From Lentilactobacillus senioris (GTDB lineage: Bacteria > Bacillota > Bacilli > Lactobacillales > Lactobacillaceae), in NCBI RefSeq assembly GCF_026798195.1, contig NZ_JAPQEZ010000003.1, forward strand, positions 1 through 64,000: DNA of 64,000 bases, read 5' to 3'. This document shows positions 1 through 64,000 of this stretch, piece after piece (the stretch's first letter is position 1; every line of letters starts with the position of its first letter). The notes beneath the pieces were generated by a model that had not been told where the DNA came from, ran no database searches, and worked only from the letters and a program-made list of their open reading frames with translations. The position numbers and the translations under genes were made by a program.

Positions 1-14
1 TTTTAGTCATAAAA

Positions 15-58
15 ATACCCCTAAAGTTAAAGTATTTTTACTTCAACTTTAGGGGTAT
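15..58 (-). terminator. Terminator of the lysR gene
   Basis: A 20-bp stem with one mismatch (15-34 against 39-58) closes a TTTT loop. Read on the minus strand it follows the lysR stop codon and ends in a short T-rich stretch, as a factor-independent terminator would. The near symmetry could also let it work for transcripts entering from the left edge. Confidence 0.75.
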
Positions 59-83
59 GGCACAATGTGAGAGGGTCTCTTTT

Positions 84-959
84 TTATAAGCTAGCTTTTA
101 GTTTATTCAAAAATAGGGTTGCCACTGATAATAAGGAATTATTTTTTTGCCAAATTAAAGTTGTTGGTTCAATTTGTTCGGGTTCTAGTGGCCGAAATGT
201 TAATTGAGAATTTTGTTCAACTGAAATCAAATTTTCAAATGCTAATGCCAAGCAACTATGGTTTTGGACCATAATAGCAGCATTGAAAAGTAGGTTATAG
301 GTGCCAATAATATTAATATTATCAGATTCATTGCGCCACCAATCTTCAAATCTTTGTTGTTGGTAGGCTTGTTCAGATAAAATAACTGGTCGATCGTTTA
401 AGTCTTCAGGGGTAATGGTTTGTTTTTCAACTAAAGGATCCTCAATGGGTAAGATAATTCCCCACCTATCAATATCAGGGAGTCTGAGTGAATTATATTG
501 AGTTAATCTTCGTTCGCCCATAATAACTCCGAAATCTAGTGTCCCGGAAACCAATTTATTTTCAATTTCGTCTGCGTCACCACTGTGTAAGTGTATTTTG
601 ACATCAGGATGATCTTTTTGAATTGCACTAACTATTTGTAAAATTCTTTTCATGCCATTACTTTCACCCGCCCCAATATCTAATTCTCCGTTGATTAATG
701 AATTGTTGCTTTGTAAAGTAGCTTGAGTTTTATCAACTAAACGTACAATTTCTTTAGCTCGGAACTGTAAGTAACGCCCTTCTTCTGTAAGGGTCATCTC
801 GTGGTAATCTCGATTAAATAATTTAACGCCCAAATCGGTTTCTAAATTACTAATTTGTTTAGATAAATTTGATTGAGAAATATGTAAAGAATTAGCCGCT
901 TTAGACATAGTATGCATTTCGGCAATGATTAAAAAATAACGTAAAACCCTAATATCCAT
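84..959 (-). CDS. LysR family transcriptional regulator
   Basis: A 291-residue protein of normal LysR length. An N-terminal winged helix-turn-helix occupies about residues 1-60 (SKAANSLHISQSNLSKQ is the recognition region), followed by a periplasmic-binding-like effector domain from about residue 90. LysR proteins bind DNA as tetramers and usually control a divergent target and their own gene. Here the divergent neighbour is an alpha/beta hydrolase with an acetyltransferase behind it, so those are the likely targets. The effector cannot be told from sequence. Confidence 0.9.
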   Translation of the reverse strand: MDIRVLRYFLIIAEMHTMSKAANSLHISQSNLSKQISNLETDLGVKLFNRDYHEMTLTEEGRYLQFRAKEIVRLVDKTQATLQSNNSLINGELDIGAGESNGMKRILQIVSAIQKDHPDVKIHLHSGDADEIENKLVSGTLDFGVIMGERRLTQYNSLRLPDIDRWGIILPIEDPLVEKQTITPEDLNDRPVILSEQAYQQQRFEDWWRNESDNINIIGTYNLLFNAAIMVQNHSCLALAFENLISVEQNSQLTFRPLEPEQIEPTTLIWQKNNSLLSVATLFLNKLKASL

Positions 960-988
960 ATTAACTACCCACTATCGTTTTTGTTCAT

Positions 989-1012
989 AGTATACCATTC
1001 AATATCGATATT
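989..1012 (-). promoter_or_regulatory. lysR promoter with overlapping palindrome
   Basis: On the minus strand an extended -10 (TGGTATACT, TATACT at 989-994) precedes lysR. A perfect 12-bp palindrome AATATCGATATT (1001-1012) lies just upstream, within the -35/-10 spacer. This is a good position for autorepression, which is inference. Confidence 0.5.
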
Positions 1013-1056
1013 AGACATTAGTCATTAGAGTGATTAAACTATCTTCAAGTTAAATT

Positions 1057-1071
1057 ATTAACTGATTTAAT
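1057..1071 (+). promoter_or_regulatory. Candidate LysR-type box upstream of the hydrolase
   Basis: The dyad ATTAA-N5-TTAAT fits the T-N11-A pattern typical of LysR-type binding sites. It lies 56 bp upstream of the hydrolase start in the lysR/hydrolase intergenic region. AT-rich DNA gives such matches by chance, so support is modest. Confidence 0.35.
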
Positions 1072-1126
1072 ACAGATTAATTAAGTTTATTTATAAAACC
1101 AGAATAATAATTTGGAGGATAGGTTA

Positions 1127-2083
1127 ATGGCTGCTAATTATATTACAGAGTTAAGTACTAACGTTGAAAGAAGACATGTTCGCTATAACAATCGATACGG
1201 GATCGCGATTGCGGCAGATATTTATCAAGCTAAAAATTTAGACACTGATCAAAAACATCCGGCTTTGATTGTAGGAGCTCCCTACGGCGGAACTAAAGAA
1301 CAAGGACCAGCAGTATACGCCAATCAGCTTGCACAGCAGGGATTTGTAGTTTTAACATTTGACCAAGTATACATGGGAGAATCTGGTGGGGAACCAAGAC
1401 ATGTTTCATCTCCGGATTTGTTTGCAGAATCATTCAGTACCGTTGTGGATTATTTGGGTGTGAAAGTACCGTACGTTGATCGTAACAAAATTGGGGTTGT
1501 TGGTATTTGTGGTTCTGCTGGTTTCGCGTTATCAGCAGCAGCGGTTGATACCAGAATTAAAGCGGTAGTTACAACGTCTATGTATGATATTACTAACGTC
1601 CGTGGAATGATGAATTTATCGAAAGAACAAATTAATGATATGAAAAATCAATTGGTTGAGCAACGTTGGGTTGATTTTGAGAATGGTGACCCCCAATATA
1701 TTCCTAGCTTCCCAGAAACTCCATATCCTAGTGTGGATGAACTCCTTGAAACTGATCTAATTACTAATGAATGGCAACGATTTTATGCTGTTCCCCGAGG
1801 ATTCCATCCTAATGCTCGGGGTAATTTTACGACAACTTCTAGTTTAGCCATGTTGCAATTTGATGCTTTAAGATATGTAGACGAGATTAGTCCTAGACCA
1901 ATTTTATTTATTTATGGTGATAAAGCTCATTCGAGAAGTTTTTCAGAAGTTGCTTATGACAAGGCAGCAGAACCAAAAGAAAAATATATTGTAGAAGACT
2001 GTGAACATATTGATTTATATGACAAAGTGGACAAAATTCCATTTGATAAAATTACATCATTTATGAATGAAAATTTGAAATGA
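1127..2083 (+). CDS. Alpha/beta hydrolase with cysteine nucleophile
   Basis: This 318-residue alpha/beta-hydrolase-fold enzyme resembles the dienelactone hydrolase/YcjY group. The nucleophile elbow reads GICGS with Cys at about residue 128. Asp at about 265 (YGDKAHS) and His at about 294 (CEHID) complete a probable triad. A frame from TTG 1112 is open, but GGAGG at 1114-1118 lies 8 nt before ATG 1127, which decides the start. It is divergent from lysR and 20 nt upstream of an acetyltransferase, so probably a LysR-controlled two-gene unit. The substrate is unknown. Confidence 0.85.
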   Translation: MAANYITELSTNVERRHVRYNNRYGIAIAADIYQAKNLDTDQKHPALIVGAPYGGTKEQGPAVYANQLAQQGFVVLTFDQVYMGESGGEPRHVSSPDLFAESFSTVVDYLGVKVPYVDRNKIGVVGICGSAGFALSAAAVDTRIKAVVTTSMYDITNVRGMMNLSKEQINDMKNQLVEQRWVDFENGDPQYIPSFPETPYPSVDELLETDLITNEWQRFYAVPRGFHPNARGNFTTTSSLAMLQFDALRYVDEISPRPILFIYGDKAHSRSFSEVAYDKAAEPKEKYIVEDCEHIDLYDKVDKIPFDKITSFMNENLK

Positions 2084-2103
2084 TTTTTTAAGGAGTAATC
2101 TAA

Positions 2104-2628
2104 ATGGTCGAACGAGTAGTGTTAACTGAAAAGCAACAACAACTAATTACTAAAAATAAGCTTTTAATTCAAAAGTTAAATACAGAAGTACATTCAGATG
2201 ATGAAATTCGAGAAATATTAAGCGAAATTACGGGTAAGATAATAGATTCATCTAATGAAATTAGATTACCATTTTTTACGGACAATGGTTTTAATACACA
2301 TTTAGGTAAGCATATTTTTATTAATACTGGCGTGACGTTTACGGACTTAGGCGGTATTTATATTGGTGATAACGTGTTGATCGGCCCCGGAGCTAGCCTG
2401 CTAAGCGTGAATCATCCGCTAGACCCAGCCCAACGGCACCAATTAGAATTACAAGTCATTCACGTTAAGAAAAACGCCTGGATTGGCGCTGGATCAAGAA
2501 TTTTACCGGGAGTAACTGTCGGTGAAAATGCAGTGGTGGGTGCCGGAGTAGTGGTTACCAAAGACGTTCCCGCTAATATGGTAGTTGCTGGGGTACCAGC
2601 AAAAGTTATTCGCCAAATTGAAAACTAA
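2104..2628 (+). CDS. Hexapeptide-repeat O-acetyltransferase (maltose/galactoside type)
   Basis: A 174-residue protein with a left-handed beta-helix of hexapeptide repeats over about residues 75-168 and the family catalytic His at about residue 104 in the motif SVNHPLDP. Members transfer acetyl from acetyl-CoA to a sugar or related hydroxyl. The N-terminal segment is more divergent than in standard maltose acetyltransferases. AAGGAG precedes the ATG, and the gene follows the hydrolase by 20 nt, so the two are probably co-transcribed. The acceptor is unknown. Confidence 0.85.
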   Translation: MVERVVLTEKQQQLITKNKLLIQKLNTEVHSDDEIREILSEITGKIIDSSNEIRLPFFTDNGFNTHLGKHIFINTGVTFTDLGGIYIGDNVLIGPGASLLSVNHPLDPAQRHQLELQVIHVKKNAWIGAGSRILPGVTVGENAVVGAGVVVTKDVPANMVVAGVPAKVIRQIEN

Positions 2629-2653
2629 AGCCTAAATATCAATAGAAATTCTC

Positions 2654-2684
2654 TTGACTTAGAGTACACTCTAAGTTGTTCAAT
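2654..2684 (+). promoter_or_regulatory. MerR-type promoter and operator
   Basis: TTGACT (2654-2659) and a -10-like TTCAAT (2679-2684) are 19 bp apart, the over-long spacing typical of MerR-controlled promoters. A perfect dyad with 9-bp arms ACTTAGAGT / ACTCTAAGT and a 2-bp centre (2657-2676) fills the spacer. This is the standard architecture in which MerR proteins untwist DNA to activate transcription. It lies directly upstream of the merR gene, implying autoregulation of the operon. Confidence 0.85.
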
Positions 2685-2710
2685 ATAGATATTCATTAGG
2701 AGGCGAAATG

Positions 2711-3130
2711 ATGACCCTAGCAAAACATTATAAAATTGGTGAATTTGCTCGGTTGGTAGGTCTATCAACCTATACGTTACGGTATTACGAAACTGAAGGG
2801 CTGATTGTGTCCCAACGAGATACCAATGGCGTCCGTTATTATACTGATCAAGATGTTAAATGGTTAGGATTCTTGCTACACCTCAAAGGGACCGGGATGA
2901 AAATCACGGATCTGAAAACTTACGTTAGATTACGGGCGCAGGGAGATAGCACCATTATGGAACGCCGCCAGTTATTAGACCGAGTTAAGCAAGAAAGTGA
3001 AGCCGAAATTCGAGAACGCCAAAATAATTTGGCCGTGTTGAGTAAAAAAATTGACTGGTATGACGGCAAACTTGATCGATCAATCGATTCTAATGAAAGT
3101 TTTGAAGAATATCTCAAACGATTTGAATAA
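2711..3130 (+). CDS. MerR family transcriptional regulator
   Basis: A 139-residue regulator. The N-terminal MerR winged helix (YKIGEFARLVGLSTYTLRYY) spans about residues 7-70, followed by a coiled-coil dimerisation helix. No metal-binding cysteine cluster is visible at the C-terminus, so it looks like the organic-stress AdhR/YraB type rather than a metal sensor. Two ATGs are adjacent; AGGAGG at 2698-2703 is 7 nt from ATG 2711, preferred over 2708. It heads an operon with a cupin, a carboxymuconolactone-decarboxylase-like protein and an alcohol dehydrogenase, resembling aldehyde-response loci. Confidence 0.9.
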   Translation: MTLAKHYKIGEFARLVGLSTYTLRYYETEGLIVSQRDTNGVRYYTDQDVKWLGFLLHLKGTGMKITDLKTYVRLRAQGDSTIMERRQLLDRVKQESEAEIRERQNNLAVLSKKIDWYDGKLDRSIDSNESFEEYLKRFE

Positions 3131-3143
3131 GGGAGTAAGTTCG

Positions 3144-3557
3144 ATGGTAAAAAATGAAAATGTTAAAAATGGAATTATCTTTCCAGTGGGTGAACCTAAC
3201 GTAGAGTACGGCAAATACTTTGTGGGCCAAAGTTATTTACAGGGATTAGTCAATGATCCTACCGTTAATGTGGGAGTGGGCAACGTAACTTTTGAACCGG
3301 GTTGTCGCAACAATTGGCACATTCATCATGATGGTTATCAAATTTTATTAGTTACCGGTGGTGAAGGTTGGTATCAAGAAGCAGGGCAACCTGCTCAACT
3401 TCTGCATCCGGGTGACGTGATTGTGACCCATGATTGTGTGAAACACTGGCACGGAGCGACTAAGGACAGTTGGTTTGAACATATCGCAATTACTGCTTGT
3501 ACTCCGGAATGGTTGGAACCGGTTAGCGATGAAGAATACGATCAATTGGAGGGCTAA
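3144..3557 (+). CDS. Cupin domain protein
   Basis: A 137-residue single-domain cupin. The metal-binding motif 1 is seen as HIHHDGYQ with a following G, and motif 2 contains PGDVIVTHDCVKHWHG, giving the usual His/Gln ligands. The reading frame is open back into merR, but the sensible start is ATG 3144 after a GGGAG site just downstream of the merR stop. Cupin plus CMD-like protein pairs occur in many lactobacilli next to reductases. The reaction is not known; a role in handling reactive carbonyls is inferred from context. Confidence 0.85.
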   Translation: MVKNENVKNGIIFPVGEPNVEYGKYFVGQSYLQGLVNDPTVNVGVGNVTFEPGCRNNWHIHHDGYQILLVTGGEGWYQEAGQPAQLLHPGDVIVTHDCVKHWHGATKDSWFEHIAITACTPEWLEPVSDEEYDQLEG

Positions 3558-3560
3558 ATA

Positions 3561-3875
3561 ATGGCAAAGAAACAAACGGCTGGTCGCGATAATTTAGGCG
3601 AATTTGCGCCTCAATTTGCGGCTTTAAATGATGATGTTTTGTTCGGAGAAGTTTGGGCCAAAGAGGATGAATTATCAGCCCACGATCGGAGTATGATCAC
3701 GATTTCAGCGTTAATTTCTGGCGGCAACTTAGAGCAATTACCAGCACACTTAAATATTGGTAAACAAAACGGGATTACTAAAGAAGAAATTGTCGCCATG
3801 ATCACCCACTTAGCCTTTTATGTGGGCTGGCCGAAAGCTTGGTCAGCTTTTAATTTGGCTAAGGAAATCTGGTAA
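3561..3875 (+). CDS. Carboxymuconolactone decarboxylase family protein
   Basis: A 104-residue helical protein matching the short CMD family, with DRSMITISALISGGN, LPAHLNIGKQNGITKEEI and YVGWPKAWSAF in the conserved order. It lacks the CxxC pair of AhpD, so a peroxidase role is not supported. It starts 3 nt after the cupin stop with GGAGG upstream, so the two are translated together. The family includes decarboxylases, but most such small bacterial members have no assigned reaction. Confidence 0.85.
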   Translation: MAKKQTAGRDNLGEFAPQFAALNDDVLFGEVWAKEDELSAHDRSMITISALISGGNLEQLPAHLNIGKQNGITKEEIVAMITHLAFYVGWPKAWSAFNLAKEIW

Positions 3876-3940
3876 GAAGTAAACCAATATTAATAAGGTA
3901 TTTACTTGATTAAACTTATGTTTTAACAGAGGATAACAAT

Positions 3941-4990
3941 ATGAAAGCAACTATTTTTGAACAATCAGAATTAGTCCAAGTTGAAGATGTGGATAAACCC
4001 ACAATTCAAGCTGACGATGATGTCATTATTCGGGTAGTTAGAGCCAGCGTGTGTGGTTCGGATCTGTGGTCATATGCTAATGGTGACGAAAAACCGGCTC
4101 ATTCCATTAATGATGGTCACGAAGCTATCGGAATTGTGGAAGAAATTGGTTCAGCAATTACGACCGTTAAACCAGGCGATTTCGTGGTTGCACCATTTAC
4201 CCATGGTTGTGGGGAGTGTGCTGCTTGTCTATCTGGATTTGATGGCACCTGTGATCGGCATCCCGGTTACACTAACTGGTCTAACGGTTTTCAATCAGAA
4301 TATATCCGGTTTACCTATGCCAATTGGGCATTAATTAAAATTCCGGGCCATCCCGAAGATTACACTGATGGAATGCTTAAATCTCTCTTAACCTTAGCCG
4401 ATGTTATGCCAACTGGTTACTATGCTGCGCGGTCAGCTAACGTCCAAAAAGGCGATAAAGTCGTCGTGATTGGTGATGGTGCGGTAGGGCAATGTGCCGT
4501 GATTGCTGCTAAGATGCGGGGAGCTTCCCAAATCGTATTGATGAGTCGCCATGCAGATCGCCAACAAATGGCCCTTCAATCTGGCGCTACTGCGGTAGTT
4601 GCTGAACGGGGCGCTGAAGGAATTGCTAAGGTACGAGAAATTCTAGGTGGCGACGGTGCAGATGCTGCCCTTGAATGTGTCGGAACTGAATCAGCTATTG
4701 AACAAGCTCTAGGTGTATTGCATAATGGTGGTCGCGTTGGGTTTGTGGGAGTACCACATTACAACACTCATCCAATTGGCTCAACTTTTGCGCAAAACAT
4801 TGCGATTGCCGGGGGTTCAGCTTCAGTAACTACTTACGACAAACGCTTTTTGTTAAAAGCAGTATTAGATGGTGACATTAATCCTGGTCGGGTATTTACT
4901 AACACTTATGATTTAGTAGACATCAATCAAGCTTATCAAGATATGCAAAACCGTAAAACCATCAAGGCAATGATAAAAGTAGCGGATTAA
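3941..4990 (+). CDS. Zinc-dependent alcohol dehydrogenase
   Basis: A 349-residue medium-chain dehydrogenase/reductase. Catalytic zinc ligands are Cys38 (CGSD) and His60-Glu61 (GHE); structural zinc is held by Cys90, 93, 96 and 104. The Rossmann motif VIGDGAVGQ follows in the second half. It oxidises alcohols or reduces aldehydes with NAD(P). It is 65 nt downstream of the CMD-like gene and likely part of the MerR operon, although an imperfect inverted repeat (about 3875-3908) in the gap might modulate read-through. Confidence 0.9.
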   Translation: MKATIFEQSELVQVEDVDKPTIQADDDVIIRVVRASVCGSDLWSYANGDEKPAHSINDGHEAIGIVEEIGSAITTVKPGDFVVAPFTHGCGECAACLSGFDGTCDRHPGYTNWSNGFQSEYIRFTYANWALIKIPGHPEDYTDGMLKSLLTLADVMPTGYYAARSANVQKGDKVVVIGDGAVGQCAVIAAKMRGASQIVLMSRHADRQQMALQSGATAVVAERGAEGIAKVREILGGDGADAALECVGTESAIEQALGVLHNGGRVGFVGVPHYNTHPIGSTFAQNIAIAGGSASVTTYDKRFLLKAVLDGDINPGRVFTNTYDLVDINQAYQDMQNRKTIKAMIKVAD

Positions 4991-5006
4991 ATAATTAATT
5001 AAAATG

Positions 5007-5043
5007 AAAGAGACCTTCTTGATATGAGAAGATCTCTTTTTAT
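5007..5043 (+). terminator. Terminator after the alcohol dehydrogenase
   Basis: Arms of 13 bp (5007-5019 and 5027-5039, one mismatch) enclose a short loop and run into TTTT. Confidence 0.85.
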
Positions 5044-5302
5044 TACCTGACTATATGGGGGGGATTATTAAGAAAGCAATTGATTAACCCAGTCAGTGTA
5101 AGGTAGGAAAATAGCATTGTGTTTGGCAAGACTTAAGTGCCTAAGGGAGGGAACTTTCAACGTTAGTTGGTGTTGATAAAGTTAATAATATTAGTAATAG
5201 AGTGTAACAGATTCAGATGATATCCAGATGACATCAGTAAGATAACAGTTTAATCTAGATATAGCTTATTAACTTAAATGATAAGCAAGTTAGCTGCTAA
5301 CC
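5044..5302. other. Gene-poor intergenic stretch, possible ORF remnant on the minus strand
   Basis: No gene with a start and ribosome-binding site is visible here. On the minus strand 5181-5068 is open for 37 codons and ends in a protein-like string (AIFLPYTDWVNQLLS), but it is closed upstream by a stop and has no credible start. It may be the decayed 3' end of a lost gene or simply chance in AT-rich DNA. Confidence 0.3.
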
Positions 5303-5331
5303 TTGAAACACCGCCATTAGTTTGATAAAAT
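5303..5331 (+). promoter_or_regulatory. yebC promoter
   Basis: TTGAAA (5303-5308), a 17-bp spacer and TAAAAT (5326-5331) with an upstream TG (extended -10) form a near-consensus housekeeping promoter 55 bp before the yebC ATG. Confidence 0.75.
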
Positions 5332-5385
5332 AAACGAGTATGTAAACAGTAAATTAAATTAATTAAGAAAAGAGTTGTTTTAGAT

Positions 5386-6123
5386 ATGTCAGGACATTCA
5401 AAGTGGCATAACATCCAAGGCCGTAAAAACGCCCAAGATGCAAAACGTGGAAAAATTTTCCAAAAAATCTCTCGTGATCTTTATCAAGCTGCCAAAGCAG
5501 GTGGCGTAGACCCAGATAGTAACGCTCAACTTCGGCTTGTTATGGAAAAGGCTAAAGCAGCTAACATGCCTAAAGATAATGTACAACGTGCATTGGATAA
5601 GGCTTCTGGTGTTGGTGGTGCTAAGTTCGAAGAAATTACTTACGAAGGATATGGACCTGGTGGGACTGCTATCATGGTTTCTGCCTTAACTGACAACAAG
5701 AACCGGACTGCAGCTGCCGTTCGTTCCGCCTTTACTCACCACGGTGGTTCATTAGGAGCCAGTGGTTCTGTTTCATACATGTTCAATCGTCAAGGATACA
5801 TTGTTATCTTGCGTGATGGTTTGGATACTGATGAAGACACTATGTTGATGGCTGCTTTAGATGCTGGTGCAGATGACATGAAGACTTCAGATGAAGTTTT
5901 TGAAATTTACACTGATCCTTCAGCATTACCAGCTGTTCGGGATGCTTTACAAGCTGATGGGTATGATTTGGATACTGCTGAAGTAACTATGTTCCCAGAA
6001 AATACTACTGAAGTTCCTGAAGGCAAAGTTTCCCAATATACTGGCTTAGTTGATGAATTGTCAGAAAACGATGACGTTCAAGACGTTTATGAAGCTGCTA
6101 CGCTTCCTGAAGACGCCGAATAA
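5386..6123 (+). CDS. yebC: YebC/PmpR family protein
   Basis: A 245-residue protein with the family N-terminus [11 protein letters not shown] and the [11 protein letters not shown] motif, close to the usual 240 residues. The family was long annotated as DNA-binding regulators; recent work on bacterial and mitochondrial members (TACO1) links it to translation of difficult, proline-rich stretches. It is a single-gene unit with its own promoter and terminator, directly upstream of the comG operon as in several lactobacilli. The Shine-Dalgarno site (AAGAAAAGAG) is weak. Confidence 0.95.
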
Positions 6124-6137
6124 TATATTTTATAATT

Positions 6138-6175
6138 AAGAACCAATTGGATTAATTCCAATTGGTTCTTTTTTT
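6138..6175 (+). terminator. Terminator after yebC
   Basis: A perfect 14-bp stem (6138-6151 / 6157-6170) with a TTAAT loop is followed by a run of T. It ends only 28 nt before comGA. Confidence 0.9.
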
Positions 6176-6203
6176 CGTATGTACCTATTAAAGGAGTGAA
6201 ACT

Positions 6204-7175
6204 ATGATAGTGGAACATGCGTTTAACACATTAATGAAGGAAGCCGTTCAAAAAAGAATTAGTGACATTTATTTACTCCCACAAGGAGATAAATATTTCA
6301 TTAAAATGCGGTGGCAAAATGAAATTGTATTGCACACAACGATGACAATCATTGATGGCCATAAATGGTTAAACTATTGTAAATTTCAAGCTGATATGGC
6401 AATTAGTGAACATCGTAGGCCTCAAGTTGGAGCCCTTAATTGGTATGACGATAATCAAAGTTATTCTCTAAGATTATCTACTGTGGGAGATTTTAATGCT
6501 CATGAAACATTAGTAATCCGTATTATCTATCCGTTAACTGCGATTCAAAAAAGCATTTATTTACCAGAACATATAGCTCATTTACGAGATTTAGTTGCTC
6601 AACGAGGATTAATTTTATTTGCGGGTCCCACCGGATCGGGGAAAACAACTTCTATTTATCAGATGGCTCAACAATATGCTAATGATAATTTGGTGATGAC
6701 AATTGAGGACCCGGTTGAAATTTTGGAACCCAGATTTTTACAACTGCAAGTTAATGATAAGGCCGATATGGGATATGAGGAGCTGATTAAGGTGGGGTTA
6801 CGTCACCGTCCAGATATCTTTATTATTGGTGAAATTCGCGATTTCAATACGGCCAATGCCGCTATTCAATCAGCACTTAGTGGCCACTTAGTTTTTAGTA
6901 CGGTTCATGCACAAAGCCCATTAGGAATTATTAAACGACTCAGACAATTAGGGATTGACTCTGATTTTATTAGTCAGGCTGTTACTGGGGTAGTTTACCA
7001 ACGCCTAATTCCCAATCAGCAACAACAATTAAAAGCCTTAATGGCTATTAAGGAACCAAATGAACTATATGGAAAAAGTGAATATGATTGGCTGAGCTGG
7101 CAACAAAATCTTACAGCGTTAGTAAAACGGGGTGAAATTGATGAACAAAATATTGAAAAGTATTGGTGGGGTTAA
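6204..7175 (+). CDS. comGA: Competence pilus assembly ATPase ComGA
   Basis: A 323-residue PilB/GspE-type secretion ATPase. Walker A is GPTGSGKTT at about residues 141-149, the Walker B region is DIFIIGEIRD near 204-213, and the conserved HLVFSTVHA follows. It powers assembly of the competence pseudopilus that binds external DNA at the membrane. It leads a seven-gene comG operon with overlapping reading frames. The SD is AAAGGAG. There is almost no room for a promoter between the yebC terminator and this start. Confidence 0.95.
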   Translation: MIVEHAFNTLMKEAVQKRISDIYLLPQGDKYFIKMRWQNEIVLHTTMTIIDGHKWLNYCKFQADMAISEHRRPQVGALNWYDDNQSYSLRLSTVGDFNAHETLVIRIIYPLTAIQKSIYLPEHIAHLRDLVAQRGLILFAGPTGSGKTTSIYQMAQQYANDNLVMTIEDPVEILEPRFLQLQVNDKADMGYEELIKVGLRHRPDIFIIGEIRDFNTANAAIQSALSGHLVFSTVHAQSPLGIIKRLRQLGIDSDFISQAVTGVVYQRLIPNQQQQLKALMAIKEPNELYGKSEYDWLSWQQNLTALVKRGEIDEQNIEKYWWG

Positions 7176-8154
7176 GCTTTCTAAAGAATCACAAAATCAA
7201 CTTTTTAGTAAATTGGCAGATCTACTGATTATTGGATTTTCATTAAACCAGGGACTGAAATTTATTGGCCAAATTTATCCTAAGTTAGCTGATGCCACTC
7301 AACAAATTATGGAACGACTAAAATCGGGAGTTTCGTTTGCCCAATCGTGTACTGATTTGGTTGCTGATGAAGTTGTTGATCAATTAAGCATTGCTGAACA
7401 ACATGGGCAACTACAAGCCACGTTAGAACAACTAGCCCAGTTTAATTTTCAGCGAATTGAGCAGCGAAAGAAAATTAAGGCATTATTAGTTTACCCGTTA
7501 GTATTGATGCTGATTTTATTGATATTACTGGTATTAATTCATAGTATTCTTTTGCCTCAGCTAAGTGAACTTAACGCAGGGAATGAAGAAGTCTCCAAAC
7601 ATCATGCAGGTATATGGATAGTTAGTGGCCTATTATTGAATTTTAGCGTGTTAATTTGGTTTTTACTTAAAAGATTACCGGTAACTAGACGTTATGGAAT
7701 TTTAATGAAAATTCCATTAATAGGAAAATTAGTTCGCCAGTATACTAATTATTATTTAGCATCTAATCTGGCCATTTTGTTAGAGAACGGATTAACTAGT
7801 AAGGATATCTTAGCCGTGGTTCAACAATTTAAACCTAATTCTTTGCTCTATGAATTGGGTGGTGAAATTGCTGGTCATTTACAAAACGGTGATAGTTATA
7901 ATGTCTCATTGTTTCACCACTCGTTAATAGATTCAGAGTTAATTTCGTTGCTTGATGGTGGAGAAACTATTTCAGAAATGGCAAGATTAATGACCGCCTA
8001 TGCCCAACTAGTATTTAATAATTTGATTCGTGATTCTAATAAATTAATTTCGTTAATTCAGCCAACCGTGTTTATCGTGATTGGTTTGGTAGTAACAATT
8101 TCTTATTTACAAATTTTAATGCCAATTTATCAATCTATAAGGGGGCTTTACTGA
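7141..8154 (+). CDS. comGB: Competence pilus membrane platform protein ComGB
   Basis: A 337-residue polytopic protein of the GspF/PilC family with two T2SSF-like halves and hydrophobic segments near residues 115-140, 160-180 and 310-335. It forms the inner-membrane platform on which ComGA drives pilin polymerisation. ATG 7141 is preferred over GTG 7132 because GGGG at 7129-7132 sits 8 nt upstream. The start overlaps the comGA end by 35 nt, implying translational coupling. Confidence 0.93.
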   Translation: MNKILKSIGGVKLSKESQNQLFSKLADLLIIGFSLNQGLKFIGQIYPKLADATQQIMERLKSGVSFAQSCTDLVADEVVDQLSIAEQHGQLQATLEQLAQFNFQRIEQRKKIKALLVYPLVLMLILLILLVLIHSILLPQLSELNAGNEEVSKHHAGIWIVSGLLLNFSVLIWFLLKRLPVTRRYGILMKIPLIGKLVRQYTNYYLASNLAILLENGLTSKDILAVVQQFKPNSLLYELGGEIAGHLQNGDSYNVSLFHHSLIDSELISLLDGGETISEMARLMTAYAQLVFNNLIRDSNKLISLIQPTVFIVIGLVVTISYLQILMPIYQSIRGLY

Positions 8155-8459
8155 TGAAAATCAGCAGAAATAAGAAAGCGTTTACATTGATAGAAATGAC
8201 AATTGTTCTTTTTGTGATTTCTTTGCTAATTTTGATTATTATTCCCAATCTTACAAATCAACGGAAAAATGCAGAAACTATTCATACAGGAGCAATGACT
8301 TCAATTATCCAATCTCAAATTGACGCCTATCTTAATGTATATCCAGCGGATATCAATGTTACTTACGCAGAACTACAAAAAAAGGGATATTTAACTAAAA
8401 AACAAGTTCAAAAGGCCAAATCGGAGGGCATTAGGATCAAAGATAATGAAGCTAAATAA
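8154..8459 (+). CDS. comGC: Major competence pseudopilin ComGC
   Basis: A 101-residue prepilin with a short basic leader and the class III signal KAFTLIEM, followed by a hydrophobic helix (about residues 10-32) ending in IIPNL. The prepilin peptidase ComC should cut before the Phe. ComGC is the main subunit of the competence pilus. Its ATG overlaps the comGB stop (TGATG) and is preceded by GGGGG, a strong coupled start. Confidence 0.95.
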   Translation: MKISRNKKAFTLIEMTIVLFVISLLILIIIPNLTNQRKNAETIHTGAMTSIIQSQIDAYLNVYPADINVTYAELQKKGYLTKKQVQKAKSEGIRIKDNEAK

Positions 8460-8898
8460 AAGAAAACCGGGATTTACATTGGTGGAAACTATCTGTGCCA
8501 TGACGATTACAGTTTTAGTTTTGGGAATTGGATTAACTTTAAACTCCATTACCAATCAAAAACAGGTATTAGCTGAGCAACGTTTTTTTGAAACTCTTAA
8601 AACCACTATAGCTGAAAGTAGTACTTCTGCACGAATATATAGAGTAGAGTTAAGAATTACCTTTAGAAAAGATAGTGATGTATTGGTTCAAATCAAAGAA
8701 AAACGTACAACTGTTATCAGAGTTATTCCTATTCCTAGGACCATTAAATTGATCGGGAGTCATGTAGTTGTAATTACAACTACTGGTTTTATTAGTCCGC
8801 AAACTATTCACTGGTATAGTTCCAAAGGACAGTTAAAATATTCACAAAAATTTCAGTTGGGATGGAGTGGATTTAAACTTGAAAAAAAGGATGTGTGA
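8446..8898 (+). CDS. comGD: Minor competence pseudopilin ComGD
   Basis: A 150-residue protein with the prepilin signal PGFTLVET and a hydrophobic helix at about residues 10-28. Its position after comGC identifies it as ComGD, a minor pseudopilin. The ATG lies within the last codons of comGC (14-nt overlap). The C-terminal part is rich in beta-strand-like segments, as in other minor pilins. Identity rests on signal and gene order, since the globular part is poorly conserved. Confidence 0.85.
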   Translation: MKLNKRKPGFTLVETICAMTITVLVLGIGLTLNSITNQKQVLAEQRFFETLKTTIAESSTSARIYRVELRITFRKDSDVLVQIKEKRTTVIRVIPIPRTIKLIGSHVVVITTTGFISPQTIHWYSSKGQLKYSQKFQLGWSGFKLEKKDV

Positions 8899-9085
8899 TG
8901 GATTTACTACCGCTGATTCATTAATTGGATTAACGATTATTGTTATGTTTAGCTTACTTTATAGTGAAGTAACTGGGGTAATGAACCAAAAAATTGACCA
9001 GCAAGAAACTCAAATGCAAAAGGCACGGACAGCATATGAACTTAAACAAAGTGAACAAAAAAACAGGTTTTTTAATGATCGATAG
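8879..9085 (+). CDS. comGE: Minor competence pseudopilin ComGE-like
   Basis: A small protein (68 residues from TTG 8879) with a prepilin-like N-terminus, DGFTTADSLIGL, and one hydrophobic helix. The frame is open from GTG 8867, but GGAGTGG at 8865-8870 is correctly spaced for TTG 8879; ATG 8891 is a further option. It overlaps comGD by 20 nt. It is shorter than the usual ComGE of about 100 residues. The assignment comes mainly from its place in the operon. Confidence 0.7.
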   Translation: MKKRMCDGFTTADSLIGLTIIVMFSLLYSEVTGVMNQKIDQQETQMQKARTAYELKQSEQKNRFFNDR

Positions 9086-9467
9086 CATTATCGGGTTGTT
9101 GATTTGTGGAATGGGAGTTTGGCTTATTTACTTTGTCGTCCAGAGTCTTACTAATTCACAATATGATTACCGATTAGATTATCAGCTTTTTTTACAAACT
9201 ATAGAGAGTGACGAATTTAAATTTCAGCTGGAAAAGGTTGATGCTGAAACTATTCATTTTTATAGTCCTAAAACTAATAAAAAATACCGACTATCAAAAT
9301 ATAACGATACATTAAGACTTCAAGGTGCAACTAAAGGGCATCTACCAGTACTAGAGCATGTGAAAAAAGTTCATTGGGAATCACAAAGTAAATCACAAGT
9401 TTTAATAAAAGGAGAATTTGATAATGGTGAAACATTTTCATCCAGTTCAATTTTTGATAAAACCTAA
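9036..9467 (+). CDS. comGF: Minor competence pseudopilin ComGF-like
   Basis: About 143 residues from ATG 9036. It has a prepilin-like start (TGFLMIDSIIGLLICG) and a globular domain containing HFYSPKTNKKYRLSKYNDTLRLQG, which fits the ComGF family pattern of a beta-rich body. The frame is open from TTG 8994, and GTG 9051 is another candidate; none has a strong SD, which suggests reliance on coupling with comGE, which it overlaps by about 50 nt. Confidence 0.75.
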   Translation: MNLNKVNKKTGFLMIDSIIGLLICGMGVWLIYFVVQSLTNSQYDYRLDYQLFLQTIESDEFKFQLEKVDAETIHFYSPKTNKKYRLSKYNDTLRLQGATKGHLPVLEHVKKVHWESQSKSQVLIKGEFDNGETFSSSSIFDKT

Positions 9468-9600
9468 AAGTAGGGGATCTTTAACTGTGGCAGCTATTAT
9501 TTTTGTTAGTATAATAATGGTCTTTATCATCTTACAATGTGTTGTTTTTGCTAGTAAATTAAATACAATTGATGAAATTACAAGACAATATTTAAATTAA
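9424..9600 (+). CDS. ComGG-like small membrane protein
   Basis: A 58-residue protein with one hydrophobic segment (about residues 21-45). ATG 9424 follows GGAG at 9411-9414 and overlaps comGF by 44 nt. Its place as the seventh comG gene points to ComGG, but ComGG is normally about 100-130 residues, so it is either a reduced form or a truncated one. A hydrophobic frame in the next register continues just past its stop. I cannot recognise a ComGG-specific motif. Confidence 0.55.
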   Translation: MVKHFHPVQFLIKPKSRGSLTVAAIIFVSIIMVFIILQCVVFASKLNTIDEITRQYLN

Positions 9601-9715
9601 AATCAAGAAAAATGGTACCCCTTTCATCGCTTTTGGCATAGTATTTTTATCGGGGTTGGTCTTGAATTATACCCCCTATATCTGGTACTATTTACTGTGG
9701 TACTTTAATTACTGA
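9596..9715 (+). other. Open hydrophobic frame without a standard start
   Basis: The frame from ATT 9596 to TGA 9713-9715 encodes about 39 residues, strongly hydrophobic and aromatic (FIAFGIVFLSGLVLNY, then WYYLLWYF). It has no ATG/GTG upstream of its hydrophobic part and no SD. It begins one base off the comGG-like stop, so a +1 shift near 9597 would fuse the two. It may be a frameshifted tail, a tiny membrane protein with an unusual start, or chance. Confidence 0.25.
9662..9691 (+). promoter_or_regulatory. Promoter of the methyltransferase-ackA unit
   Basis: TTGAAT (9662-9667), an 18-bp spacer and TACTAT (9686-9691) with an extended TG one base upstream. It would give this pair its own transcription apart from comG. 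Confidence 0.55.
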
Positions 9716-9722
9716 AAAGGAG

Positions 9723-10739
9723 TTGATTGTCCTGGCGGAAAAACAAATCCAAGAATTATTTCAAATTCTTGATGACTCTTCACTTTTTCTCCAAGAAAAA
9801 CTAGATCTTTCATACATTGATTCATTAATTGAAAGCCTAGATATCATTCAAAATGTGAATGATATTGAAGGGATTGAGGGACTATCAGCACAAGATTTTG
9901 AAAATTTCACAAGCAAAATGAAAAGCTTTGATCTTCAAAACCTCTCTGCAGAAGATGCCCGTAAAACAATTCAAATGACTATGCTAAAGGCAATTAAACA
10001 AGATAATCTTCAGGCCAACTATCAAATTACGCCCGATACTATTGCCGGCTTATTTAGCTATTTGATTAGTGGGCTGTCTAAAAAAGACACTGAAATCAGT
10101 CTCTTAGACCCTGCAGTGGGTTCTGGAAATCTGTTAGCTTCGGTAGTTAATTATTTACGAGCAGCCGGCAAAGACGTAGTTGCTACGGGATTAGAAAATG
10201 ATGATGCTTTAGCAGATGTAGCTAGCTTAAACTTTGAACTGCAACGTTCTGAAGTCAATCTATATCATGAAGATACTATCCAAGATGTGGTGGCTGGAAA
10301 CGTAGATTACGTTATTTCTGATCTACCGGTTGGATATTATCCAATTGATGATAACGTAGTTCGCTTCAAAACAAAGGCTAAAAAAGGCCATTCGTATTTG
10401 CATCATTTGTTAATTGAATTTGGGATGGAGCATGTTAATCCTGGAGGATTTGGACTCTTTTTAATTCCTAGTGACATCTTTAAGGACAAAGAAGCTCAGG
10501 CTTTACTTGAGTGGGTAAAAGAATCCGTCTACTTACAAGGTATTTTGAATTTACCAACTGAATTATTTCAGAATAAGGCCGCTGCAAAATCTATTTTGAT
10601 TTTACAAAAACCTGGTAAAGGCGCTAAGCAAGTAAGCCAAGTGATGCTAGGAGAATTTCCATCCTTCAAGGATCCAGCAGCAATGAAACGATTCCTAACA
10701 GAAATTGATGATTGGGAACTAAAAAATTTAAATAATTAG
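9723..10739 (+). CDS. Class I SAM-dependent methyltransferase, YtxK-like
   Basis: About 335 residues, related to the methyltransferase encoded beside ackA in many Firmicutes (YtxK). The SAM-binding motif is LLDPAVGSGNLLA, near residues 125-137, and the catalytic-region motif is ISDLPVGYYP, an NPPY-like variant. The N-terminal third is helical. The methylated target is unknown. The start is unclear: AGGAG (9718-9722) directly abuts TTG 9723, while CTG 9732 is at proper spacing. It is 12 nt from ackA, forming an operon. Confidence 0.85.
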   Translation: MIVLAEKQIQELFQILDDSSLFLQEKLDLSYIDSLIESLDIIQNVNDIEGIEGLSAQDFENFTSKMKSFDLQNLSAEDARKTIQMTMLKAIKQDNLQANYQITPDTIAGLFSYLISGLSKKDTEISLLDPAVGSGNLLASVVNYLRAAGKDVVATGLENDDALADVASLNFELQRSEVNLYHEDTIQDVVAGNVDYVISDLPVGYYPIDDNVVRFKTKAKKGHSYLHHLLIEFGMEHVNPGGFGLFLIPSDIFKDKEAQALLEWVKESVYLQGILNLPTELFQNKAAAKSILILQKPGKGAKQVSQVMLGEFPSFKDPAAMKRFLTEIDDWELKNLNN

Positions 10740-10751
10740 GAGAATTTAGTC

Positions 10752-11945
10752 ATGGGAAAATCAATTGCTATTAACGCAGGGAGTTCAACTTTAAAATTTA
10801 AGCTTTATGAAATGCCATCAGAAGAAGTTATTACTAGTGGTGCCATTGATCGAATCGGTTTGGGTGATTCTGATGTTACTATTAAGTATGGAGACGGCGA
10901 AAAGTTTTCAGAAACTATGAACATCCAAAACCATGAAGAAGCAATTCAATTATTGTTAGATAAACTACTTAGCTTAAAAATTATTAATGATTATAGTGAA
11001 ATCACTGGTGTTGGTCACCGAGTGGTTGCTGGTGGTGAATACTTTACGGATTCCGTTGTGATTGATGATGAAGTATTGGCTAAAATTGAAGATTTAGTTG
11101 AATTTGCTCCGTTGCATGAACCAGCTAATATTATGGGAATTAAAGCTTTTAAGAAAATATTGCCAGATGTTATTAGCGTAGCGGTATTTGATACTTCATT
11201 CCACACTACACTTCCAGAAACTAATTATATGTATAGTTTGCCATATGAATACTACGAAAAATATCGTGCTCGTAAATATGGCGCTCATGGTACAAGTTAC
11301 CGTTACGTTTCTGCCCGAGCTGCTGCTATGTTAGACAAGCCTATTGAAGATCTTAAAATGATTATCATGCACTTGGGAGCAGGTGCTTCATTAGATGCTA
11401 TTAAAGGCGGTAAATCTTTCGATACTTCCATGGGATTCACTCCGGTAACTGGAATTACTATGGCAACTCGTTCTGGAGATGTTGATCCTTCAGTATTACA
11501 ATACATCATGCAAAAAGAAGACATCTCTGATTTTGATGATGTGATTGACATTTTGAACCATAAATCTGGTTTACTTGGTATTTCTGGTGTTTCTGCTGAT
11601 ATGCGTGATATTGAAAAGAAAGCTGGAGAAGGGGATCATCGTTCACAATTAGCCCACGATATCTTTATTAACCGAGTAGTACGTTATGTTGGTAGTTATA
11701 TTGCTGAAATGGGTGGCGTAGACGCAATTATCTTCACCGCCGGAATTGGTGAAAACGATAAAGGGATTCGAGCAGAATTAGCTGAAAAATTGGCTTGTTT
11801 CGGAGTTAAAATTGATGAAGCTAAAAATGATATTCGCGGAGAAGAACGAGATTTAAGTGCTGCTGATGCATCTGTTAAAACTTTATTGATTCCTACTGAT
11901 GAAGAAGTAATGATTGTTCGTGATATTGAACGTTTAAGAAAATAA
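10752..11945 (+). CDS. ackA: Acetate kinase
   Basis: A 397-residue enzyme of standard length that converts acetyl phosphate and ADP to acetate and ATP. It carries the signature INAGSSTLKFKLYEM at the N-terminus, plus ASARAAAML, MHLGAGASL and FTAGIGEN, typical of the acetokinase ASKHA fold. In heterofermentative metabolism it yields extra ATP when acetyl phosphate is not reduced to ethanol. AGGAG precedes the ATG and it follows the methyltransferase by 12 nt. Confidence 0.97.
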   Translation: MGKSIAINAGSSTLKFKLYEMPSEEVITSGAIDRIGLGDSDVTIKYGDGEKFSETMNIQNHEEAIQLLLDKLLSLKIINDYSEITGVGHRVVAGGEYFTDSVVIDDEVLAKIEDLVEFAPLHEPANIMGIKAFKKILPDVISVAVFDTSFHTTLPETNYMYSLPYEYYEKYRARKYGAHGTSYRYVSARAAAMLDKPIEDLKMIIMHLGAGASLDAIKGGKSFDTSMGFTPVTGITMATRSGDVDPSVLQYIMQKEDISDFDDVIDILNHKSGLLGISGVSADMRDIEKKAGEGDHRSQLAHDIFINRVVRYVGSYIAEMGGVDAIIFTAGIGENDKGIRAELAEKLACFGVKIDEAKNDIRGEERDLSAADASVKTLLIPTDEEVMIVRDIERLRK

Positions 11946-11964
11946 TATTAATAAAAAAATATGC

Positions 11965-11970
11965 TATCAT
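11965..11970 (+). promoter_or_regulatory. Extended -10 promoter of the amino acid permease
   Basis: TATCAT preceded by TG one base upstream lies 29 bp before the permease ATG. No good -35 is visible, so this would be an extended -10 promoter. Confidence 0.45.
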
Positions 11971-11998
11971 TATTTAAAAGTTAAGAGGTGAGATAGTT

Positions 11999-13369
11999 AT
12001 GGAAAATAATTCTAATAACCAGCAACTATCACGGGAATTAAAGAATCGCCATGTTCAATTGATTGCCTTAGGGGGAACCATTGGAACAGGGCTGTTCTTA
12101 GGTGCTGGTGAATCAATTCACCTAGCTGGGCCGGCCATTTTAATTTCGTATATTATTGCCGGAATTGCATGTTTCTTTTTGATGCGAGCATTAGGTGAAT
12201 TATTACTTTCTGATTTAGGAACCAATTCATTTGTTGATTTTATTCGAAAATACTTAGGAGATAAAGCAGGCTTTGTAGTTGGTTGGACATATTGGACTTG
12301 CTGGATTTCCATTGCAATGGCTGAGTTAACGGCTGCCGGATTATATGTTCAAATGTGGTTTCCGCATGTACCAGTCTGGGTAACTGCTTTGGTATTATTG
12401 GCCATTTTGTTCGCAATGAACATTTTTACTGTTTCTGCATTTGGCGAAACCGAATTTTGGTTTTCTATTATCAAGATTGTAGCAATTATGGGTTTGATTA
12501 TTGCTGGAATAGTGATGGTGTTAATGAGTTATAAAACACCATTTGGCCATGCTAGTGTGAATAATTTAGTGTCTAACGGCTTCTTTGCTCACGGTGCTAA
12601 AGGATTTCTCCTTTCGTTTCAAATGGTACTTTTTAGTTTTGCTGGTGTGGAAATGATTGGTATGACCGCTTCTGAAACTAAAGACCCAGAAGTAATTATC
12701 CCTAAGAGTATTAATGAAGTTCCTCAACGGGTTATCATTTTTTATATTGGGTCGTTGTTAGCGATTATGTGTATTTATCCTTGGCAGCAAGTTTCTCCGG
12801 ATTCTAGTCCTTTTGTTCAAGTTTTTTCTGGAATTGGAATCCAATCTGCAGCTGCGATTATTAACTTTGTTGTTTTAACTGCGGCGGCTTCTTCATGTAA
12901 TAGTGCTATTTTTACGACTGGTCGGATGATTTTTTCAATGAATTACAATGCTAAATCAAAGTTTGGCAAGCAATTAGGTTCTTTATCATTAAGACAAATT
13001 CCACGTAACGGAATTATTTTCTCCACTTTAATAATCGCTTTGATTATTATTTTGGGTATTTTCTTACCTGGGAACTTGTTTACCTTTATATCTAGTGTTG
13101 CTACCACTTGTTTCTTATTTGTTTGGGGCATGATAGTGATTGCCCATTTAAGGTACCGAAAGTCAGTTAAGCAGAATAATGGTGAGGCTCAGTTGAAATT
13201 TAAAATGCCATTATTTCCATTGTCGGATTACTTTGTTTTATTGTTTTATGCGGCAGTGTTAGTGGTCCTTATGATGCGGCTTAATACTTTGATCGCATTA
13301 ATTGGTTCGATCATTTGGTTAGCAATTTTATGGATTATTTCAATCTTTCGAAAAAATAATCAAGTTTAG
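11999..13369 (+). CDS. APC-family amino acid permease (AAT group)
   Basis: A 456-residue transporter with twelve predicted membrane helices. The first helix carries the AAT signature LIALGGTIGTGLFLGAG, and helix 6 has the conserved FSFAGVEMIG followed by SETKDPEVIIPKSIN. The best resemblance is to the D-serine/D-alanine/glycine (CycA) and related proton symporters, but substrate cannot be fixed by eye. It is a single-gene unit, with its own promoter and a terminator at 13370. Confidence 0.9.
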   Translation: MENNSNNQQLSRELKNRHVQLIALGGTIGTGLFLGAGESIHLAGPAILISYIIAGIACFFLMRALGELLLSDLGTNSFVDFIRKYLGDKAGFVVGWTYWTCWISIAMAELTAAGLYVQMWFPHVPVWVTALVLLAILFAMNIFTVSAFGETEFWFSIIKIVAIMGLIIAGIVMVLMSYKTPFGHASVNNLVSNGFFAHGAKGFLLSFQMVLFSFAGVEMIGMTASETKDPEVIIPKSINEVPQRVIIFYIGSLLAIMCIYPWQQVSPDSSPFVQVFSGIGIQSAAAIINFVVLTAAASSCNSAIFTTGRMIFSMNYNAKSKFGKQLGSLSLRQIPRNGIIFSTLIIALIIILGIFLPGNLFTFISSVATTCFLFVWGMIVIAHLRYRKSVKQNNGEAQLKFKMPLFPLSDYFVLLFYAAVLVVLMMRLNTLIALIGSIIWLAILWIISIFRKNNQV

Positions 13370-13398
13370 ACGGTGGACGATGGTCTCACCGTTTTTTT
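13370..13398 (+). terminator. Terminator after the amino acid permease
   Basis: ACGGTG...GAC pairs with GTC...CACCGT with one bulge and is followed by seven T. Confidence 0.85.
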
Positions 13399-13400
13399 AA

Positions 13401-13409
13401 TGGTATCAT
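13401..13409 (+). promoter_or_regulatory. Extended -10 promoter of the phosphoesterase operon
   Basis: TGGTATCAT (13401-13409) is an extended -10 placed immediately after the preceding terminator's T tract and 28 bp before the ATG. A -35 would overlap the terminator hairpin. Confidence 0.5.
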
Positions 13410-13437
13410 CAATTTAGTTAGTAAAGGAGGGGCGCAA

Positions 13438-14046
13438 ATGCAGTATTTTACTTCGGATACTCATTTTTTTCATGATCAATTGGTGGGCGTGAACGATTTT
13501 TCCAATCGTGATTTTATCGATGCTGCTGACATGAATGAAATAATTATGCATAATTGGAATGAAAAAGTGAGTCCTAACGATACAGTTTATCATTTGGGTG
13601 ATATTGCGATGCTGCATACCAAACCAAGTAAATTAGCAAATGAACGGATATTTGAAATTTTAAGTCGGTTAAACGGTCATTTAGTGCTGATAAAAGGTAA
13701 TCACGATAGTCGTGAGCTATTTAAGTATTTAGACCGACATAATTTTTTAATAGCGGGCAAACCTAAATTTGAGTTTCATGATGTTGGCGTGCTGATTAAA
13801 ATGAATCACCGCCAATATTATTTAACCCACTATCCAATGATGCTAGGAATTGTTAAACAAATTATTAATGTACACGGTCATTTGCATCGGTATACAGTGC
13901 CAATTAAAGAAAATATTAATGTGGGTCCCGACTCAAGAGACCTGGACTTTTTAAAAACTGCAGTTCCATTTGGGGCACCACTATCAGCCATGGAACTAGA
14001 AGAAATTGTAATTCATAAGGGGATCGATTTTGCTAAACGAAGATAA
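13438..14046 (+). CDS. Metallophosphoesterase
   Basis: A 202-residue calcineurin-like phosphoesterase. All five metal-binding blocks are present in order: SDTHFFH, HLGDIAML, IKGNHDSRE, LTHYPMM and VHGHLHRY. Members hydrolyse phosphomono- or diesters with two metal ions; the substrate here is unknown. It is led by AAAGGAGGGG and opens a five-gene operon. Its last 17 nt overlap the next phosphoesterase gene. Confidence 0.9.
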   Translation: MQYFTSDTHFFHDQLVGVNDFSNRDFIDAADMNEIIMHNWNEKVSPNDTVYHLGDIAMLHTKPSKLANERIFEILSRLNGHLVLIKGNHDSRELFKYLDRHNFLIAGKPKFEFHDVGVLIKMNHRQYYLTHYPMMLGIVKQIINVHGHLHRYTVPIKENINVGPDSRDLDFLKTAVPFGAPLSAMELEEIVIHKGIDFAKRR

Positions 14047-15427
14047 TCACGAAACCATTTCTATTTTTCATACTAATGATTTTCATTCGCATTTTGCTAA
14101 CTGGCCAAAAATTAAACGGTATATTCTATCCGGCAAGAAAAAAGAACGTGCCATAGGAAACACCGTTTTAACTTTTGATATTGGTGACTTTATGGATCGG
14201 TTTGAGCCCTTAACAGAGGCAACTAATGGTAAGGCCGGTATTCAATTCATGAATGAGTTAGATTATGACGGGGTAACCATCGGTAACAATGAGGGGTTAA
14301 CCAATTCTAAGCAACAGTTAGACCAATTATATGAAGATGCTAACTTTGATGTTTTGTTAGCTAACTTGAAGGATCCATACACTAATGCTTTGCCCAAATG
14401 GGCTAATGAAGCCAAATTAATTGTTACCCCGCAACATACCAGAATTTTAGTATTTGGAATGACCGCTCCTTATTCTAGTACTTATCCTAAGTTAGGATGG
14501 GAAGTTAAAGACGTTTATCAAACCACGGAGCGGTTGTTAGCTAAATATGAGGATCAATACGATATTTGTATTTTGTTGTCTCATTTAGGTTTGCCAACTG
14601 ATCGCGAATTGGCAAAACAATTTCCAGCAATTAACTTAATTTTGGGTGGACATACGCATCACTTGTTAATGAATGGAGAGTTAGTTAATCAAACGATGTT
14701 GGCGGCTGCTCAAAAATGGGGCAATTATGTGGGGCACGTCACACTAACGTTGGCTAATCATCAAATTACTGAACAAAACGTTAGCGTTCAAGAAGTAGCT
14801 GCTTTACCCTCTGAACCAGCTGACTTAAAAGCGATTAATAAAACTTTTAGTATGGGCACTGCTTTGCTTGCTTCACAAAAAGTGGCTCAATTAGATCATT
14901 CGGTAAAGACTCAATTATTGGGATCTTCGGAAATGGTTGATTTAAGCCTAGCTGCTTTACAATCAAAGGCACATACCGACAGCGCTATTATCAATACCGG
15001 ACTTTTTTTGAAAGATTTACCCGCTGGAGTGATCGATGAAAATCAAATTCATGATGTTTTACCTCACGCCATGCAAGTTATGAAGGTGACTTTAGATGGT
15101 TACAATCTTTGGCGGTTAATCCAAGAGATGGAAAAAAATCGCAACTTCTTGTTACGCTATCCGCAAAAAGGGATGGGATTTCGGGGGAAGGTTTTTGGAG
15201 AACTTCACTATCGAGGGATTGAATATCAAAAATCTACGGGAGAAGTATGGTGGCACGGTGAACCCCTTGATCCCAATCGAAATTACGAAGTAGCAATGTT
15301 AGATCATTACCTGTATATTCCATTTTTTCCAACTATTCAAATTTGTGGTAAAAATGACATTTACTTTGATGAAAATTTACGACAGGTATTTGCTCGCTAT
15401 TTAAGTGAACAATTTCCCATTAAGTAA
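14030..15427 (+). CDS. 5'-nucleotidase/2',3'-cyclic phosphodiesterase-like protein (YunD type)
   Basis: A 465-residue bipartite enzyme with an N-terminal metallophosphatase domain (HTNDFHSH, FDIGDFMDRF, LSHLGLP, LILGGHTHH) and a C-terminal 5'-nucleotidase domain from about residue 290. The usual GNHE block reads GNNEG (residues 85-89), a variant I associate with the YunD group. TTG 14030 follows AAGGGG with 7-nt spacing. It lacks a signal peptide, so it should act in the cytoplasm on nucleotides or sugar nucleotides. Confidence 0.85.
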   Translation: MLNEDNHETISIFHTNDFHSHFANWPKIKRYILSGKKKERAIGNTVLTFDIGDFMDRFEPLTEATNGKAGIQFMNELDYDGVTIGNNEGLTNSKQQLDQLYEDANFDVLLANLKDPYTNALPKWANEAKLIVTPQHTRILVFGMTAPYSSTYPKLGWEVKDVYQTTERLLAKYEDQYDICILLSHLGLPTDRELAKQFPAINLILGGHTHHLLMNGELVNQTMLAAAQKWGNYVGHVTLTLANHQITEQNVSVQEVAALPSEPADLKAINKTFSMGTALLASQKVAQLDHSVKTQLLGSSEMVDLSLAALQSKAHTDSAIINTGLFLKDLPAGVIDENQIHDVLPHAMQVMKVTLDGYNLWRLIQEMEKNRNFLLRYPQKGMGFRGKVFGELHYRGIEYQKSTGEVWWHGEPLDPNRNYEVAMLDHYLYIPFFPTIQICGKNDIYFDENLRQVFARYLSEQFPIK

Positions 15428-15448
15428 GTGAAGTGAAACGGAGCGATT

Positions 15449-16024
15449 ATGGATAAAAATGAATTAAAGAACTTAATTGAAGAACGAAATGAAAAACGCA
15501 AACCACTAGTTAAAATTACTTTTGAAGATTTGACTTCCTTTTCTATTAATGACCATCAATACAAAATGATTAGCGATCATAATAATAGTTTTGACGTTCA
15601 TCAGTTTGAAATGACGTTTAATTCGTCGTTTAGTAAATTTGATTATATTGTCGGTCAATTATTTGACGACCAATTGCGTTTGAGGGGTTTCTATGATGCT
15701 GGTCGAGAAAATGCCGATGGACCATTTATTGATCAATTAAATGATATTTTAGTCGAGCAACTTATTTTTAGTGATGATCTTTATATTATTCAAAATCTAG
15801 AACCTAGGCCCATTCCAGTTCCTAGAAGTAATTCCAGACGTCGTCGTTCTAGAAGAGGCCGGCAACGAAATCGGCGTAGTAATGCTGACAATAAGAATGG
15901 CGGCTTTAAGACTACTACCACTAAAGTTCAAAATAATGAAGGAAAACGCAAGATGGTAGTCAAAGAAAAACGTAAAACTGGCAACCATGATTTTGTGATT
16001 AAGGAAAACAAGAAGGGAAAATAA
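15449..16024 (+). CDS. YutD family protein (DUF1027) with basic tail
   Basis: A 191-residue protein. The first ~115 residues carry the YutD-like pattern (YDIVGQLFDDQLRLRGFYD-like core, seen here as FDYIVGQLFDDQLRLRGFYD). The remainder is a highly basic, low-complexity tail with an Arg-rich block at about residues 128-145. Such a tail suggests nucleic-acid or ribosome contact. YutD function is unknown. Its neighbours match the yunD/yutD/yutF grouping of Firmicutes. Confidence 0.8.
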   Translation: MDKNELKNLIEERNEKRKPLVKITFEDLTSFSINDHQYKMISDHNNSFDVHQFEMTFNSSFSKFDYIVGQLFDDQLRLRGFYDAGRENADGPFIDQLNDILVEQLIFSDDLYIIQNLEPRPIPVPRSNSRRRRSRRGRQRNRRSNADNKNGGFKTTTTKVQNNEGKRKMVVKEKRKTGNHDFVIKENKKGK

Positions 16025-16030
16025 TTAACT

Positions 16031-16813
16031 ATGAAGCAATATCGAGGATACATGATTGACCTTGATGGTACCGTTTATGCGGGAACTAAAAAAATTCCGG
16101 CTGCTAAAAGATTTATTGAACGATTACAACAAAAACAAATTCCATTTTTATTTGTTACTAATAATTCTACGCAATTACCCGACGCAGTAGCTGCTAATCT
16201 AGCTAATAATCACGATATTCATGTGGATGCTAATAACGTTTATACGTCTGGAATGGCTACGGTAGATTATTTAAATCAAGAAACTAAGGATTGGCCAATT
16301 GAAGACAAAACAGTATTGGTGGTGGGAGAATACGGTTTAAAACAAGTTATTTTGCAGGCAGGTTATACACTAGCCATTGATAATCCAGCGTTTACAGTGG
16401 TGGGATTAGATTCTGACTTGACCTATGAAAAACTTACCCAAGCCGTGTTAGCCATTAGAAATGGTTCTCAATTTGTTGGGACTAACCCAGATACCAATAT
16501 TCCTAAAGAACGGGGCTTATTGCCAGGAGCAGGAGCAGTGGTTGATTTTGTTCGTTATGCTACTCAAAAAGAGCCAATAATGATTGGCAAACCGCAGGCT
16601 CAAATTATTAATACGGCCCTAAAACGAATGGATTTGACGGCAGAAGAAGTTGTAATGGTAGGAGATAATTACAATACCGATATTAAAGCTGGAATTAATG
16701 CTAATGTGGACACGCTATTAGTTTATACGGGAGTTTCAACACCGGAATTGGTGGCTCAAGAAAAAATTCAACCAACTAATTTTGTTAATAGTTTGGATGA
16801 GTGGGAAGTTTAA
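16031..16813 (+). CDS. HAD-IIA hydrolase of the NagD/YutF type
   Basis: A 260-residue haloacid-dehalogenase phosphatase. Motif I is MIDLDGTVYAG, motif II lies in FVTNNST, motif III is the Lys in IGKPQAQI, and motif IV is MVGDNYNTDI. The size and cap fit the TIGR01457 subfamily represented by YutF, a sugar or nucleotide phosphatase. The start lies 6 nt after the YutD stop. The physiological substrate is unproven. Confidence 0.9.
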   Translation: MKQYRGYMIDLDGTVYAGTKKIPAAKRFIERLQQKQIPFLFVTNNSTQLPDAVAANLANNHDIHVDANNVYTSGMATVDYLNQETKDWPIEDKTVLVVGEYGLKQVILQAGYTLAIDNPAFTVVGLDSDLTYEKLTQAVLAIRNGSQFVGTNPDTNIPKERGLLPGAGAVVDFVRYATQKEPIMIGKPQAQIINTALKRMDLTAEEVVMVGDNYNTDIKAGINANVDTLLVYTGVSTPELVAQEKIQPTNFVNSLDEWEV

Positions 16814-16814
16814 A

Positions 16815-17456
16815 ATGATTAAACGTAGCTTGCAGGCCGTTACCATTTTTTTATTTATGATTTCACTAGCTATATTTATTACAGTGAATTCAGTTTGGTT
16901 GTTTAGAATTTCCATTCCAATATTTGGGTTAACGGACTTAACGGGGCTGTATGTGCCACAGATGATGCATGAATATTTAAAAATGATTGGGTATTTGCAA
17001 TTACCTTGGCAATCAGCTTTGCATTTTGATTTTTTTGCTAGTTCTGCACAGGGACTGCAACATTTTAAAGATGTTCGTTCACTAGTAATGGTTAATAATG
17101 CCGTAATGATAATTTCTGGAATTGCTAGCGGCTTAATCTTAGGGCAATTGGTTCAAACTAAACGTTTATATAATTTATTGAATCCACTAAGATTATTGAT
17201 AGCAATGTTAGTTGCGGTTGCTGGAATAATGGCAGTCAACTTTGATCAGGCTTTTGTCTGGTTTCACCAATTATTTTTTAGAAACAATTATTGGCTTTTT
17301 GATCCTAATCAAGATGAAGTAATTAATATGCTACCTGATGGTTTTTTTGCTCTATGCTTTTTATTTTTTGGTGTATTAGTTGCAGCCGAAATTTTGGGAC
17401 TATGGCTTATGATTCGCCACCAACTTAATGAAATGAAGACAGAAAAAAAGGACTGA
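16815..17456 (+). CDS. TIGR01906-family integral membrane protein
   Basis: About 213 residues with four or five hydrophobic helices (near residues 5-30, 95-115, 127-150, 180-205). The arrangement and position after YutF fit the lactobacillus/streptococcus family TIGR01906, whose function is unknown. The frame is open from 16782, but ATG 16815, two nucleotides after the YutF stop and preceded by GGGAAG, is the sensible start. It ends the operon; its stop codon lies in the shared terminator. Confidence 0.8.
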   Translation: MIKRSLQAVTIFLFMISLAIFITVNSVWLFRISIPIFGLTDLTGLYVPQMMHEYLKMIGYLQLPWQSALHFDFFASSAQGLQHFKDVRSLVMVNNAVMIISGIASGLILGQLVQTKRLYNLLNPLRLLIAMLVAVAGIMAVNFDQAFVWFHQLFFRNNYWLFDPNQDEVINMLPDGFFALCFLFFGVLVAAEILGLWLMIRHQLNEMKTEKKD

Positions 17457-17471
17457 ATTTCAGTCCTTTTT
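17446..17471. terminator. Bidirectional terminator
   Basis: AAAAGGACTGAA and TTCAGTCCTTTT form a near-perfect palindrome between two convergent genes, with T runs on both strands. The + gene's stop codon is inside the left arm. Confidence 0.9.
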
Positions 17472-18078
17472 AGTTGGCTTTTTGAGTGGTGTCTAAAATC
17501 GTATGGCCGTTGTAAATGATTAAAAACGGAAAGGTAGTTGAACCAGATTTAAATTGATATTCTAAATATGAATTTGCTTTTCCATGGTCATGAGCCAATT
17601 TTTGTGATTGCAAAATAGCTTGCTTTTTAAACCGATTCCAAGTATCCCGACCACCATCGGCAGTTAGTGCATCTGTAAATGAAGATTCATTATCAATGTT
17701 AATCTGAAATAAATTAAGCTGTTTATTCCAAGTTACTTTAGCATTACCGTACTGTTCAGAGGCGTATAGGTTATTTTTCATATCAGCTGCTAATTGTGGC
17801 TGATCCATAAATACGTACTTATGAAGAGGTAGGTAGATGATGAGTAAACAAGCAATGATAGCTGTCCAAAACCACCAACGAGTGTAAAAAGCCTTTTTCT
17901 TATGATCTTCAAATTCATCTTCTGATTCTAATGATGAATCTGTATCAGTACTAACCGTTTTTTTTAAATCTGATTTTGCAGTTATTGACGGTTGGGTGGC
18001 ACCACAGTATTCACAGTATTCATCTGTAGCTTTAATATTTTGGTCACATTGAATACACTGTTTTGTTTCGTTGTTCAA
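17470..18078 (-). CDS. Zinc-ribbon membrane protein
   Basis: A 202-residue protein with an N-terminal zinc ribbon (CIQC and CEYC at about residues 8-26), an acidic linker, one membrane helix at about residues 70-90 and an extracellular C-terminal domain of about 110 residues that I do not recognise. Topology would place the ribbon in the cytoplasm. TTG start preceded by GGGGGAA. It lies 67 nt downstream of a PspC gene on the same strand, so the two may form an envelope-related pair. Confidence 0.75.
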   Translation of the reverse strand: MNNETKQCIQCDQNIKATDEYCEYCGATQPSITAKSDLKKTVSTDTDSSLESEDEFEDHKKKAFYTRWWFWTAIIACLLIIYLPLHKYVFMDQPQLAADMKNNLYASEQYGNAKVTWNKQLNLFQINIDNESSFTDALTADGGRDTWNRFKKQAILQSQKLAHDHGKANSYLEYQFKSGSTTFPFLIIYNGHTILDTTQKAN

Positions 18079-18145
18079 GGTAATTCCCCCAAAAATTTAG
18101 TTAATTATTATTTTAAACTTTTAGAGGATAAAAGCAATCTACAGA

Positions 18146-18334
18146 TTAATCAACTGGATCTTCCATTAGAATCCAGAGCACCAAATAGGCGATAATCCCT
18201 GGAAATAGGGGAGTAATTGCTAATAAAACAAATAAAATCCGCATTAAATTAGTATTCCAGTCAAAATGTTCACTGAGACCAGCAATTACGCCTGCGATAA
18301 CTTTATTATTAGAACGATGAATATGAATTTTCAT
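18146..18334 (-). CDS. PspC domain protein
   Basis: A 62-residue protein that is almost entirely a PspC domain: a basic N-terminus with VIAGVIAGLSEHFDWN, then a hydrophobic stretch (about residues 30-57). PspC proteins are small membrane proteins linked to envelope stress in other bacteria. AGAGGTGA precedes the ATG. No phage-shock partners other than the downstream zinc-ribbon gene are present. Confidence 0.88.
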   Translation of the reverse strand: MKIHIHRSNNKVIAGVIAGLSEHFDWNTNLMRILFVLLAITPLFPGIIAYLVLWILMEDPVD

Positions 18335-18454
18335 GTTATCACCTCTTTCTTATCAGTAGTCTATTAATAAATGTCTAAAATTTCAAACAAAAAGTTTCTT
18401 TTTTGGCAGAATAAAGCTAAAATATAATAGTAATTTTGGTAGGAGAATAATAAT

Positions 18455-18700
18455 ATGATAACTTTAAGTTTAAATGGTCAATTAGGTAATCAACAAGTCA
18501 GTTTATCCAATGGTAGCGAAGGACAATTATCTGGTGTCCGTATTTTTGGTGGTGTCCCTGGTCAAGTTCAAACTGTGCAATGGACCTTTATTCCCGGAGC
18601 TCCAGAATTAGAGGGCTTCGTATTTGCGGGTTCATTTACTGAAGGACAAGTAATTAAGTCAATTACTGGTCTAAATACGTATAAGATTCATTTTATTTAG
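18455..18700 (+). CDS. Hypothetical 81-residue protein
   Basis: I do not recognise this family. The protein has no signal peptide, no cysteine and no membrane helix; it is rich in Gly, Gln, Val and Ser with alternating hydrophobics, suggesting an all-beta fold. It has a good ribosome-binding site (AGGAG, 9-10 nt spacing), a TATAAT at 18423-18428 upstream and its own terminator at 18709, so it looks like a genuine monocistronic gene between pspC and mvaS. Confidence 0.7.
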   Translation: MITLSLNGQLGNQQVSLSNGSEGQLSGVRIFGGVPGQVQTVQWTFIPGAPELEGFVFAGSFTEGQVIKSITGLNTYKIHFI

Positions 18701-18708
18701 GATTACAT

Positions 18709-18732
18709 AGACTGCTTGATGCGGTCTTTTTC
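18709..18732 (+). terminator. Terminator after the 81-residue gene
   Basis: AGACTGC pairs with GCGGTCT (one G-U) around a TTGAT loop, followed by TTTTTC. It leaves mvaS only 15 nt downstream. Confidence 0.7.
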
Positions 18733-18747
18733 TTTTAGGAGGTTATT

Positions 18748-19917
18748 ATGAAGGTAGGAATTGATAAATTAGGTTTTTATACCCCAGAAACCTATGTTGA
18801 TATGACTGAACTAGCCAATGCTAGAGGTGAGGAACCTGCTAAATACTTAGTGGGAATTGGTCAGCAAAAACAAGCAATTGCCCCAGTAACTCAAGACGTA
18901 GTTACGATGGCTGCTAATGCGGCCACCCAAATTTTAACTCCTGCGGATAAACAAGCTATTAAAATGGTATTGTTTGGAACTGAAAGCGGCGTTGATAATT
19001 CAAAATCAACGGCCGTTTATCTTCAAACTCTCTTAAATTTATCTGCTGACGTGCGGGCCGTAGAAATTAAACAGGCTTGTTATGGAGCTACGGCCGGAGT
19101 GCAAATGGCTTGCGATTATATTAGAAGTCATCCAACTGCTAGTGTATTGGTTATTGGAGCTGATATTGCTCGTTATGGGTTGAATACTCCTGGAGAGGTC
19201 ACTCAAGGTGCCGGGGCAGTAGCGATGTTAATTAAAGCTAATCCAGACTTAATTGAAATAGAATCGGAGAGCGTTTTTCATTCTGCTGACGTTATGGATT
19301 TCTGGCGGCCACTTTATAGATCAGAAGCATTAGTGGATGGTCACTACTCTAATAATGTTTATATTGATTTCTTCAATCAAACTTGGCAAGAATTTCAAAA
19401 GCGAACAAAGACTACCATTAATGATTTTGATGCCTTTTTATTTCACTTGCCATATACCAAAATGGGACTAAAGGCTTTGCGGACAATTGTTGCTGATGAT
19501 CAACATTCTCAAGATTTACTTACGGAATTTGAAGCTGCTAAGAAATTTAATGCAGAAGTGGGCAATATCTATACTGGATCGTTGTATTTGAGTTTAATTT
19601 CTTGGTTAGTTAATTCTAAAACGATCACTCCGGGTAAGCATGTAGGTTTCTTTAGCTTTGGTTCTGGTGCTCAAGGAGAATTTTTTGCTGGTAAAGTGGG
19701 ACCGTTAAAGCATCTAGAAAGTTTAACAAACCAAGTAACTACCTCACTTAATCAACGCCAACAAGTAAACATTAAGGAATATGAAAGTATGTTTATGGAC
19801 CGTAAACCTTTTGATCCGAAAGACTATCTCTTTGATACTTCTGCTGAAAAAGCACAGTTTTACTTAAAAGGTCAGCAAAATAATCAATTAATATATGTAG
19901 ATACGAAAAATAAGTAA
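18748..19917 (+). CDS. mvaS: Hydroxymethylglutaryl-CoA synthase
   Basis: A 389-residue thiolase-fold enzyme condensing acetyl-CoA and acetoacetyl-CoA to HMG-CoA, the first committed step of the mevalonate route to isoprenoids, as used by lactobacilli. The catalytic Cys is at about residue 111 (IKQACYGATAG); LFHLPYTKMG carries the conserved His, and SFGSGAQGEFF is the C-terminal glycine-rich motif. AGGAGG precedes the ATG. No other mevalonate gene is adjacent; the product feeds UppS, encoded elsewhere in this window. Confidence 0.95.
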   Translation: MKVGIDKLGFYTPETYVDMTELANARGEEPAKYLVGIGQQKQAIAPVTQDVVTMAANAATQILTPADKQAIKMVLFGTESGVDNSKSTAVYLQTLLNLSADVRAVEIKQACYGATAGVQMACDYIRSHPTASVLVIGADIARYGLNTPGEVTQGAGAVAMLIKANPDLIEIESESVFHSADVMDFWRPLYRSEALVDGHYSNNVYIDFFNQTWQEFQKRTKTTINDFDAFLFHLPYTKMGLKALRTIVADDQHSQDLLTEFEAAKKFNAEVGNIYTGSLYLSLISWLVNSKTITPGKHVGFFSFGSGAQGEFFAGKVGPLKHLESLTNQVTTSLNQRQQVNIKEYESMFMDRKPFDPKDYLFDTSAEKAQFYLKGQQNNQLIYVDTKNK

Positions 19918-19925
19918 ATACGCTC

Positions 19926-19953
19926 TTGAAATGTTCGCATTTTTTGTTAAAAT
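19926..19953 (+). promoter_or_regulatory. Promoter of the deoxyribosyltransferase gene
   Basis: TTGAAA (19926-19931), a 16-bp spacer and TAAAAT (19948-19953) with an upstream TG. Confidence 0.6.
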
Positions 19954-19977
19954 TAAGAAAAAACGGAGAGTGACAAC

Positions 19978-20418
19978 ATGAAAAATATTTATCTAGCTGC
20001 ACCATTTTTTAGTGACGAACAAAATGAACGAGTAACTAGAGTAGAAGAGGCTTTAGCAGCTAATAAAACGGTCGGTGAAGTGTTTAGCCCTCGTAAAAAT
20101 CAACTAGAGCAATTTGAGATGGGAACCAAAAAGTGGGCTCAAGAAATTTTTAAGCATGACACTTCTAAGATTGATTGGTGTGATGTAGTGGTTGCGGTTG
20201 TTGATTTTGATGACGATGATGTGGATAGTGGGACTGCATTTGAAATTGGTTATGCATACAGCACAAATAAACCACTCGTTATTTTCCATGAAAAAGACAC
20301 AATTTTAAACTTAATGGTTTCAGAAAGCTTAGTGGCGCACTTGACTAGTGATAATCAATTAAAGGATTATGATTTCGAAACACTTCCTCAAATTCCATAC
20401 GAAGGAAAAGTTATTTAA
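19978..20418 (+). CDS. Nucleoside 2-deoxyribosyltransferase
   Basis: A 146-residue enzyme of the lactobacillus NDT family, which swaps bases between deoxynucleosides for salvage. The N-terminal IYLAAPFFSDEQ forms the base/sugar site, and DSGTAFEIGYAY carries the nucleophilic Glu at about residue 89. It is slightly shorter than the 157-residue Lactobacillus leichmannii enzyme. It has its own promoter and shares a bidirectional terminator with lexA. Confidence 0.9.
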   Translation: MKNIYLAAPFFSDEQNERVTRVEEALAANKTVGEVFSPRKNQLEQFEMGTKKWAQEIFKHDTSKIDWCDVVVAVVDFDDDDVDSGTAFEIGYAYSTNKPLVIFHEKDTILNLMVSESLVAHLTSDNQLKDYDFETLPQIPYEGKVI

Positions 20419-20420
20419 AT

Positions 20421-20454
20421 AAAAAAGAGTTAACATTTTAGTTAACTCTTTTTT
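20421..20454. terminator. Bidirectional terminator between ndt and lexA
   Basis: A perfect 14-bp stem (20421-20434 / 20441-20454) with A and T runs on either side. It touches the lexA stop codon. Confidence 0.92.
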
Positions 20455-21082
20455 ATTCGATATCATTACGATAAAGACCGACCACTTTTCCTAAAACTGA
20501 AACTTGAGTTAATATGATAGGAGCCATGGTATCATTTTCTGGTTGAAGACGGTAATGGTCACTTTCTCGGTAGAATCGTTTGCAAGTTGCTTCATTTTCA
20601 TCTGTCATTGCAATTATGATTTCGCCGTTATCTGCAGTATTTTGCTTTCTAACAATGACGTAGTCACCATTTAAAATGCCAGCATTAATCATACTTTCTC
20701 CTCGAATCTGTAGCATGAATAGAGGTTGATCAGAGTTTCCCATATCAGGAGGTAATGGGAAATAATCGGTAGCTTCTTCTACAGCCAAAATAGGTTCACC
20801 GGCTGTTACTGTACCTAAGACCGGAATTTGCTTTTGTTCTGGTTCTACCCCCAGTTCTTCTAATCCAGCGGCAGTAACCTCTAATGCTCTTGGCTTGGAA
20901 GGGTCTTTAACTAAAAATCCTTTTTTTTCTAACCGGGATATGTGCCCGTGAACAGTTGAAGTAGAAGATAAATTCACTGCTTCGCCAATTTCACGAACGG
21001 TTGGCGGATAACCATGCTCGTTAACCTTTTCCCAGATGTAATGCAAAATTTGAATTTGCTTATTTTTTGGTGAATCCGTCAT
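20453..21082 (-). CDS. lexA: LexA repressor
   Basis: A 209-residue SOS repressor. The winged helix covers about residues 1-65 ([20 protein letters not shown]). The RecA-stimulated cleavage site is Ala94-Gly95 (TVTAGEP), with catalytic Ser130 (RGESM) and Lys168 (ATCKRF), so self-cleavage should be intact. Its promoter overlaps a LexA-type box, implying autorepression, and it is divergent from the DUF896 gene as in B. subtilis-like SOS loci. Confidence 0.96.
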
Positions 21083-21117
21083 ATTACTTACCTCAGTTTA
21101 ATCGTTTGAATAATCAC

Positions 21118-21157
21118 ATTCTAGCATAGTTAAGCTAGCAATTCAAACAAATGTTCG
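21118..21157 (-). promoter_or_regulatory. lexA promoter with LexA box
   Basis: On the minus strand TTGAAT (21146-21141) and TAGAAT (21123-21118, extended by TG) are 17 bp apart. A LexA-type site, read CGAACATTTGTTTG (21157-21144), matches the Gram-positive consensus CGAACRNRYGTTYG with one mismatch and overlaps the -35. Binding there would block lexA transcription. Confidence 0.85.
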
Positions 21158-21173
21158 GTTATTTTCTTAGCGT

Positions 21174-21196
21174 GTTTGCTAACAAACTGGTATAAT
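21174..21196 (+). promoter_or_regulatory. Promoter of DUF896 gene with palindrome in spacer
   Basis: TATAAT (21191-21196) with extended TG drives the + strand unit. A perfect palindrome GTTTGCTAACAAAC (21174-21187) sits directly upstream, in the spacer. Its half-sites face the opposite way from the LexA box, so it may bind another protein or be fortuitous. Confidence 0.5.
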
Positions 21197-21231
21197 GATT
21201 GAGATAAAAAATTCGATAGGGGGCATTTTTA

Positions 21232-21516
21232 ATGGCTGAAGATAAAAAAGAAAACAAATTAGACCAAATCGAAGATGAGGTAATGAAACAAATCGTTCCG
21301 CGAATTAACGAATTGGCTAAAAAGGCTAAGGCTGAAGGCTTAACGGAATTAGAAAAAGTGGAACAAAAGGATTTACGGGACAAATACGTTAAGAGATTCC
21401 GGGAAAACTTCAAGTCACAAATTGAAATGATGAAAATTTACGATAAAGAAGGCAAAGAAGTTACTTCTGATAAAGTAAAGGATATCCAACGAGAAAAAGG
21501 GCTTCGTGACGATTAA
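21232..21516 (+). CDS. DUF896 (YnzC) family protein
   Basis: A 94-residue, highly charged helical protein. The family core is visible as PRINELAKKAKAEGLTELEKVEQKDLRDKYV-like sequence (residues about 22-55), including the conserved RINELAKK. Homologue YnzC belongs to the SOS-induced yneA operon of B. subtilis, in agreement with the position opposite lexA. Function is unknown. GGGGG precedes the start. Confidence 0.9.
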   Translation: MAEDKKENKLDQIEDEVMKQIVPRINELAKKAKAEGLTELEKVEQKDLRDKYVKRFRENFKSQIEMMKIYDKEGKEVTSDKVKDIQREKGLRDD

Positions 21517-21591
21517 ATTTCAGATTCCTGCTTTTAATTTAGCTCGCTCTTGTGTAGAATTAAAGGGTGAGATTATAAAGGAGGACTGAAC

Positions 21592-21819
21592 TTGGCTACT
21601 TGGGTTTGGATTTTACTTATTGTATTAGCTTTGGTATTGGGACTTGTTGGTGGCTTCTATGGCGCACGTCGTTACATGGAAAACTACATCAAGGATAACC
21701 CACCAATTAGTGAAGACCAATTGCGACAAATGATGATGCAAATGGGACAAAAACCTTCACAAAAGAAGATTAATCAAATGATGCACAGCATGAAAAATCA
21801 AAGTCGTAATCAAAAATAA
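21592..21819 (+). CDS. YneF family membrane protein (UPF0154)
   Basis: A 75-residue protein with one N-terminal membrane helix (about residues 3-23, ending [10 protein letters not shown]) and the family core [13 protein letters not shown], followed by a basic tail. TTG start preceded by AAGGAGG at 6-nt spacing. YneF is conserved across Bacilli and reported as near-essential in some, but its role is unknown. It lies 75 nt after the DUF896 gene. Confidence 0.9.
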
Positions 21820-21820
21820 A

Positions 21821-21848
21821 AAACCTGCCTTTGGGCAGGTTTTCTATT
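21821..21848. terminator. Bidirectional terminator between yneF and plsC
   Basis: AAACCTGCC and GGCAGGTTT close a TTTG loop. T tracts follow on both strands. Confidence 0.9.
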
Positions 21849-22470
21849 TTTTCTTGGAAACATCTACGTATTTAAAATCCGGATTAATTGATTTATCTAG
21901 TTCATCAAATGCGGTTTGCATCTGTGCGTCGATTTTGGCCTGGGCTTCGGCAGTCAGTTTAGTTTTGCGATCAATATAAATTGGTTCGCCAAAGTCTACA
22001 GTTACCGGTTTTCTACTAAAAAGACGCTTGAAAGTTAGTGGGCCTTGATAGACAGTTGGAACAAGTGGTAAACCAGTTAGTTGAGCAATTAGTAGTGCGC
22101 CGCCTTTTAATTCTGAAGAGTGTCTGGTACCTGAAGGGAAAATAATTAATGATAAATCGGTTTTCTTCAAAATTTTAACGGGAGTTTTAATTGCTGAGGG
22201 TCCTGGATTACTGCGGTCAACTGCAAAGGCATTGACGTGTAGTAAGATCCATTTGATAATGGGATTTTGAAATAGTTCTTTTTTAGCCATAAAACTAAAT
22301 TTTTTCGGACTGGCTGCCAAAGCGTAATAAATTGGGTCAAACCAAGTTCGATGAGGACCTACAAGAATATAATTTCCTTTGGGGAGCCGTTCCTTGTGCA
22401 GGTAATGCGCATTACCGTTAATTAAAAACAGTAAAAAACGAACGACAACTCTTAAAAATGAATATACCAA
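21844..22470 (-). CDS. plsC: 1-acyl-sn-glycerol-3-phosphate acyltransferase family protein
   Basis: A 208-residue PlsC-type acyltransferase, acylating lysophosphatidate in phospholipid synthesis. The HX4D motif is GPHRTWFDP (about residues 33-41); the second block reads FPSGTRHSS, with Ser where FPEGTR is usual, a variant common in one lactobacillus subgroup. A hydrophobic N-terminus (about residues 3-20) anchors it. TTG start with AAGGAGAG upstream. It is transcribed alone and shares a terminator with yneF. Confidence 0.87.
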   Translation of the reverse strand: MVYSFLRVVVRFLLFLINGNAHYLHKERLPKGNYILVGPHRTWFDPIYYALAASPKKFSFMAKKELFQNPIIKWILLHVNAFAVDRSNPGPSAIKTPVKILKKTDLSLIIFPSGTRHSSELKGGALLIAQLTGLPLVPTVYQGPLTFKRLFSRKPVTVDFGEPIYIDRKTKLTAEAQAKIDAQMQTAFDELDKSINPDFKYVDVSKKK

Positions 22471-22562
22471 TGTTACTCTCCTTGATTATAAAGATACTAG
22501 GTTAATAGTACGTACAATCAAACTAATTAGCAAGTTAAAATGTTTTGAAAAGAGGATTCAAG

Positions 22563-23300
22563 ATGCTTAAAGATGGTGAAAGAATTGATCAGCTCTACAG
22601 TCAAAATGTACAAATTATTCAAAGTGCAGACGTCTTTTCTTTTTCTTTAGATGCAGTTTTATTAGCCAATTTTGCTAGAATCGGTAAACGAGACCGTAGA
22701 GTCGTAGACTTATGTGCTGGCAACGGTGCAGTTGGGCTATTTTTAACTGCCAAAACACAGGCTCAAATTACAATGATAGAAATTCAACCTAAATTAGCAG
22801 ATATGGCACAAAGAAGCGTGAAATTAAACCAGTTAGCTGATCAAGTAACCGTAATTAATGCTGATTTAAAAGATAGTTTTAACTATCTAAGAAAGGATTC
22901 TGTGGATGTTATCACGGTTAATCCCCCTTATTTTGTTAATTATAATGACAGTCACAAAAATCCTAATCCTCATTTGGCTTTGGCTAGACATGAATTAGCT
23001 ACTAACTTGGAATCAGTGGTTAAGACTAGTTCTGGGTTACTCAAAATGAATGCTAAATTCTTTTGTGTTTTTCGACCAGACCGGTTAACAGATTTATTAG
23101 TGACGATGCGAGCTAATCGAATTGAACCTAAACGAATTCAATTTGTTCGTTCACATATCGGAGACAATGCCAACATGGTACTAGTGGAAGGTATTAAGGA
23201 TGGTAAGCTAAACGGAGTGAACGTTATTGCCGACCTTATTGTATATGATGGTGACCAATATTCTAAATCGGTAAAGAAGATGTTGTATGGTGAACAATAA
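22563..23300 (+). CDS. tRNA1(Val) (adenine(37)-N6)-methyltransferase-like protein (YabB/TrmN6)
   Basis: A 245-residue SAM-dependent methyltransferase. VVDLCAGNGAVGLFL is the SAM-binding motif, and VNPPYF (about residues 118-123) is the N6-adenine catalytic motif. An upstream TTG extends the frame, but AAAGAGGA is 8 nt before ATG 22563. The next gene encodes a GIY-YIG protein, as in the yabB-yazA pair of B. subtilis, which supports this assignment. Confidence 0.9.
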   Translation: MLKDGERIDQLYSQNVQIIQSADVFSFSLDAVLLANFARIGKRDRRVVDLCAGNGAVGLFLTAKTQAQITMIEIQPKLADMAQRSVKLNQLADQVTVINADLKDSFNYLRKDSVDVITVNPPYFVNYNDSHKNPNPHLALARHELATNLESVVKTSSGLLKMNAKFFCVFRPDRLTDLLVTMRANRIEPKRIQFVRSHIGDNANMVLVEGIKDGKLNGVNVIADLIVYDGDQYSKSVKKMLYGEQ

Positions 23301-23583
23301 TTACTATATGTATGTTATTGAATGTCAAGATGGTTCCTTATATACAGGATACAGTACCGATGTTATTCGTAGATTTAAGCAACACGTTAACGGTAAAGGG
23401 GCTAAGTATACTAGGGCTCATAAGCCTAAGCAACTTCTTTTTTATGAACAATTTGATAATCAACATGATGCTTTACATGCAGAAGCTGAATTTAAGAAAA
23501 AAAGTAGAAGTCAAAAGTTTGCATATATAAACTCGAATACATCTAAATTACCTCTTATTGAGGGAGGAAAAATGGTACAATAA
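23287..23583 (+). CDS. GIY-YIG nuclease family protein (YazA, UPF0213)
   Basis: A 98-residue single-domain GIY-YIG protein: YMYVIECQDGSLYTGYS carries the two-part GIY/YIG motif (as YVI and YTG), followed by the conserved Arg (VIRRFKQH) and Glu (HAEAEFKKK). The ATG overlaps the end of the methyltransferase gene by 14 nt, so the two are coupled. Its biological role is unknown; family members resemble the UvrC/SLX1 nuclease domain. Confidence 0.93.
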   Translation: MVNNNYYMYVIECQDGSLYTGYSTDVIRRFKQHVNGKGAKYTRAHKPKQLLFYEQFDNQHDALHAEAEFKKKSRSQKFAYINSNTSKLPLIEGGKMVQ

Positions 23584-23618
23584 TTTTATAGAACTGACAA
23601 TAATGGGAGGTTGCACTA

Positions 23619-24620
23619 ATGAAAATTGTTGCTTATGGAATTCGTGACGATGAACGACCATTTTTAGATCAATGGAGTAAAGAAAATCCAGATGTGGAAG
23701 TGGTAGGCAAAAGTGAATTATTAGATGACCAAACTGTTGTAGACGCTAAGGGCGCAGATGGAATTGTAGTGTATCAACAAAAACCATATACAACTAGTGT
23801 GATTAACAAACTAGGTGAATACGGAATTAAATTTATGTCACTTAGAAATGTCGGAATTGATAATATTGATTGGCAAGCTATTAAAAACAATAATATTCAA
23901 GTTACTAATGTGCCTGCCTATTCACCAGAGGCAATTGGAGAGTACACCGTAACTACGTTGATGATGTTATTACGCCATGCTCGTCAATTTATGCGCAAAG
24001 AGTCCCAAGGTAATTTCAATTGGGCTCCAGACATTGCTGATGAATTGAATCAAATGACAGTTGGGGTTTATGCAACTGGTAAGATTGGGCGAGCAGCCAT
24101 TAATATTTATAAAGGATTCGGTGCTAAAGTGATTGCTTACGATATTTATCGCAATCCTGAACTAGACGCAGAAGGCATTTATGTCGATACACCCGAAGAG
24201 CTGTATGCACAAAGTGACGTTATTTCTCTTCATGCACCTGCAACTGCTGAAAATGAACACATGTTAGACGATAAGGCCTTTGCTAGTATGAAGGATGGCG
24301 TTTGGATTTTGAATCCGGCTCGGGGAACTTTAATTGATACAGATGCTTTAATCCGTGCCTTGGATAGTGGCAAAGTAGCTGGTGCTGGTTTAGATGTTTA
24401 TGAAGATGAAGTAGGTATCTTCAATAATGAATTTAGTAGCTTTGATGCTATTCCAGATGAACGGCTTAAGAATTTGATGAAACGTGAAAATGTAATCGTT
24501 ACCCCTCATATTGCCTTTTACACTAAAAAAGCAGTTAAAAACATGGTTTACTACGCCATGGATGCCAATAAAGATCTTTTTGAAACTGGTAAGTCTGATA
24601 AATTAGTACAGGTTGATTAA
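23619..24620 (+). CDS. D-lactate / D-2-hydroxyacid dehydrogenase
   Basis: A 333-residue NAD-dependent enzyme of the D-LDH family, reducing pyruvate or other 2-oxoacids. The nucleotide-binding loop reads GVYATGKIG (149-157), with Ala152 replacing the first Gly of GxGxxG. Catalytic residues are seen in LRNVGIDN (Arg region), NPARGTLIDT and the His of TPHIAFYT. The substitution might alter cofactor fit but is conservative. GGGAGG precedes the start. It is probably monocistronic. Confidence 0.92.
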   Translation: MKIVAYGIRDDERPFLDQWSKENPDVEVVGKSELLDDQTVVDAKGADGIVVYQQKPYTTSVINKLGEYGIKFMSLRNVGIDNIDWQAIKNNNIQVTNVPAYSPEAIGEYTVTTLMMLLRHARQFMRKESQGNFNWAPDIADELNQMTVGVYATGKIGRAAINIYKGFGAKVIAYDIYRNPELDAEGIYVDTPEELYAQSDVISLHAPATAENEHMLDDKAFASMKDGVWILNPARGTLIDTDALIRALDSGKVAGAGLDVYEDEVGIFNNEFSSFDAIPDERLKNLMKRENVIVTPHIAFYTKKAVKNMVYYAMDANKDLFETGKSDKLVQVD

Positions 24621-24631
24621 CTAAACAAAGC

Positions 24632-24660
24632 TTGCTATCTAAGAAATAATTCGGTATAAT
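24632..24660 (+). promoter_or_regulatory. rpsB promoter
   Basis: TTGCTA (24632-24637), a 17-bp spacer and a perfect TATAAT (24655-24660). Confidence 0.8.
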
Positions 24661-24683
24661 TTTAAGAGTATTTTAAATACACA

Positions 24684-24742
24684 CCCGTAATGATGATAAT
24701 TAAGTGCCGATTGGTATGATTGTCAGTTGAATTACGGGGAGG
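24684..24742 (+). ncRNA. Folded rpsB 5' leader, candidate S2 autoregulatory element
   Basis: An 8-bp outer helix CCCGTAAT (24684-24691) / ATTACGGG (24731-24738) encloses a second helix GATAAT / ATTGTC and a small hairpin TGCC-GATT-GGTA. The outer helix abuts a GGGGAGG stretch just downstream. Ribosomal protein leaders often fold this way for feedback control; binding by S2 is inference. Confidence 0.55.
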
Positions 24743-24767
24743 AAAAAACTAAATGGAGGCTATTACA

Positions 24768-25553
24768 ATGGCTGTTATTTCTATGAAACAATTATTGGAA
24801 GCCGGGGTACACTTCGGTCACCAAACTCGTCGCTGGAATCCTAAGATGAAGCAATACATCTTTACTGAAAGAAATGGTATTTACATTATCGATCTTCAAA
24901 AGACTGTTAAGCTCATCGATTCAGCTTACAACTTCATGAAGGATGAATCTGCAAAGGGTGCTGTTATCTTATTCGTTGGTACTAAGAAGCAAGCTCAAGA
25001 TTCAATCGCTGAAGAAGCTACTCGTGCAGGTCAATACTACGTTAACCATCGTTGGTTAGGTGGTACTTTGACTAACTGGAATACCATCCAATCACGTGTT
25101 CAACGTCTTAAAGACCTTAAGGCAATGGAAAACGATGGTACTTTTGAACGTTTGCCTAAGAAAGAAGTTTCACTTCTTATCAAGCAACGTGAAAAACTTG
25201 AACGTTTCTTAGGTGGTATTGAAGATATGCCACGGATCCCAGATGTATTATTCATCGTTGATCCTCGTAAGGAACAAATCGCAGTTCACGAAGCTCAAAA
25301 ACTTAACATTCCTATCGTAGCTATGGTTGATACTAACACTGACCCAGACCAAATTGACGTTGTTATTCCTTCAAATGATGACGCTATCCGGGCCGTTCGT
25401 TTGATCACTTCTAAGATGGCTGACGCTATCATCGAAGGTCACCAAGGCGAAGACGATGTAAACGAAGAAGTTTTTGTTGAAAAAGTTTCTGACGGAAACG
25501 AATCAATCGAAGAAATCGTTGACGTTGTTGAAAACGATAACGACGCAAAATAA
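24768..25553 (+). CDS. rpsB: 30S ribosomal protein S2
   Basis: A 261-residue S2 protein beginning [20 protein letters not shown], the family's usual start. An upstream ATG at 24753 is in frame, but GGAGG at 24755-24759 is 8 nt before ATG 24768 and homologues begin there. S2 sits on the small subunit near S1. The C-terminus is an acidic tail of about 30 residues. It is followed by an intergenic hairpin and tsf, the standard order. Confidence 0.97.
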
Positions 25554-25568
25554 TTAATAATTAACAAG

Positions 25569-25620
25569 GCTGACTAGTCGCTCCGGACCTTACTGGCCTA
25601 GTGACGGTCAGCTTTTATTT
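25569..25620 (+). terminator. Intergenic hairpin between rpsB and tsf
   Basis: GCTGAC (25569-25574) pairs with GTCAGC (25607-25612) around an imperfectly paired region and ends in TTTTATTTTT. It probably acts as a partial terminator or attenuator lowering tsf relative to rpsB. Confidence 0.65.
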
Positions 25621-25637
25621 TTAGGAGGGTTTTAAAC

Positions 25638-26516
25638 ATGGCAAGTATTTCTGCTTCTCAAGTTAAAGAATTACGTGAAAAAACTGGTGTTGGTATGATG
25701 GACGCCAAAAAGGCTTTAGTTGCCGCTGACGGTGACTTTGAAAAAGCAACTGAAATTCTTCGTGAAAAGGGTGCTGCTAAAGCTGCTAAGAAGAACGATA
25801 AAGTTGCTGCTAATGGTTTGGCACGAATTGCCGTTCACGACAACGACGCTGCTATTACTGAAATTAACTCAGAAACCGACTTTGTTTCAACTAACGACAC
25901 TTTTAAAGACTTAGTTGATATGGTTACTGATGTGATTGCAATTAAGAAACCTAACTCAATGGAAGGCGCTATGGCGCTTCCAACTGATAAGGGCACTATT
26001 CATGATGCAATTGTTGAAACTACTCAAGTGACTGGTGAAAAAGTTAGCTTGCGTCGTTTCCAAGTCGTTACTAAAGAAGACGATGAAGTATTTGGAACAT
26101 ACCTTCACAATGGTGGTTTGATCGGTGCTTTAACTGTCTTAAAAGGTGTAGATGATAGTGTAGCAAAACAAGTTGCAATGCACGTTGCTGCTACTAATCC
26201 ACAATTCTTAAACCGTAATGACGTTCCTGCTGAACGTTTGGCTCAAGAAAAAGAAGAATTAACTAAGGAAGCTTTAAACGAAGGCAAGCCTGAAAAAATC
26301 GTTGAAAAAATGGTTGAAGGCCGTTTGAACAAATTCTTGGCGGACATTTGCTTAGAAGATCAACCATTCGTTATGGATCCAGACCAAACTGTTGCTCAAT
26401 ATGTAGCATCTAAGGGTGGTTCAATCACTAGCTTCGTTCGTTACGAAGTTGGTGAAGGTATCGAAGTTGAACAAAAGAGCTTTGAAGATGAAGTTCGTGA
26501 ACAAATGAACGGTTAA
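25638..26516 (+). CDS. tsf: Elongation factor Ts
   Basis: A 292-residue EF-Ts, the guanine nucleotide exchange factor for EF-Tu. The N-terminal UBA-like domain holds VKELREKTGVGMMDAKKAL, and INSETDFV contains the core TDFV motif that contacts EF-Tu. AGGAGG precedes the ATG. It is transcribed with rpsB by read-through of the intergenic hairpin and is closed by its own terminator. Confidence 0.97.
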   Translation: MASISASQVKELREKTGVGMMDAKKALVAADGDFEKATEILREKGAAKAAKKNDKVAANGLARIAVHDNDAAITEINSETDFVSTNDTFKDLVDMVTDVIAIKKPNSMEGAMALPTDKGTIHDAIVETTQVTGEKVSLRRFQVVTKEDDEVFGTYLHNGGLIGALTVLKGVDDSVAKQVAMHVAATNPQFLNRNDVPAERLAQEKEELTKEALNEGKPEKIVEKMVEGRLNKFLADICLEDQPFVMDPDQTVAQYVASKGGSITSFVRYEVGEGIEVEQKSFEDEVREQMNG

Positions 26517-26533
26517 TATACTTTTTAAATATG

Positions 26534-26567
26534 AGCCATGGAAAGATTATTCTTTTCATGGCTTTTT
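26534..26567 (+). terminator. Terminator after tsf
   Basis: A 13-bp stem (26534-26546 / 26551-26563, one G-U) with TTTTT after it. Confidence 0.9.
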
Positions 26568-26582
26568 ATTTGACCAGATTTA

Positions 26583-26612
26583 TTGTTGTGAATGTAGTTA
26601 TTATGCTAAAAT
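26583..26612 (+). promoter_or_regulatory. pyrH promoter
   Basis: TAAAAT (26607-26612) with an extended TG; the -35 is TTGTTG at 18-bp spacing or TTGTGA at 15 bp. Confidence 0.5.
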
Positions 26613-26621
26613 TGAATGTAA

Positions 26622-27368
<747 letters not shown>

Positions 27369-27369
27369 A

Positions 27370-27933
27370 ATGGCAGATGTAGATACAATTTTAAATGATG
27401 CAAAAACTAAAATGAAAAAAGCTGAAGAAGTTTTAGGACGGGAATTAGGTGGTATTCGTGCGGGACATGCTAATGCTAGTCTGCTAAACCGCGTAATGGT
27501 AGATTACTACGATGTGCCTACACCGTTAAATCAAATTGCTGCCATTTCTATTCCAGAAGCGCGAGTAATTATGGTAACCCCATATGATAAATCAGCCTTG
27601 GAAGGTATTGAAAAGGGAATCTACGAAGCTGATTTGGGAATTAGTCCTGCAAATGATGGTACAGCGATTCGTTTAGTGGTTCCACAATTAACTGAGGAAC
27701 GCCGTAAAGAAATTGCTAAACAAGTTAAAGCAACTGGTGAAAAGAGCAAAGTGGCGGTTAGAAATGTTCGCCGTGAAGCCATGGATTCCTTGAAAAAAGG
27801 TAATAAGGCTGACGAAATTACCGATGATCAACTGCATAACTATGAAGACAAAGTTCAAAAGATCACTGATGAAGCTATTAAAAAAGTAGATTCAATGGTG
27901 GCAGACAAAGAAAAAGAAGTTATTAGCGGCTAA
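27370..27933 (+). CDS. frr: Ribosome recycling factor
   Basis: A 187-residue RRF that, with EF-G, splits post-termination ribosomes. Conserved segments include GRELGGIRAGHANASLL, PLNQIAAISIPEARVIMV and the C-terminal helix KVQKITDEAIKKVD. It starts one base after the pyrH stop. Its length is that of the family (about 185). Confidence 0.97.
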   Translation: MADVDTILNDAKTKMKKAEEVLGRELGGIRAGHANASLLNRVMVDYYDVPTPLNQIAAISIPEARVIMVTPYDKSALEGIEKGIYEADLGISPANDGTAIRLVVPQLTEERRKEIAKQVKATGEKSKVAVRNVRREAMDSLKKGNKADEITDDQLHNYEDKVQKITDEAIKKVDSMVADKEKEVISG

Positions 27934-27956
27934 GGTTAAGAAAGAGGGAAATAATA

Positions 27957-28394
27957 ATGGCAGACGAAAATAATGAGATTGAAGTAATTCCTGGCTCACC
28001 TGAATTTGAACAAATGTTGTTTAAAATTAATGGTGAAGTGAATGATGATAATTTAACCGTCTTTAATTTTGGTGGTAACCAACTGCAAGAGGTCCAACCC
28101 GATATGTACGCAATGCCCGCATATATTGAAGATGATTTCAACTTATTCTTTATCGTTGCACCCCTAGTTGAAAACGACTGGGTAATTGCCTTTTCAACTG
28201 CTGAAATTGAAAATGGTAATAAAATTACCGATCTGTCTGAACCAATGACTACTGGTGAAGGTTTAAATTCAATGGGTGAAGTAAGTCCAGAATCAGCTAA
28301 TCAATTATTGCAATATTTCAATACTTTGGTGGATGCCAAACGTGGGGAATGGCGGATGATTGAAAAAAACCAGAATCCAAACACTGAAGAATAG
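27957..28394 (+). CDS. Hypothetical acidic protein between frr and uppS
   Basis: I do not recognise this 145-residue protein. It is strongly acidic, with no signal peptide, membrane helix or cysteine, so it should be cytosolic. AGAGGG precedes the ATG, 23 nt after frr, and a terminator follows, making it the last gene of pyrH-frr. In most Firmicutes frr is followed directly by uppS, so this is an inserted gene, perhaps genus-restricted. Mixed alpha/beta composition is suggested, nothing more. Confidence 0.75.
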   Translation: MADENNEIEVIPGSPEFEQMLFKINGEVNDDNLTVFNFGGNQLQEVQPDMYAMPAYIEDDFNLFFIVAPLVENDWVIAFSTAEIENGNKITDLSEPMTTGEGLNSMGEVSPESANQLLQYFNTLVDAKRGEWRMIEKNQNPNTEE

Positions 28395-28396
28395 CG

Positions 28397-28430
28397 ATAA
28401 AGGATGAGTTAGACCTCATCCTTTATTTTT
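28397..28430 (+). terminator. Terminator upstream of uppS
   Basis: A perfect 12-bp stem (28397-28408 / 28415-28426) with TTTT after it, separating pyrH-frr from uppS-cdsA-rseP-proS. Confidence 0.88.
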
Positions 28431-28461
28431 GAAATGAGAAAATGGATAAGGGGACGATTAG

Positions 28462-29232
28462 ATGGTCTTTAATACCAAAAAAACGCAGATTGAGCGATTA
28501 GATCCAGACAATATTCCCAATCACGTTGCAATTATTATGGATGGTAACGGTCGATGGGCGAAGCGCCGCCATTTACCACGAATTGCTGGTCATAAAAAAG
28601 GAATGGATACCGTTAAAACAATTACCATTGCTGCCAGCAAGCTAGGGGTCAAAGTACTAACCCTATACGCTTTTTCCACTGAAAATTGGAAACGACCTAC
28701 AGATGAGGTTAATTATCTGATGAGTTTACCAACTACCTTTTTTAGTAATTTTGTACCGGACTTGATTAAAAACAACGTTTCGGTAAAGGTGATGGGGTAT
28801 GTTGATCAGTTACCGCCTGCAACTCAAAAAGCAGTTAGAGATGCTGTGGAACAAACTAAAGATTGTACCGGCATGGTACTTAACTTTGCATTAAATTACG
28901 GTTCTAGAGCAGAAATAACAACTGCAGTTAAAGAAATTGCCCAAGAGGTTGCAACAGGCAATTTAGCTGCTACAGAAATTAATGATCAAACTATAGATCA
29001 ACACTTAATGACTAATTTTTTAGGTGACTTAGCAGACCCAGATGTTTTAATTCGTTCTAGTGGTGAAGAACGAATTTCTAATTTTTTGCTATGGCAAATT
29101 GCATACAGTGAATTAATTTTTACCGATACGTATTGGCCTGATTTCACGGCTGAACTTTTTGCCAACTTAATAATTGAATATCAGGGACGGCACCGTAGAT
29201 TTGGTGGCCTAGATCCCGATAAAAAGGAGTAG
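28462..29232 (+). CDS. uppS: Undecaprenyl diphosphate synthase
   Basis: A 256-residue cis-prenyltransferase making the C55 lipid carrier for peptidoglycan and teichoic acid. The catalytic segment MDGNGRWAKRR (about residues 27-37) contains the essential Asp, STENWKRP follows, and the C-terminal RSSGEERISNFLLWQ binds the pyrophosphate. It uses isoprenoids from the mevalonate path that mvaS begins. AAGGGGACG precedes the ATG; cdsA follows immediately. Confidence 0.96.
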   Translation: MVFNTKKTQIERLDPDNIPNHVAIIMDGNGRWAKRRHLPRIAGHKKGMDTVKTITIAASKLGVKVLTLYAFSTENWKRPTDEVNYLMSLPTTFFSNFVPDLIKNNVSVKVMGYVDQLPPATQKAVRDAVEQTKDCTGMVLNFALNYGSRAEITTAVKEIAQEVATGNLAATEINDQTIDQHLMTNFLGDLADPDVLIRSSGEERISNFLLWQIAYSELIFTDTYWPDFTAELFANLIIEYQGRHRRFGGLDPDKKE

Positions 29233-29241
29233 GTGAAAAAA

Positions 29242-30030
29242 GTGAAACAAAGAGTTATTACTGCTGTAGTAGCATTAATTATCTTTATTCCGATTAGTTT
29301 AGCAGGTGGGATCTGGATTGACATTGCTGCTGCTGTTTTAGGAATTGTGGCTATTTCTGAAATATTGGTGATGAAAAAGAAACTATTGGTTTCTCCGGAA
29401 GCTATTATTTCATATATTGGGGTGTTGAGTGTTATTGCTCCGGAAAGCTGGATCAATGAATTACCAGCAAATATTAGTCAATTTTTCTTGTTTTATTTGT
29501 TAATTATCTTGTTACTGTTATACACGGTATTTTCTAAAAACCGGTTTTCTTTTGATGATGCTGGAGTTTTAACTTTAGGCATGATATACATTGGAATTGG
29601 TTTTCACTACTTTTTAACTGCTAGACACGTGGGACTAACGGTTTTACTTTATGCTTTATTTATTGTTTGGACTACGGATAGTGGTGCCTATATTTTTGGT
29701 AGAATGTTTGGTAAACATAAGTTGGCCCCGCATGTTAGTCCCAATAAAACTTGGGAAGGATCTATTTACGGTTCTTTATTTGGAACCATTATCTGCAGCA
29801 TTTGGGCTTGGTTCTTTCCAATTCCAGGGTTCAGTGGTATTCTGATTGTCTTAGTAACGTTATGCTTATCAGTTGTTGGTCAATTTGGTGATTTAGTTGA
29901 ATCGTCATTGAAACGTTATTATGGAGTTAAAGATTCTGGTAAGATTTTGCCAGGACATGGCGGAATCCTAGATAGATTTGATAGTTTATTGTTCGTATTA
30001 CCAATTCTTCATTTGTTGGGAATTATTTAA
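29242..30030 (+). CDS. cdsA: Phosphatidate cytidylyltransferase
   Basis: About 262 residues with seven or eight membrane helices; makes CDP-diacylglycerol for phospholipid synthesis. The C-terminal CDS signature is present (SPNKTWEGSIYGS; then GDLVESSLKRYYGVKDSG and PGHGGILDRFDS). GTG 29233 directly follows the uppS stop, but homologues begin MKQRVITA, matching GTG 29242 with AGGTGA 5 nt upstream; both starts are possible. Confidence 0.95.
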   Translation: MKQRVITAVVALIIFIPISLAGGIWIDIAAAVLGIVAISEILVMKKKLLVSPEAIISYIGVLSVIAPESWINELPANISQFFLFYLLIILLLLYTVFSKNRFSFDDAGVLTLGMIYIGIGFHYFLTARHVGLTVLLYALFIVWTTDSGAYIFGRMFGKHKLAPHVSPNKTWEGSIYGSLFGTIICSIWAWFFPIPGFSGILIVLVTLCLSVVGQFGDLVESSLKRYYGVKDSGKILPGHGGILDRFDSLLFVLPILHLLGII

Positions 30031-30055
30031 AAAGTAGTTGGGAGGAATTACATCC

Positions 30056-33060
<3,005 letters not shown>

Positions 33061-33101
33061 TTGCAAATTTTTGAAAATGTTTTAAGATAATATGAGAAAC
33101 C

Positions 33102-33130
33102 AAAAAACTGGGAACTTCCCAGTTTTTTTT
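33102..33130 (+). terminator. Terminator between proS and polC
   Basis: AAAAAACTGGGAA and TTCCCAGTTTTTT form a strong hairpin with a T tract. A promoter-like GATAAT (33086-33091) lies just before it, so a transcript starting there would run straight into the hairpin. Confidence 0.88.
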
Positions 33131-33152
33131 AATCACACGGGAGGAAAATCAC

Positions 33153-36100
33153 TTGGGATTGAATCAACATGAACTGTTTAATAAACTACTAGAACAGTTA
33201 AATTGGACCGAAATGAATTCTAATTCGGTATTTAACGATGCCCAAATTGAAAAAATTGAAGTTCACCAGCAAAGTCAAATTTGGAGTTTTCATATTAACG
33301 TTGAAAATATTTTACCGTTTGATGTTTTTACTGAATTTTATGCTCGTTTGAAAGCAGCTTTTCAAGAAATTGCTCACGTGGATCTTAAAATTAAGGCTAC
33401 CAATACTGAATTTAATGAACCTTTGATGCAAGAATATTGGCAGTGGGCGGTTATGAATAGTGGGGTTACTTCTCCATTAATTCAAGAGCTTTGCGGTGGC
33501 AATAAATTACCTGTCTTGAATGATAAGCGGGTTGAATTTTTAGCCGAAAATGAAGTAGTTAAAAATTTTCTAACTACTCAGGCCTTGGGCCCAATTGAAG
33601 AAGCGTATCAAAGTGTTGGTTTTCCCAACTTTGCTATTCATACTTTTGTTGATGAATCTGCTTCTCAACAAAAAATTGAAGCCTTACAAAAAATGCGCGC
33701 AGATCAAGAAGCGTTTTTTGCTAAGCAAGCTAATGAAGAAAAAAAACAGTCCGATAATGGCTCCAAACAAGCTAAACCGTCTATTGGCAAGTTAGTAATT
33801 GGTCGTAAAATTGATCCCAAGGCCCCAGTAATACAAATGGCTAACATCGTGGACGAAGAAAATTCAGTGATTGTTTCGGGATATGTCTTTGATAAAGAAG
33901 TTCGGTCATTACGATCTGGACGAAAGTTATTGATGCTAAAAGTGACGGACTACACCTCATCTTTTCAGGTGAAAAAGTTTTCTGGTAAGGATGACGAAGC
34001 CTTGTTTGACCAGGTGAACCCTGGTGATTGGATTAAGGTTCGTGGGAACGTAGCTGAAGATAATTATTCACACGAGCTTACCTTAAACGCTAACGATATT
34101 AATGGTATTGCTCATGCTAACCGGCAAGATACAGCTGAAAACAAACGGGTAGAGCTACATCTACACACCCAAATGAGTCAGATGGATGCCACTAATAACA
34201 TCGCAGATTTTGTGAAACAGGCGAAAAGTTGGGGACATTCTGCAATCGCCATTACCGATCATAGTGGGGTCCAAGGCTTTCCCGATGCCTTTCACGCTGC
34301 CGAGAAAAACGACATCAAAATGATTTACGGCGTGGAAGCTAATTTAGTCGATGATGGAGTACCGATTGCGTATAACGATGCCCATGAAGATCTTAAAAAT
34401 GCTGAATACGTTGTTTTTGATGTGGAAACCACTGGGCTATCGGCTATTTATGACCGGGTGATTGAATTATCAGCAGTTAAAATGCAAAATAATAACGTAA
34501 TTGATCAGTTTGAAGAGTTTATTGATCCAGGTTTTCCACTGTCAGAACAAACCACTAACTTAACGTCGATTACCAATGAGATGGTGCATGGCTCTAAGAG
34601 TGAAGAAGAAGTTTTTAAGTTGTTTCGCGAATTTTGTGGTGATGATATTATTGTTGGCCATAACGTTACTTTTGACGTGGGCTTTATGAACACCGGTTAT
34701 TTACGGTATTCTATGCCCGAAATTGCCAATCCAATTATCGATACGCTTACGTTGGCAAGGTTCTTATATCCTAATTTAAAGGGTTACCGACTTAATACGC
34801 TGGCTAAGAAATTTGATATTAATCTGGAACACCATCACCGGGCCATTTATGATGCTGAAACTACGGGTCATTTAAACTACTTGTTTTTAAAAGATGCAGA
34901 AGACCGGTATGGTATTGAATTTCATGACCAGTTAAATGGTCATATGAATGATAATGATGCATACAAACACGCCAGACCTTCTCATGCTATTTTGTTAGCG
35001 CAAACGCAAGAAGGTTTGAAAAACATGTTTAAACTAGTTTCTTTATCTAATGTGGAATACTTTTACCGGGTTCCCAGAATCCCTAGAAGCGCATTAGAAA
35101 AATATCGTGAAGGAATACTAGTTGGTTCTGCCTGCTCTAACGGAGAAGTTTTTACCGCTATGATGCAAAAAGGGAAAGATGAAGCCAAAAGTAAGGCTCA
35201 ACTTTATGATTATTTAGAAATTCAACCCACGGCGGCTTACAAGCCGTTAATTGATTCCGAAATGATTAAAGGGCAAGAAAACCTAGAAGAAATTTTGACT
35301 AATATGGTGGAGTTAGGAGCAGAGTTGGATAAACCAGTGGTAGCCACCGGCGACGTCCATTATCTTGATGCTCACGATTATATTTACCGGAAAGTTCTAA
35401 TTAATTCTCAGGGAGGCGCTAATCCCTTAAACCGGCAAACTTTTCCAGATCTTCATTTCTTGACTACTGATGAAATGCTCAGTGATTTGGCATTTTTGGG
35501 TGAAGAAAAAGCAGAAGAAGTGGTAGTCACTAATTCTAATTTAATTGCCGATCGAATCGATGAAATTCATCCGTTAAAAGATAAACTCTATACTCCAAGA
35601 ATGGATGGGGCGGAAGATGAAATTCAACGGCGGACAATGGATACCGCTCACGAAATGTATGGTGAAACTTTACCTGAGATTGTAGATCAACGATTAGAAA
35701 AAGAATTAAAAAGTATTATTGGAAACGGGTTCTCAGTAATTTATTTGATTGCTCAGAGGCTGGTTGCTAAAAGTAATAAGGATGGTTATTTGGTAGGTTC
35801 TCGGGGGTCAGTTGGTTCAAGTTTGGTGGCCACATTAACTGGAATTACGGAAGTTAACCCGTTACCACCACATTACCGTTGTCCTAACTGTCAGTATTCA
35901 GAATTCTTTACTAAGGGTGAATACAGTTCTGGCTACGATTTACCAGTCAAAGAATGCCCTAACTGTGGTACGACAATGATTGGTGACGGTCATGATATTC
36001 CGTTTGAAACGTTCTTAGGTTTTACTGGTAACAAGGTTCCTGATATTGATTTGAATTTCTCGGGAGATTACCAACCGATTGCCCATAACTATACTAAGGT

Positions 36101-37469
36101 GTTGTTTGGTGAAAAAAATGTATTTCGGGCGGGAACTATTGGTACCGTGGCGGATAAAACGGCTTATGGGTACGTTAAGGCCTATGAACGAGATAAAGGT
36201 CAAGTGTACCGACAGGCTGAAGAAGATCGGTTAGCTAAGGGTGCCACTGGAGTTAAACGAACTACCGGTCAACATCCAGCCGGAATTATTGTTGTGCCGG
36301 ATTACATGGATATCTATGATTTCACCCCGATTCAATATCCTGCTGATGACCGTTCGGCTGCTTGGCAAACTACACATTTTGATTTCCATTCGATTCATGA
36401 TAATATTTTAAAAATTGATATCCTGGGACATGATGATCCCACGATGATTCGGATGCTTCAAGATTTATCCGGAATAGATCCTAAAACCATTCCAATGAAT
36501 GATCCAGGGGTGATGTCCCTTTTTTCTAGTCCAGAAATTTTAGGGGTGAATGAAGAACAGATTCAATCCAAAACGGGAACTTTAGGAGTACCGGAATTTG
36601 GAACGCGGTTTGTACGGGGGATGCTAGAAGAAACTCATCCCAAGAACTATTCCGAATTGCTACAAATATCCGGACTTTCTCACGGAACCGATGTATGGTT
36701 GGGAAATGCGGAAGAATTAATCAAAAACGGTACCGCTACAATTGCCAACGTAATTGGATGTCGGGATAACATCATGACCGACTTGATTCATTGGGGACTA
36801 GATTCTGAAATTGCTTTTCAAGTTATGGAACACGTGCGAAAAGGTAAAGGGATTCCTGATGAATGGCAGGATAAAATGCGAGAAGCGGACGTTCCAGATT
36901 GGTACATTGAATCTTGTCTGAAGATTAATTACATGTTCCCTAGGGCGCATGCCGCCGCATATATTTTGATGGCTTTACGAATTGCTTACTTTAAAGTTTA
37001 TTTCCCATTGGTTTATTATGCAGCTTACTTCTCTGTCCGGGCAGACGATTTCGATATCGTTTCAATGTGCCGGGGCAAAGATGGCATCAAAAAAGCCATG
37101 AAAGAAATTAACGATAAGGGCATGGAAGCCTCTACCAAGGAAAAGAATTTATTAACCGTCTTGGAACTAGCTAATGAAATGACCGAACGCGGTTATGAAT
37201 TTAAGATGGTAGATTTAGAAAAGTCTGATTCTAGTGAATGGTTAATTGACGGCAATTCTTTAATTGCACCTTTTGATTCCGTTCCGGGATTAGGATTAAA
37301 CGTAGCTAAACAAATTGTGGCTGCTAGAGAAGATCGTCCATTCTTATCTAAGGAAGATTTGGCTAAACGGGGAAAAGTTTCTAAGACCTTGATTGATTTT
37401 ATGACCGATAACGGAGTTTTAGCTGGGTTACCAGATGAAAATCAACTTAGTCTATTTGATATGATGTAA
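33153..37469 (+). CDS. polC: DNA polymerase III PolC
   Basis: A 1438-residue Gram-positive replicative polymerase. In order: N-terminal domain, OB fold (about 225-320), PHP domain ([12 protein letters not shown] near 332) interrupted by a 3'-5' exonuclease (FDVETTGLS, Asp at about 423; later [11 protein letters not shown]), a zinc-binding module (CPNC...CPNC near 910-945), the catalytic palm with [10 protein letters not shown], and helix-hairpin-helix/beta-clamp contacts; the end QLSLFDM is a clamp-binding motif. TTG start with GGGAGG. It is flanked by terminators, so effectively one gene per unit. Confidence 0.98.
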
Positions 37470-37528
37470 CTAAGATTTGTAGTTATGCAGTAGGTGTGTT
37501 ATAGTTAATCCATTGAATAACTCGAAAG

Positions 37529-37555
37529 GAGTGAGCAGAAATGCTCGCTCTTTTT
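37529..37555 (+). terminator. Terminator after polC
   Basis: GAGTGAGC pairs with GCTCGCTC (one G-U) around AGAAAT, then TTTTT. Confidence 0.85.
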
Positions 37556-37581
37556 AATGGAAAAAATTAGGAGGCGCTTGA

Positions 37582-38052
37582 TTGAGTGAAGTAGTCGAAA
37601 CAGTCAAAGGGGTGGTTGAACCAATTTTGGCTGAACATTCCTTTTATCTTTACGATATTGAATTTGTTAAAGAACAAAAGAGCTGGTATTTGCGAATTTA
37701 TATTGACAAACCCGGGGGAATCACTATCGATGATTGTGTATTAGTTAGTGATGAGGTCAGTGAAAAATTAGATGAAATGGATCCTGATCCAATCCCACAA
37801 GCGTATTACTTGGATGTTTCTTCCCCTGGTGCGGAAAGAACTTTACGTAATGAAAAAGATTTAAATGACGTGTTAGGAAGTTACATTCACGTTTCTCTTT
37901 ACAAAAACCTAGAGGGACAAAAGGTATTTGAGGGTGACTTAACTGAAGTTAACTCCGACACTTTAGTATTAGACAATGTTGCAGGTCGTAAGACCGTAAT
38001 TGAAATTCCACGTGATCAAATTGCAAAAGCACGTTTGGCGATTAAATTCTAG
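37582..38052 (+). CDS. rimP: Ribosome maturation factor RimP
   Basis: A 156-residue RimP, needed for 30S maturation. [19 protein letters not shown] and [11 protein letters not shown] are the family's conserved blocks. TTG start preceded by AGGAGG. It opens the classic nusA operon (rimP-nusA-ylxR-ylxQ-infB-rbfA). Confidence 0.95.
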
Positions 38053-38072
38053 TTTTTAAAGGAGAATGGAAA

Positions 38073-39245
38073 ATGAGTAAAGAACTTTTAGGGGCATTAA
38101 GTTCCCTTGAAGAGGAAAAAGGGATTAAAAAAGAGATCATTATTGAAGCGTTAGAAGCAGCATTAGTATCTGCTTACAAACGTAATTATGGTCAAGCCCA
38201 AAATGTTGATGTTACCTTTGATGAAAAAAACGGTGACCTTCACGTGTACGCCGTTAAAAAGGTAGTAGAGGAAGTTTTGGATCCCCAACTAGAAATCAGC
38301 CTATCCGATGCATTACAAATTAATCGTGGATATGAACTAGGTGACGACATTAAATTTGAAGTTACCCCTAAAAACTTTGGTCGAATTGCTGCTCAAACCG
38401 CTAAACAAGTGATTATGCAACGGGTTCGTGAAGCTGAACGAGAAATCGTGTTTGACCAATACAGCAAGTACCAAGATGAATTGGTAACTGGTGAAGTTGA
38501 ACGCCAAGATACTCGTTTTGTCTATGTTGATTTAGGTAATGTGGAAGCCGTAATGGGCGCTAAAGATCAAATGCCTAACGAAACTTACCGAGCCCAAGAT
38601 AAGATCAAAGTTTATGTGACTAAGGTAGAAAATGCTAGCAAAGGACCTCAAGTTTTTGTTAGTCGGACAGCTCCAGGAATGCTTAAGCGGTTGTTTGAAC
38701 AAGAAGTTCCGGAAGTTTATGATGGAACTGTGGAAATTGTATCCATTGCTAGAGAAGCCGGTGATCGAGCTAAGGTAGCAGTTCGTTCTAATAATAGTGA
38801 CATTGATCCTGTAGGTACCACCGTTGGTCCACGGGGACAACGGGTCCAAACCATTGTTAATGAATTACATGGTGAAAACATGGACATCGTTGAATGGAAT
38901 GATGACAATGCTAAGTATATTGCTAACGCATTGAATCCTGCTGAAGTGGTTGATGTTATCTTTGATAAGGAAAATGATCGGGCATGTACCGTGATTGTTC
39001 CAGATTATCAACTATCCTTGGCAATTGGTAAACGAGGTCAAAATGCTCGTTTAGCAGCTCGGTTGACTGGCTTTAAGATTGATATTAAATCTGAATCTGA
39101 AGCACAAGAGTTATTCAATGAAACTAACGATCAACAAGTAAACAACAGCGTGGATGTCGAAGCTGATGATGGTTTGGACGATGCCCACTACGTTGAAGAA
39201 CTAGATGCTGATCAACAAGCTGCAGATTTTGAACAAGATAATTAA
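38073..39245 (+). CDS. nusA: Transcription elongation factor NusA
   Basis: A 390-residue NusA with N-terminal RNAP-binding domain, an S1 domain (about residues 135-200, GEVERQDTRFVYVDLG), and two KH domains (GTTVGPRGQRVQTIVNEL and AIGKRGQNARLAARLTG). It ends in an acidic tail without the extra repeats of enterobacterial NusA, as in other Firmicutes. It modulates pausing and termination, including at the hairpins annotated here. AAAGGAG precedes the ATG. Confidence 0.97.
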   Translation: MSKELLGALSSLEEEKGIKKEIIIEALEAALVSAYKRNYGQAQNVDVTFDEKNGDLHVYAVKKVVEEVLDPQLEISLSDALQINRGYELGDDIKFEVTPKNFGRIAAQTAKQVIMQRVREAEREIVFDQYSKYQDELVTGEVERQDTRFVYVDLGNVEAVMGAKDQMPNETYRAQDKIKVYVTKVENASKGPQVFVSRTAPGMLKRLFEQEVPEVYDGTVEIVSIAREAGDRAKVAVRSNNSDIDPVGTTVGPRGQRVQTIVNELHGENMDIVEWNDDNAKYIANALNPAEVVDVIFDKENDRACTVIVPDYQLSLAIGKRGQNARLAARLTGFKIDIKSESEAQELFNETNDQQVNNSVDVEADDGLDDAHYVEELDADQQAADFEQDN

Positions 39246-39263
39246 TATTAGGAGGTGGCACGA

Positions 39264-39563
39264 GTGAAAAACCGAAAAATTCCAATGCGAAAAGACGTCG
39301 TAACCGGAAAAATGGCTCCTAAAAAGGAGCTGGTTAGAATCGTTCGTGACAGTGAAGGTAACGTGTCCATCGATGAAACCGGCAAAAAATCCGGACGAGG
39401 AGCATATGTTTCAATTAATGTAGACGTAGCCAAGAAGGCTAAAGCTCAGCATGCTTTTGAAAAGACCTTTTCTGTAACGGTACCTGATGAATTTTATGAT
39501 GAATTGATTGAATATGTTGATCATAAACAGGCCCGAAAAGAGTTGTTCGAAAATGGACAATAA
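39264..39563 (+). CDS. ylxR: YlxR family RNA-binding protein
   Basis: A 99-residue protein with the YlxR signature: KIPMRKDVVTGKMAPKKEL and KKSGRGAYVS. AGGAGG at 39250-39255 is 8 nt before GTG 39264, better than the in-frame GTG 39255 inside that site. In B. subtilis the homologue RnpM binds RNase P RNA. It sits between nusA and ylxQ in the nusA operon. Confidence 0.93.
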   Translation: MKNRKIPMRKDVVTGKMAPKKELVRIVRDSEGNVSIDETGKKSGRGAYVSINVDVAKKAKAQHAFEKTFSVTVPDEFYDELIEYVDHKQARKELFENGQ

Positions 39564-39870
39564 ACAGGCTGCTTTACAGTTCTTGGGTTTGGCCCGTCGC
39601 GCGCGTAAGCTAGTTACCGGACAAGATTTAGTTTTGGCGGCAATTAGAAGCCAAAAGGCCAAATTTGTGTTTGTTGCTTCAGATGCCGGAGCCAATACAA
39701 CTAAAAAATTTATTGATAAATCAAATTACTACCACGTACCCGTTTATAACGGTTACACTAAGGATGAGTTAAGTACTGCCATTGGCCAAAAACGTTCAAT
39801 TATTGGCGTTTTAGATGCCGGAATGGCAAAAAAGCTGGTAACCCTTATCCATAATCAAAAAGGAGAGTGA
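39553..39870 (+). CDS. ylxQ: YlxQ, L7Ae-family RNA-binding protein
   Basis: A 105-residue L7Ae/L30e-fold protein ([35 protein letters not shown]). ATG 39553 lies inside the 3' end of ylxR with no strong SD, so translation is probably coupled. The frame is open further upstream but that part would overlap ylxR heavily. It likely binds kink-turn RNA; its role is not established. Confidence 0.92.
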
Positions 39871-39874
39871 TGAT

Positions 39875-42259
39875 ATGGGGAAAAAGCGTATCTATGAACT
39901 AGCAAAAGAATTGAATGTATCTAGTAAAGAAATTATTGATGATGCAAATCGAGCTGGCTATGATATTAAAAATCATATGTCAACGGTCGACGATGCTCAG
40001 GAAAAGAGAATTCGCCAAGTGTTTTCAAAACAAAATCAAAAGAGCACTACTAAACCTACAAATACTACCAGTCACACTAATAATGCTGGTAAGCAAAATC
40101 ATAACAGCAGTGATGCTAAACACTCGGCTAATAGCCAACATAATAATAACAACCGTTCTAGCAATCAAAATCATGCTAGTGGTCAAAATAGAACTAATAA
40201 TCAAAACCGTTCTAATAATTCTAATCGAAATGGTAACCAAAGCCACACTAGTAACCAAAATCATACTAGCAGTAGCAATCAAAACCGTTCTACTACTAGT
40301 AGTCACAAACCGGCTGGAAACCAATCCCATGGTAACAATGGTGGTGGCAGATACGGTGGCAGCTTGAACCGGAATAATAATTCAGGCAACCGTAACAGTA
40401 AGAAATTCAACAAGAAGCAAAATAAACGCCAAAAGAAACAAAAGAATCAACGATTAAAAGAAACTGAACACCATGTATCTGTTCGAAAAGAACGGCCATT
40501 ACCAGAAGTATTGGTTTATTCTGATGGCATGAACGCTCAAGATTTAGGAAAGCTATTGCATAGAGAACCAGCTGAAATTGTTAAAAAATTATTTATGCTG
40601 GGGGTGATGGTTAACCAAAATCAATCATTAGATAAAGATGCTATTGAAGTTTTAGCTGCTGACTATGGAATTGAAGCAGAAGAAAAAATTGAAGAAAACA
40701 TTTCTGACATTGATACTTTGTACGATCAAGAAATGGCCAACACCGAACACTTAGAAAACCGGCCACCAGTTGTTACTATCATGGGCCACGTTGATCATGG
40801 TAAAACTACTTTGCTTGATCACCTTCGTCATTCTCATATTACTGCTGGAGAAGCTGGGGGAATTACCCAAGCGATCGGTGCTTACCAAGTTCGCCATGGC
40901 GACAACGTTATTACGTTCTTAGATACTCCCGGACATGCTGCCTTTACTGAAATGCGTGCACGTGGTGCTAACGTCACTGACATTACCATTTTGGTGGTAG
41001 CCGCTGATGATGGGGTAATGCCTCAGACTATCGAAGCCATTAACCATGCTAAAGCTGCGGGAACCCCAATTATCGTGGCAGTTAACAAGGTTGATAAACC
41101 GGATGCCAATCCTGCTCACGTAACGGAACAATTGGCTGAATACGGATTAATCCCTGAAGACTGGGGTGGCGATACTATTTTTGTTAATATTTCTGCTAAA
41201 TTTGGCGAAAATATTGATGAATTACTAGACATGATCGTCCTTCAATCAGAAATGATGGAATTAAAGGCTAACCCTGATCAAGCAGCGGTTGGTTCAGTTA
41301 TCGAAGCTCGTTTGGATCAAGGTAAGGGTTCTGTAGCTACGTTACTAGTTCAACAAGGCACGATGCACGTTGGTGATCCAATTGTTGTCGGTCATACTTT
41401 TGGTCGGGTTAGAACCATGACTAACGAACGTGGCCGAGATTTAAAGAAGGCTACTCCATCTACGCCAGTAGAAATTACTGGACTTAATGAAGTTCCAGAA
41501 GCGGGGGATCATTTTGTAGTCTTCCCTGACGAAAAGAGTGCTCGAGCAGCTGGTGAAGCCAGAGCTAAAGAAGCTCAAATTGAAGAACGCCGTAAAACTA
41601 ACCACGTTACTTTGGATAACTTGTTTGATTCGCTTAAAGAAGGCGAAATGAAATCAGTTGATATCGTTATCAAGGCTGACGTTCAAGGTTCAGTTGAAGC
41701 CTTGGCTAATAGTTTGCAAAAAATTGACGTTGAAGGTGTGAAAGTTAACATTATTCATACTGGAGTCGGTGCCATTAACGAAAGTGATGTCGCTTTAGCT
41801 GCTGCAAGTAATGCCATTATCATTGGTTTTAATGTCCGCCCAACTCCACAAGCCAAAGCCCAAGCGGAATCTGAAAAGGTTGATATGCGTTTACACCAAG
41901 TTATCTATAACGCTATCGACGAAGTGGAATCAGCCATGAAAGGGATGCTTGAACCAACTTACGAAGAAGAAGTCACTGGTGAAGTTGAAGTTCGTGAAAT
42001 TTACAAGGCATCTAAAGTCGGTACCATTGCTGGTGGGATGGTTGTTAGCGGTGTAGTTAACAAAAATAGTAAAGTTCGTTTAATTCGGGACGGCGTAGTT
42101 ATTTACGATGGCGAATTGAACAGTTTGAAACGCTTCAAAGATGATGTTAACCAAGTTAAGCAAGGTTTCGAACTCGGCTTAACTATCCAAGATTACAATG
42201 ATATTAAAGTCGGCGACGTTATCGAAGCTTACGTTATGAAAGAAGTTCCAGTTAAGTAA
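39875..42259 (+). CDS. infB: Translation initiation factor IF-2
   Basis: A 794-residue initiation factor placing fMet-tRNA on the 30S subunit. An N-terminal helix-turn-helix (residues 1-50) is followed by an unusual Asn/Ser/His-rich linker (about 53-175), a basic stretch, then the G domain ([12 protein letters not shown] from about residue 304; [14 protein letters not shown]) and the beta-barrel and C-terminal domains. The linker DNA is internally repetitive. It is 4 nt after ylxQ in the nusA operon. Confidence 0.97.
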
Positions 42260-42272
42260 GGAGGGCTGCTAA

Positions 42273-42623
42273 ATGGCTCAATATCGAGTAGGTCGATTAG
42301 AACAAGAAGTACAACGAGAAGTAAATGATATTTTACTCAAACGAGTACGTGATCCTCGAGTACAAGGGGTTACCGTTACTGGAGTAGAAGTGACCGGTGA
42401 TTTACAACAGGCTACCATTTACTACAGTATCTTGTCTGACAAGGCTGGCGAAGGTCAAAAAACTGCTGCTGGTTTAGAAAAAGCCACCGGTTTGATTCGC
42501 AAAGAATTAGGTTCACGTCTTAGTATCTATAAGACTCCAGAATTAAAATTTGTTCGCGATGAATCAGTTCAATACGGTGATAATATTGACCGGTTAATTA
42601 ACGAAATGAATCGCAAAGATTAA
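42273..42623 (+). CDS. rbfA: Ribosome-binding factor A
   Basis: A 116-residue KH-type protein acting in 16S rRNA 5'-end maturation and cold adaptation. Family blocks are RVGRLEQEVQREVNDILLKRVRDPRV and LKFVRDESVQYGDNIDRLI. AAGGAGG precedes the ATG. Last gene of the nusA operon, followed by a strong terminator. Confidence 0.96.
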   Translation: MAQYRVGRLEQEVQREVNDILLKRVRDPRVQGVTVTGVEVTGDLQQATIYYSILSDKAGEGQKTAAGLEKATGLIRKELGSRLSIYKTPELKFVRDESVQYGDNIDRLINEMNRKD

Positions 42624-42626
42624 GCT

Positions 42627-42661
42627 AACAGCCATCTTCCATCTGGAGGGTGGCTGTTTTT
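42627..42661 (+). terminator. Terminator of the nusA-infB-rbfA operon
   Basis: AACAGCCATCTTCC pairs along its whole length with GGAGGGTGGCTGTT (three G-U) around an ATCT loop, then TTTTT. Confidence 0.92.
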
Positions 42662-42705
42662 ATGTTATAATTTTGACTAATAGTGTTTTAATATAGGAGA
42701 TAAAA

Positions 42706-43614
42706 ATGGACGGATTAATTGCTCTGTATAAAGAACGTGGCATGACTAGCTTTGATGCGATTAGAGCGTTACGAAAAATTTTGCATACTAAAAAAATTGG
42801 ACATACTGGAACCTTAGATCCAGATGTCGATGGCGTTTTACCAATTTGTGTGGGAGAAGCTACTAAAATTAGTGAAATTGTAATGAATTCCGGGAAAATT
42901 TATCGAGGCAGTATCACTCTAGGGTTAGCTACTGATACGGAAGATTTGTCTGGTAATGTAATTGCCAGACAAGCAATTGAGACCCCACTTAATAATACTG
43001 AAATTAATGCGGTATTGGCTCAACTAACTGGAATTATTGAACAAATTCCCCCTATGTATTCTGCAGTTAAGGTTAACGGCCGCAAGCTATATGAATACGC
43101 CCGTGAGGGAATTGAAGTAGAACGTAAACCGCGAAAAATCACCGTTACTAGTTTTAAGCAAGTTAAACCAGCTACTTACGATGCTGAGCAAAAACAACAA
43201 ACGATTTATTTTGAAGTGGCTTGTTCAAAGGGAACTTATGTTAGAACCTTAGCCACTGATTTCGGTAAGTTAATCAATGTTCCAGCGGTAATGAGTGATT
43301 TGACGAGAATTCAAAGTGGTGGTTTCACTATTGATCAAACTACATCCTTAGAACAAGTGGCTGAAGCACAAGAAAATGGTAATTTGACTGCGGTGTTAAA
43401 ACCATTAAACGAAGCCTTAAAACAGTTTCCGGAATTAGATATTGATGAAGCCCAAAATGAAAAAGTCCACCATGGCGCCTTTATTAAGGGAGATCAATTA
43501 GATTCAAAACCCGTTGTTGTTAGAATCATATATCAAAATGAACTACTGGCTCTTTACCAGTGGGATGCTGATAAAAACTTATATCGGCCATATAAAATGT
43601 TTATTCACAGTTAG
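42706..43614 (+). CDS. truB: tRNA pseudouridine(55) synthase
   Basis: A 302-residue TruB. The catalytic Asp lies in GHTGTLDPDVDGVLPIC near residue 40, with YRGSITLG and CSKGTYVRTLATDFG further on, plus a C-terminal PUA-like domain. It makes pseudouridine 55 in the T loop of tRNAs. AGGAGA precedes the ATG. ribF follows 12 nt later, the usual pair. Confidence 0.96.
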   Translation: MDGLIALYKERGMTSFDAIRALRKILHTKKIGHTGTLDPDVDGVLPICVGEATKISEIVMNSGKIYRGSITLGLATDTEDLSGNVIARQAIETPLNNTEINAVLAQLTGIIEQIPPMYSAVKVNGRKLYEYAREGIEVERKPRKITVTSFKQVKPATYDAEQKQQTIYFEVACSKGTYVRTLATDFGKLINVPAVMSDLTRIQSGGFTIDQTTSLEQVAEAQENGNLTAVLKPLNEALKQFPELDIDEAQNEKVHHGAFIKGDQLDSKPVVVRIIYQNELLALYQWDADKNLYRPYKMFIHS

Positions 43615-43626
43615 GGGCATAGTTTG

Positions 43627-44574
43627 ATGAAAGTAATTAAAATACATCATCCAATGGCAGATTCACTGCAATTTTCAGAACCAATTGTGTTAGCAATGGG
43701 TTTTTTTGATGGAATTCATTTGGGGCACCAGCAAGTAATTCAAACTGCTGTAGATCGTGCCAAACAGCTTGGAATTAAATCAGCTGTCTTAACTTACGAC
43801 CATCATCCTCAAATTGTTTATAACCGGTTAAATGATCATGATAGGCGTTACTTGACTTTGCCAGAACAAAAACTGCAACTTTTAGAAAAATTGGGAGTTG
43901 ATCAAGTATTTATCATTAACTATTCCTATGCTTTTCAAGACCAAACTCCAGCAGAATTCATTCAAAATTACCTAGTGAGATTTAAAGCTCAAGTAGTCGT
44001 AGCGGGATTTGACCATACCTATGGTGAAAAACACATCGCTACCATGGACCGGTTACCTGAATATAGTCAGGGACAATTTGAAATCATTACCGTTCCTAAG
44101 TTACAACAACAATCCCAAAAAGTTAGCTCTACAGCAATTAAAGCAGCATTAGATAACGGGAATGTTACGGTAGTTAATGAAATGTTAGGGCGTAATTTTG
44201 CAACTAAGGGGACCGTTGTTCATGGCGAACAAGTGGGTAGAACAATTGGTTATCCTACTATAAATGTGGATCATGATCCTCTCCAGTGGCTTCCTACAAT
44301 TGGAATCTACGTGGTAAAAGTTAAAGTTGGAGATGCCTGGTATCAAGGGATGGCTTCGATTGGTAAAAACGTCACTTTTTACAGTAACCATCCTATAACC
44401 GTTGAGGTTAACTTACTAGATTTCAACCGAAACGTATATGGAGAAGTAGTGACGGTGGAATGGTTGAAATATTTACATGATGAGGAAAAGTTTGATGGTA
44501 TCGATGAATTAATTGAACAACTACAAATTGATGAACAAGATACCCGTCAGTTTTTCAAGCAGAATGAAAATTAG
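43627..44574 (+). CDS. ribF: Bifunctional riboflavin kinase/FAD synthetase
   Basis: A 315-residue two-domain enzyme. The N-terminal FMN adenylyltransferase has MGFFDGIHLGHQQVI; the C-terminal flavokinase has GRTIGYPTINVD and later NRNVYGE. It turns riboflavin into FMN and FAD. TTG-ATG are adjacent; GGGG spacing favours ATG 43627. No FMN riboswitch precedes it. Its stop codon lies within a CIRCE-like element of the next operon. Confidence 0.95.
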   Translation: MKVIKIHHPMADSLQFSEPIVLAMGFFDGIHLGHQQVIQTAVDRAKQLGIKSAVLTYDHHPQIVYNRLNDHDRRYLTLPEQKLQLLEKLGVDQVFIINYSYAFQDQTPAEFIQNYLVRFKAQVVVAGFDHTYGEKHIATMDRLPEYSQGQFEIITVPKLQQQSQKVSSTAIKAALDNGNVTVVNEMLGRNFATKGTVVHGEQVGRTIGYPTINVDHDPLQWLPTIGIYVVKVKVGDAWYQGMASIGKNVTFYSNHPITVEVNLLDFNRNVYGEVVTVEWLKYLHDEEKFDGIDELIEQLQIDEQDTRQFFKQNEN

Positions 44575-44597
44575 CACTCTAACAAAATAATTGCTAA
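44571..44597 (+). promoter_or_regulatory. Distal CIRCE-like operator
   Basis: TTAGCACTC - N9 - AATTGCTAA: the left arm is perfect and the right arm matches 7 of 9 positions of GAGTGCTAA. It spans the ribF stop codon and lies just upstream of the hrcA -35. Confidence 0.7.
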
Positions 44598-44614
44598 AAA
44601 ACCGTTGATATTTC

Positions 44615-44643
44615 TTGACTAATTCTCAATGGTTTGTTAGATT
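44615..44643 (+). promoter_or_regulatory. hrcA-grpE-dnaK promoter
   Basis: TTGACT (44615-44620), 17-bp spacer and TAGATT (44638-44643), lying between two CIRCE elements, as a vegetative promoter under HrcA repression. Confidence 0.8.
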
Positions 44644-44654
44644 ATAAATGTGCC

Positions 44655-44681
44655 TTAGCACTTGAAAGAATAGAGTGCTAA
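44655..44681 (+). promoter_or_regulatory. Proximal CIRCE operator
   Basis: TTAGCACTT - N9 - GAGTGCTAA matches the CIRCE consensus with one mismatch. It lies just downstream of the promoter, 15 bp before the hrcA ATG, so HrcA bound here would block the transcript. Confidence 0.96.
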
Positions 44682-44696
44682 AAAGAGGTGATAGCT

Positions 44697-45734
44697 ATGT
44701 TAACGGATAGACAAAAAGCGATTCTTTCAGTGATTGTCCGTGATTACACTAATACTGGTAACCCGGTGGGGTCTAAAGCATTAGCTTCAGAGTTAAATAC
44801 CCACGTTAGTTCTGCTACTGTCAGAAACGAAATGGCTGCTTTAGAAGAAAAAGGGTTAATTACTAAAACTCATTTTTCTTCTGGTCGAGTGCCATCGATG
44901 GAGGGGTATCGGTACTATGTTGATCATCTAGTACAGCCTGATCCAATTGAGGATAGCGTCGAGGATATGATTAAGAATTCTCTTCATGGGGAGTTCAACC
45001 GAATCGATGAAATTATTCAAGAATCTGCCCGTGTGTTGTCTGATTTAACCAATTATATGGCACTAACTTTTAACCCTGAGCGTAATGAAGATTTTAAACT
45101 TGGTGGTTTTAGGTTGGTTAAGTTAGATGAACGTCAAGTAATGGCCATCATGGTTACTCAAAATGGTCACGTTGAAAATCAAGTTTTTCAACTAGGTGAT
45201 GTTTCCAGCGAGCAACTAGAGGCCATAGTTAGAATTATTAATGATCAACTAGTTGGTAAACCGCTTAGCGAGGTATCAAAGGCGCTTCAATTTGAACTAC
45301 CGGTATTGTTAGCACAATATGTTCATAGTCCGGACGGTTTTTTAAAGATCTTTGGTGATATGTTAGATAATGCCAGTAAAGATCGAGTTCACGTTGGCGG
45401 CAAGCTCAATTTATTGAAGTTTGCTGAACGACAGGATTTGGACTATTTAAAACCGCTGTATAACTTATTGGATACCGGCGATGGGATGGCTCAAATCATC
45501 AATCCGGATTCTAATAAAGTTCAGGTTAAAATTGGTAGTGAGCTACGCAACGATTTACTCAAGAATTACAGCATTATCACCGGCACGTATGATTTAAAAG
45601 AGTACGGCCAAGGAGTAATTGCTGTTTTGGGTCCTACTAGAATGCCATATTCCAAAGTAATTGGAATTGTGGGAGCTTTGCAGGAAGAATTAACTAAAAA
45701 ATTACTCGGTTATTATGAAAATGGTAACCGTTAA
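44697..45734 (+). CDS. hrcA: Heat-inducible repressor HrcA
   Basis: A 345-residue repressor of class I heat-shock genes. The winged helix (MLTDRQKAILSVIV... SSATVRNEMAALEEKGLITK) is followed by a GAF-like dimerisation domain. It needs GroEL for activity, tying repression to chaperone availability. AGAGGTGA precedes ATG 44697; GTG 44688 is in frame but inside that site. It leads the hrcA-grpE-dnaK operon and represses itself through the CIRCE pair upstream. Confidence 0.97.
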   Translation: MLTDRQKAILSVIVRDYTNTGNPVGSKALASELNTHVSSATVRNEMAALEEKGLITKTHFSSGRVPSMEGYRYYVDHLVQPDPIEDSVEDMIKNSLHGEFNRIDEIIQESARVLSDLTNYMALTFNPERNEDFKLGGFRLVKLDERQVMAIMVTQNGHVENQVFQLGDVSSEQLEAIVRIINDQLVGKPLSEVSKALQFELPVLLAQYVHSPDGFLKIFGDMLDNASKDRVHVGGKLNLLKFAERQDLDYLKPLYNLLDTGDGMAQIINPDSNKVQVKIGSELRNDLLKNYSIITGTYDLKEYGQGVIAVLGPTRMPYSKVIGIVGALQEELTKKLLGYYENGNR

Positions 45735-45754
45735 ACCGATTAGGAGGCGACAAA

Positions 45755-46312
45755 TTGGCTGAATTAAGTGAAGAACAACCTAAAGAAGAACAGGTTGATA
45801 ACTCCGCTGTAGATTCACAAGATTCTAAGGCTGAAACGGATGCCGTTGATGATTCACAAGCTCAAATAGCTGAATTGACGGCAAAAGTAGATGAATTAGA
45901 AAACAAGTATCTACGAGCAGAAGCTGAGATTCAAAACATTCAAAGTCATGCTAAAAAAGAGCAAGCTGATTTGATTAAATATGGGGCGCAACCTTTAGCT
46001 AAGGCTATCTTGCCCATCATTGATAATTTAGAGCGAGCTCTTCAAGTAGAAGTGAGCGATGAAAATGGTGAACAACTTAAAAAAGGTGTTTCCATGGTAT
46101 CTGATCATCTAATTAGTGCAATGAAGGAAAACGGAGTTGAATTACTAGATGTATTAGATAAACCGTTTGATCCTCAGTTTAGCCAAGCAATCCAAACGGT
46201 TCCAGCCGATGATGATCATCCGGCTGACACAGTGGTTTCAGTATTGCAATCCGGTTATAAATTAAAAGACCGGGTTTTACGACCAGCAATGGTAGTTGTC
46301 GCTGCTGATTAA
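45755..46312 (+). CDS. grpE: Nucleotide exchange factor GrpE
   Basis: A 185-residue GrpE. An acidic N-terminus (about residues 1-40) leads to a long coiled coil (AELTAKVDELENKYLRAEAE) and the C-terminal beta domain with RPAMVVV at the end. It speeds ADP release from DnaK. TTG start preceded by AGGAGG. It lies 20 nt after hrcA. Confidence 0.96.
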   Translation: MAELSEEQPKEEQVDNSAVDSQDSKAETDAVDDSQAQIAELTAKVDELENKYLRAEAEIQNIQSHAKKEQADLIKYGAQPLAKAILPIIDNLERALQVEVSDENGEQLKKGVSMVSDHLISAMKENGVELLDVLDKPFDPQFSQAIQTVPADDDHPADTVVSVLQSGYKLKDRVLRPAMVVVAAD

Positions 46313-46358
46313 GATTAACGTTGTAAATAACAAATAAAAATAAAAAGAGGTTTTATTA

Positions 46359-48191
46359 ATGGCAAGTAATAAAATTATTGGTATTGATTTAGGTACCACA
46401 AACTCTGCAGTTGCGGTTTTAGAAGGTAACGAACCAAAGATTATTCCTAATCCAGAAGGTTCTCGGACTACTCCATCAGTTGTTGCGTTTAAAGATGGCC
46501 AACCACAAGTTGGGGAAGTAGCTAAGCGTCAAGAAATTACTAACCCTAACACAGTGATCTCTATTAAGAGTCACATGGGTGAAGAAGGCTATACCGTTGA
46601 TATCGATGGTAAGAAGTACACCCCTCAACAAATTTCAGCTATGATCTTGCAATATATCAAGGGTTTTGCTGAAGATTACTTGGGTGACACCGTTGAAAAA
46701 GCAGTTATCACTGTTCCTGCTTACTTTAACGATGCTCAACGTCAAGCAACTAAGGATGCTGGTAAGATTGCTGGGTTGGAAGTGGAACGAATTATTAACG
46801 AACCAACTGCAGCTGCATTAGCTTATGGTCTTGATAAACAAGAAAAAGATGAAAAAGTTTTAGTTTATGACCTTGGTGGTGGTACTTTTGATGTTTCTGT
46901 CCTTGAATTAGGCGACGGGGTTTTCCAAGTACTTTCAACTAACGGTGATACGCACCTTGGTGGGGATGACTTTGATAAGCGCATCATGGATTGGTTAATT
47001 GCTGACTTTAAGGCTGAAAACGGTGTTGATTTATCCCAAGACAAGATGGCTTTACAACGACTAAAAGATGCCGCTGAAAAAGCTAAGAAAGACTTGTCAG
47101 GAGTTACCGAAACTGAAATCAGCTTACCATTTATTTCTGCCGGTGCTAATGGTCCCTTGCATTTGCAAACTAACTTAACTAGAGCTAAATTCAATGAATT
47201 AACTTCAGACTTAGTTGAAAAGACCAAAGTATCATTTGATAACGCCTTAAAGGATGCTGGTCTTTCAACTTCTGATATTGACCAAGTAATCTTAAACGGT
47301 GGTTCTACTCGAATTCCTGCCGTTCAAGAAGCCGTTAAGTCATGGACTGGTAAAGAATCTAACCGTTCAATTAACCCTGATGAAGCCGTTGCTTTAGGGG
47401 CTGCTGTTCAAGGTGGGGTTATTACTGGTGATGTTAAAGACGTTGTCTTGCTTGATGTTACTCCATTATCATTAGGAATTGAAACTATGGGTGGTGTCTT
47501 CACTAAGTTGATCGATAGAAACACTACTATCCCAACTAGCAAGTCACAAGTCTTCTCAACTGCTGCTGATAACCAACCAGCCGTTGATATCCATGTTCTT
47601 CAGGGTGAACGTCCAATGGCCGCAGATGACAAGACATTGGGTCAATTCCAATTAACTGACATTCCTGCTGCTCCTAGAGGAGTTCCTCAAATTGAAGTTA
47701 CCTTTGATATTGACAAAAACGGGATTGTTAACGTTTCTGCCAAGGATAAGGGAACTGGCAAAGAACAAAAGATCACCATCCAAGATTCATCTGGTTTAGA
47801 CGATGCTGAAATTGATCGAATGATGAAGGAAGCTCAAGAAAACGAAGAAGCTGATAAGCAACGTAAAGAAGCAGCTGATTTGAATAATGAAGTTGACCAA
47901 TTAATCTTCCAAACTGATAAGACTCTTGAAGAAGTTAAGGACAAAGTCTCTGAAGACGAAATCAAGAAGGCTACTGATGTTCGTGATGAATTGAAGAAAG
48001 CTCGTGAAGATAATAACGTTGACGAAATGAAAGCTAAGAAAGACGAATTGACTAAGATTGCCCAAGATCTTGCAGTTAAGTTGTATCAACAACAAGATAA
48101 TGGTCAAGCTGCTCAAGGCGCCACTGACAATGGTAACGATGATGGTACTGTTGATGGTGACTTTAGCGAAGTTAACGATGACAAAAAATAA
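46359..48191 (+). CDS. dnaK: Chaperone DnaK
   Basis: A 610-residue Hsp70. The ATPase domain shows [33 protein letters not shown] and [13 protein letters not shown]; the peptide-binding domain begins near residue 370, and the lid follows with a Gly/Gln/Asp-rich tail ([13 protein letters not shown]). The length fits the Gram-positive form, which lacks 24 residues in the N-terminal lobe. Co-transcribed with hrcA-grpE. Confidence 0.98.
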
Positions 48192-48201
48192 ACCCTAACG
48201 T

Positions 48202-48233
48202 AAGAAGCCAAGACTATTGAGTTTTGGCTTCTT
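48202..48233 (+). terminator. Hairpin between dnaK and dnaJ
   Basis: AAGAAGCCAA pairs with TTGGCTTCTT around a 12-nt loop. Only a short T stretch follows, so partial read-through to dnaJ is likely. Confidence 0.65.
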
Positions 48234-48292
48234 ATTGAAATGTGGTATTCTATTTTAGAAGTTTAACATTTTTAGTGAGATGGGAGTTACGC

Positions 48293-49420
48293 ATGGCAAA
48301 TAAGGATTATTACGAAGTCCTGGGAGTTTCTCGGGATGCCAGCGACGATGAGATTAAGAAGGCTTATCGAAAGCTATCAAAAAAATATCATCCAGATATC
48401 AATAAAGCACCAGATGCTGAAGCCAAGTTCAAGGAAGTTACCGAAGCTTATGAAGTTTTAGGTGATAAGCAAAAACGAGCTAATTACGACCAATATGGTT
48501 CGGCTGATGGCCCCCAAGGTTTTGGTGGCGCAGGTAGCGGCTTTGGCGGAGGCTTTGATGGTGGCGGTTTTGGTTTTGATGACATCTTCAGTTCATTCTT
48601 TGGCGGTGGTAAACGTCAAGCTGATCCAACAGCACCTCAACGGGGGCGTGACTTACAATATGAAATGAATTTGAAGTTTGAAGAAGCCATTTTTGGCAAG
48701 AAAACCCGTATTAAGTACAACCGCGAAGCCGAGTGTGATACTTGTAAGGGTTCCGGTGCTAAGCCGGGTACTTCTCCAATTAAATGTACTAACTGTGGCG
48801 GGGCTGGATTTGTTACTGTTGAAACTAACACTCCATTAGGACGGATGCAAAGTCGTCAGGAATGTCCAGTTTGTCATGGTACTGGTAAAGAAATTAAAGA
48901 AAAGTGCCCAACTTGTGATGGTCGTGGAAAAGTTGATGAACGTCATGAAATTGATGTTACTGTTCCTGCCGGAATTGAAGATGGTCAACAAATGAGGCTT
49001 CAAGGTCAAGGTGATGTTGGTGCTAATGGTGGTCCTTACGGTGATTTATATATTGTATTTTATGTACAGCCAAGTAAGGACTTTAAACGGGATGGTTCAA
49101 CTATTTACTTCGAACAACCAATTAGTTTTACTACCGCTGCGTTAGGTGGCACGGTTAAAACTAAGACAGTTCATGGAGATGTAGAATTAACGATTCCAGC
49201 TGGTACTCAGACTGGCACTACCTTTAAGTTGAAGGGCAAAGGTGCTCCAAAACTTCGAGGCAATGGTAATGGTGATGAACGAGTTAAGGTAGCAATTACT
49301 ACGCCTAAATCATTGAATAAATCTCAAAAAGACGCCTTAAAGGCGTTCGCCGAAGCTAGTGGTGAAAAGCCAAGTAGTAAGGGTGGCAACATTTTTGATA
49401 AATTAAAAGGTAAAAAATAA
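48293..49420 (+). CDS. dnaJ: Chaperone DnaJ
   Basis: A 375-residue type I Hsp40. J domain with KYHPD (about residues 29-33), a Gly/Phe-rich linker, four zinc-binding repeats ([32 protein letters not shown]) and the C-terminal substrate-binding domain. It delivers unfolded clients to DnaK. The upstream frame is open to 48242, but ATG 48293 has GGGAG at 6 nt and gives the family N-terminus [11 protein letters not shown]. Confidence 0.97.
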
Positions 49421-49425
49421 CTAAC

Positions 49426-49461
49426 AAAAGGTTTAAGGAAAAAATTCCTTAAGCTTTTTTT
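49426..49461 (+). terminator. Terminator after dnaJ
   Basis: TTAAGGAA / TTCCTTAA core (49433-49440 / 49445-49452), extended by GG/GC pairing and A-T pairs, then seven T. Confidence 0.88.
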
Positions 49462-49482
49462 GTTAATTCAGTGGCAAGAAGC

Positions 49483-49511
49483 TTTATTAAAGCCGTTTTG
49501 ATTGTTATAAT
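49483..49511 (+). promoter_or_regulatory. lepA promoter
   Basis: A perfect TATAAT (49506-49511) with extended TG; a poor -35 (TTTATT) at 17 bp. Confidence 0.6.
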
Positions 49512-49544
49512 GGTTTGAATACGTATGAAAGTGAGATTAACAAC

Positions 49545-51383
49545 ATGGATTTAGAAAAAATGGCAGAGCACCAAAAATATATTCGGAATTTTTCCATTGT
49601 TGCTCACATCGATCATGGTAAATCAACTTTAGCCGATCGAATTTTGGAATTAACTGATACCGTTTCTAAACGAGATATGAAGGATCAACTCCTTGATAAC
49701 ATGGAATTAGAACGGGAACGGGGAATTACGATTAAGTTAAACGCAGTTGAGTTAACTTACCATTCTCAAGATGGTCATGATTATGAGTTACATTTAATTG
49801 ATACTCCAGGCCACGTGGATTTCTCCTATGAAGTATCTCGGAGTTTAGCAGCCTGTGAGGGAGCAGTACTAGTAGTTGATGCTGCTCAAGGGGTGGAAGC
49901 ACAAACGTTGGCCAATGTTTATTTGGCTCTAGACGATGATTTAGAAATCGTGCCGGTTATTAATAAAATCGACTTGCCTTCCGCTGATCCTGAAAAGGTT
50001 AAAAAAGAAATTGAAGATGTTATCGGAATTGATGCTGAAGATGCGGTTTTAGCTAGTGCTAAAAAAGGAATCGGAATTGAGGATTTATTAGAGCAAATCG
50101 TCCATAAAATTCCGGCTCCGGATGGAGAACTACGCAAGCCACTAAAAGCTTTAGTATTTGACTCAGTGTATGACGATTATCGCGGAGTGGTTCTTAGTGT
50201 ACGGTTGTTTGAAGGAACCGTTAAACCCGGCGATAAGATTCGTTTAATGAACAGTGGTAGTGAATACGAAGTCACCGAAGTAGGGGTTAATTCACCTAGC
50301 CCGGTTAAGCGAGATTATCTAATGTCCGGTGACGTAGGTTATATCACCGCTAGTATTAAGGATATTACCCAAACTCGAGTGGGTGATACCGTTACTAACG
50401 CTAATGATCCAGCGGATGAAGCCTTGCCAGGATACCGAGAAATGAATCCAATGGTTTACGCTGGCCTTTATCCTACCGATAACGCTAAGTTTGATGATTT
50501 ACGAGAAGCCTTGGAAAAACTTAAGTTAAATGATGCAGCATTAGAATTTGAACCGGAAGCTTCTCAAGCTTTGGGATTTGGTTTTCGGTGTGGGTTTTTA
50601 GGGCTATTGCATATGGACGTAGTGCAGGAACGTCTGGAACGAGAATTTAATTTAGACTTAATTACCACTGCTCCTTCTGTAACTTATCGAGTTAACATGG
50701 CGGATGGTAGTGTTAAAACAGTTGATAATCCAGCGGATATGCCAGATGTTTCAGCAATGAAGTCAATTGAAGAACCCTATGTTAAGGCGTCCATTATGGT
50801 TCCTAATGACTACGTAGGGGCAGTCATGGAACTTTGCCAACATCGGCGGGGTGAATTTGATACTATGGAATATTTAGATGAGTATCGCGTAAACGTGATC
50901 TACTACATGCCATTATCAGAAATTATTTTTGACTTCTTTGATAAACTAAAATCAAGCACTAAGGGTTATGCTTCTCTGGATTACGAATTAGCTGGGTATC
51001 GTCCAAGCGATTTGGTTAAAATCGATATTTTGTTGAATAGTGATAAAGTAGATGCATTAAGCTTTATTGCACATCGACAATTTGCTGCAGATCGGGGAAG
51101 AGAAATTACTTCTAAGTTAAAGACTATTATTCCACGACAAAACTTTGAAATTCCAGTACAAGCTGCAATTGGTTCTAAGATCGTGGCTAGAACGAATATT
51201 AAGGCTTATCGTAAGGATGTTACCGCTAAAATTCACACTGGTGATCCTGATCGACGGGCTAAATTGTTGGATAAACAAAAACGTGGTAAAAAACGGATGA
51301 AATCGGTTGGTAAAGTGGAAATTCCACAACAGGCTTTCATGGCCGTTTTACAGACTGGAGACGACGAAAGCGGCGCCAAATAG
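49545..51383 (+). CDS. lepA: Elongation factor 4 (LepA)
   Basis: A 612-residue translational GTPase. G motifs: [20 protein letters not shown] and NKIDLP; the C-terminal end has the EF4-specific domain with [13 protein letters not shown] and [18 protein letters not shown] 49545 gives the family's N-terminus ([17 protein letters not shown]); the frame is open from 49515 but that extension is unsupported. It acts on stalled or mis-translocated ribosomes. It is a single-gene unit. Confidence 0.97.
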
Positions 51384-51446
51384 GCATTTTGCTTTTTGAT
51401 AAATGTTAAAAAAATCAAATCTTTCGCCATTTTTCTGCCACGATAC

Positions 51447-51472
51447 CAAAAAACGACCATTACTGGTCGTTT
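51447..51472. terminator. Terminator between lepA and the minus-strand hypothetical gene
   Basis: AAACGACCA pairs with TGGTCGTTT. The minus strand has seven T after the stem, so it best serves the minus-strand gene, and more weakly lepA. Confidence 0.8.
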
Positions 51473-51476
51473 CAAA

Positions 51477-51872
51477 TTAGCCAATTCGCGTTTCAGTGAT
51501 GATTTCAGTGTCAATAATGGTTTGTTTGTTATCATCTAGGTGAGTCTTTAGCCGGTTTAATAGCTGGTGATTCGTTAAAGCTTCATCAAAACTTTGTTTG
51601 GACATGGCATTTAAAATATTTTTGTCCTGTGATTGATTTAGCAAAACACGATCTAAAATTAGATCAGGGGAAGTTACTGAAAGAATATTGAGGATTGCTT
51701 TAATGGCAACCGATCCATTTTTAAGGGATTTAGCATCAATATTATCTCTGTAAAATAATTGTCGACCTTCGAAAATGGGAGCACTTTTAGTTCCTTCAAG
51801 GGTAGCGACATAAGCAATTTCTACTGTTTCTGGTTTAATCTTATTAATAAAAGAAATTTTAAATAATTGCAT
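51477..51872 (-). CDS. Hypothetical 131-residue protein
   Basis: I do not recognise this family. ATG 51872 has GGAGG at proper spacing; ATG 51884 in the same frame overlaps that site. The protein is soluble-looking with no cysteine, signal peptide or membrane helix; the C-terminal half is helical (LTNHQLLNRLKTHLDDNKQ). It has its own terminator and is the only minus-strand gene between lepA and the amidase gene. Confidence 0.7.
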   Translation of the reverse strand: MQLFKISFINKIKPETVEIAYVATLEGTKSAPIFEGRQLFYRDNIDAKSLKNGSVAIKAILNILSVTSPDLILDRVLLNQSQDKNILNAMSKQSFDEALTNHQLLNRLKTHLDDNKQTIIDTEIITETRIG

Positions 51873-51998
51873 GATAACCTCCATCAGTTAGATTAATAAA
51901 TTTTTAACTGGAAATCCTTCCGAATATAGTTTATTTTATATCATAACACGTTTCTTTTTTCTTGATGAAAGGTTATCGTTAATTAACGTAACACTTTA

Positions 51999-52355
51999 AT
52001 GAGTAAGGAGGTGGCCACAATTTTAGAAAGAACAAAGCAATTTTTAACGGACAATGGTTACAAATACAAAAAAGAATATATGCGCCCGTTATTAACGCCT
52101 GCAAATATCTACATTTTTAAATTTGGTCGTGAGAAGTTAGATAATCGTTTAATTATTCGTTATGACCATAAATGGACGGGACGACAACGAATTAAAGAAA
52201 TTGATTTAAGATTGCATAAACAACGGCACCCCCGTGTTTTTGCAACCGAAACAGATTTACTGAGTTATTTAGAAGACCATCTTCTAAGTCATGAAGCAAA
52301 GGTTCACGATGACGAGACTAGTCAAAATGAAAGTTCCCAAGAAGCATCTCGTTAA
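51999..52355 (+). CDS. Hypothetical basic protein of about 111-118 residues
   Basis: I do not recognise this family. The body (TKQFLTDNGYKYKKEY... IIRYDHKWTGRQRIKEIDLRLHKQ) is basic and mixed alpha/beta with a charged, Ser-rich tail; it could bind nucleic acid, but that is a guess. The start is odd: ATG 51999 has no SD, whereas AAGGAGG (52005-52011) is 8 nt before ATT 52020 in the same frame. The final codons form one arm of the terminator, with the stop codon in its loop. Confidence 0.65.
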   Translation: MSKEVATILERTKQFLTDNGYKYKKEYMRPLLTPANIYIFKFGREKLDNRLIIRYDHKWTGRQRIKEIDLRLHKQRHPRVFATETDLLSYLEDHLLSHEAKVHDDETSQNESSQEASR

Positions 52356-52370
52356 AAGATGCTTTTTTTG
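52342..52370 (+). terminator. Terminator overlapping a stop codon
   Basis: AAGCATCT (52342-52349) and AGATGCTT (52357-52364) enclose a 7-nt loop holding the TAA stop, followed by seven T. Confidence 0.88.
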
Positions 52371-52401
52371 TATTTTAAATTAAACCTGGGAGGGTAATTT
52401 T

Positions 52402-53364
52402 ATGGAATGGATGCAGGTGGCAGTAAAAACAAGTAGTGAGGCAGTTGAGGCAGTAGCTAATATATTAATGGAAGCTGGAGCCAGCGGAGTAGCAATTGAA
52501 GATGCCGCTGATTTTGCTAAGATCAAGGCGGGAAAATATGGAGATCACGGGGAAATTGTTGATCCCGCCTCTTTAAAACACATTAAGTCAGGAGCCTTGG
52601 TAACTGCATATTTTCCTGAAAGTGAACAAGTAGAAAAAAGAGTACCACAGATTACCACCAGGGTATTAGGTTTGAATCAAGCTGGTCTTAATCCAGGGGC
52701 TGCTGAAGTAATTGCTAAACCAGTCGATGACACGGATTGGGCGACTGCTTGGGAAAAGTACTACCACCCGGTTCCAGTTACCCGTTTCTTGACGGTGGTT
52801 CCAGACTGGGAAGATTATGCTCCCCAAAATAGTGATGAACGAGTTATCAGACTTGACCCGGGACGGGCGTTTGGAACGGGTACTCATCCAACTACTAAGT
52901 TATCTCTACAAGGATTAGAAACGGTTATTCGTGGCGGAGAAACTGTAATTGATGTGGGGACGGGTTCAGGAGTGTTAACGATCGGAGCAGAATTATTAGG
53001 CGCTAACGTAATTTTAGCAACTGATTTAGATGATGTGGCGGTCGACTCAGCACAAAAGAACTTGGCGTTAAATCCTGAAATTAGTCCGGTCAAAGTAATC
53101 GCTAACGATTTATTAAATGGAATTAATCAAACTGCAGATATTATTGTTGCTAATATTTTGGCTGAAATAATCGTGCCATTAGTTCCGCAGGCTTGGAATA
53201 ATTTACCGGTGAATGGTTATTTTGTTACCTCTGGAATCATTGATGATAAACTAGACTTAGTAATTAATGCAATGCAGCAGCAAGGCTTTGCAATTCGTGA
53301 AACTTTAAAAATGGGTGAATGGTACGGAGTAATTGCACAACGACCAGATCCAACTAAGGAGTAA
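52402..53364 (+). CDS. prmA: Ribosomal protein L11 methyltransferase
   Basis: A 320-residue PrmA with an N-terminal L11-binding domain and a C-terminal SAM domain: [14 protein letters not shown] is motif [12 protein letters not shown] motif [17 protein letters not shown] is the diagnostic family block. It methylates L11. GGGAGGG precedes the ATG. It is followed 3 nt later by rsmE, the usual pair. Confidence 0.95.
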
Positions 53365-53367
53365 GAC

Positions 53368-54108
53368 GTGCAACATTATTTTTTAAAACAATCTTTGGTA
53401 GTCGATCAAATTGTAGAACTACCTACTAAAATCAAACATCATTTTTTTGGAGTTTTAAGGTCACAGCCAAAAGCAAAATTAGAGTTGGTAGACGAAAACC
53501 ATATTGTTTTTCAAGCAATTGCTATTGATTCTGAACGAGGAATTGTTCAGATTGAAAAACAATTGAATCGGCAAACTGATTTGCCCGTTAAAACTACTAT
53601 TATTTGTGGGCTTGCTAAGCAAAGTAAACCTGAATTAATTGTTCAAAAGGCGACTGAGTTAGGAGTTTCCGAGGTAATTTTTGTACCAATGGAACGGTCT
53701 ATCGTCAAATGGGGCAACAAAAGTGAGAAAAAAATTGAACGTTTACAAGAAGTTGCAATAAGTGCAGCAGAACAATCTCACCGTAACAGCATTCCTACTA
53801 TTAAGTATTTAACCAAATTAACTGAATTAGCTGATCAAAACTATGATCGAGCTTTGATTGCTTATGAAGAAGCAGCTAAGCACGGAGAAAAAGCACAATT
53901 AGTTCAAAATCTAGAGAAGTTAAAATCAGGTGAATCGGTTAGCTGCGTTTTTGGACCAGAAGGTGGAATTACCGATACAGAAGTTAGTTGGTTAAATGAT
54001 CAGGGCTATCAAACAGTTGGTTTAGGCCCTAGAATTTTGAGAACTGAAACGGCACCGATGTATTTTTTGAGTGCAGTTTCCGTTATTTTAGAGTTAAGTC
54101 AAGCATAA
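53368..54108 (+). CDS. rsmE: 16S rRNA (uracil(1498)-N3)-methyltransferase
   Basis: A 246-residue SPOUT enzyme. The C-terminal knot shows VFGPEGGITDTEV and LGPRILRTETAPMYFLSA, and KATELGVSEVIFVPMERS lies centrally. The GTG start comes after AAGGAG close to the prmA stop. It methylates U1498 of 16S rRNA. Confidence 0.94.
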   Translation: MQHYFLKQSLVVDQIVELPTKIKHHFFGVLRSQPKAKLELVDENHIVFQAIAIDSERGIVQIEKQLNRQTDLPVKTTIICGLAKQSKPELIVQKATELGVSEVIFVPMERSIVKWGNKSEKKIERLQEVAISAAEQSHRNSIPTIKYLTKLTELADQNYDRALIAYEEAAKHGEKAQLVQNLEKLKSGESVSCVFGPEGGITDTEVSWLNDQGYQTVGLGPRILRTETAPMYFLSAVSVILELSQA

Positions 54109-54127
54109 TTGGGGAGGAGGATGAAAA

Positions 54128-56359
54128 ATGGTTAAAATCGAATGGACTGCTGACCAAGTACTTCAAAAAGTTAGTGAATATATGAATGAAGAACACTTGA
54201 CGGAAGTTAAAAAAGCCTATCAGTTTGCTCAAATCGCTCATCGTGATCAGCGTAGACAATCGGGAGAACCTTATATTACCCATCCCGTGCAAGTAGCGGG
54301 AATTTTAGCTGATTTACACATGGATCCAGCAACTATTAGTGCTGGTTTTTTGCACGATATTGTCGAAGATACTGGTGTAGAATTAATTGACGTTCGGGAA
54401 CTATTTGGTGATGACGTTGCTTTGATTGTCGATGGCGTTACCAAGTTAAGCAAGATTAAGTATAAATCTAATGAAGAACGGTTAGCCGAAAATCACAGAA
54501 AACTGTTACTAGCAATGTGTAAAGATATTCGGGTAATGATTGTTAAACTGGCCGATCGATTGCACAACATGCGAACCTTAAAATCCCTTCGTCCTGAAAA
54601 GCAACGCCGTATTTCTAAAGAAACCTTAGAAATTTATGCGCCCTTAGCTGACCGTTTAGGGATTGGAACAATTAAGTGGGAATTAGAAGATACTTCTTTG
54701 CGGTATTTAAATCCGCAACAGTATTATCGAATTGTTCATTTAATGAATTCTAGACGAGATCAACGGGTGGACTATATTGATAAGGCGATTAGTGAAGTTC
54801 AGGATTCAATTAGTGATTTAGGAATTGAAACTGAAATTTACGGTCGACCTAAGCACATCTATTCGGTCTATCGGAAAATGGTTGATCAACATAAACAATT
54901 TGATCAAATATATGATTTACTGGCTATTCGAATTATCGTTAATTCGATTAAAGATTGTTATGCCGTATTAGGAGCTATCCATACGGAATGGAAGCCAATG
55001 CCTGGCAGGTTTAAGGATTACATTGCTATGCCTAAAGCCAATATGTATCAATCTTTGCATACAACCGTTATTGGTCCCGAAGGCAAACCGTTAGAAGTGC
55101 AGATTCGAACTAAAGAAATGCACCAAGTGGCTGAATTTGGGGTGGCTGCTCATTGGGCATACAAAGAAGGTATTACTGATGAAGTTGAAGGTACCAGTGA
55201 TAACAGCAAACTAAACTGGTTTAAACAAATTATCGAATTACAAGAAGATACTGATGATGCTGCTGACTTTATGGATGGCGTTAAAGGCGAACTTTTTGGT
55301 GATCGAGTTTATGTCTTTACCCCTAAAGGAGATGTTTATGAACTCCCCAAGGGGGCTGGTCCACTAGACATGGCATACATGATTCACACTGAAGTTGGTA
55401 ATCATACTACCGGAGCCAAAGTGAATGGCAAAATTGTTCCATTGGATTATCAGGTGAAAAACGGAGATATTGTAGACATTATTACCTCCACTAATTCAGC
55501 TGGTCCTAGTCGGGATTGGATACCGCTAGTTCACACTAGAAGAGCTAGAAACAAAATTAAACAGTTCTTTAGACTTAAAGATCGAGATGAAAATATTGCT
55601 TCTGGTAGAGATGCTATTTTGCATAAAATCCATAGCGAAGGCTTTGATGATTTCAATATTTTAGATGATAACAGCTTAGAAACTGTTGCTCAAAGTATGC
55701 ATTATCAGCATGCTGATGATTTATTAGCTGCTATTGGATTTGGCGATGTTCAACCAACTGGGGTGGTTAACCGGTTGACAGAAGATTTGCGAGCTGCTCA
55801 GAAGAGAGAACGTCAAGATCAGGCCGAACGAGAATTGCTAGAAGAACATCAAACATTAAGTGGTAAAGAAGTTGATGAGCGTAATCATAGACCTAAGAGT
55901 AAGCCTTCCAATGGTGTGGTTATTGAGGGAGTAGATAACCTGTTAGTTCGATTAAGTCATTGTTGCACCCCGGTACCTGGAGATGCCATTATTGGCTATA
56001 TTACAAAAGGACGAGGAGTTTCGGTGCATCGAGACAATTGTCCTAACGTTAAGGAAGCAGAGCAGAATGCTGAAAGAGTGATTTCAGTTTACTGGGATAA
56101 GGTTTCTGGTGACGGGAGTAATTACTTAGCCAATATTGCAGTTCAAGGATACAATCGCGGCGGCCTACTGGCCGATGTTTTAGGAAGCGTTAGTAACGTA
56201 ACTAAAAACGTGGCTTCTATTAATGGAAAGGTTGATCATAATAAGATGGTTACCATTTCATTGACGGTAGGGGTTAGAAATATCGAACAATTAGAGCGGG
56301 TAATTAATAGTGTTAAATCCATTAAGGACGTTTATTTAGTTGAACGGGTATTTAGATAG
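54128..56359 (+). CDS. rel: Bifunctional (p)ppGpp synthetase/hydrolase (Rel/Rsh)
   Basis: A 743-residue RelA/SpoT homologue. The HD hydrolase (YITHPVQVAGILADL... SAGFLHDIVEDT near residues 50-80) looks intact. The synthetase domain has RFKDYIAMPKANMYQSLHTT. A TGS domain, a Cys/His-rich region (RLSHCCTPVPGD) and a C-terminal ACT domain follow. So it should both make and degrade the stringent alarmone. GGAGG precedes the ATG. dtd follows 9 nt later, the usual partner. Confidence 0.96.
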   Translation: MVKIEWTADQVLQKVSEYMNEEHLTEVKKAYQFAQIAHRDQRRQSGEPYITHPVQVAGILADLHMDPATISAGFLHDIVEDTGVELIDVRELFGDDVALIVDGVTKLSKIKYKSNEERLAENHRKLLLAMCKDIRVMIVKLADRLHNMRTLKSLRPEKQRRISKETLEIYAPLADRLGIGTIKWELEDTSLRYLNPQQYYRIVHLMNSRRDQRVDYIDKAISEVQDSISDLGIETEIYGRPKHIYSVYRKMVDQHKQFDQIYDLLAIRIIVNSIKDCYAVLGAIHTEWKPMPGRFKDYIAMPKANMYQSLHTTVIGPEGKPLEVQIRTKEMHQVAEFGVAAHWAYKEGITDEVEGTSDNSKLNWFKQIIELQEDTDDAADFMDGVKGELFGDRVYVFTPKGDVYELPKGAGPLDMAYMIHTEVGNHTTGAKVNGKIVPLDYQVKNGDIVDIITSTNSAGPSRDWIPLVHTRRARNKIKQFFRLKDRDENIASGRDAILHKIHSEGFDDFNILDDNSLETVAQSMHYQHADDLLAAIGFGDVQPTGVVNRLTEDLRAAQKRERQDQAERELLEEHQTLSGKEVDERNHRPKSKPSNGVVIEGVDNLLVRLSHCCTPVPGDAIIGYITKGRGVSVHRDNCPNVKEAEQNAERVISVYWDKVSGDGSNYLANIAVQGYNRGGLLADVLGSVSNVTKNVASINGKVDHNKMVTISLTVGVRNIEQLERVINSVKSIKDVYLVERVFR

Positions 56360-56368
56360 GAGGACATG

Positions 56369-56815
56369 ATGCGAGTTGTATTGCAGCGAGTCTCTCAGGC
56401 TCAGGTTAGTATTGCCGAAGAAGTAGTGGGCCAAATTGGTCAAGGTTACGTATTATTAATCGGAGTAGCTGATACGGATGGTGAGGCAGAACTTGATTAC
56501 CTAGTCCGAAAAATTACTAACCTACGGATTTTTGAAGATACTGATCATAAAATGAATTTAGGTTTAAAGGACGTTCATGGTGAAATTTTAGCAATTTCAC
56601 AATTTACGTTATTTGCTGATACTAAAAAGGGCAATCGACCTAGTTTCACTAAAGCCGGTAAACCAGAGCATGCCGAACAGTTATATTTACAATTTGTCCA
56701 ACAATTAAGGGATGAAGAAATTAAGGTGGCTACCGGTAAGTTTGGAGCGGATATGCAGGTGGAATTAACTAATGATGGGCCGGTAACTATTTTGTTTGAT
56801 ACGCAAAATAAATAA
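56369..56815 (+). CDS. dtd: D-aminoacyl-tRNA deacylase
   Basis: A 148-residue DTD that removes D-amino acids (and glycine) mischarged onto tRNA. The two active-site motifs are present: [17 protein letters not shown] and TNDGPVT. Two ATGs are adjacent; AGGAGG gives better spacing to 56369. It is coupled with rel. Confidence 0.95.
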
Positions 56816-56838
56816 TTAATTATTTAGGAGAAGTAATT

Positions 56839-57480
56839 ATGATTAATCAACTTTTTTGGGATTTTGATGGAACGTTATTTGATACTTATCCAGCAATGGT
56901 TAAAGCATTTCATTTAACCTTAATGGATTTAAACGTAGATGAGATTGAAATTGATGACCACTCTATTTACACCACAATGCGTCAACAATCACTAGGAACG
57001 GCGTTTAATCAATACGGAGCTGAATATGGGCTTAATTTGGACCAATTAAAGTCCACTTATTACAACCATGAAGTCCAAGAAGTGGCCAATGCTAAACCAA
57101 TTTCTGGGGTAGCAGAAATTTTACAACAAGCCATTGATAATGGTGGAGCTAATTATTTATTAACCCATCGAGATGATCAAGCTAAACAATTATTGATCGA
57201 CAACGGCTTTAAGGATCAATTCGTGGATGCTGTTACGGCTGATATGCCGTTTCCTAGAAAGCCTAAGCCGGATTCATTAAACTATTTAATCGATAAACAT
57301 CATGTAGATCGGGCAACGGCAATGATGATTGGAGACCGGGAATTGGATGTCTTAGCAGGGCACAATGCCAATATTGCTGCTAGTTTATTTGATCCGGATG
57401 GGTTAATCGTTCAAACTGGTGATCCAGAAATTCGGGTGGCTGCTATGCCAGAATTAAAATTATGGTTAGCTAAAAACTAA
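56839..57480 (+). CDS. HAD-family phosphatase, phosphoglycolate-phosphatase-like
   Basis: A 213-residue HAD hydrolase with a C1-type cap. Motif I is WDFDGTLFDT, motif II is LLTHRDD, motif III is the Lys in PRKPKPDS and motif IV is MIGDRELDVLAG. The substrate is unknown; similarity is to Gph/pyrophosphatase-type members. AGGAGA precedes the ATG. It ends the prmA-rsmE-rel-dtd cluster before a bidirectional terminator. Confidence 0.9.
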   Translation: MINQLFWDFDGTLFDTYPAMVKAFHLTLMDLNVDEIEIDDHSIYTTMRQQSLGTAFNQYGAEYGLNLDQLKSTYYNHEVQEVANAKPISGVAEILQQAIDNGGANYLLTHRDDQAKQLLIDNGFKDQFVDAVTADMPFPRKPKPDSLNYLIDKHHVDRATAMMIGDRELDVLAGHNANIAASLFDPDGLIVQTGDPEIRVAAMPELKLWLAKN

Positions 57481-57481
57481 T

Positions 57482-57516
57482 AAAAAGACCTTTAATGATA
57501 AATTAAAGGTCTTTTT
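57482..57516. terminator. Bidirectional terminator
   Basis: A perfect 15-bp stem (57482-57496 / 57502-57516) with a GATAA loop, A tract at left and T tract at right, between convergent genes. Confidence 0.93.
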
Positions 57517-57517
57517 A

Positions 57518-58363
57518 TTATGCTTGATTAGCAAAGTATTTAGTTAATCCCTTAGTCACTGAAGAGGCAATTTGATTTTGGTAATTTACTGACTTAATTG
57601 CCGTAAAATTAGAATTAGAATTGATATACCCAGTTTCTAAAAGTACTGATGGTACGTTGGTATCTCTAATAACTAGGAAGTCCCCAAATTGTACTCCTCG
57701 ATTAGGAAGTGGCAAAGAACTTCTAAATTGATCGTTAATATCCGTAGCGATTTGTTTAGACCTACCAGGATGGTAGTAATAACTAGTCACTCCACTAGCA
57801 GTGTTAGGCTCATCAGATGAATCTAAATGAAAACTAATAAACGCATCTGCATAGTTGGTTTCAGCAATTTCTGGACGTTTATTTAAGGAAACGGTACTAT
57901 CAGAATCACGAGTTATTATTACTCGTGCACCAGTAGCCCTTAATTGTTGTGCTACTTTTTTAGCTATTTGCAAGGTATAAGTTTGTTCTTGCTTGCCAGT
58001 ATTAGAAAGGGCTCCGGTGTCGACACCACCATGTCCAGGATCGATAACGATGGTGGCTTCAGCAATTTTACGAGGATTGGTAATTTGGGTATCGTTAACC
58101 AGCCACGAAGCTACCCAGCCAACTTGCCGGTGATTAGCAATTACTTTTAACCAATTGTTTTGACGTTTAATTACTTGAAGGTGAGCTCCCTTTTTAACGG
58201 TCCCCTTAACGGAATAGGAAACGGACGGTCCAGATCGAACATTTAGCTCAGCAACTTTGACGGTAACGGAGTTGGAGAAAAAAATGGTTAATAAAATTGC
58301 AAATGTACCGATTGCAATTATTCCAGCAATTATCCAACCCCGGTTTTGTACAATTCTTTTCAC
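57518..58363 (-). CDS. N-acetylmuramoyl-L-alanine amidase with SH3 domain
   Basis: A 281-residue envelope hydrolase. An N-terminal membrane anchor or uncleaved signal (about residues 9-30) is followed by a bacterial SH3 domain (VAELNVRSGPSVSYSV... WVASWLVND, about 32-92) and an Amidase_3 zinc catalytic domain (TIVIDPGHGGVDTGA, then FISFHLDSS, and the Glu in LLETGYINS). It cuts the amide between MurNAc and L-Ala in peptidoglycan. GTG start after GGGGGA. Confidence 0.94.
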   Translation of the reverse strand: MKRIVQNRGWIIAGIIAIGTFAILLTIFFSNSVTVKVAELNVRSGPSVSYSVKGTVKKGAHLQVIKRQNNWLKVIANHRQVGWVASWLVNDTQITNPRKIAEATIVIDPGHGGVDTGALSNTGKQEQTYTLQIAKKVAQQLRATGARVIITRDSDSTVSLNKRPEIAETNYADAFISFHLDSSDEPNTASGVTSYYYHPGRSKQIATDINDQFRSSLPLPNRGVQFGDFLVIRDTNVPSVLLETGYINSNSNFTAIKSVNYQNQIASSVTKGLTKYFANQA

Positions 58364-58439
58364 TAAAATCCCCCAATAAAAATTATAATTGCAATTATTA
58401 TACCGCAGTTTTTTATCAAGGGCTGTAATTGGCTGGATC

Positions 58440-58578
58440 TTGACTTTTTTTTATTTTTCAATTAGGCTAAATGCTGTTAGTAAACGATTAATCGTTCATC
58501 AACGGATGATTTTTAAAAACTTGCGCTTACCACTTTTAATCAAAAGTGGTTTTTTATTGAAAAATTGGGAGGTTTGAA
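58440..58578 (+). promoter_or_regulatory. hisS promoter and leader
   Basis: TTGACT (58440-58445) with 17-bp spacing to a poor -10 (TAGGCT). The leader then holds a perfect 14-bp palindrome AACGATTAATCGTT (58483-58496), a small TCATC/GATGA hairpin and an intrinsic terminator directly before the SD. No T-box AGGGTGGnACCGCG core is present. It looks like an attenuator of unknown type. Confidence 0.5.
58529..58556 (+). terminator. Intrinsic terminator in the hisS leader
   Basis: ACCACTTTT (58529-58537) and AAAAGTGGT (58542-58550) close an AATC loop and run into TTTTT. It ends just 12 nt before the hisS SD, leaving no room for a later promoter. Confidence 0.88.
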
Positions 58579-59868
58579 ATGAAATTTCAACGGCCAAAGG
58601 GAACAGCAGATATCTTACCTGGAGAATCACAAAAATGGAACTATATTGAAGAAACAGCACGGAGCTTATTTCAAGACTACCGTTATTCAGAAATAAGAAC
58701 ACCATTATTTGAAAATTTTGAAGTTTTTTCTAGAACGTCTGGAGATACGTCCGACGTGGTTACTAAAGAAATGTACGATTTCCACGACAAAGGTGACCGG
58801 CATATTAGTTTACGTCCAGAAGGAACGGCGGGAGTAGTTAGAGCCTTTGTAGAAAATAAACTGTATGGTCCGGAATTTCAAAAACCATATAAAGTGTTTT
58901 ACATGGGCTCCATGTTTCGATATGAACGGCCACAATCTGGTCGGTTACGTGAATTTCACCAAATTGGGGTAGAGGCCTTTGGTAGTGATGCTTCTGCATT
59001 GGATGTAGAAGTAATTGCCATGGCTATGGATTTGCTAACTCGATTCGGCTTACAAAACTTACACTTAGTAATCAATACTTTGGGAGATCAAGAAAGTCGT
59101 GATGCCTATCGAAAAGCATTGATTGACTACTTAGAACCTCATTTTGATGAACTAAGTGAAGATTCTAAAGTTCGTTTGCACAAAAATCCATTACGGGTAC
59201 TTGATAGTAAAGACCCTAAGGACCAGGTATTTGTTGCTGATGCACCTTCCATTTTAGATTATTTAACTCCAGAAGCCGTAACGCACTTTGAAGAAGTTAA
59301 GCAACTACTTACGGACTTAAATATTGCTTATGAAGTGGACTCAACTATGGTTCGAGGATTAGATTATTATAACCATACTATTTTTGAAGTAATGACTAGC
59401 TTGGACGGCTCAGCCGATTTAACTACTATTTGTGCTGGTGGTCGTTATAATGGTTTGGTAGAAGAATTAGGCGGTCCAGAAGTTTCTGGTGTCGGTTTTG
59501 GATTAGGGATTGAACGCTTATTATTGTTGATGGAAGCTCAACATGTCACTATTCCCGACTTAAACGAATTAACTGCCTACGTAGTGGGAATTGGCGAAGA
59601 AACTTCTGCCACCACTTTAAAAATCGTGCAAGCATTAAGACATAATGATATTACTGCCGAGCGCGATTATTTGAATCGTAAACCTAAAGCTCAATTTAAG
59701 TCAGCAAATAAAGATAATGCTAAGTTTACAATTACCATTGGAGATAACGAATTGGCCAATCAAACTGCCAATGTTAAGTCCATGACTACTGGTGAAGAAG
59801 TAGCAATTCCTCAAGCTGAAATTATGACTGATTTTGCTAAAGCTGTGTCTACGTATTTTGATCTTTAA
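58579..59868 (+). CDS. hisS: Histidyl-tRNA synthetase
   Basis: A 429-residue class II synthetase. [12 protein letters not shown] is motif 2 region, [16 protein letters not shown] the conserved loop, histidine-specific motifs are VRGLDYYN and GRYNGL, and GFGLGIERL is motif 3. GGGAGG precedes the ATG. In many lactobacilli aspS follows; here a terminator and an unrelated YitT gene follow instead. Its leader carries a terminator, suggesting regulated read-through. Confidence 0.97.
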
Positions 59869-59869
59869 T

Positions 59870-59896
59870 AAAAGGCCGGTAAACGGCCTTTTTTAT
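59870..59896 (+). terminator. Terminator after hisS
   Basis: AAAAGGCCG and CGGCCTTTT enclose GTAAA; six T close it. Confidence 0.93.
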
Positions 59897-59963
59897 TTTG
59901 GTGACTGGTTAAGCAATTTGATATACTTAGATAGAAAATATAGACAAGGTTAGGAAGCAAATA

Positions 59964-60839
59964 ATGGACGATTTTGGAAATCTTTTTAAACGGCATACTT
60001 ATATTACCAAAGCATCAACTTCGTTAATTTACGGGATCTTAGTTTCAATTGCGGTGAATTTCTTTTGGACTCCAGGTCATATTTATTCATCTGGGATGAC
60101 TGGTTTTGCCCAGTTATTAAACACTATTTCTAACCGTTCACTGCCAGTCACTATTCCGACTGGAATTGGATTATTTATTTTAAACGTACCATTATTTTTA
60201 TTAGCTTGGCGATCAATTGGTAAGGAATTTACGGCATTTACTTTTATTACCGTGTTGCTTTCCAGTTTGATGATCCAAATGCTTAATCCAATTCCACTAA
60301 CGCATGATCCGATTATTTGTGCGATTTTTGGTGGGGCAGTTAATGGATTTGGGACCGGGTTAGCTCTTAGAAATGGCATTTCTACTGGTGGCTTAGATAT
60401 TTTAGGAATTGTGATTCGTAAGAAAACCGGTAAAAGTATTGGGACAATTAACATTGCTTTTAATTCAATCATTGTAATTGCTGCTGGTTTCTTGTATGGT
60501 TGGCCATATGCCTTTTACTCAGTGTTAGGTCTGTTGGTTAATGCTCGAGTGATCGATATGACTTATACCAGACAACATCAAATGCAGGTTATGATCATTA
60601 CTGATCGCCCCAATACGGTAATTGATAGTGTCCAAAATCATATGCGCCGCGGAATCACCATCGTTAACGATGTAGAAGGGGCTTATCGACACGAATCTAA
60701 AACCATCTTATTCACGGTTATCTCTGCTTTTGAAATGAGTGAATTAGAAGCTGCATTAGAAGAATCTGATCCTAATGCATTTGCTAGCGTTTCTGATACC
60801 GTTAAAATTTTAGGGAGATTTTACGAACCGAAACCGTAA
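59964..60839 (+). CDS. YitT family membrane protein
   Basis: A 291-residue protein with five or six membrane helices in the first ~205 residues, containing the family blocks GHIYSSGMTGFAQLL and GISTGGLDILGIVIRKKTG, and a C-terminal cytosolic DUF2179 domain (QVMIITDRPNTVIDSV, then RGITIVNDVEGAY). Function of the family is unknown; a transporter is suspected. TTAGGAAG precedes the ATG. It lies between hisS and the wall-polymer genes. Confidence 0.92.
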   Translation: MDDFGNLFKRHTYITKASTSLIYGILVSIAVNFFWTPGHIYSSGMTGFAQLLNTISNRSLPVTIPTGIGLFILNVPLFLLAWRSIGKEFTAFTFITVLLSSLMIQMLNPIPLTHDPIICAIFGGAVNGFGTGLALRNGISTGGLDILGIVIRKKTGKSIGTINIAFNSIIVIAAGFLYGWPYAFYSVLGLLVNARVIDMTYTRQHQMQVMIITDRPNTVIDSVQNHMRRGITIVNDVEGAYRHESKTILFTVISAFEMSELEAALEESDPNAFASVSDTVKILGRFYEPKP

Positions 60840-60892
60840 TTTAAGAATTTACCATAATTCTAATTTGAATGTTGTAGCGATACGTGGTGTGA

Positions 60893-60898
60893 TATAAT
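60893..60898 (+). promoter_or_regulatory. Promoter of the wall-polymer locus
   Basis: A perfect TATAAT with extended TG (TGATATAAT). The predicted start of transcription is about 10 nt before the first ATG, giving a very short leader. Confidence 0.7.
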
Positions 60899-60914
60899 AC
60901 CGTCGTGTGAAAAA

Positions 60915-62093
60915 ATGAATAAATTGAAAATGGTGAAAAAAGTGAAAGTCATTTATCTGTGGTTGATTCGACTAGTTTCCTTGTTTAATAGTTGGCGACC
61001 AAAGAAAAAAGTCATCTACTTAATGAGTTTTGACAATAATGTTGGGTTTATTAAACGCTTAGCTCAGCGTTTACCGCAACGGACGCCCATTGTGGTGTTG
61101 TATCGAAAAGAAACTGAAGCAGCCGCTACTGATTTGGCTGCATTTGGTATTCAAACAATTGAGTTTCGGGATGATTTATATTTTGTTACCCAATTAGTAC
61201 CACTATTGGCTAGTGCTAAATTGATTTTTTGCGATAATTATTACGCCTTTTTAGGGGGCTTTGTTCATTCAAAGAAAACTAGAATTGTTCAATTGTGGCA
61301 TGCAGCCGGTGCCATTAAGAAATTTGGATGGGAAGATCCAACCACCCAAAAGAGAACGGCAGTGGCTAAACGAAGATTTCAGCTAGTTTATAATCAATTT
61401 GATGAATACGTGGTTAGTTCTCAAGCGATGGGGACGGTATTTGAAGAAAGTTATCATGAGCCACAAGCTAAGATTAGATTGTTAGGTTATCCACGCTCAG
61501 ATCGGTATTTAAATGCAGAGTGGTGTAAGAGAGCTCAACGGCACGTTTACCAAGTGGCTCCTGATCTAAAAGGAAAACGGGTAATTTTATATGCGCCAAC
61601 GTACCGGGATGATAAAAAAATTAAAATTCCGGTGGGAGTGGCTGATGCTTTAAGTGCTGATCCCAATGCTATTGTGATTGTTAAATTGCATCCTTTATTA
61701 CAATCATTGAGTCAACGACAAGCAGATGATAATAGCAAAATTAGGTCTTACGATCAATTATCAACTAGTGAGTTGTTAACCGTGACTGATACATTAGTAA
61801 CGGATTATTCATCAGTAGCTTTTGATTTTTCATTGCTGCCTAATGCTAAAACGGCAATATTTTATATGTTTGACCTGGATAGCTACCAAAAGGCTCCAGG
61901 GATTCAAGATGATTTTTTAACTTGGTTGCCAACTCCGCCCGTAACTACTGTAGCTGAGTTAGCTGAGGTTATTAAAGCTAATCAAACTACCGATTTTACG
62001 ACTTTTAATCAAAAGTGGAATACTTACAACGATGGTAATGCCACGCATCGAGTAATTGATTACTATACTGAGTATTTAAATTTAAAACGTTAA
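60915..62093 (+). CDS. CDP-glycerol glycerophosphotransferase family protein, TagB-like
   Basis: A 392-residue membrane-associated transferase of the TagB/TagF family. Conserved blocks are VQLWHAAGAIKKFGW, GYPRSDRYL, ILYAPTYRDD, IVKLHP and LVTDYSSVAFDFS. Its short length, lacking the long N-terminal region of TagF, suits a TagB primase adding the first glycerol phosphate to the lipid-linked disaccharide. The start is unsure: ATG 60915 lacks an SD and would have a ~10-nt leader; ATG 60930 is another option. Confidence 0.87.
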   Translation: MNKLKMVKKVKVIYLWLIRLVSLFNSWRPKKKVIYLMSFDNNVGFIKRLAQRLPQRTPIVVLYRKETEAAATDLAAFGIQTIEFRDDLYFVTQLVPLLASAKLIFCDNYYAFLGGFVHSKKTRIVQLWHAAGAIKKFGWEDPTTQKRTAVAKRRFQLVYNQFDEYVVSSQAMGTVFEESYHEPQAKIRLLGYPRSDRYLNAEWCKRAQRHVYQVAPDLKGKRVILYAPTYRDDKKIKIPVGVADALSADPNAIVIVKLHPLLQSLSQRQADDNSKIRSYDQLSTSELLTVTDTLVTDYSSVAFDFSLLPNAKTAIFYMFDLDSYQKAPGIQDDFLTWLPTPPVTTVAELAEVIKANQTTDFTTFNQKWNTYNDGNATHRVIDYYTEYLNLKR

Positions 62094-62106
62094 GGAGTGC
62101 CTAGCT

Positions 62107-62916
62107 TTGAAAGAGGTCTATACATTAATAAAAGAGCAATTTGACAATATCGGAATTATTGGACGAATTGCTAGGTACGAAGATAAAGCTGAATACCAGA
62201 GCCATTACTTAGGGTTGGTCTGGGAATACTTATATCCTTTAATCCAAATCGCCATTTATTGGTTAGTGTTCGGAGTGGGATTAAAGCATGGAAACGCCAC
62301 TGACGGCGTAAGTTATTTAGCTTGGATGGTAATTGGGTATACTCCTTGGTTTTACATGAACCGGGCTACCTTGGATGCTTCTAAGAGCATCTATCAACGG
62401 GTAGGAATGGTATCCAAAATGAAATTTCCGGTTAGTGTCTTACCCAGCATTAAAATTATCGGTAATTTGAGTTCTTTTTGGACAATGATGACTTTTTCTA
62501 TTGTTGTAGGGCTCTTATACGGAGTTCATCCCACTATTTACTGGGTTCAATGGATTTATTACTTTGTAGCCATGATTGCTTGGTTAATTGCTTTTGGGAT
62601 CTTTAACTCAACTATTTCAGTGTTGGTCAGAGATTACCATATCCTATTACAATCATTAATGCGGATGTTATTCTATATGTCCGGGGTCTTATTTAACTTC
62701 CAAACGGATGCATTTCCAGCGCCATTTGTTAGAATTTTAGAATTAAATCCATTTTTCTACATTATTTCCGGATTCCGACAATCAATGGTTGGCCATACCG
62801 GGTTCTGGCAACAAACGACGCTTAACTTAGTCTTTTGGGGAATGGTTCTCTTCTTCTTACTAGTCGGCTCTCACTTACATTACAAGTTCCGTTCCAAGTT
62901 TGTAGACTTAATTTAA
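62107..62916 (+). CDS. ABC-2 type permease, TagG/TarG-like
   Basis: A 269-residue membrane protein with six predicted helices, an ABC-2 permease that exports teichoic acid or polysaccharide. The amphipathic N-terminus leads into YQSHYLGLVWEYLYPLIQI, and NPFFYIISGFRQSM near the C-terminus is the typical end block. TTG start with AAGGAG upstream. It is 13 nt after the TagB-like gene. The ATPase partner (TagH) is not in the window; the next gene is a TagF-like transferase. Confidence 0.9.
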   Translation: MKEVYTLIKEQFDNIGIIGRIARYEDKAEYQSHYLGLVWEYLYPLIQIAIYWLVFGVGLKHGNATDGVSYLAWMVIGYTPWFYMNRATLDASKSIYQRVGMVSKMKFPVSVLPSIKIIGNLSSFWTMMTFSIVVGLLYGVHPTIYWVQWIYYFVAMIAWLIAFGIFNSTISVLVRDYHILLQSLMRMLFYMSGVLFNFQTDAFPAPFVRILELNPFFYIISGFRQSMVGHTGFWQQTTLNLVFWGMVLFFLLVGSHLHYKFRSKFVDLI

Positions 62917-62929
62917 CGGGAGATTAAAA

Positions 62930-64000
62930 TTGAAAAAGCAATTAATTCACTTTTTAAAATTAATCGCTCGCTTAGGACTCATCGTGATGAACGATGGGTT
63001 TCTTTGTATGGCGATTAAAAAAGATACCGTCGTATTTGAAAGTTTTAACGGCAAGGATGTTAGCGATAATCCCTACGCCATATATCAGCAATTATTGGCT
63101 ACTCACCCGGAGTTAAGAGAAAAACTGTACTTTAGTGTTAAACCTAAAGAATATAAGCGGCTACATAAAGAACATCCAGAAATCCATCTGGTTAAACGAT
63201 TCACACCAGCTTGGGTGCCAGTAATTGCCAGAGCCCAATTTTGGGTTATGAATTCTAGAATGCCGGCTTGGTGGCATAAGAACCAAAATACTATCTATAT
63301 TCAAACCTGGCATGGTACGCCGCTGAAACGTTTGGGAGCCGATATTGAGAATGTAGAAATCCCGGGTAAAACCACTGACCAATATCATCAAGAATTTATT
63401 CAAGAAGCTAGTCGTTGGCAATATCTAATTGCGCCTAATCAGTATTCTAAGGATATTTTCGCGAGAGCGTTTAAGTTTTCCAATCAGTTTTTAGATATTG
63501 GTTATCCCAGAAACGATGTTTTATACACAGACAATAATGTTTTTAAAATTAAGCACTTAAAACAAACTCTCTTGGGACATAATTTTCGGCAAGTGATTTT
63601 GTATGCTCCCACTTGGAGGGATGATGATTATATTCAACCAGGTCAATACCACTTTACGTTGCCGTTTGATCTAAAGAAGTTTTTTGATATGGTTGGTGAT
63701 GATGTTGCTCTGATTATTCGGCCCCATTATTTAGTGGCTGATCAAGTGGATATAACCGGATTTGAAGATCGCGTTTTTGTTAAAGCAACTGAGGACATTA
63801 ATCAGTTGTACTTGATTAGCGATTTACTGATTACGGACTATTCTTCAGTAATGTTTGACTATGCTAATTTAAAACGACCTATGTTATTCTATCCGTATGA
63901 TTTACAGCACTATCAAAAAGAACTACGGGGCTTTTATTTTCCATATGATGAGCACCATCTCCCAGGACCAGTAGTGACCAACTCAACTGATTTTTATCAA
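62930..64000 (+). CDS. CDP-glycerol glycerophosphotransferase, TagF-like (partial, 3' end outside window)
   Basis: An open frame of 357 codons runs off the window end. TTG 62930 is preceded by CGGGAGA, 13 nt after the permease stop. Family blocks are clear: FESFNGKDVSDNPYAIYQ, IQTWHGTPLKRLG, DIGYPRNDVL, ILYAPTWRDDDY, LIIRPHYLV and LLITDYSSVMFDYA. It should polymerise or extend the glycerol-phosphate chain of wall teichoic acid. Full length, and whether it is TagF or a related transferase, cannot be judged here. Confidence 0.9.
   Translation, partial: MKKQLIHFLKLIARLGLIVMNDGFLCMAIKKDTVVFESFNGKDVSDNPYAIYQQLLATHPELREKLYFSVKPKEYKRLHKEHPEIHLVKRFTPAWVPVIARAQFWVMNSRMPAWWHKNQNTIYIQTWHGTPLKRLGADIENVEIPGKTTDQYHQEFIQEASRWQYLIAPNQYSKDIFARAFKFSNQFLDIGYPRNDVLYTDNNVFKIKHLKQTLLGHNFRQVILYAPTWRDDDYIQPGQYHFTLPFDLKKFFDMVGDDVALIIRPHYLVADQVDITGFEDRVFVKATEDINQLYLISDLLITDYSSVMFDYANLKRPMLFYPYDLQHYQKELRGFYFPYDEHHLPGPVVTNSTDFYQ

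Follow-up and report, generated by a model that had tools for sequence, protein, structure and literature searches.

What governs hisS, the gene for histidine--tRNA ligase, at a locus where the usual T-box is missing? In this bacterial family hisS is indeed often T-box controlled, as the preliminary description of the locus had stated: of 80 named loci, 78 carry the T-box core, whose consensus is AGGGTGGNACCGCG, upstream of hisS with one or two mismatches, and only those of L. kribbianus and L. senioris do not. In the window, the whole 64-kb stretch of DNA analysed here, hisS is preceded by a short leader with a hairpin and a T run.

The features of the locus are collected in the table. Between the two convergent genes upstream, a 19-bp hairpin with a T run occurs on the minus strand at 57478-57520. 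The HisS protein is 96–98% identical to that of L. senioris DSM 24302 and 77–78% identical to that of L. kribbianus, and the window genome is that of a Lentilactobacillus near L. senioris; a HisS tree that left out L. senioris pairs the window with L. kribbianus as its sister (99/98), in a region of the tree with poor resolution. The L. senioris hisS (L088, ~3290-3340) looks split where the assembly has an N run. L. kribbianus carries a second hisS (L164, G002:C1), near an ORF that we take to resemble the histidine decarboxylase gene hdcA.

Features of the hisS locus and of the foreign aspS (positions in the window unless a contig is given)
Feature	Coordinates	Strand	Remarks
HAD-like gene (by eye)	56839-57480	+	upstream of the divergent gene
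Divergent amidase-like gene	57518-58363	-	best models below their cut-offs
hisS promoter, TTGACT-N17-TAGGCT	58440-58468	+	inherited from T-box operon
Leader RNA before terminator	58473-58528	+	start inferred from -10 box; no significant fold
Perfect 14-nt palindrome, AACGATTAATCGTT	58483-58496	.	not conserved
Predicted hairpin	58490-58511	+	7 of 8 leader substitutions relative to L. senioris within 58489-58509
Intrinsic terminator	58529-58555	+	9-bp stem, 4-nt loop, T run
Shine-Dalgarno site, GGGAGG	58567-58572	+	
hisS, histidine--tRNA ligase	58579-59868	+	TIGR00442, 505 bits; only copy found in genome
Gap between hisS and YitT-like gene	59869-59963	+	place of aspS in relatives; terminator at 59870-59892
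Foreign aspS with own T-box, window genome	G000:C34:24362-26439 (L131)		

The absence of a T-box at hisS, as noted in the preliminary description, held in every search. At gathering scores Rfam gave no match in the whole window, the T-box family RF00230 included. At E 10, the interval 58300-58700 returned six weak matches with no T-box among them; five were to eukaryotic or viral families and one to an enterobacterial sRNA, and all were rejected as far below their gathering scores. A T-box covariance model run at E 0.01 found no match in the hisS leaders L018, L048 and L088, and in the same run found a T-box at hisS of the relatives L053 and L050 and, in the window genome (L131) and L. kribbianus (L130), before aspS. 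The best core match at hisS has six mismatches in the window, L. senioris and L. kribbianus alike. The hisS leader has no specifier loop: ~140 nt are missing between promoter and gene, and no T-box model matches. With E up to 0.001, the window genome yields 17 T-box matches, and hisS has none of these. One of the T-box model matches (L010, G000:C23:263170-263339) scores 80 bits, yet the core pattern gave no GGTGGNACC there. At another locus (L008 1501-1850, G000:C34:195268-195603) a polar amino acid ABC permease gene follows a tandem T-box; by eye, the specifier there appears to be CAC (His), and sensing of tRNA-His may thus persist on uptake.

Comparison with relatives indicates what was lost. 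Our survey relied on a core pattern, allowing three mismatches within 450 nt of the gene, and not on the covariance model, and would overlook T-boxes whose cores are unusual; the core of L194 is 431 nt away from the gene. Among 24 Lentilactobacillus genomes, the hisS T-box is present in 21 and missing from three: the window genome, L. senioris and L. kribbianus, hereafter the clade. A TTGAC[AT]-N17-box promoter occurs upstream of hisS in all 24. From the -10 box to the hisS start the distance is 235–254 nt where a T-box is present (21 genomes) and 103–110 nt where it is missing (three). The shared promoter and the shorter spacing imply that the promoter is old and that ~140 nt between it and hisS are gone; in relatives, this stretch carries the stems that read the tRNA, together with the T-box core and antiterminator. 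The window promoter differs from that of L. senioris at 0 of 29 positions. With the transcription start placed from this promoter, the leader would be ~103 nt long, in keeping with the earlier estimate of about 100 nt.

The strong hairpin and T run already described before the Shine-Dalgarno site prove to be an intrinsic terminator by the usual features, a stable hairpin with a T run directly after it. The hairpin, ACCACTTTT-AATC-AAAAGTGGT, spans 58529-58550 and the T run 58550-58555; 11 nt separate the T run from the Shine-Dalgarno site, and the hisS ATG is at 58579. It folds at -9.3 kcal/mol, with a z of -4.3 against dinucleotide shuffles, 1 of 500 of which folded as well. The terminator stands at the same position throughout the clade (z -4.3, -3.4 and -3.8 in the window, L. 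senioris and L. kribbianus, respectively), and in L. kribbianus the stem letters differ from those of the other two. Because the upstream gene is divergent, a plus-strand terminator here ends no adjacent upstream gene and belongs to the hisS leader. Elsewhere in the window, 23 nt at 61996-62018, towards the 3′ end of an ORF (60915-62093), match the hisS terminator region at 96%, an identical ACTTTTAATCAAAAGTGG included; this likeness may be chance or reflect a copied piece.

The clade terminator, at -9.0, -9.0 and -8.7 kcal/mol, is weaker than those of all 126 T-box leaders computed, none of which falls short of -11.7; the two sides were computed by nearly the same procedure, with a T-run pattern slightly stricter for the three clade leaders. 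The segments of up to 49 nt make the hairpin of T-box leaders look stronger than it is by itself, and take in a second small helix in the L. kribbianus value. By a simpler measure, the energies are -7.1, -7.1 and -8.7 in the clade against -13.3 and -13.2 in two T-box leaders. By eye, 14 nt, mostly T, of the 3′ arm and tail of the L. kribbianus terminator match the same part of the T-box terminator of L. laojiaonis. Position and such short matches suggest that the hisS terminator is homologous to the T-box terminator. In the fold of the full-length L. kribbianus leader, the tested terminator register has pair probabilities near 0.01, and the hairpin prevails only if the RNA is taken no further than the T run. 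Folding predicted no antiterminator in the window or L. senioris, the 5′ arm staying unpaired when the 3′ arm was barred from pairing.

Upstream of the terminator, little structure is evident. In all three clade members this stretch folds no better than shuffles (z -0.7, -0.1 and +0.1), and the window and L. senioris have a predicted fold in common there. The 86-nt leader 58470-58555 reaches a z of -2.85 and 58470-58580 only -1.32; since the pre-terminator part is shuffle-like, the signal of the whole leader came from the terminator. A conserved aptamer-like domain before the terminator was rejected on the same ground. The perfect palindrome and the short hairpin (CATC-AACG-GATG, 58498-58509) remarked on in the preliminary description both exist; neither is conserved in the nearest relative, the palindrome site reading AACGATTAATTGCC in L. 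senioris, and the window contains nine perfect 14-nt palindromes. By eye, 58469-58578 has no run of His codons, only one CAT and one CAC, 33 nt apart.

The leader differs from that of L. senioris at 8 of 109 positions, seven of them in one 21-nt hairpin stretch, which leaves one substitution in 88 positions outside it. Fourfold sites of five genes differ by 37–56% between the same two genomes; three other nearby intergenic stretches differ by 3–9% (2/75, 2/37 and 8/94) and the amidase-side stretch by 16%. Conservation of the leader is therefore high, yet not special among intergenic stretches here.

The clade also departs from its relatives downstream of hisS. The gene order is hisS-aspS-yitT in the two T-box relatives L053 and L050 and hisS-yitT in the window, L. 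senioris and L. kribbianus, where aspS lies elsewhere. At 77 of the 80 named loci aspS directly follows hisS; of the remaining three, one breaks off too early to judge. Clade AspS proteins share 83–99% identity with one another and 61% with that of L. laojiaonis. In a tree of 42 AspS sequences, rooted at the midpoint, the clade and G073, itself a long branch, stand apart from the other 38 (100/100), and eight other Lentilactobacillus AspS form a group of their own. By identity, tree and gene order, the clade aspS is of foreign lineage, the native aspS having been lost from behind hisS. The foreign aspS is preceded by a T-box core in all three clade members, and Rfam matches a T-box there in the two tested, the window genome and L. 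kribbianus.

Absence of the hisS T-box tends to go with absence of an adjoining aspS more widely. Across 60 genomes of the order, a core precedes 49 of the 52 hisS genes with aspS directly behind and 0 of 8 without it (Fisher p 6e-8, relatedness uncorrected, several of the eight sharing a genus); G031, G041 and G047 have aspS and lack the core. In a further, hand-picked set, kept apart from this count, G073 and seven g43 genomes, with HisS of a distant type, have neither T-box nor adjoining aspS, and G085 and G074 have aspS without a T-box. Three genomes of genus g42 (G070, G106 and G184; L216, L217 and L218) retain the hisS T-box without an adjoining aspS, so its loss is not automatic; three others of that genus have both. 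The association is a tendency, with exceptions in both directions. A T-box re-specialised for His at hisS without aspS was considered and rejected, the g42 cases having by eye two GAC specifiers and one changed.

The specifiers indicate which tRNA the intact leader reads. The automatic pick is GAC in 100 of 126 distinct hisS-aspS T-box leaders, as GACAC in 77; in the 23 where AC does not follow, CAC cannot be offered. The 26 picks other than GAC include many that look like mis-picks. The plain GACACTTTTT pattern is matched by 34 of 127 leaders, most Lentilactobacillus among them. GACAC mainly meets tRNA-Asp, in the view of Gutierrez-Preciado et al. 2009 as cited in PMC5313534.

With the T-box promoter kept, a terminator standing where that of the T-box would be, and the tRNA-reading parts and antiterminator gone, the strongly degenerate T-box leader is the one of three readings in the preliminary description that gained support; its other two, a different attenuator and a short RNA, drew little positive evidence. 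We consider it probable, at roughly 0.6, that the hisS leader is a remnant of the hisS-aspS T-box leader, in which promoter and weakened terminator form a fixed, leaky attenuator with no sensor. Sequence comparison shows a promoter that was retained, a sensor that was lost, a terminator kept and weakened, and a replaced aspS. The old T-box would have read mainly tRNA-Asp; once aspS was replaced it would no longer have paid, and so would have decayed. At the terminator that remains, some polymerases would stop and release an ~80-nt RNA, and the rest would read through into hisS, without tRNA sensing. The quiet leader outside the hairpin counts against this remnant reading, as it shows more constraint than dead remains need, though intergenic stretches nearby are about as quiet, and retention of the terminator in three species could mean regulated termination.

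These two points bear on a new conditional attenuator, in which a protein, a metabolite or a translation signal took over the decision on read-through after the T-box was lost. The terminator persists although the L. kribbianus stem letters differ, the leader ends are strongly conserved between the window and L. senioris, and these two have a predicted pre-terminator fold in common; yet that stretch folds like shuffles, no competing antiterminator is predicted in either, and the leader has no His-codon run by eye and no Rfam family. We regard such a switch as unlikely, and its more specific form as quite unlikely: an attenuator built from T-box ruins in which, tRNA sensing having gone with the aspS replacement, another signal sets HisRS, and the first 20 nt and the pre-terminator stretch are the working parts. 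A T-box that still reads a tRNA is the least probable proposal of all, as six core mismatches, the lack of an Rfam match and ~140 missing nucleotides outweigh its descent from a T-box leader.

The remaining proposals assign the parts differently. The terminator might shield hisS from upstream read-through, with the hisS promoter inside or after it, and a same-strand gene does lie beyond the divergent gene at 56839-57480; the conserved promoter, however, precedes the terminator, and a consensus scan, which also misses this conserved promoter with its weak -10 box, finds no plus-strand promoter in 58470-58578, which makes shielding very doubtful. Promoter and terminator together define an ~80-nt transcript that might be a functional short RNA, but any attenuated leader yields one likewise, no significant fold exists beyond the terminator, and the apical hairpin differs between sister species; we find this marginally more doubtful still. 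The perfect palindrome sits just after the inferred transcription start, where an operator of a DNA-binding regulator could lie. Its break in L. senioris and the nine such palindromes in the window tell against that role, and by eye 58483-58496 misfits the 20-bp HisR palindrome consensus cacTTTAnnnnnnTAAAgtg given in PMC9413887, which also has HisR absent from most Lactobacillales. Lacking conservation in L. senioris and a fit to HisR, the operator was rejected as highly improbable.

Among known systems, the hisS-aspS T-box leader (RF00230) is closest, with the same gene, the same promoter and a terminator likewise before the Shine-Dalgarno site; the window leader differs in having no specifier stem, core or antiterminator, in being ~140 nt shorter, in its weaker terminator and in the absence of aspS downstream. 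The hisS of the histidine decarboxylase cluster of L. parabuchneri, as presented in PMC5313534, also has a Lentilactobacillus leader ending in a terminator, but is an additional hisS gained by that species, and its T-box is intact, with CAC (His) as specifier. Attenuators that consist of a plain intrinsic terminator resemble the window in placing a terminator between promoter and gene with no visible switch, and differ in that the T-box origin of the hisS leader can be traced. By eye, the window hisS lacks the leader ORF with a His-codon run that marks a his-type leader-peptide attenuator. In the open-access literature (for GACAC, among the matches listed), no title or abstract opening describes such a loss of the hisS T-box.

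Arguments over the tRNA read by the hisS-aspS T-box have turned on the overlapping GACAC specifier, and tRNA-Asp was proposed, as cited in PMC5313534. In the clade, aspS has been swapped and hisS retained, the hisS T-box is gone and the new aspS has its own T-box, a natural experiment that favours tRNA-Asp. The locus also shows a path of T-box decay, in which the sensor is deleted, the promoter retained and the terminator weakened. As a consequence, HisRS in this clade should no longer rise on aspartate starvation.
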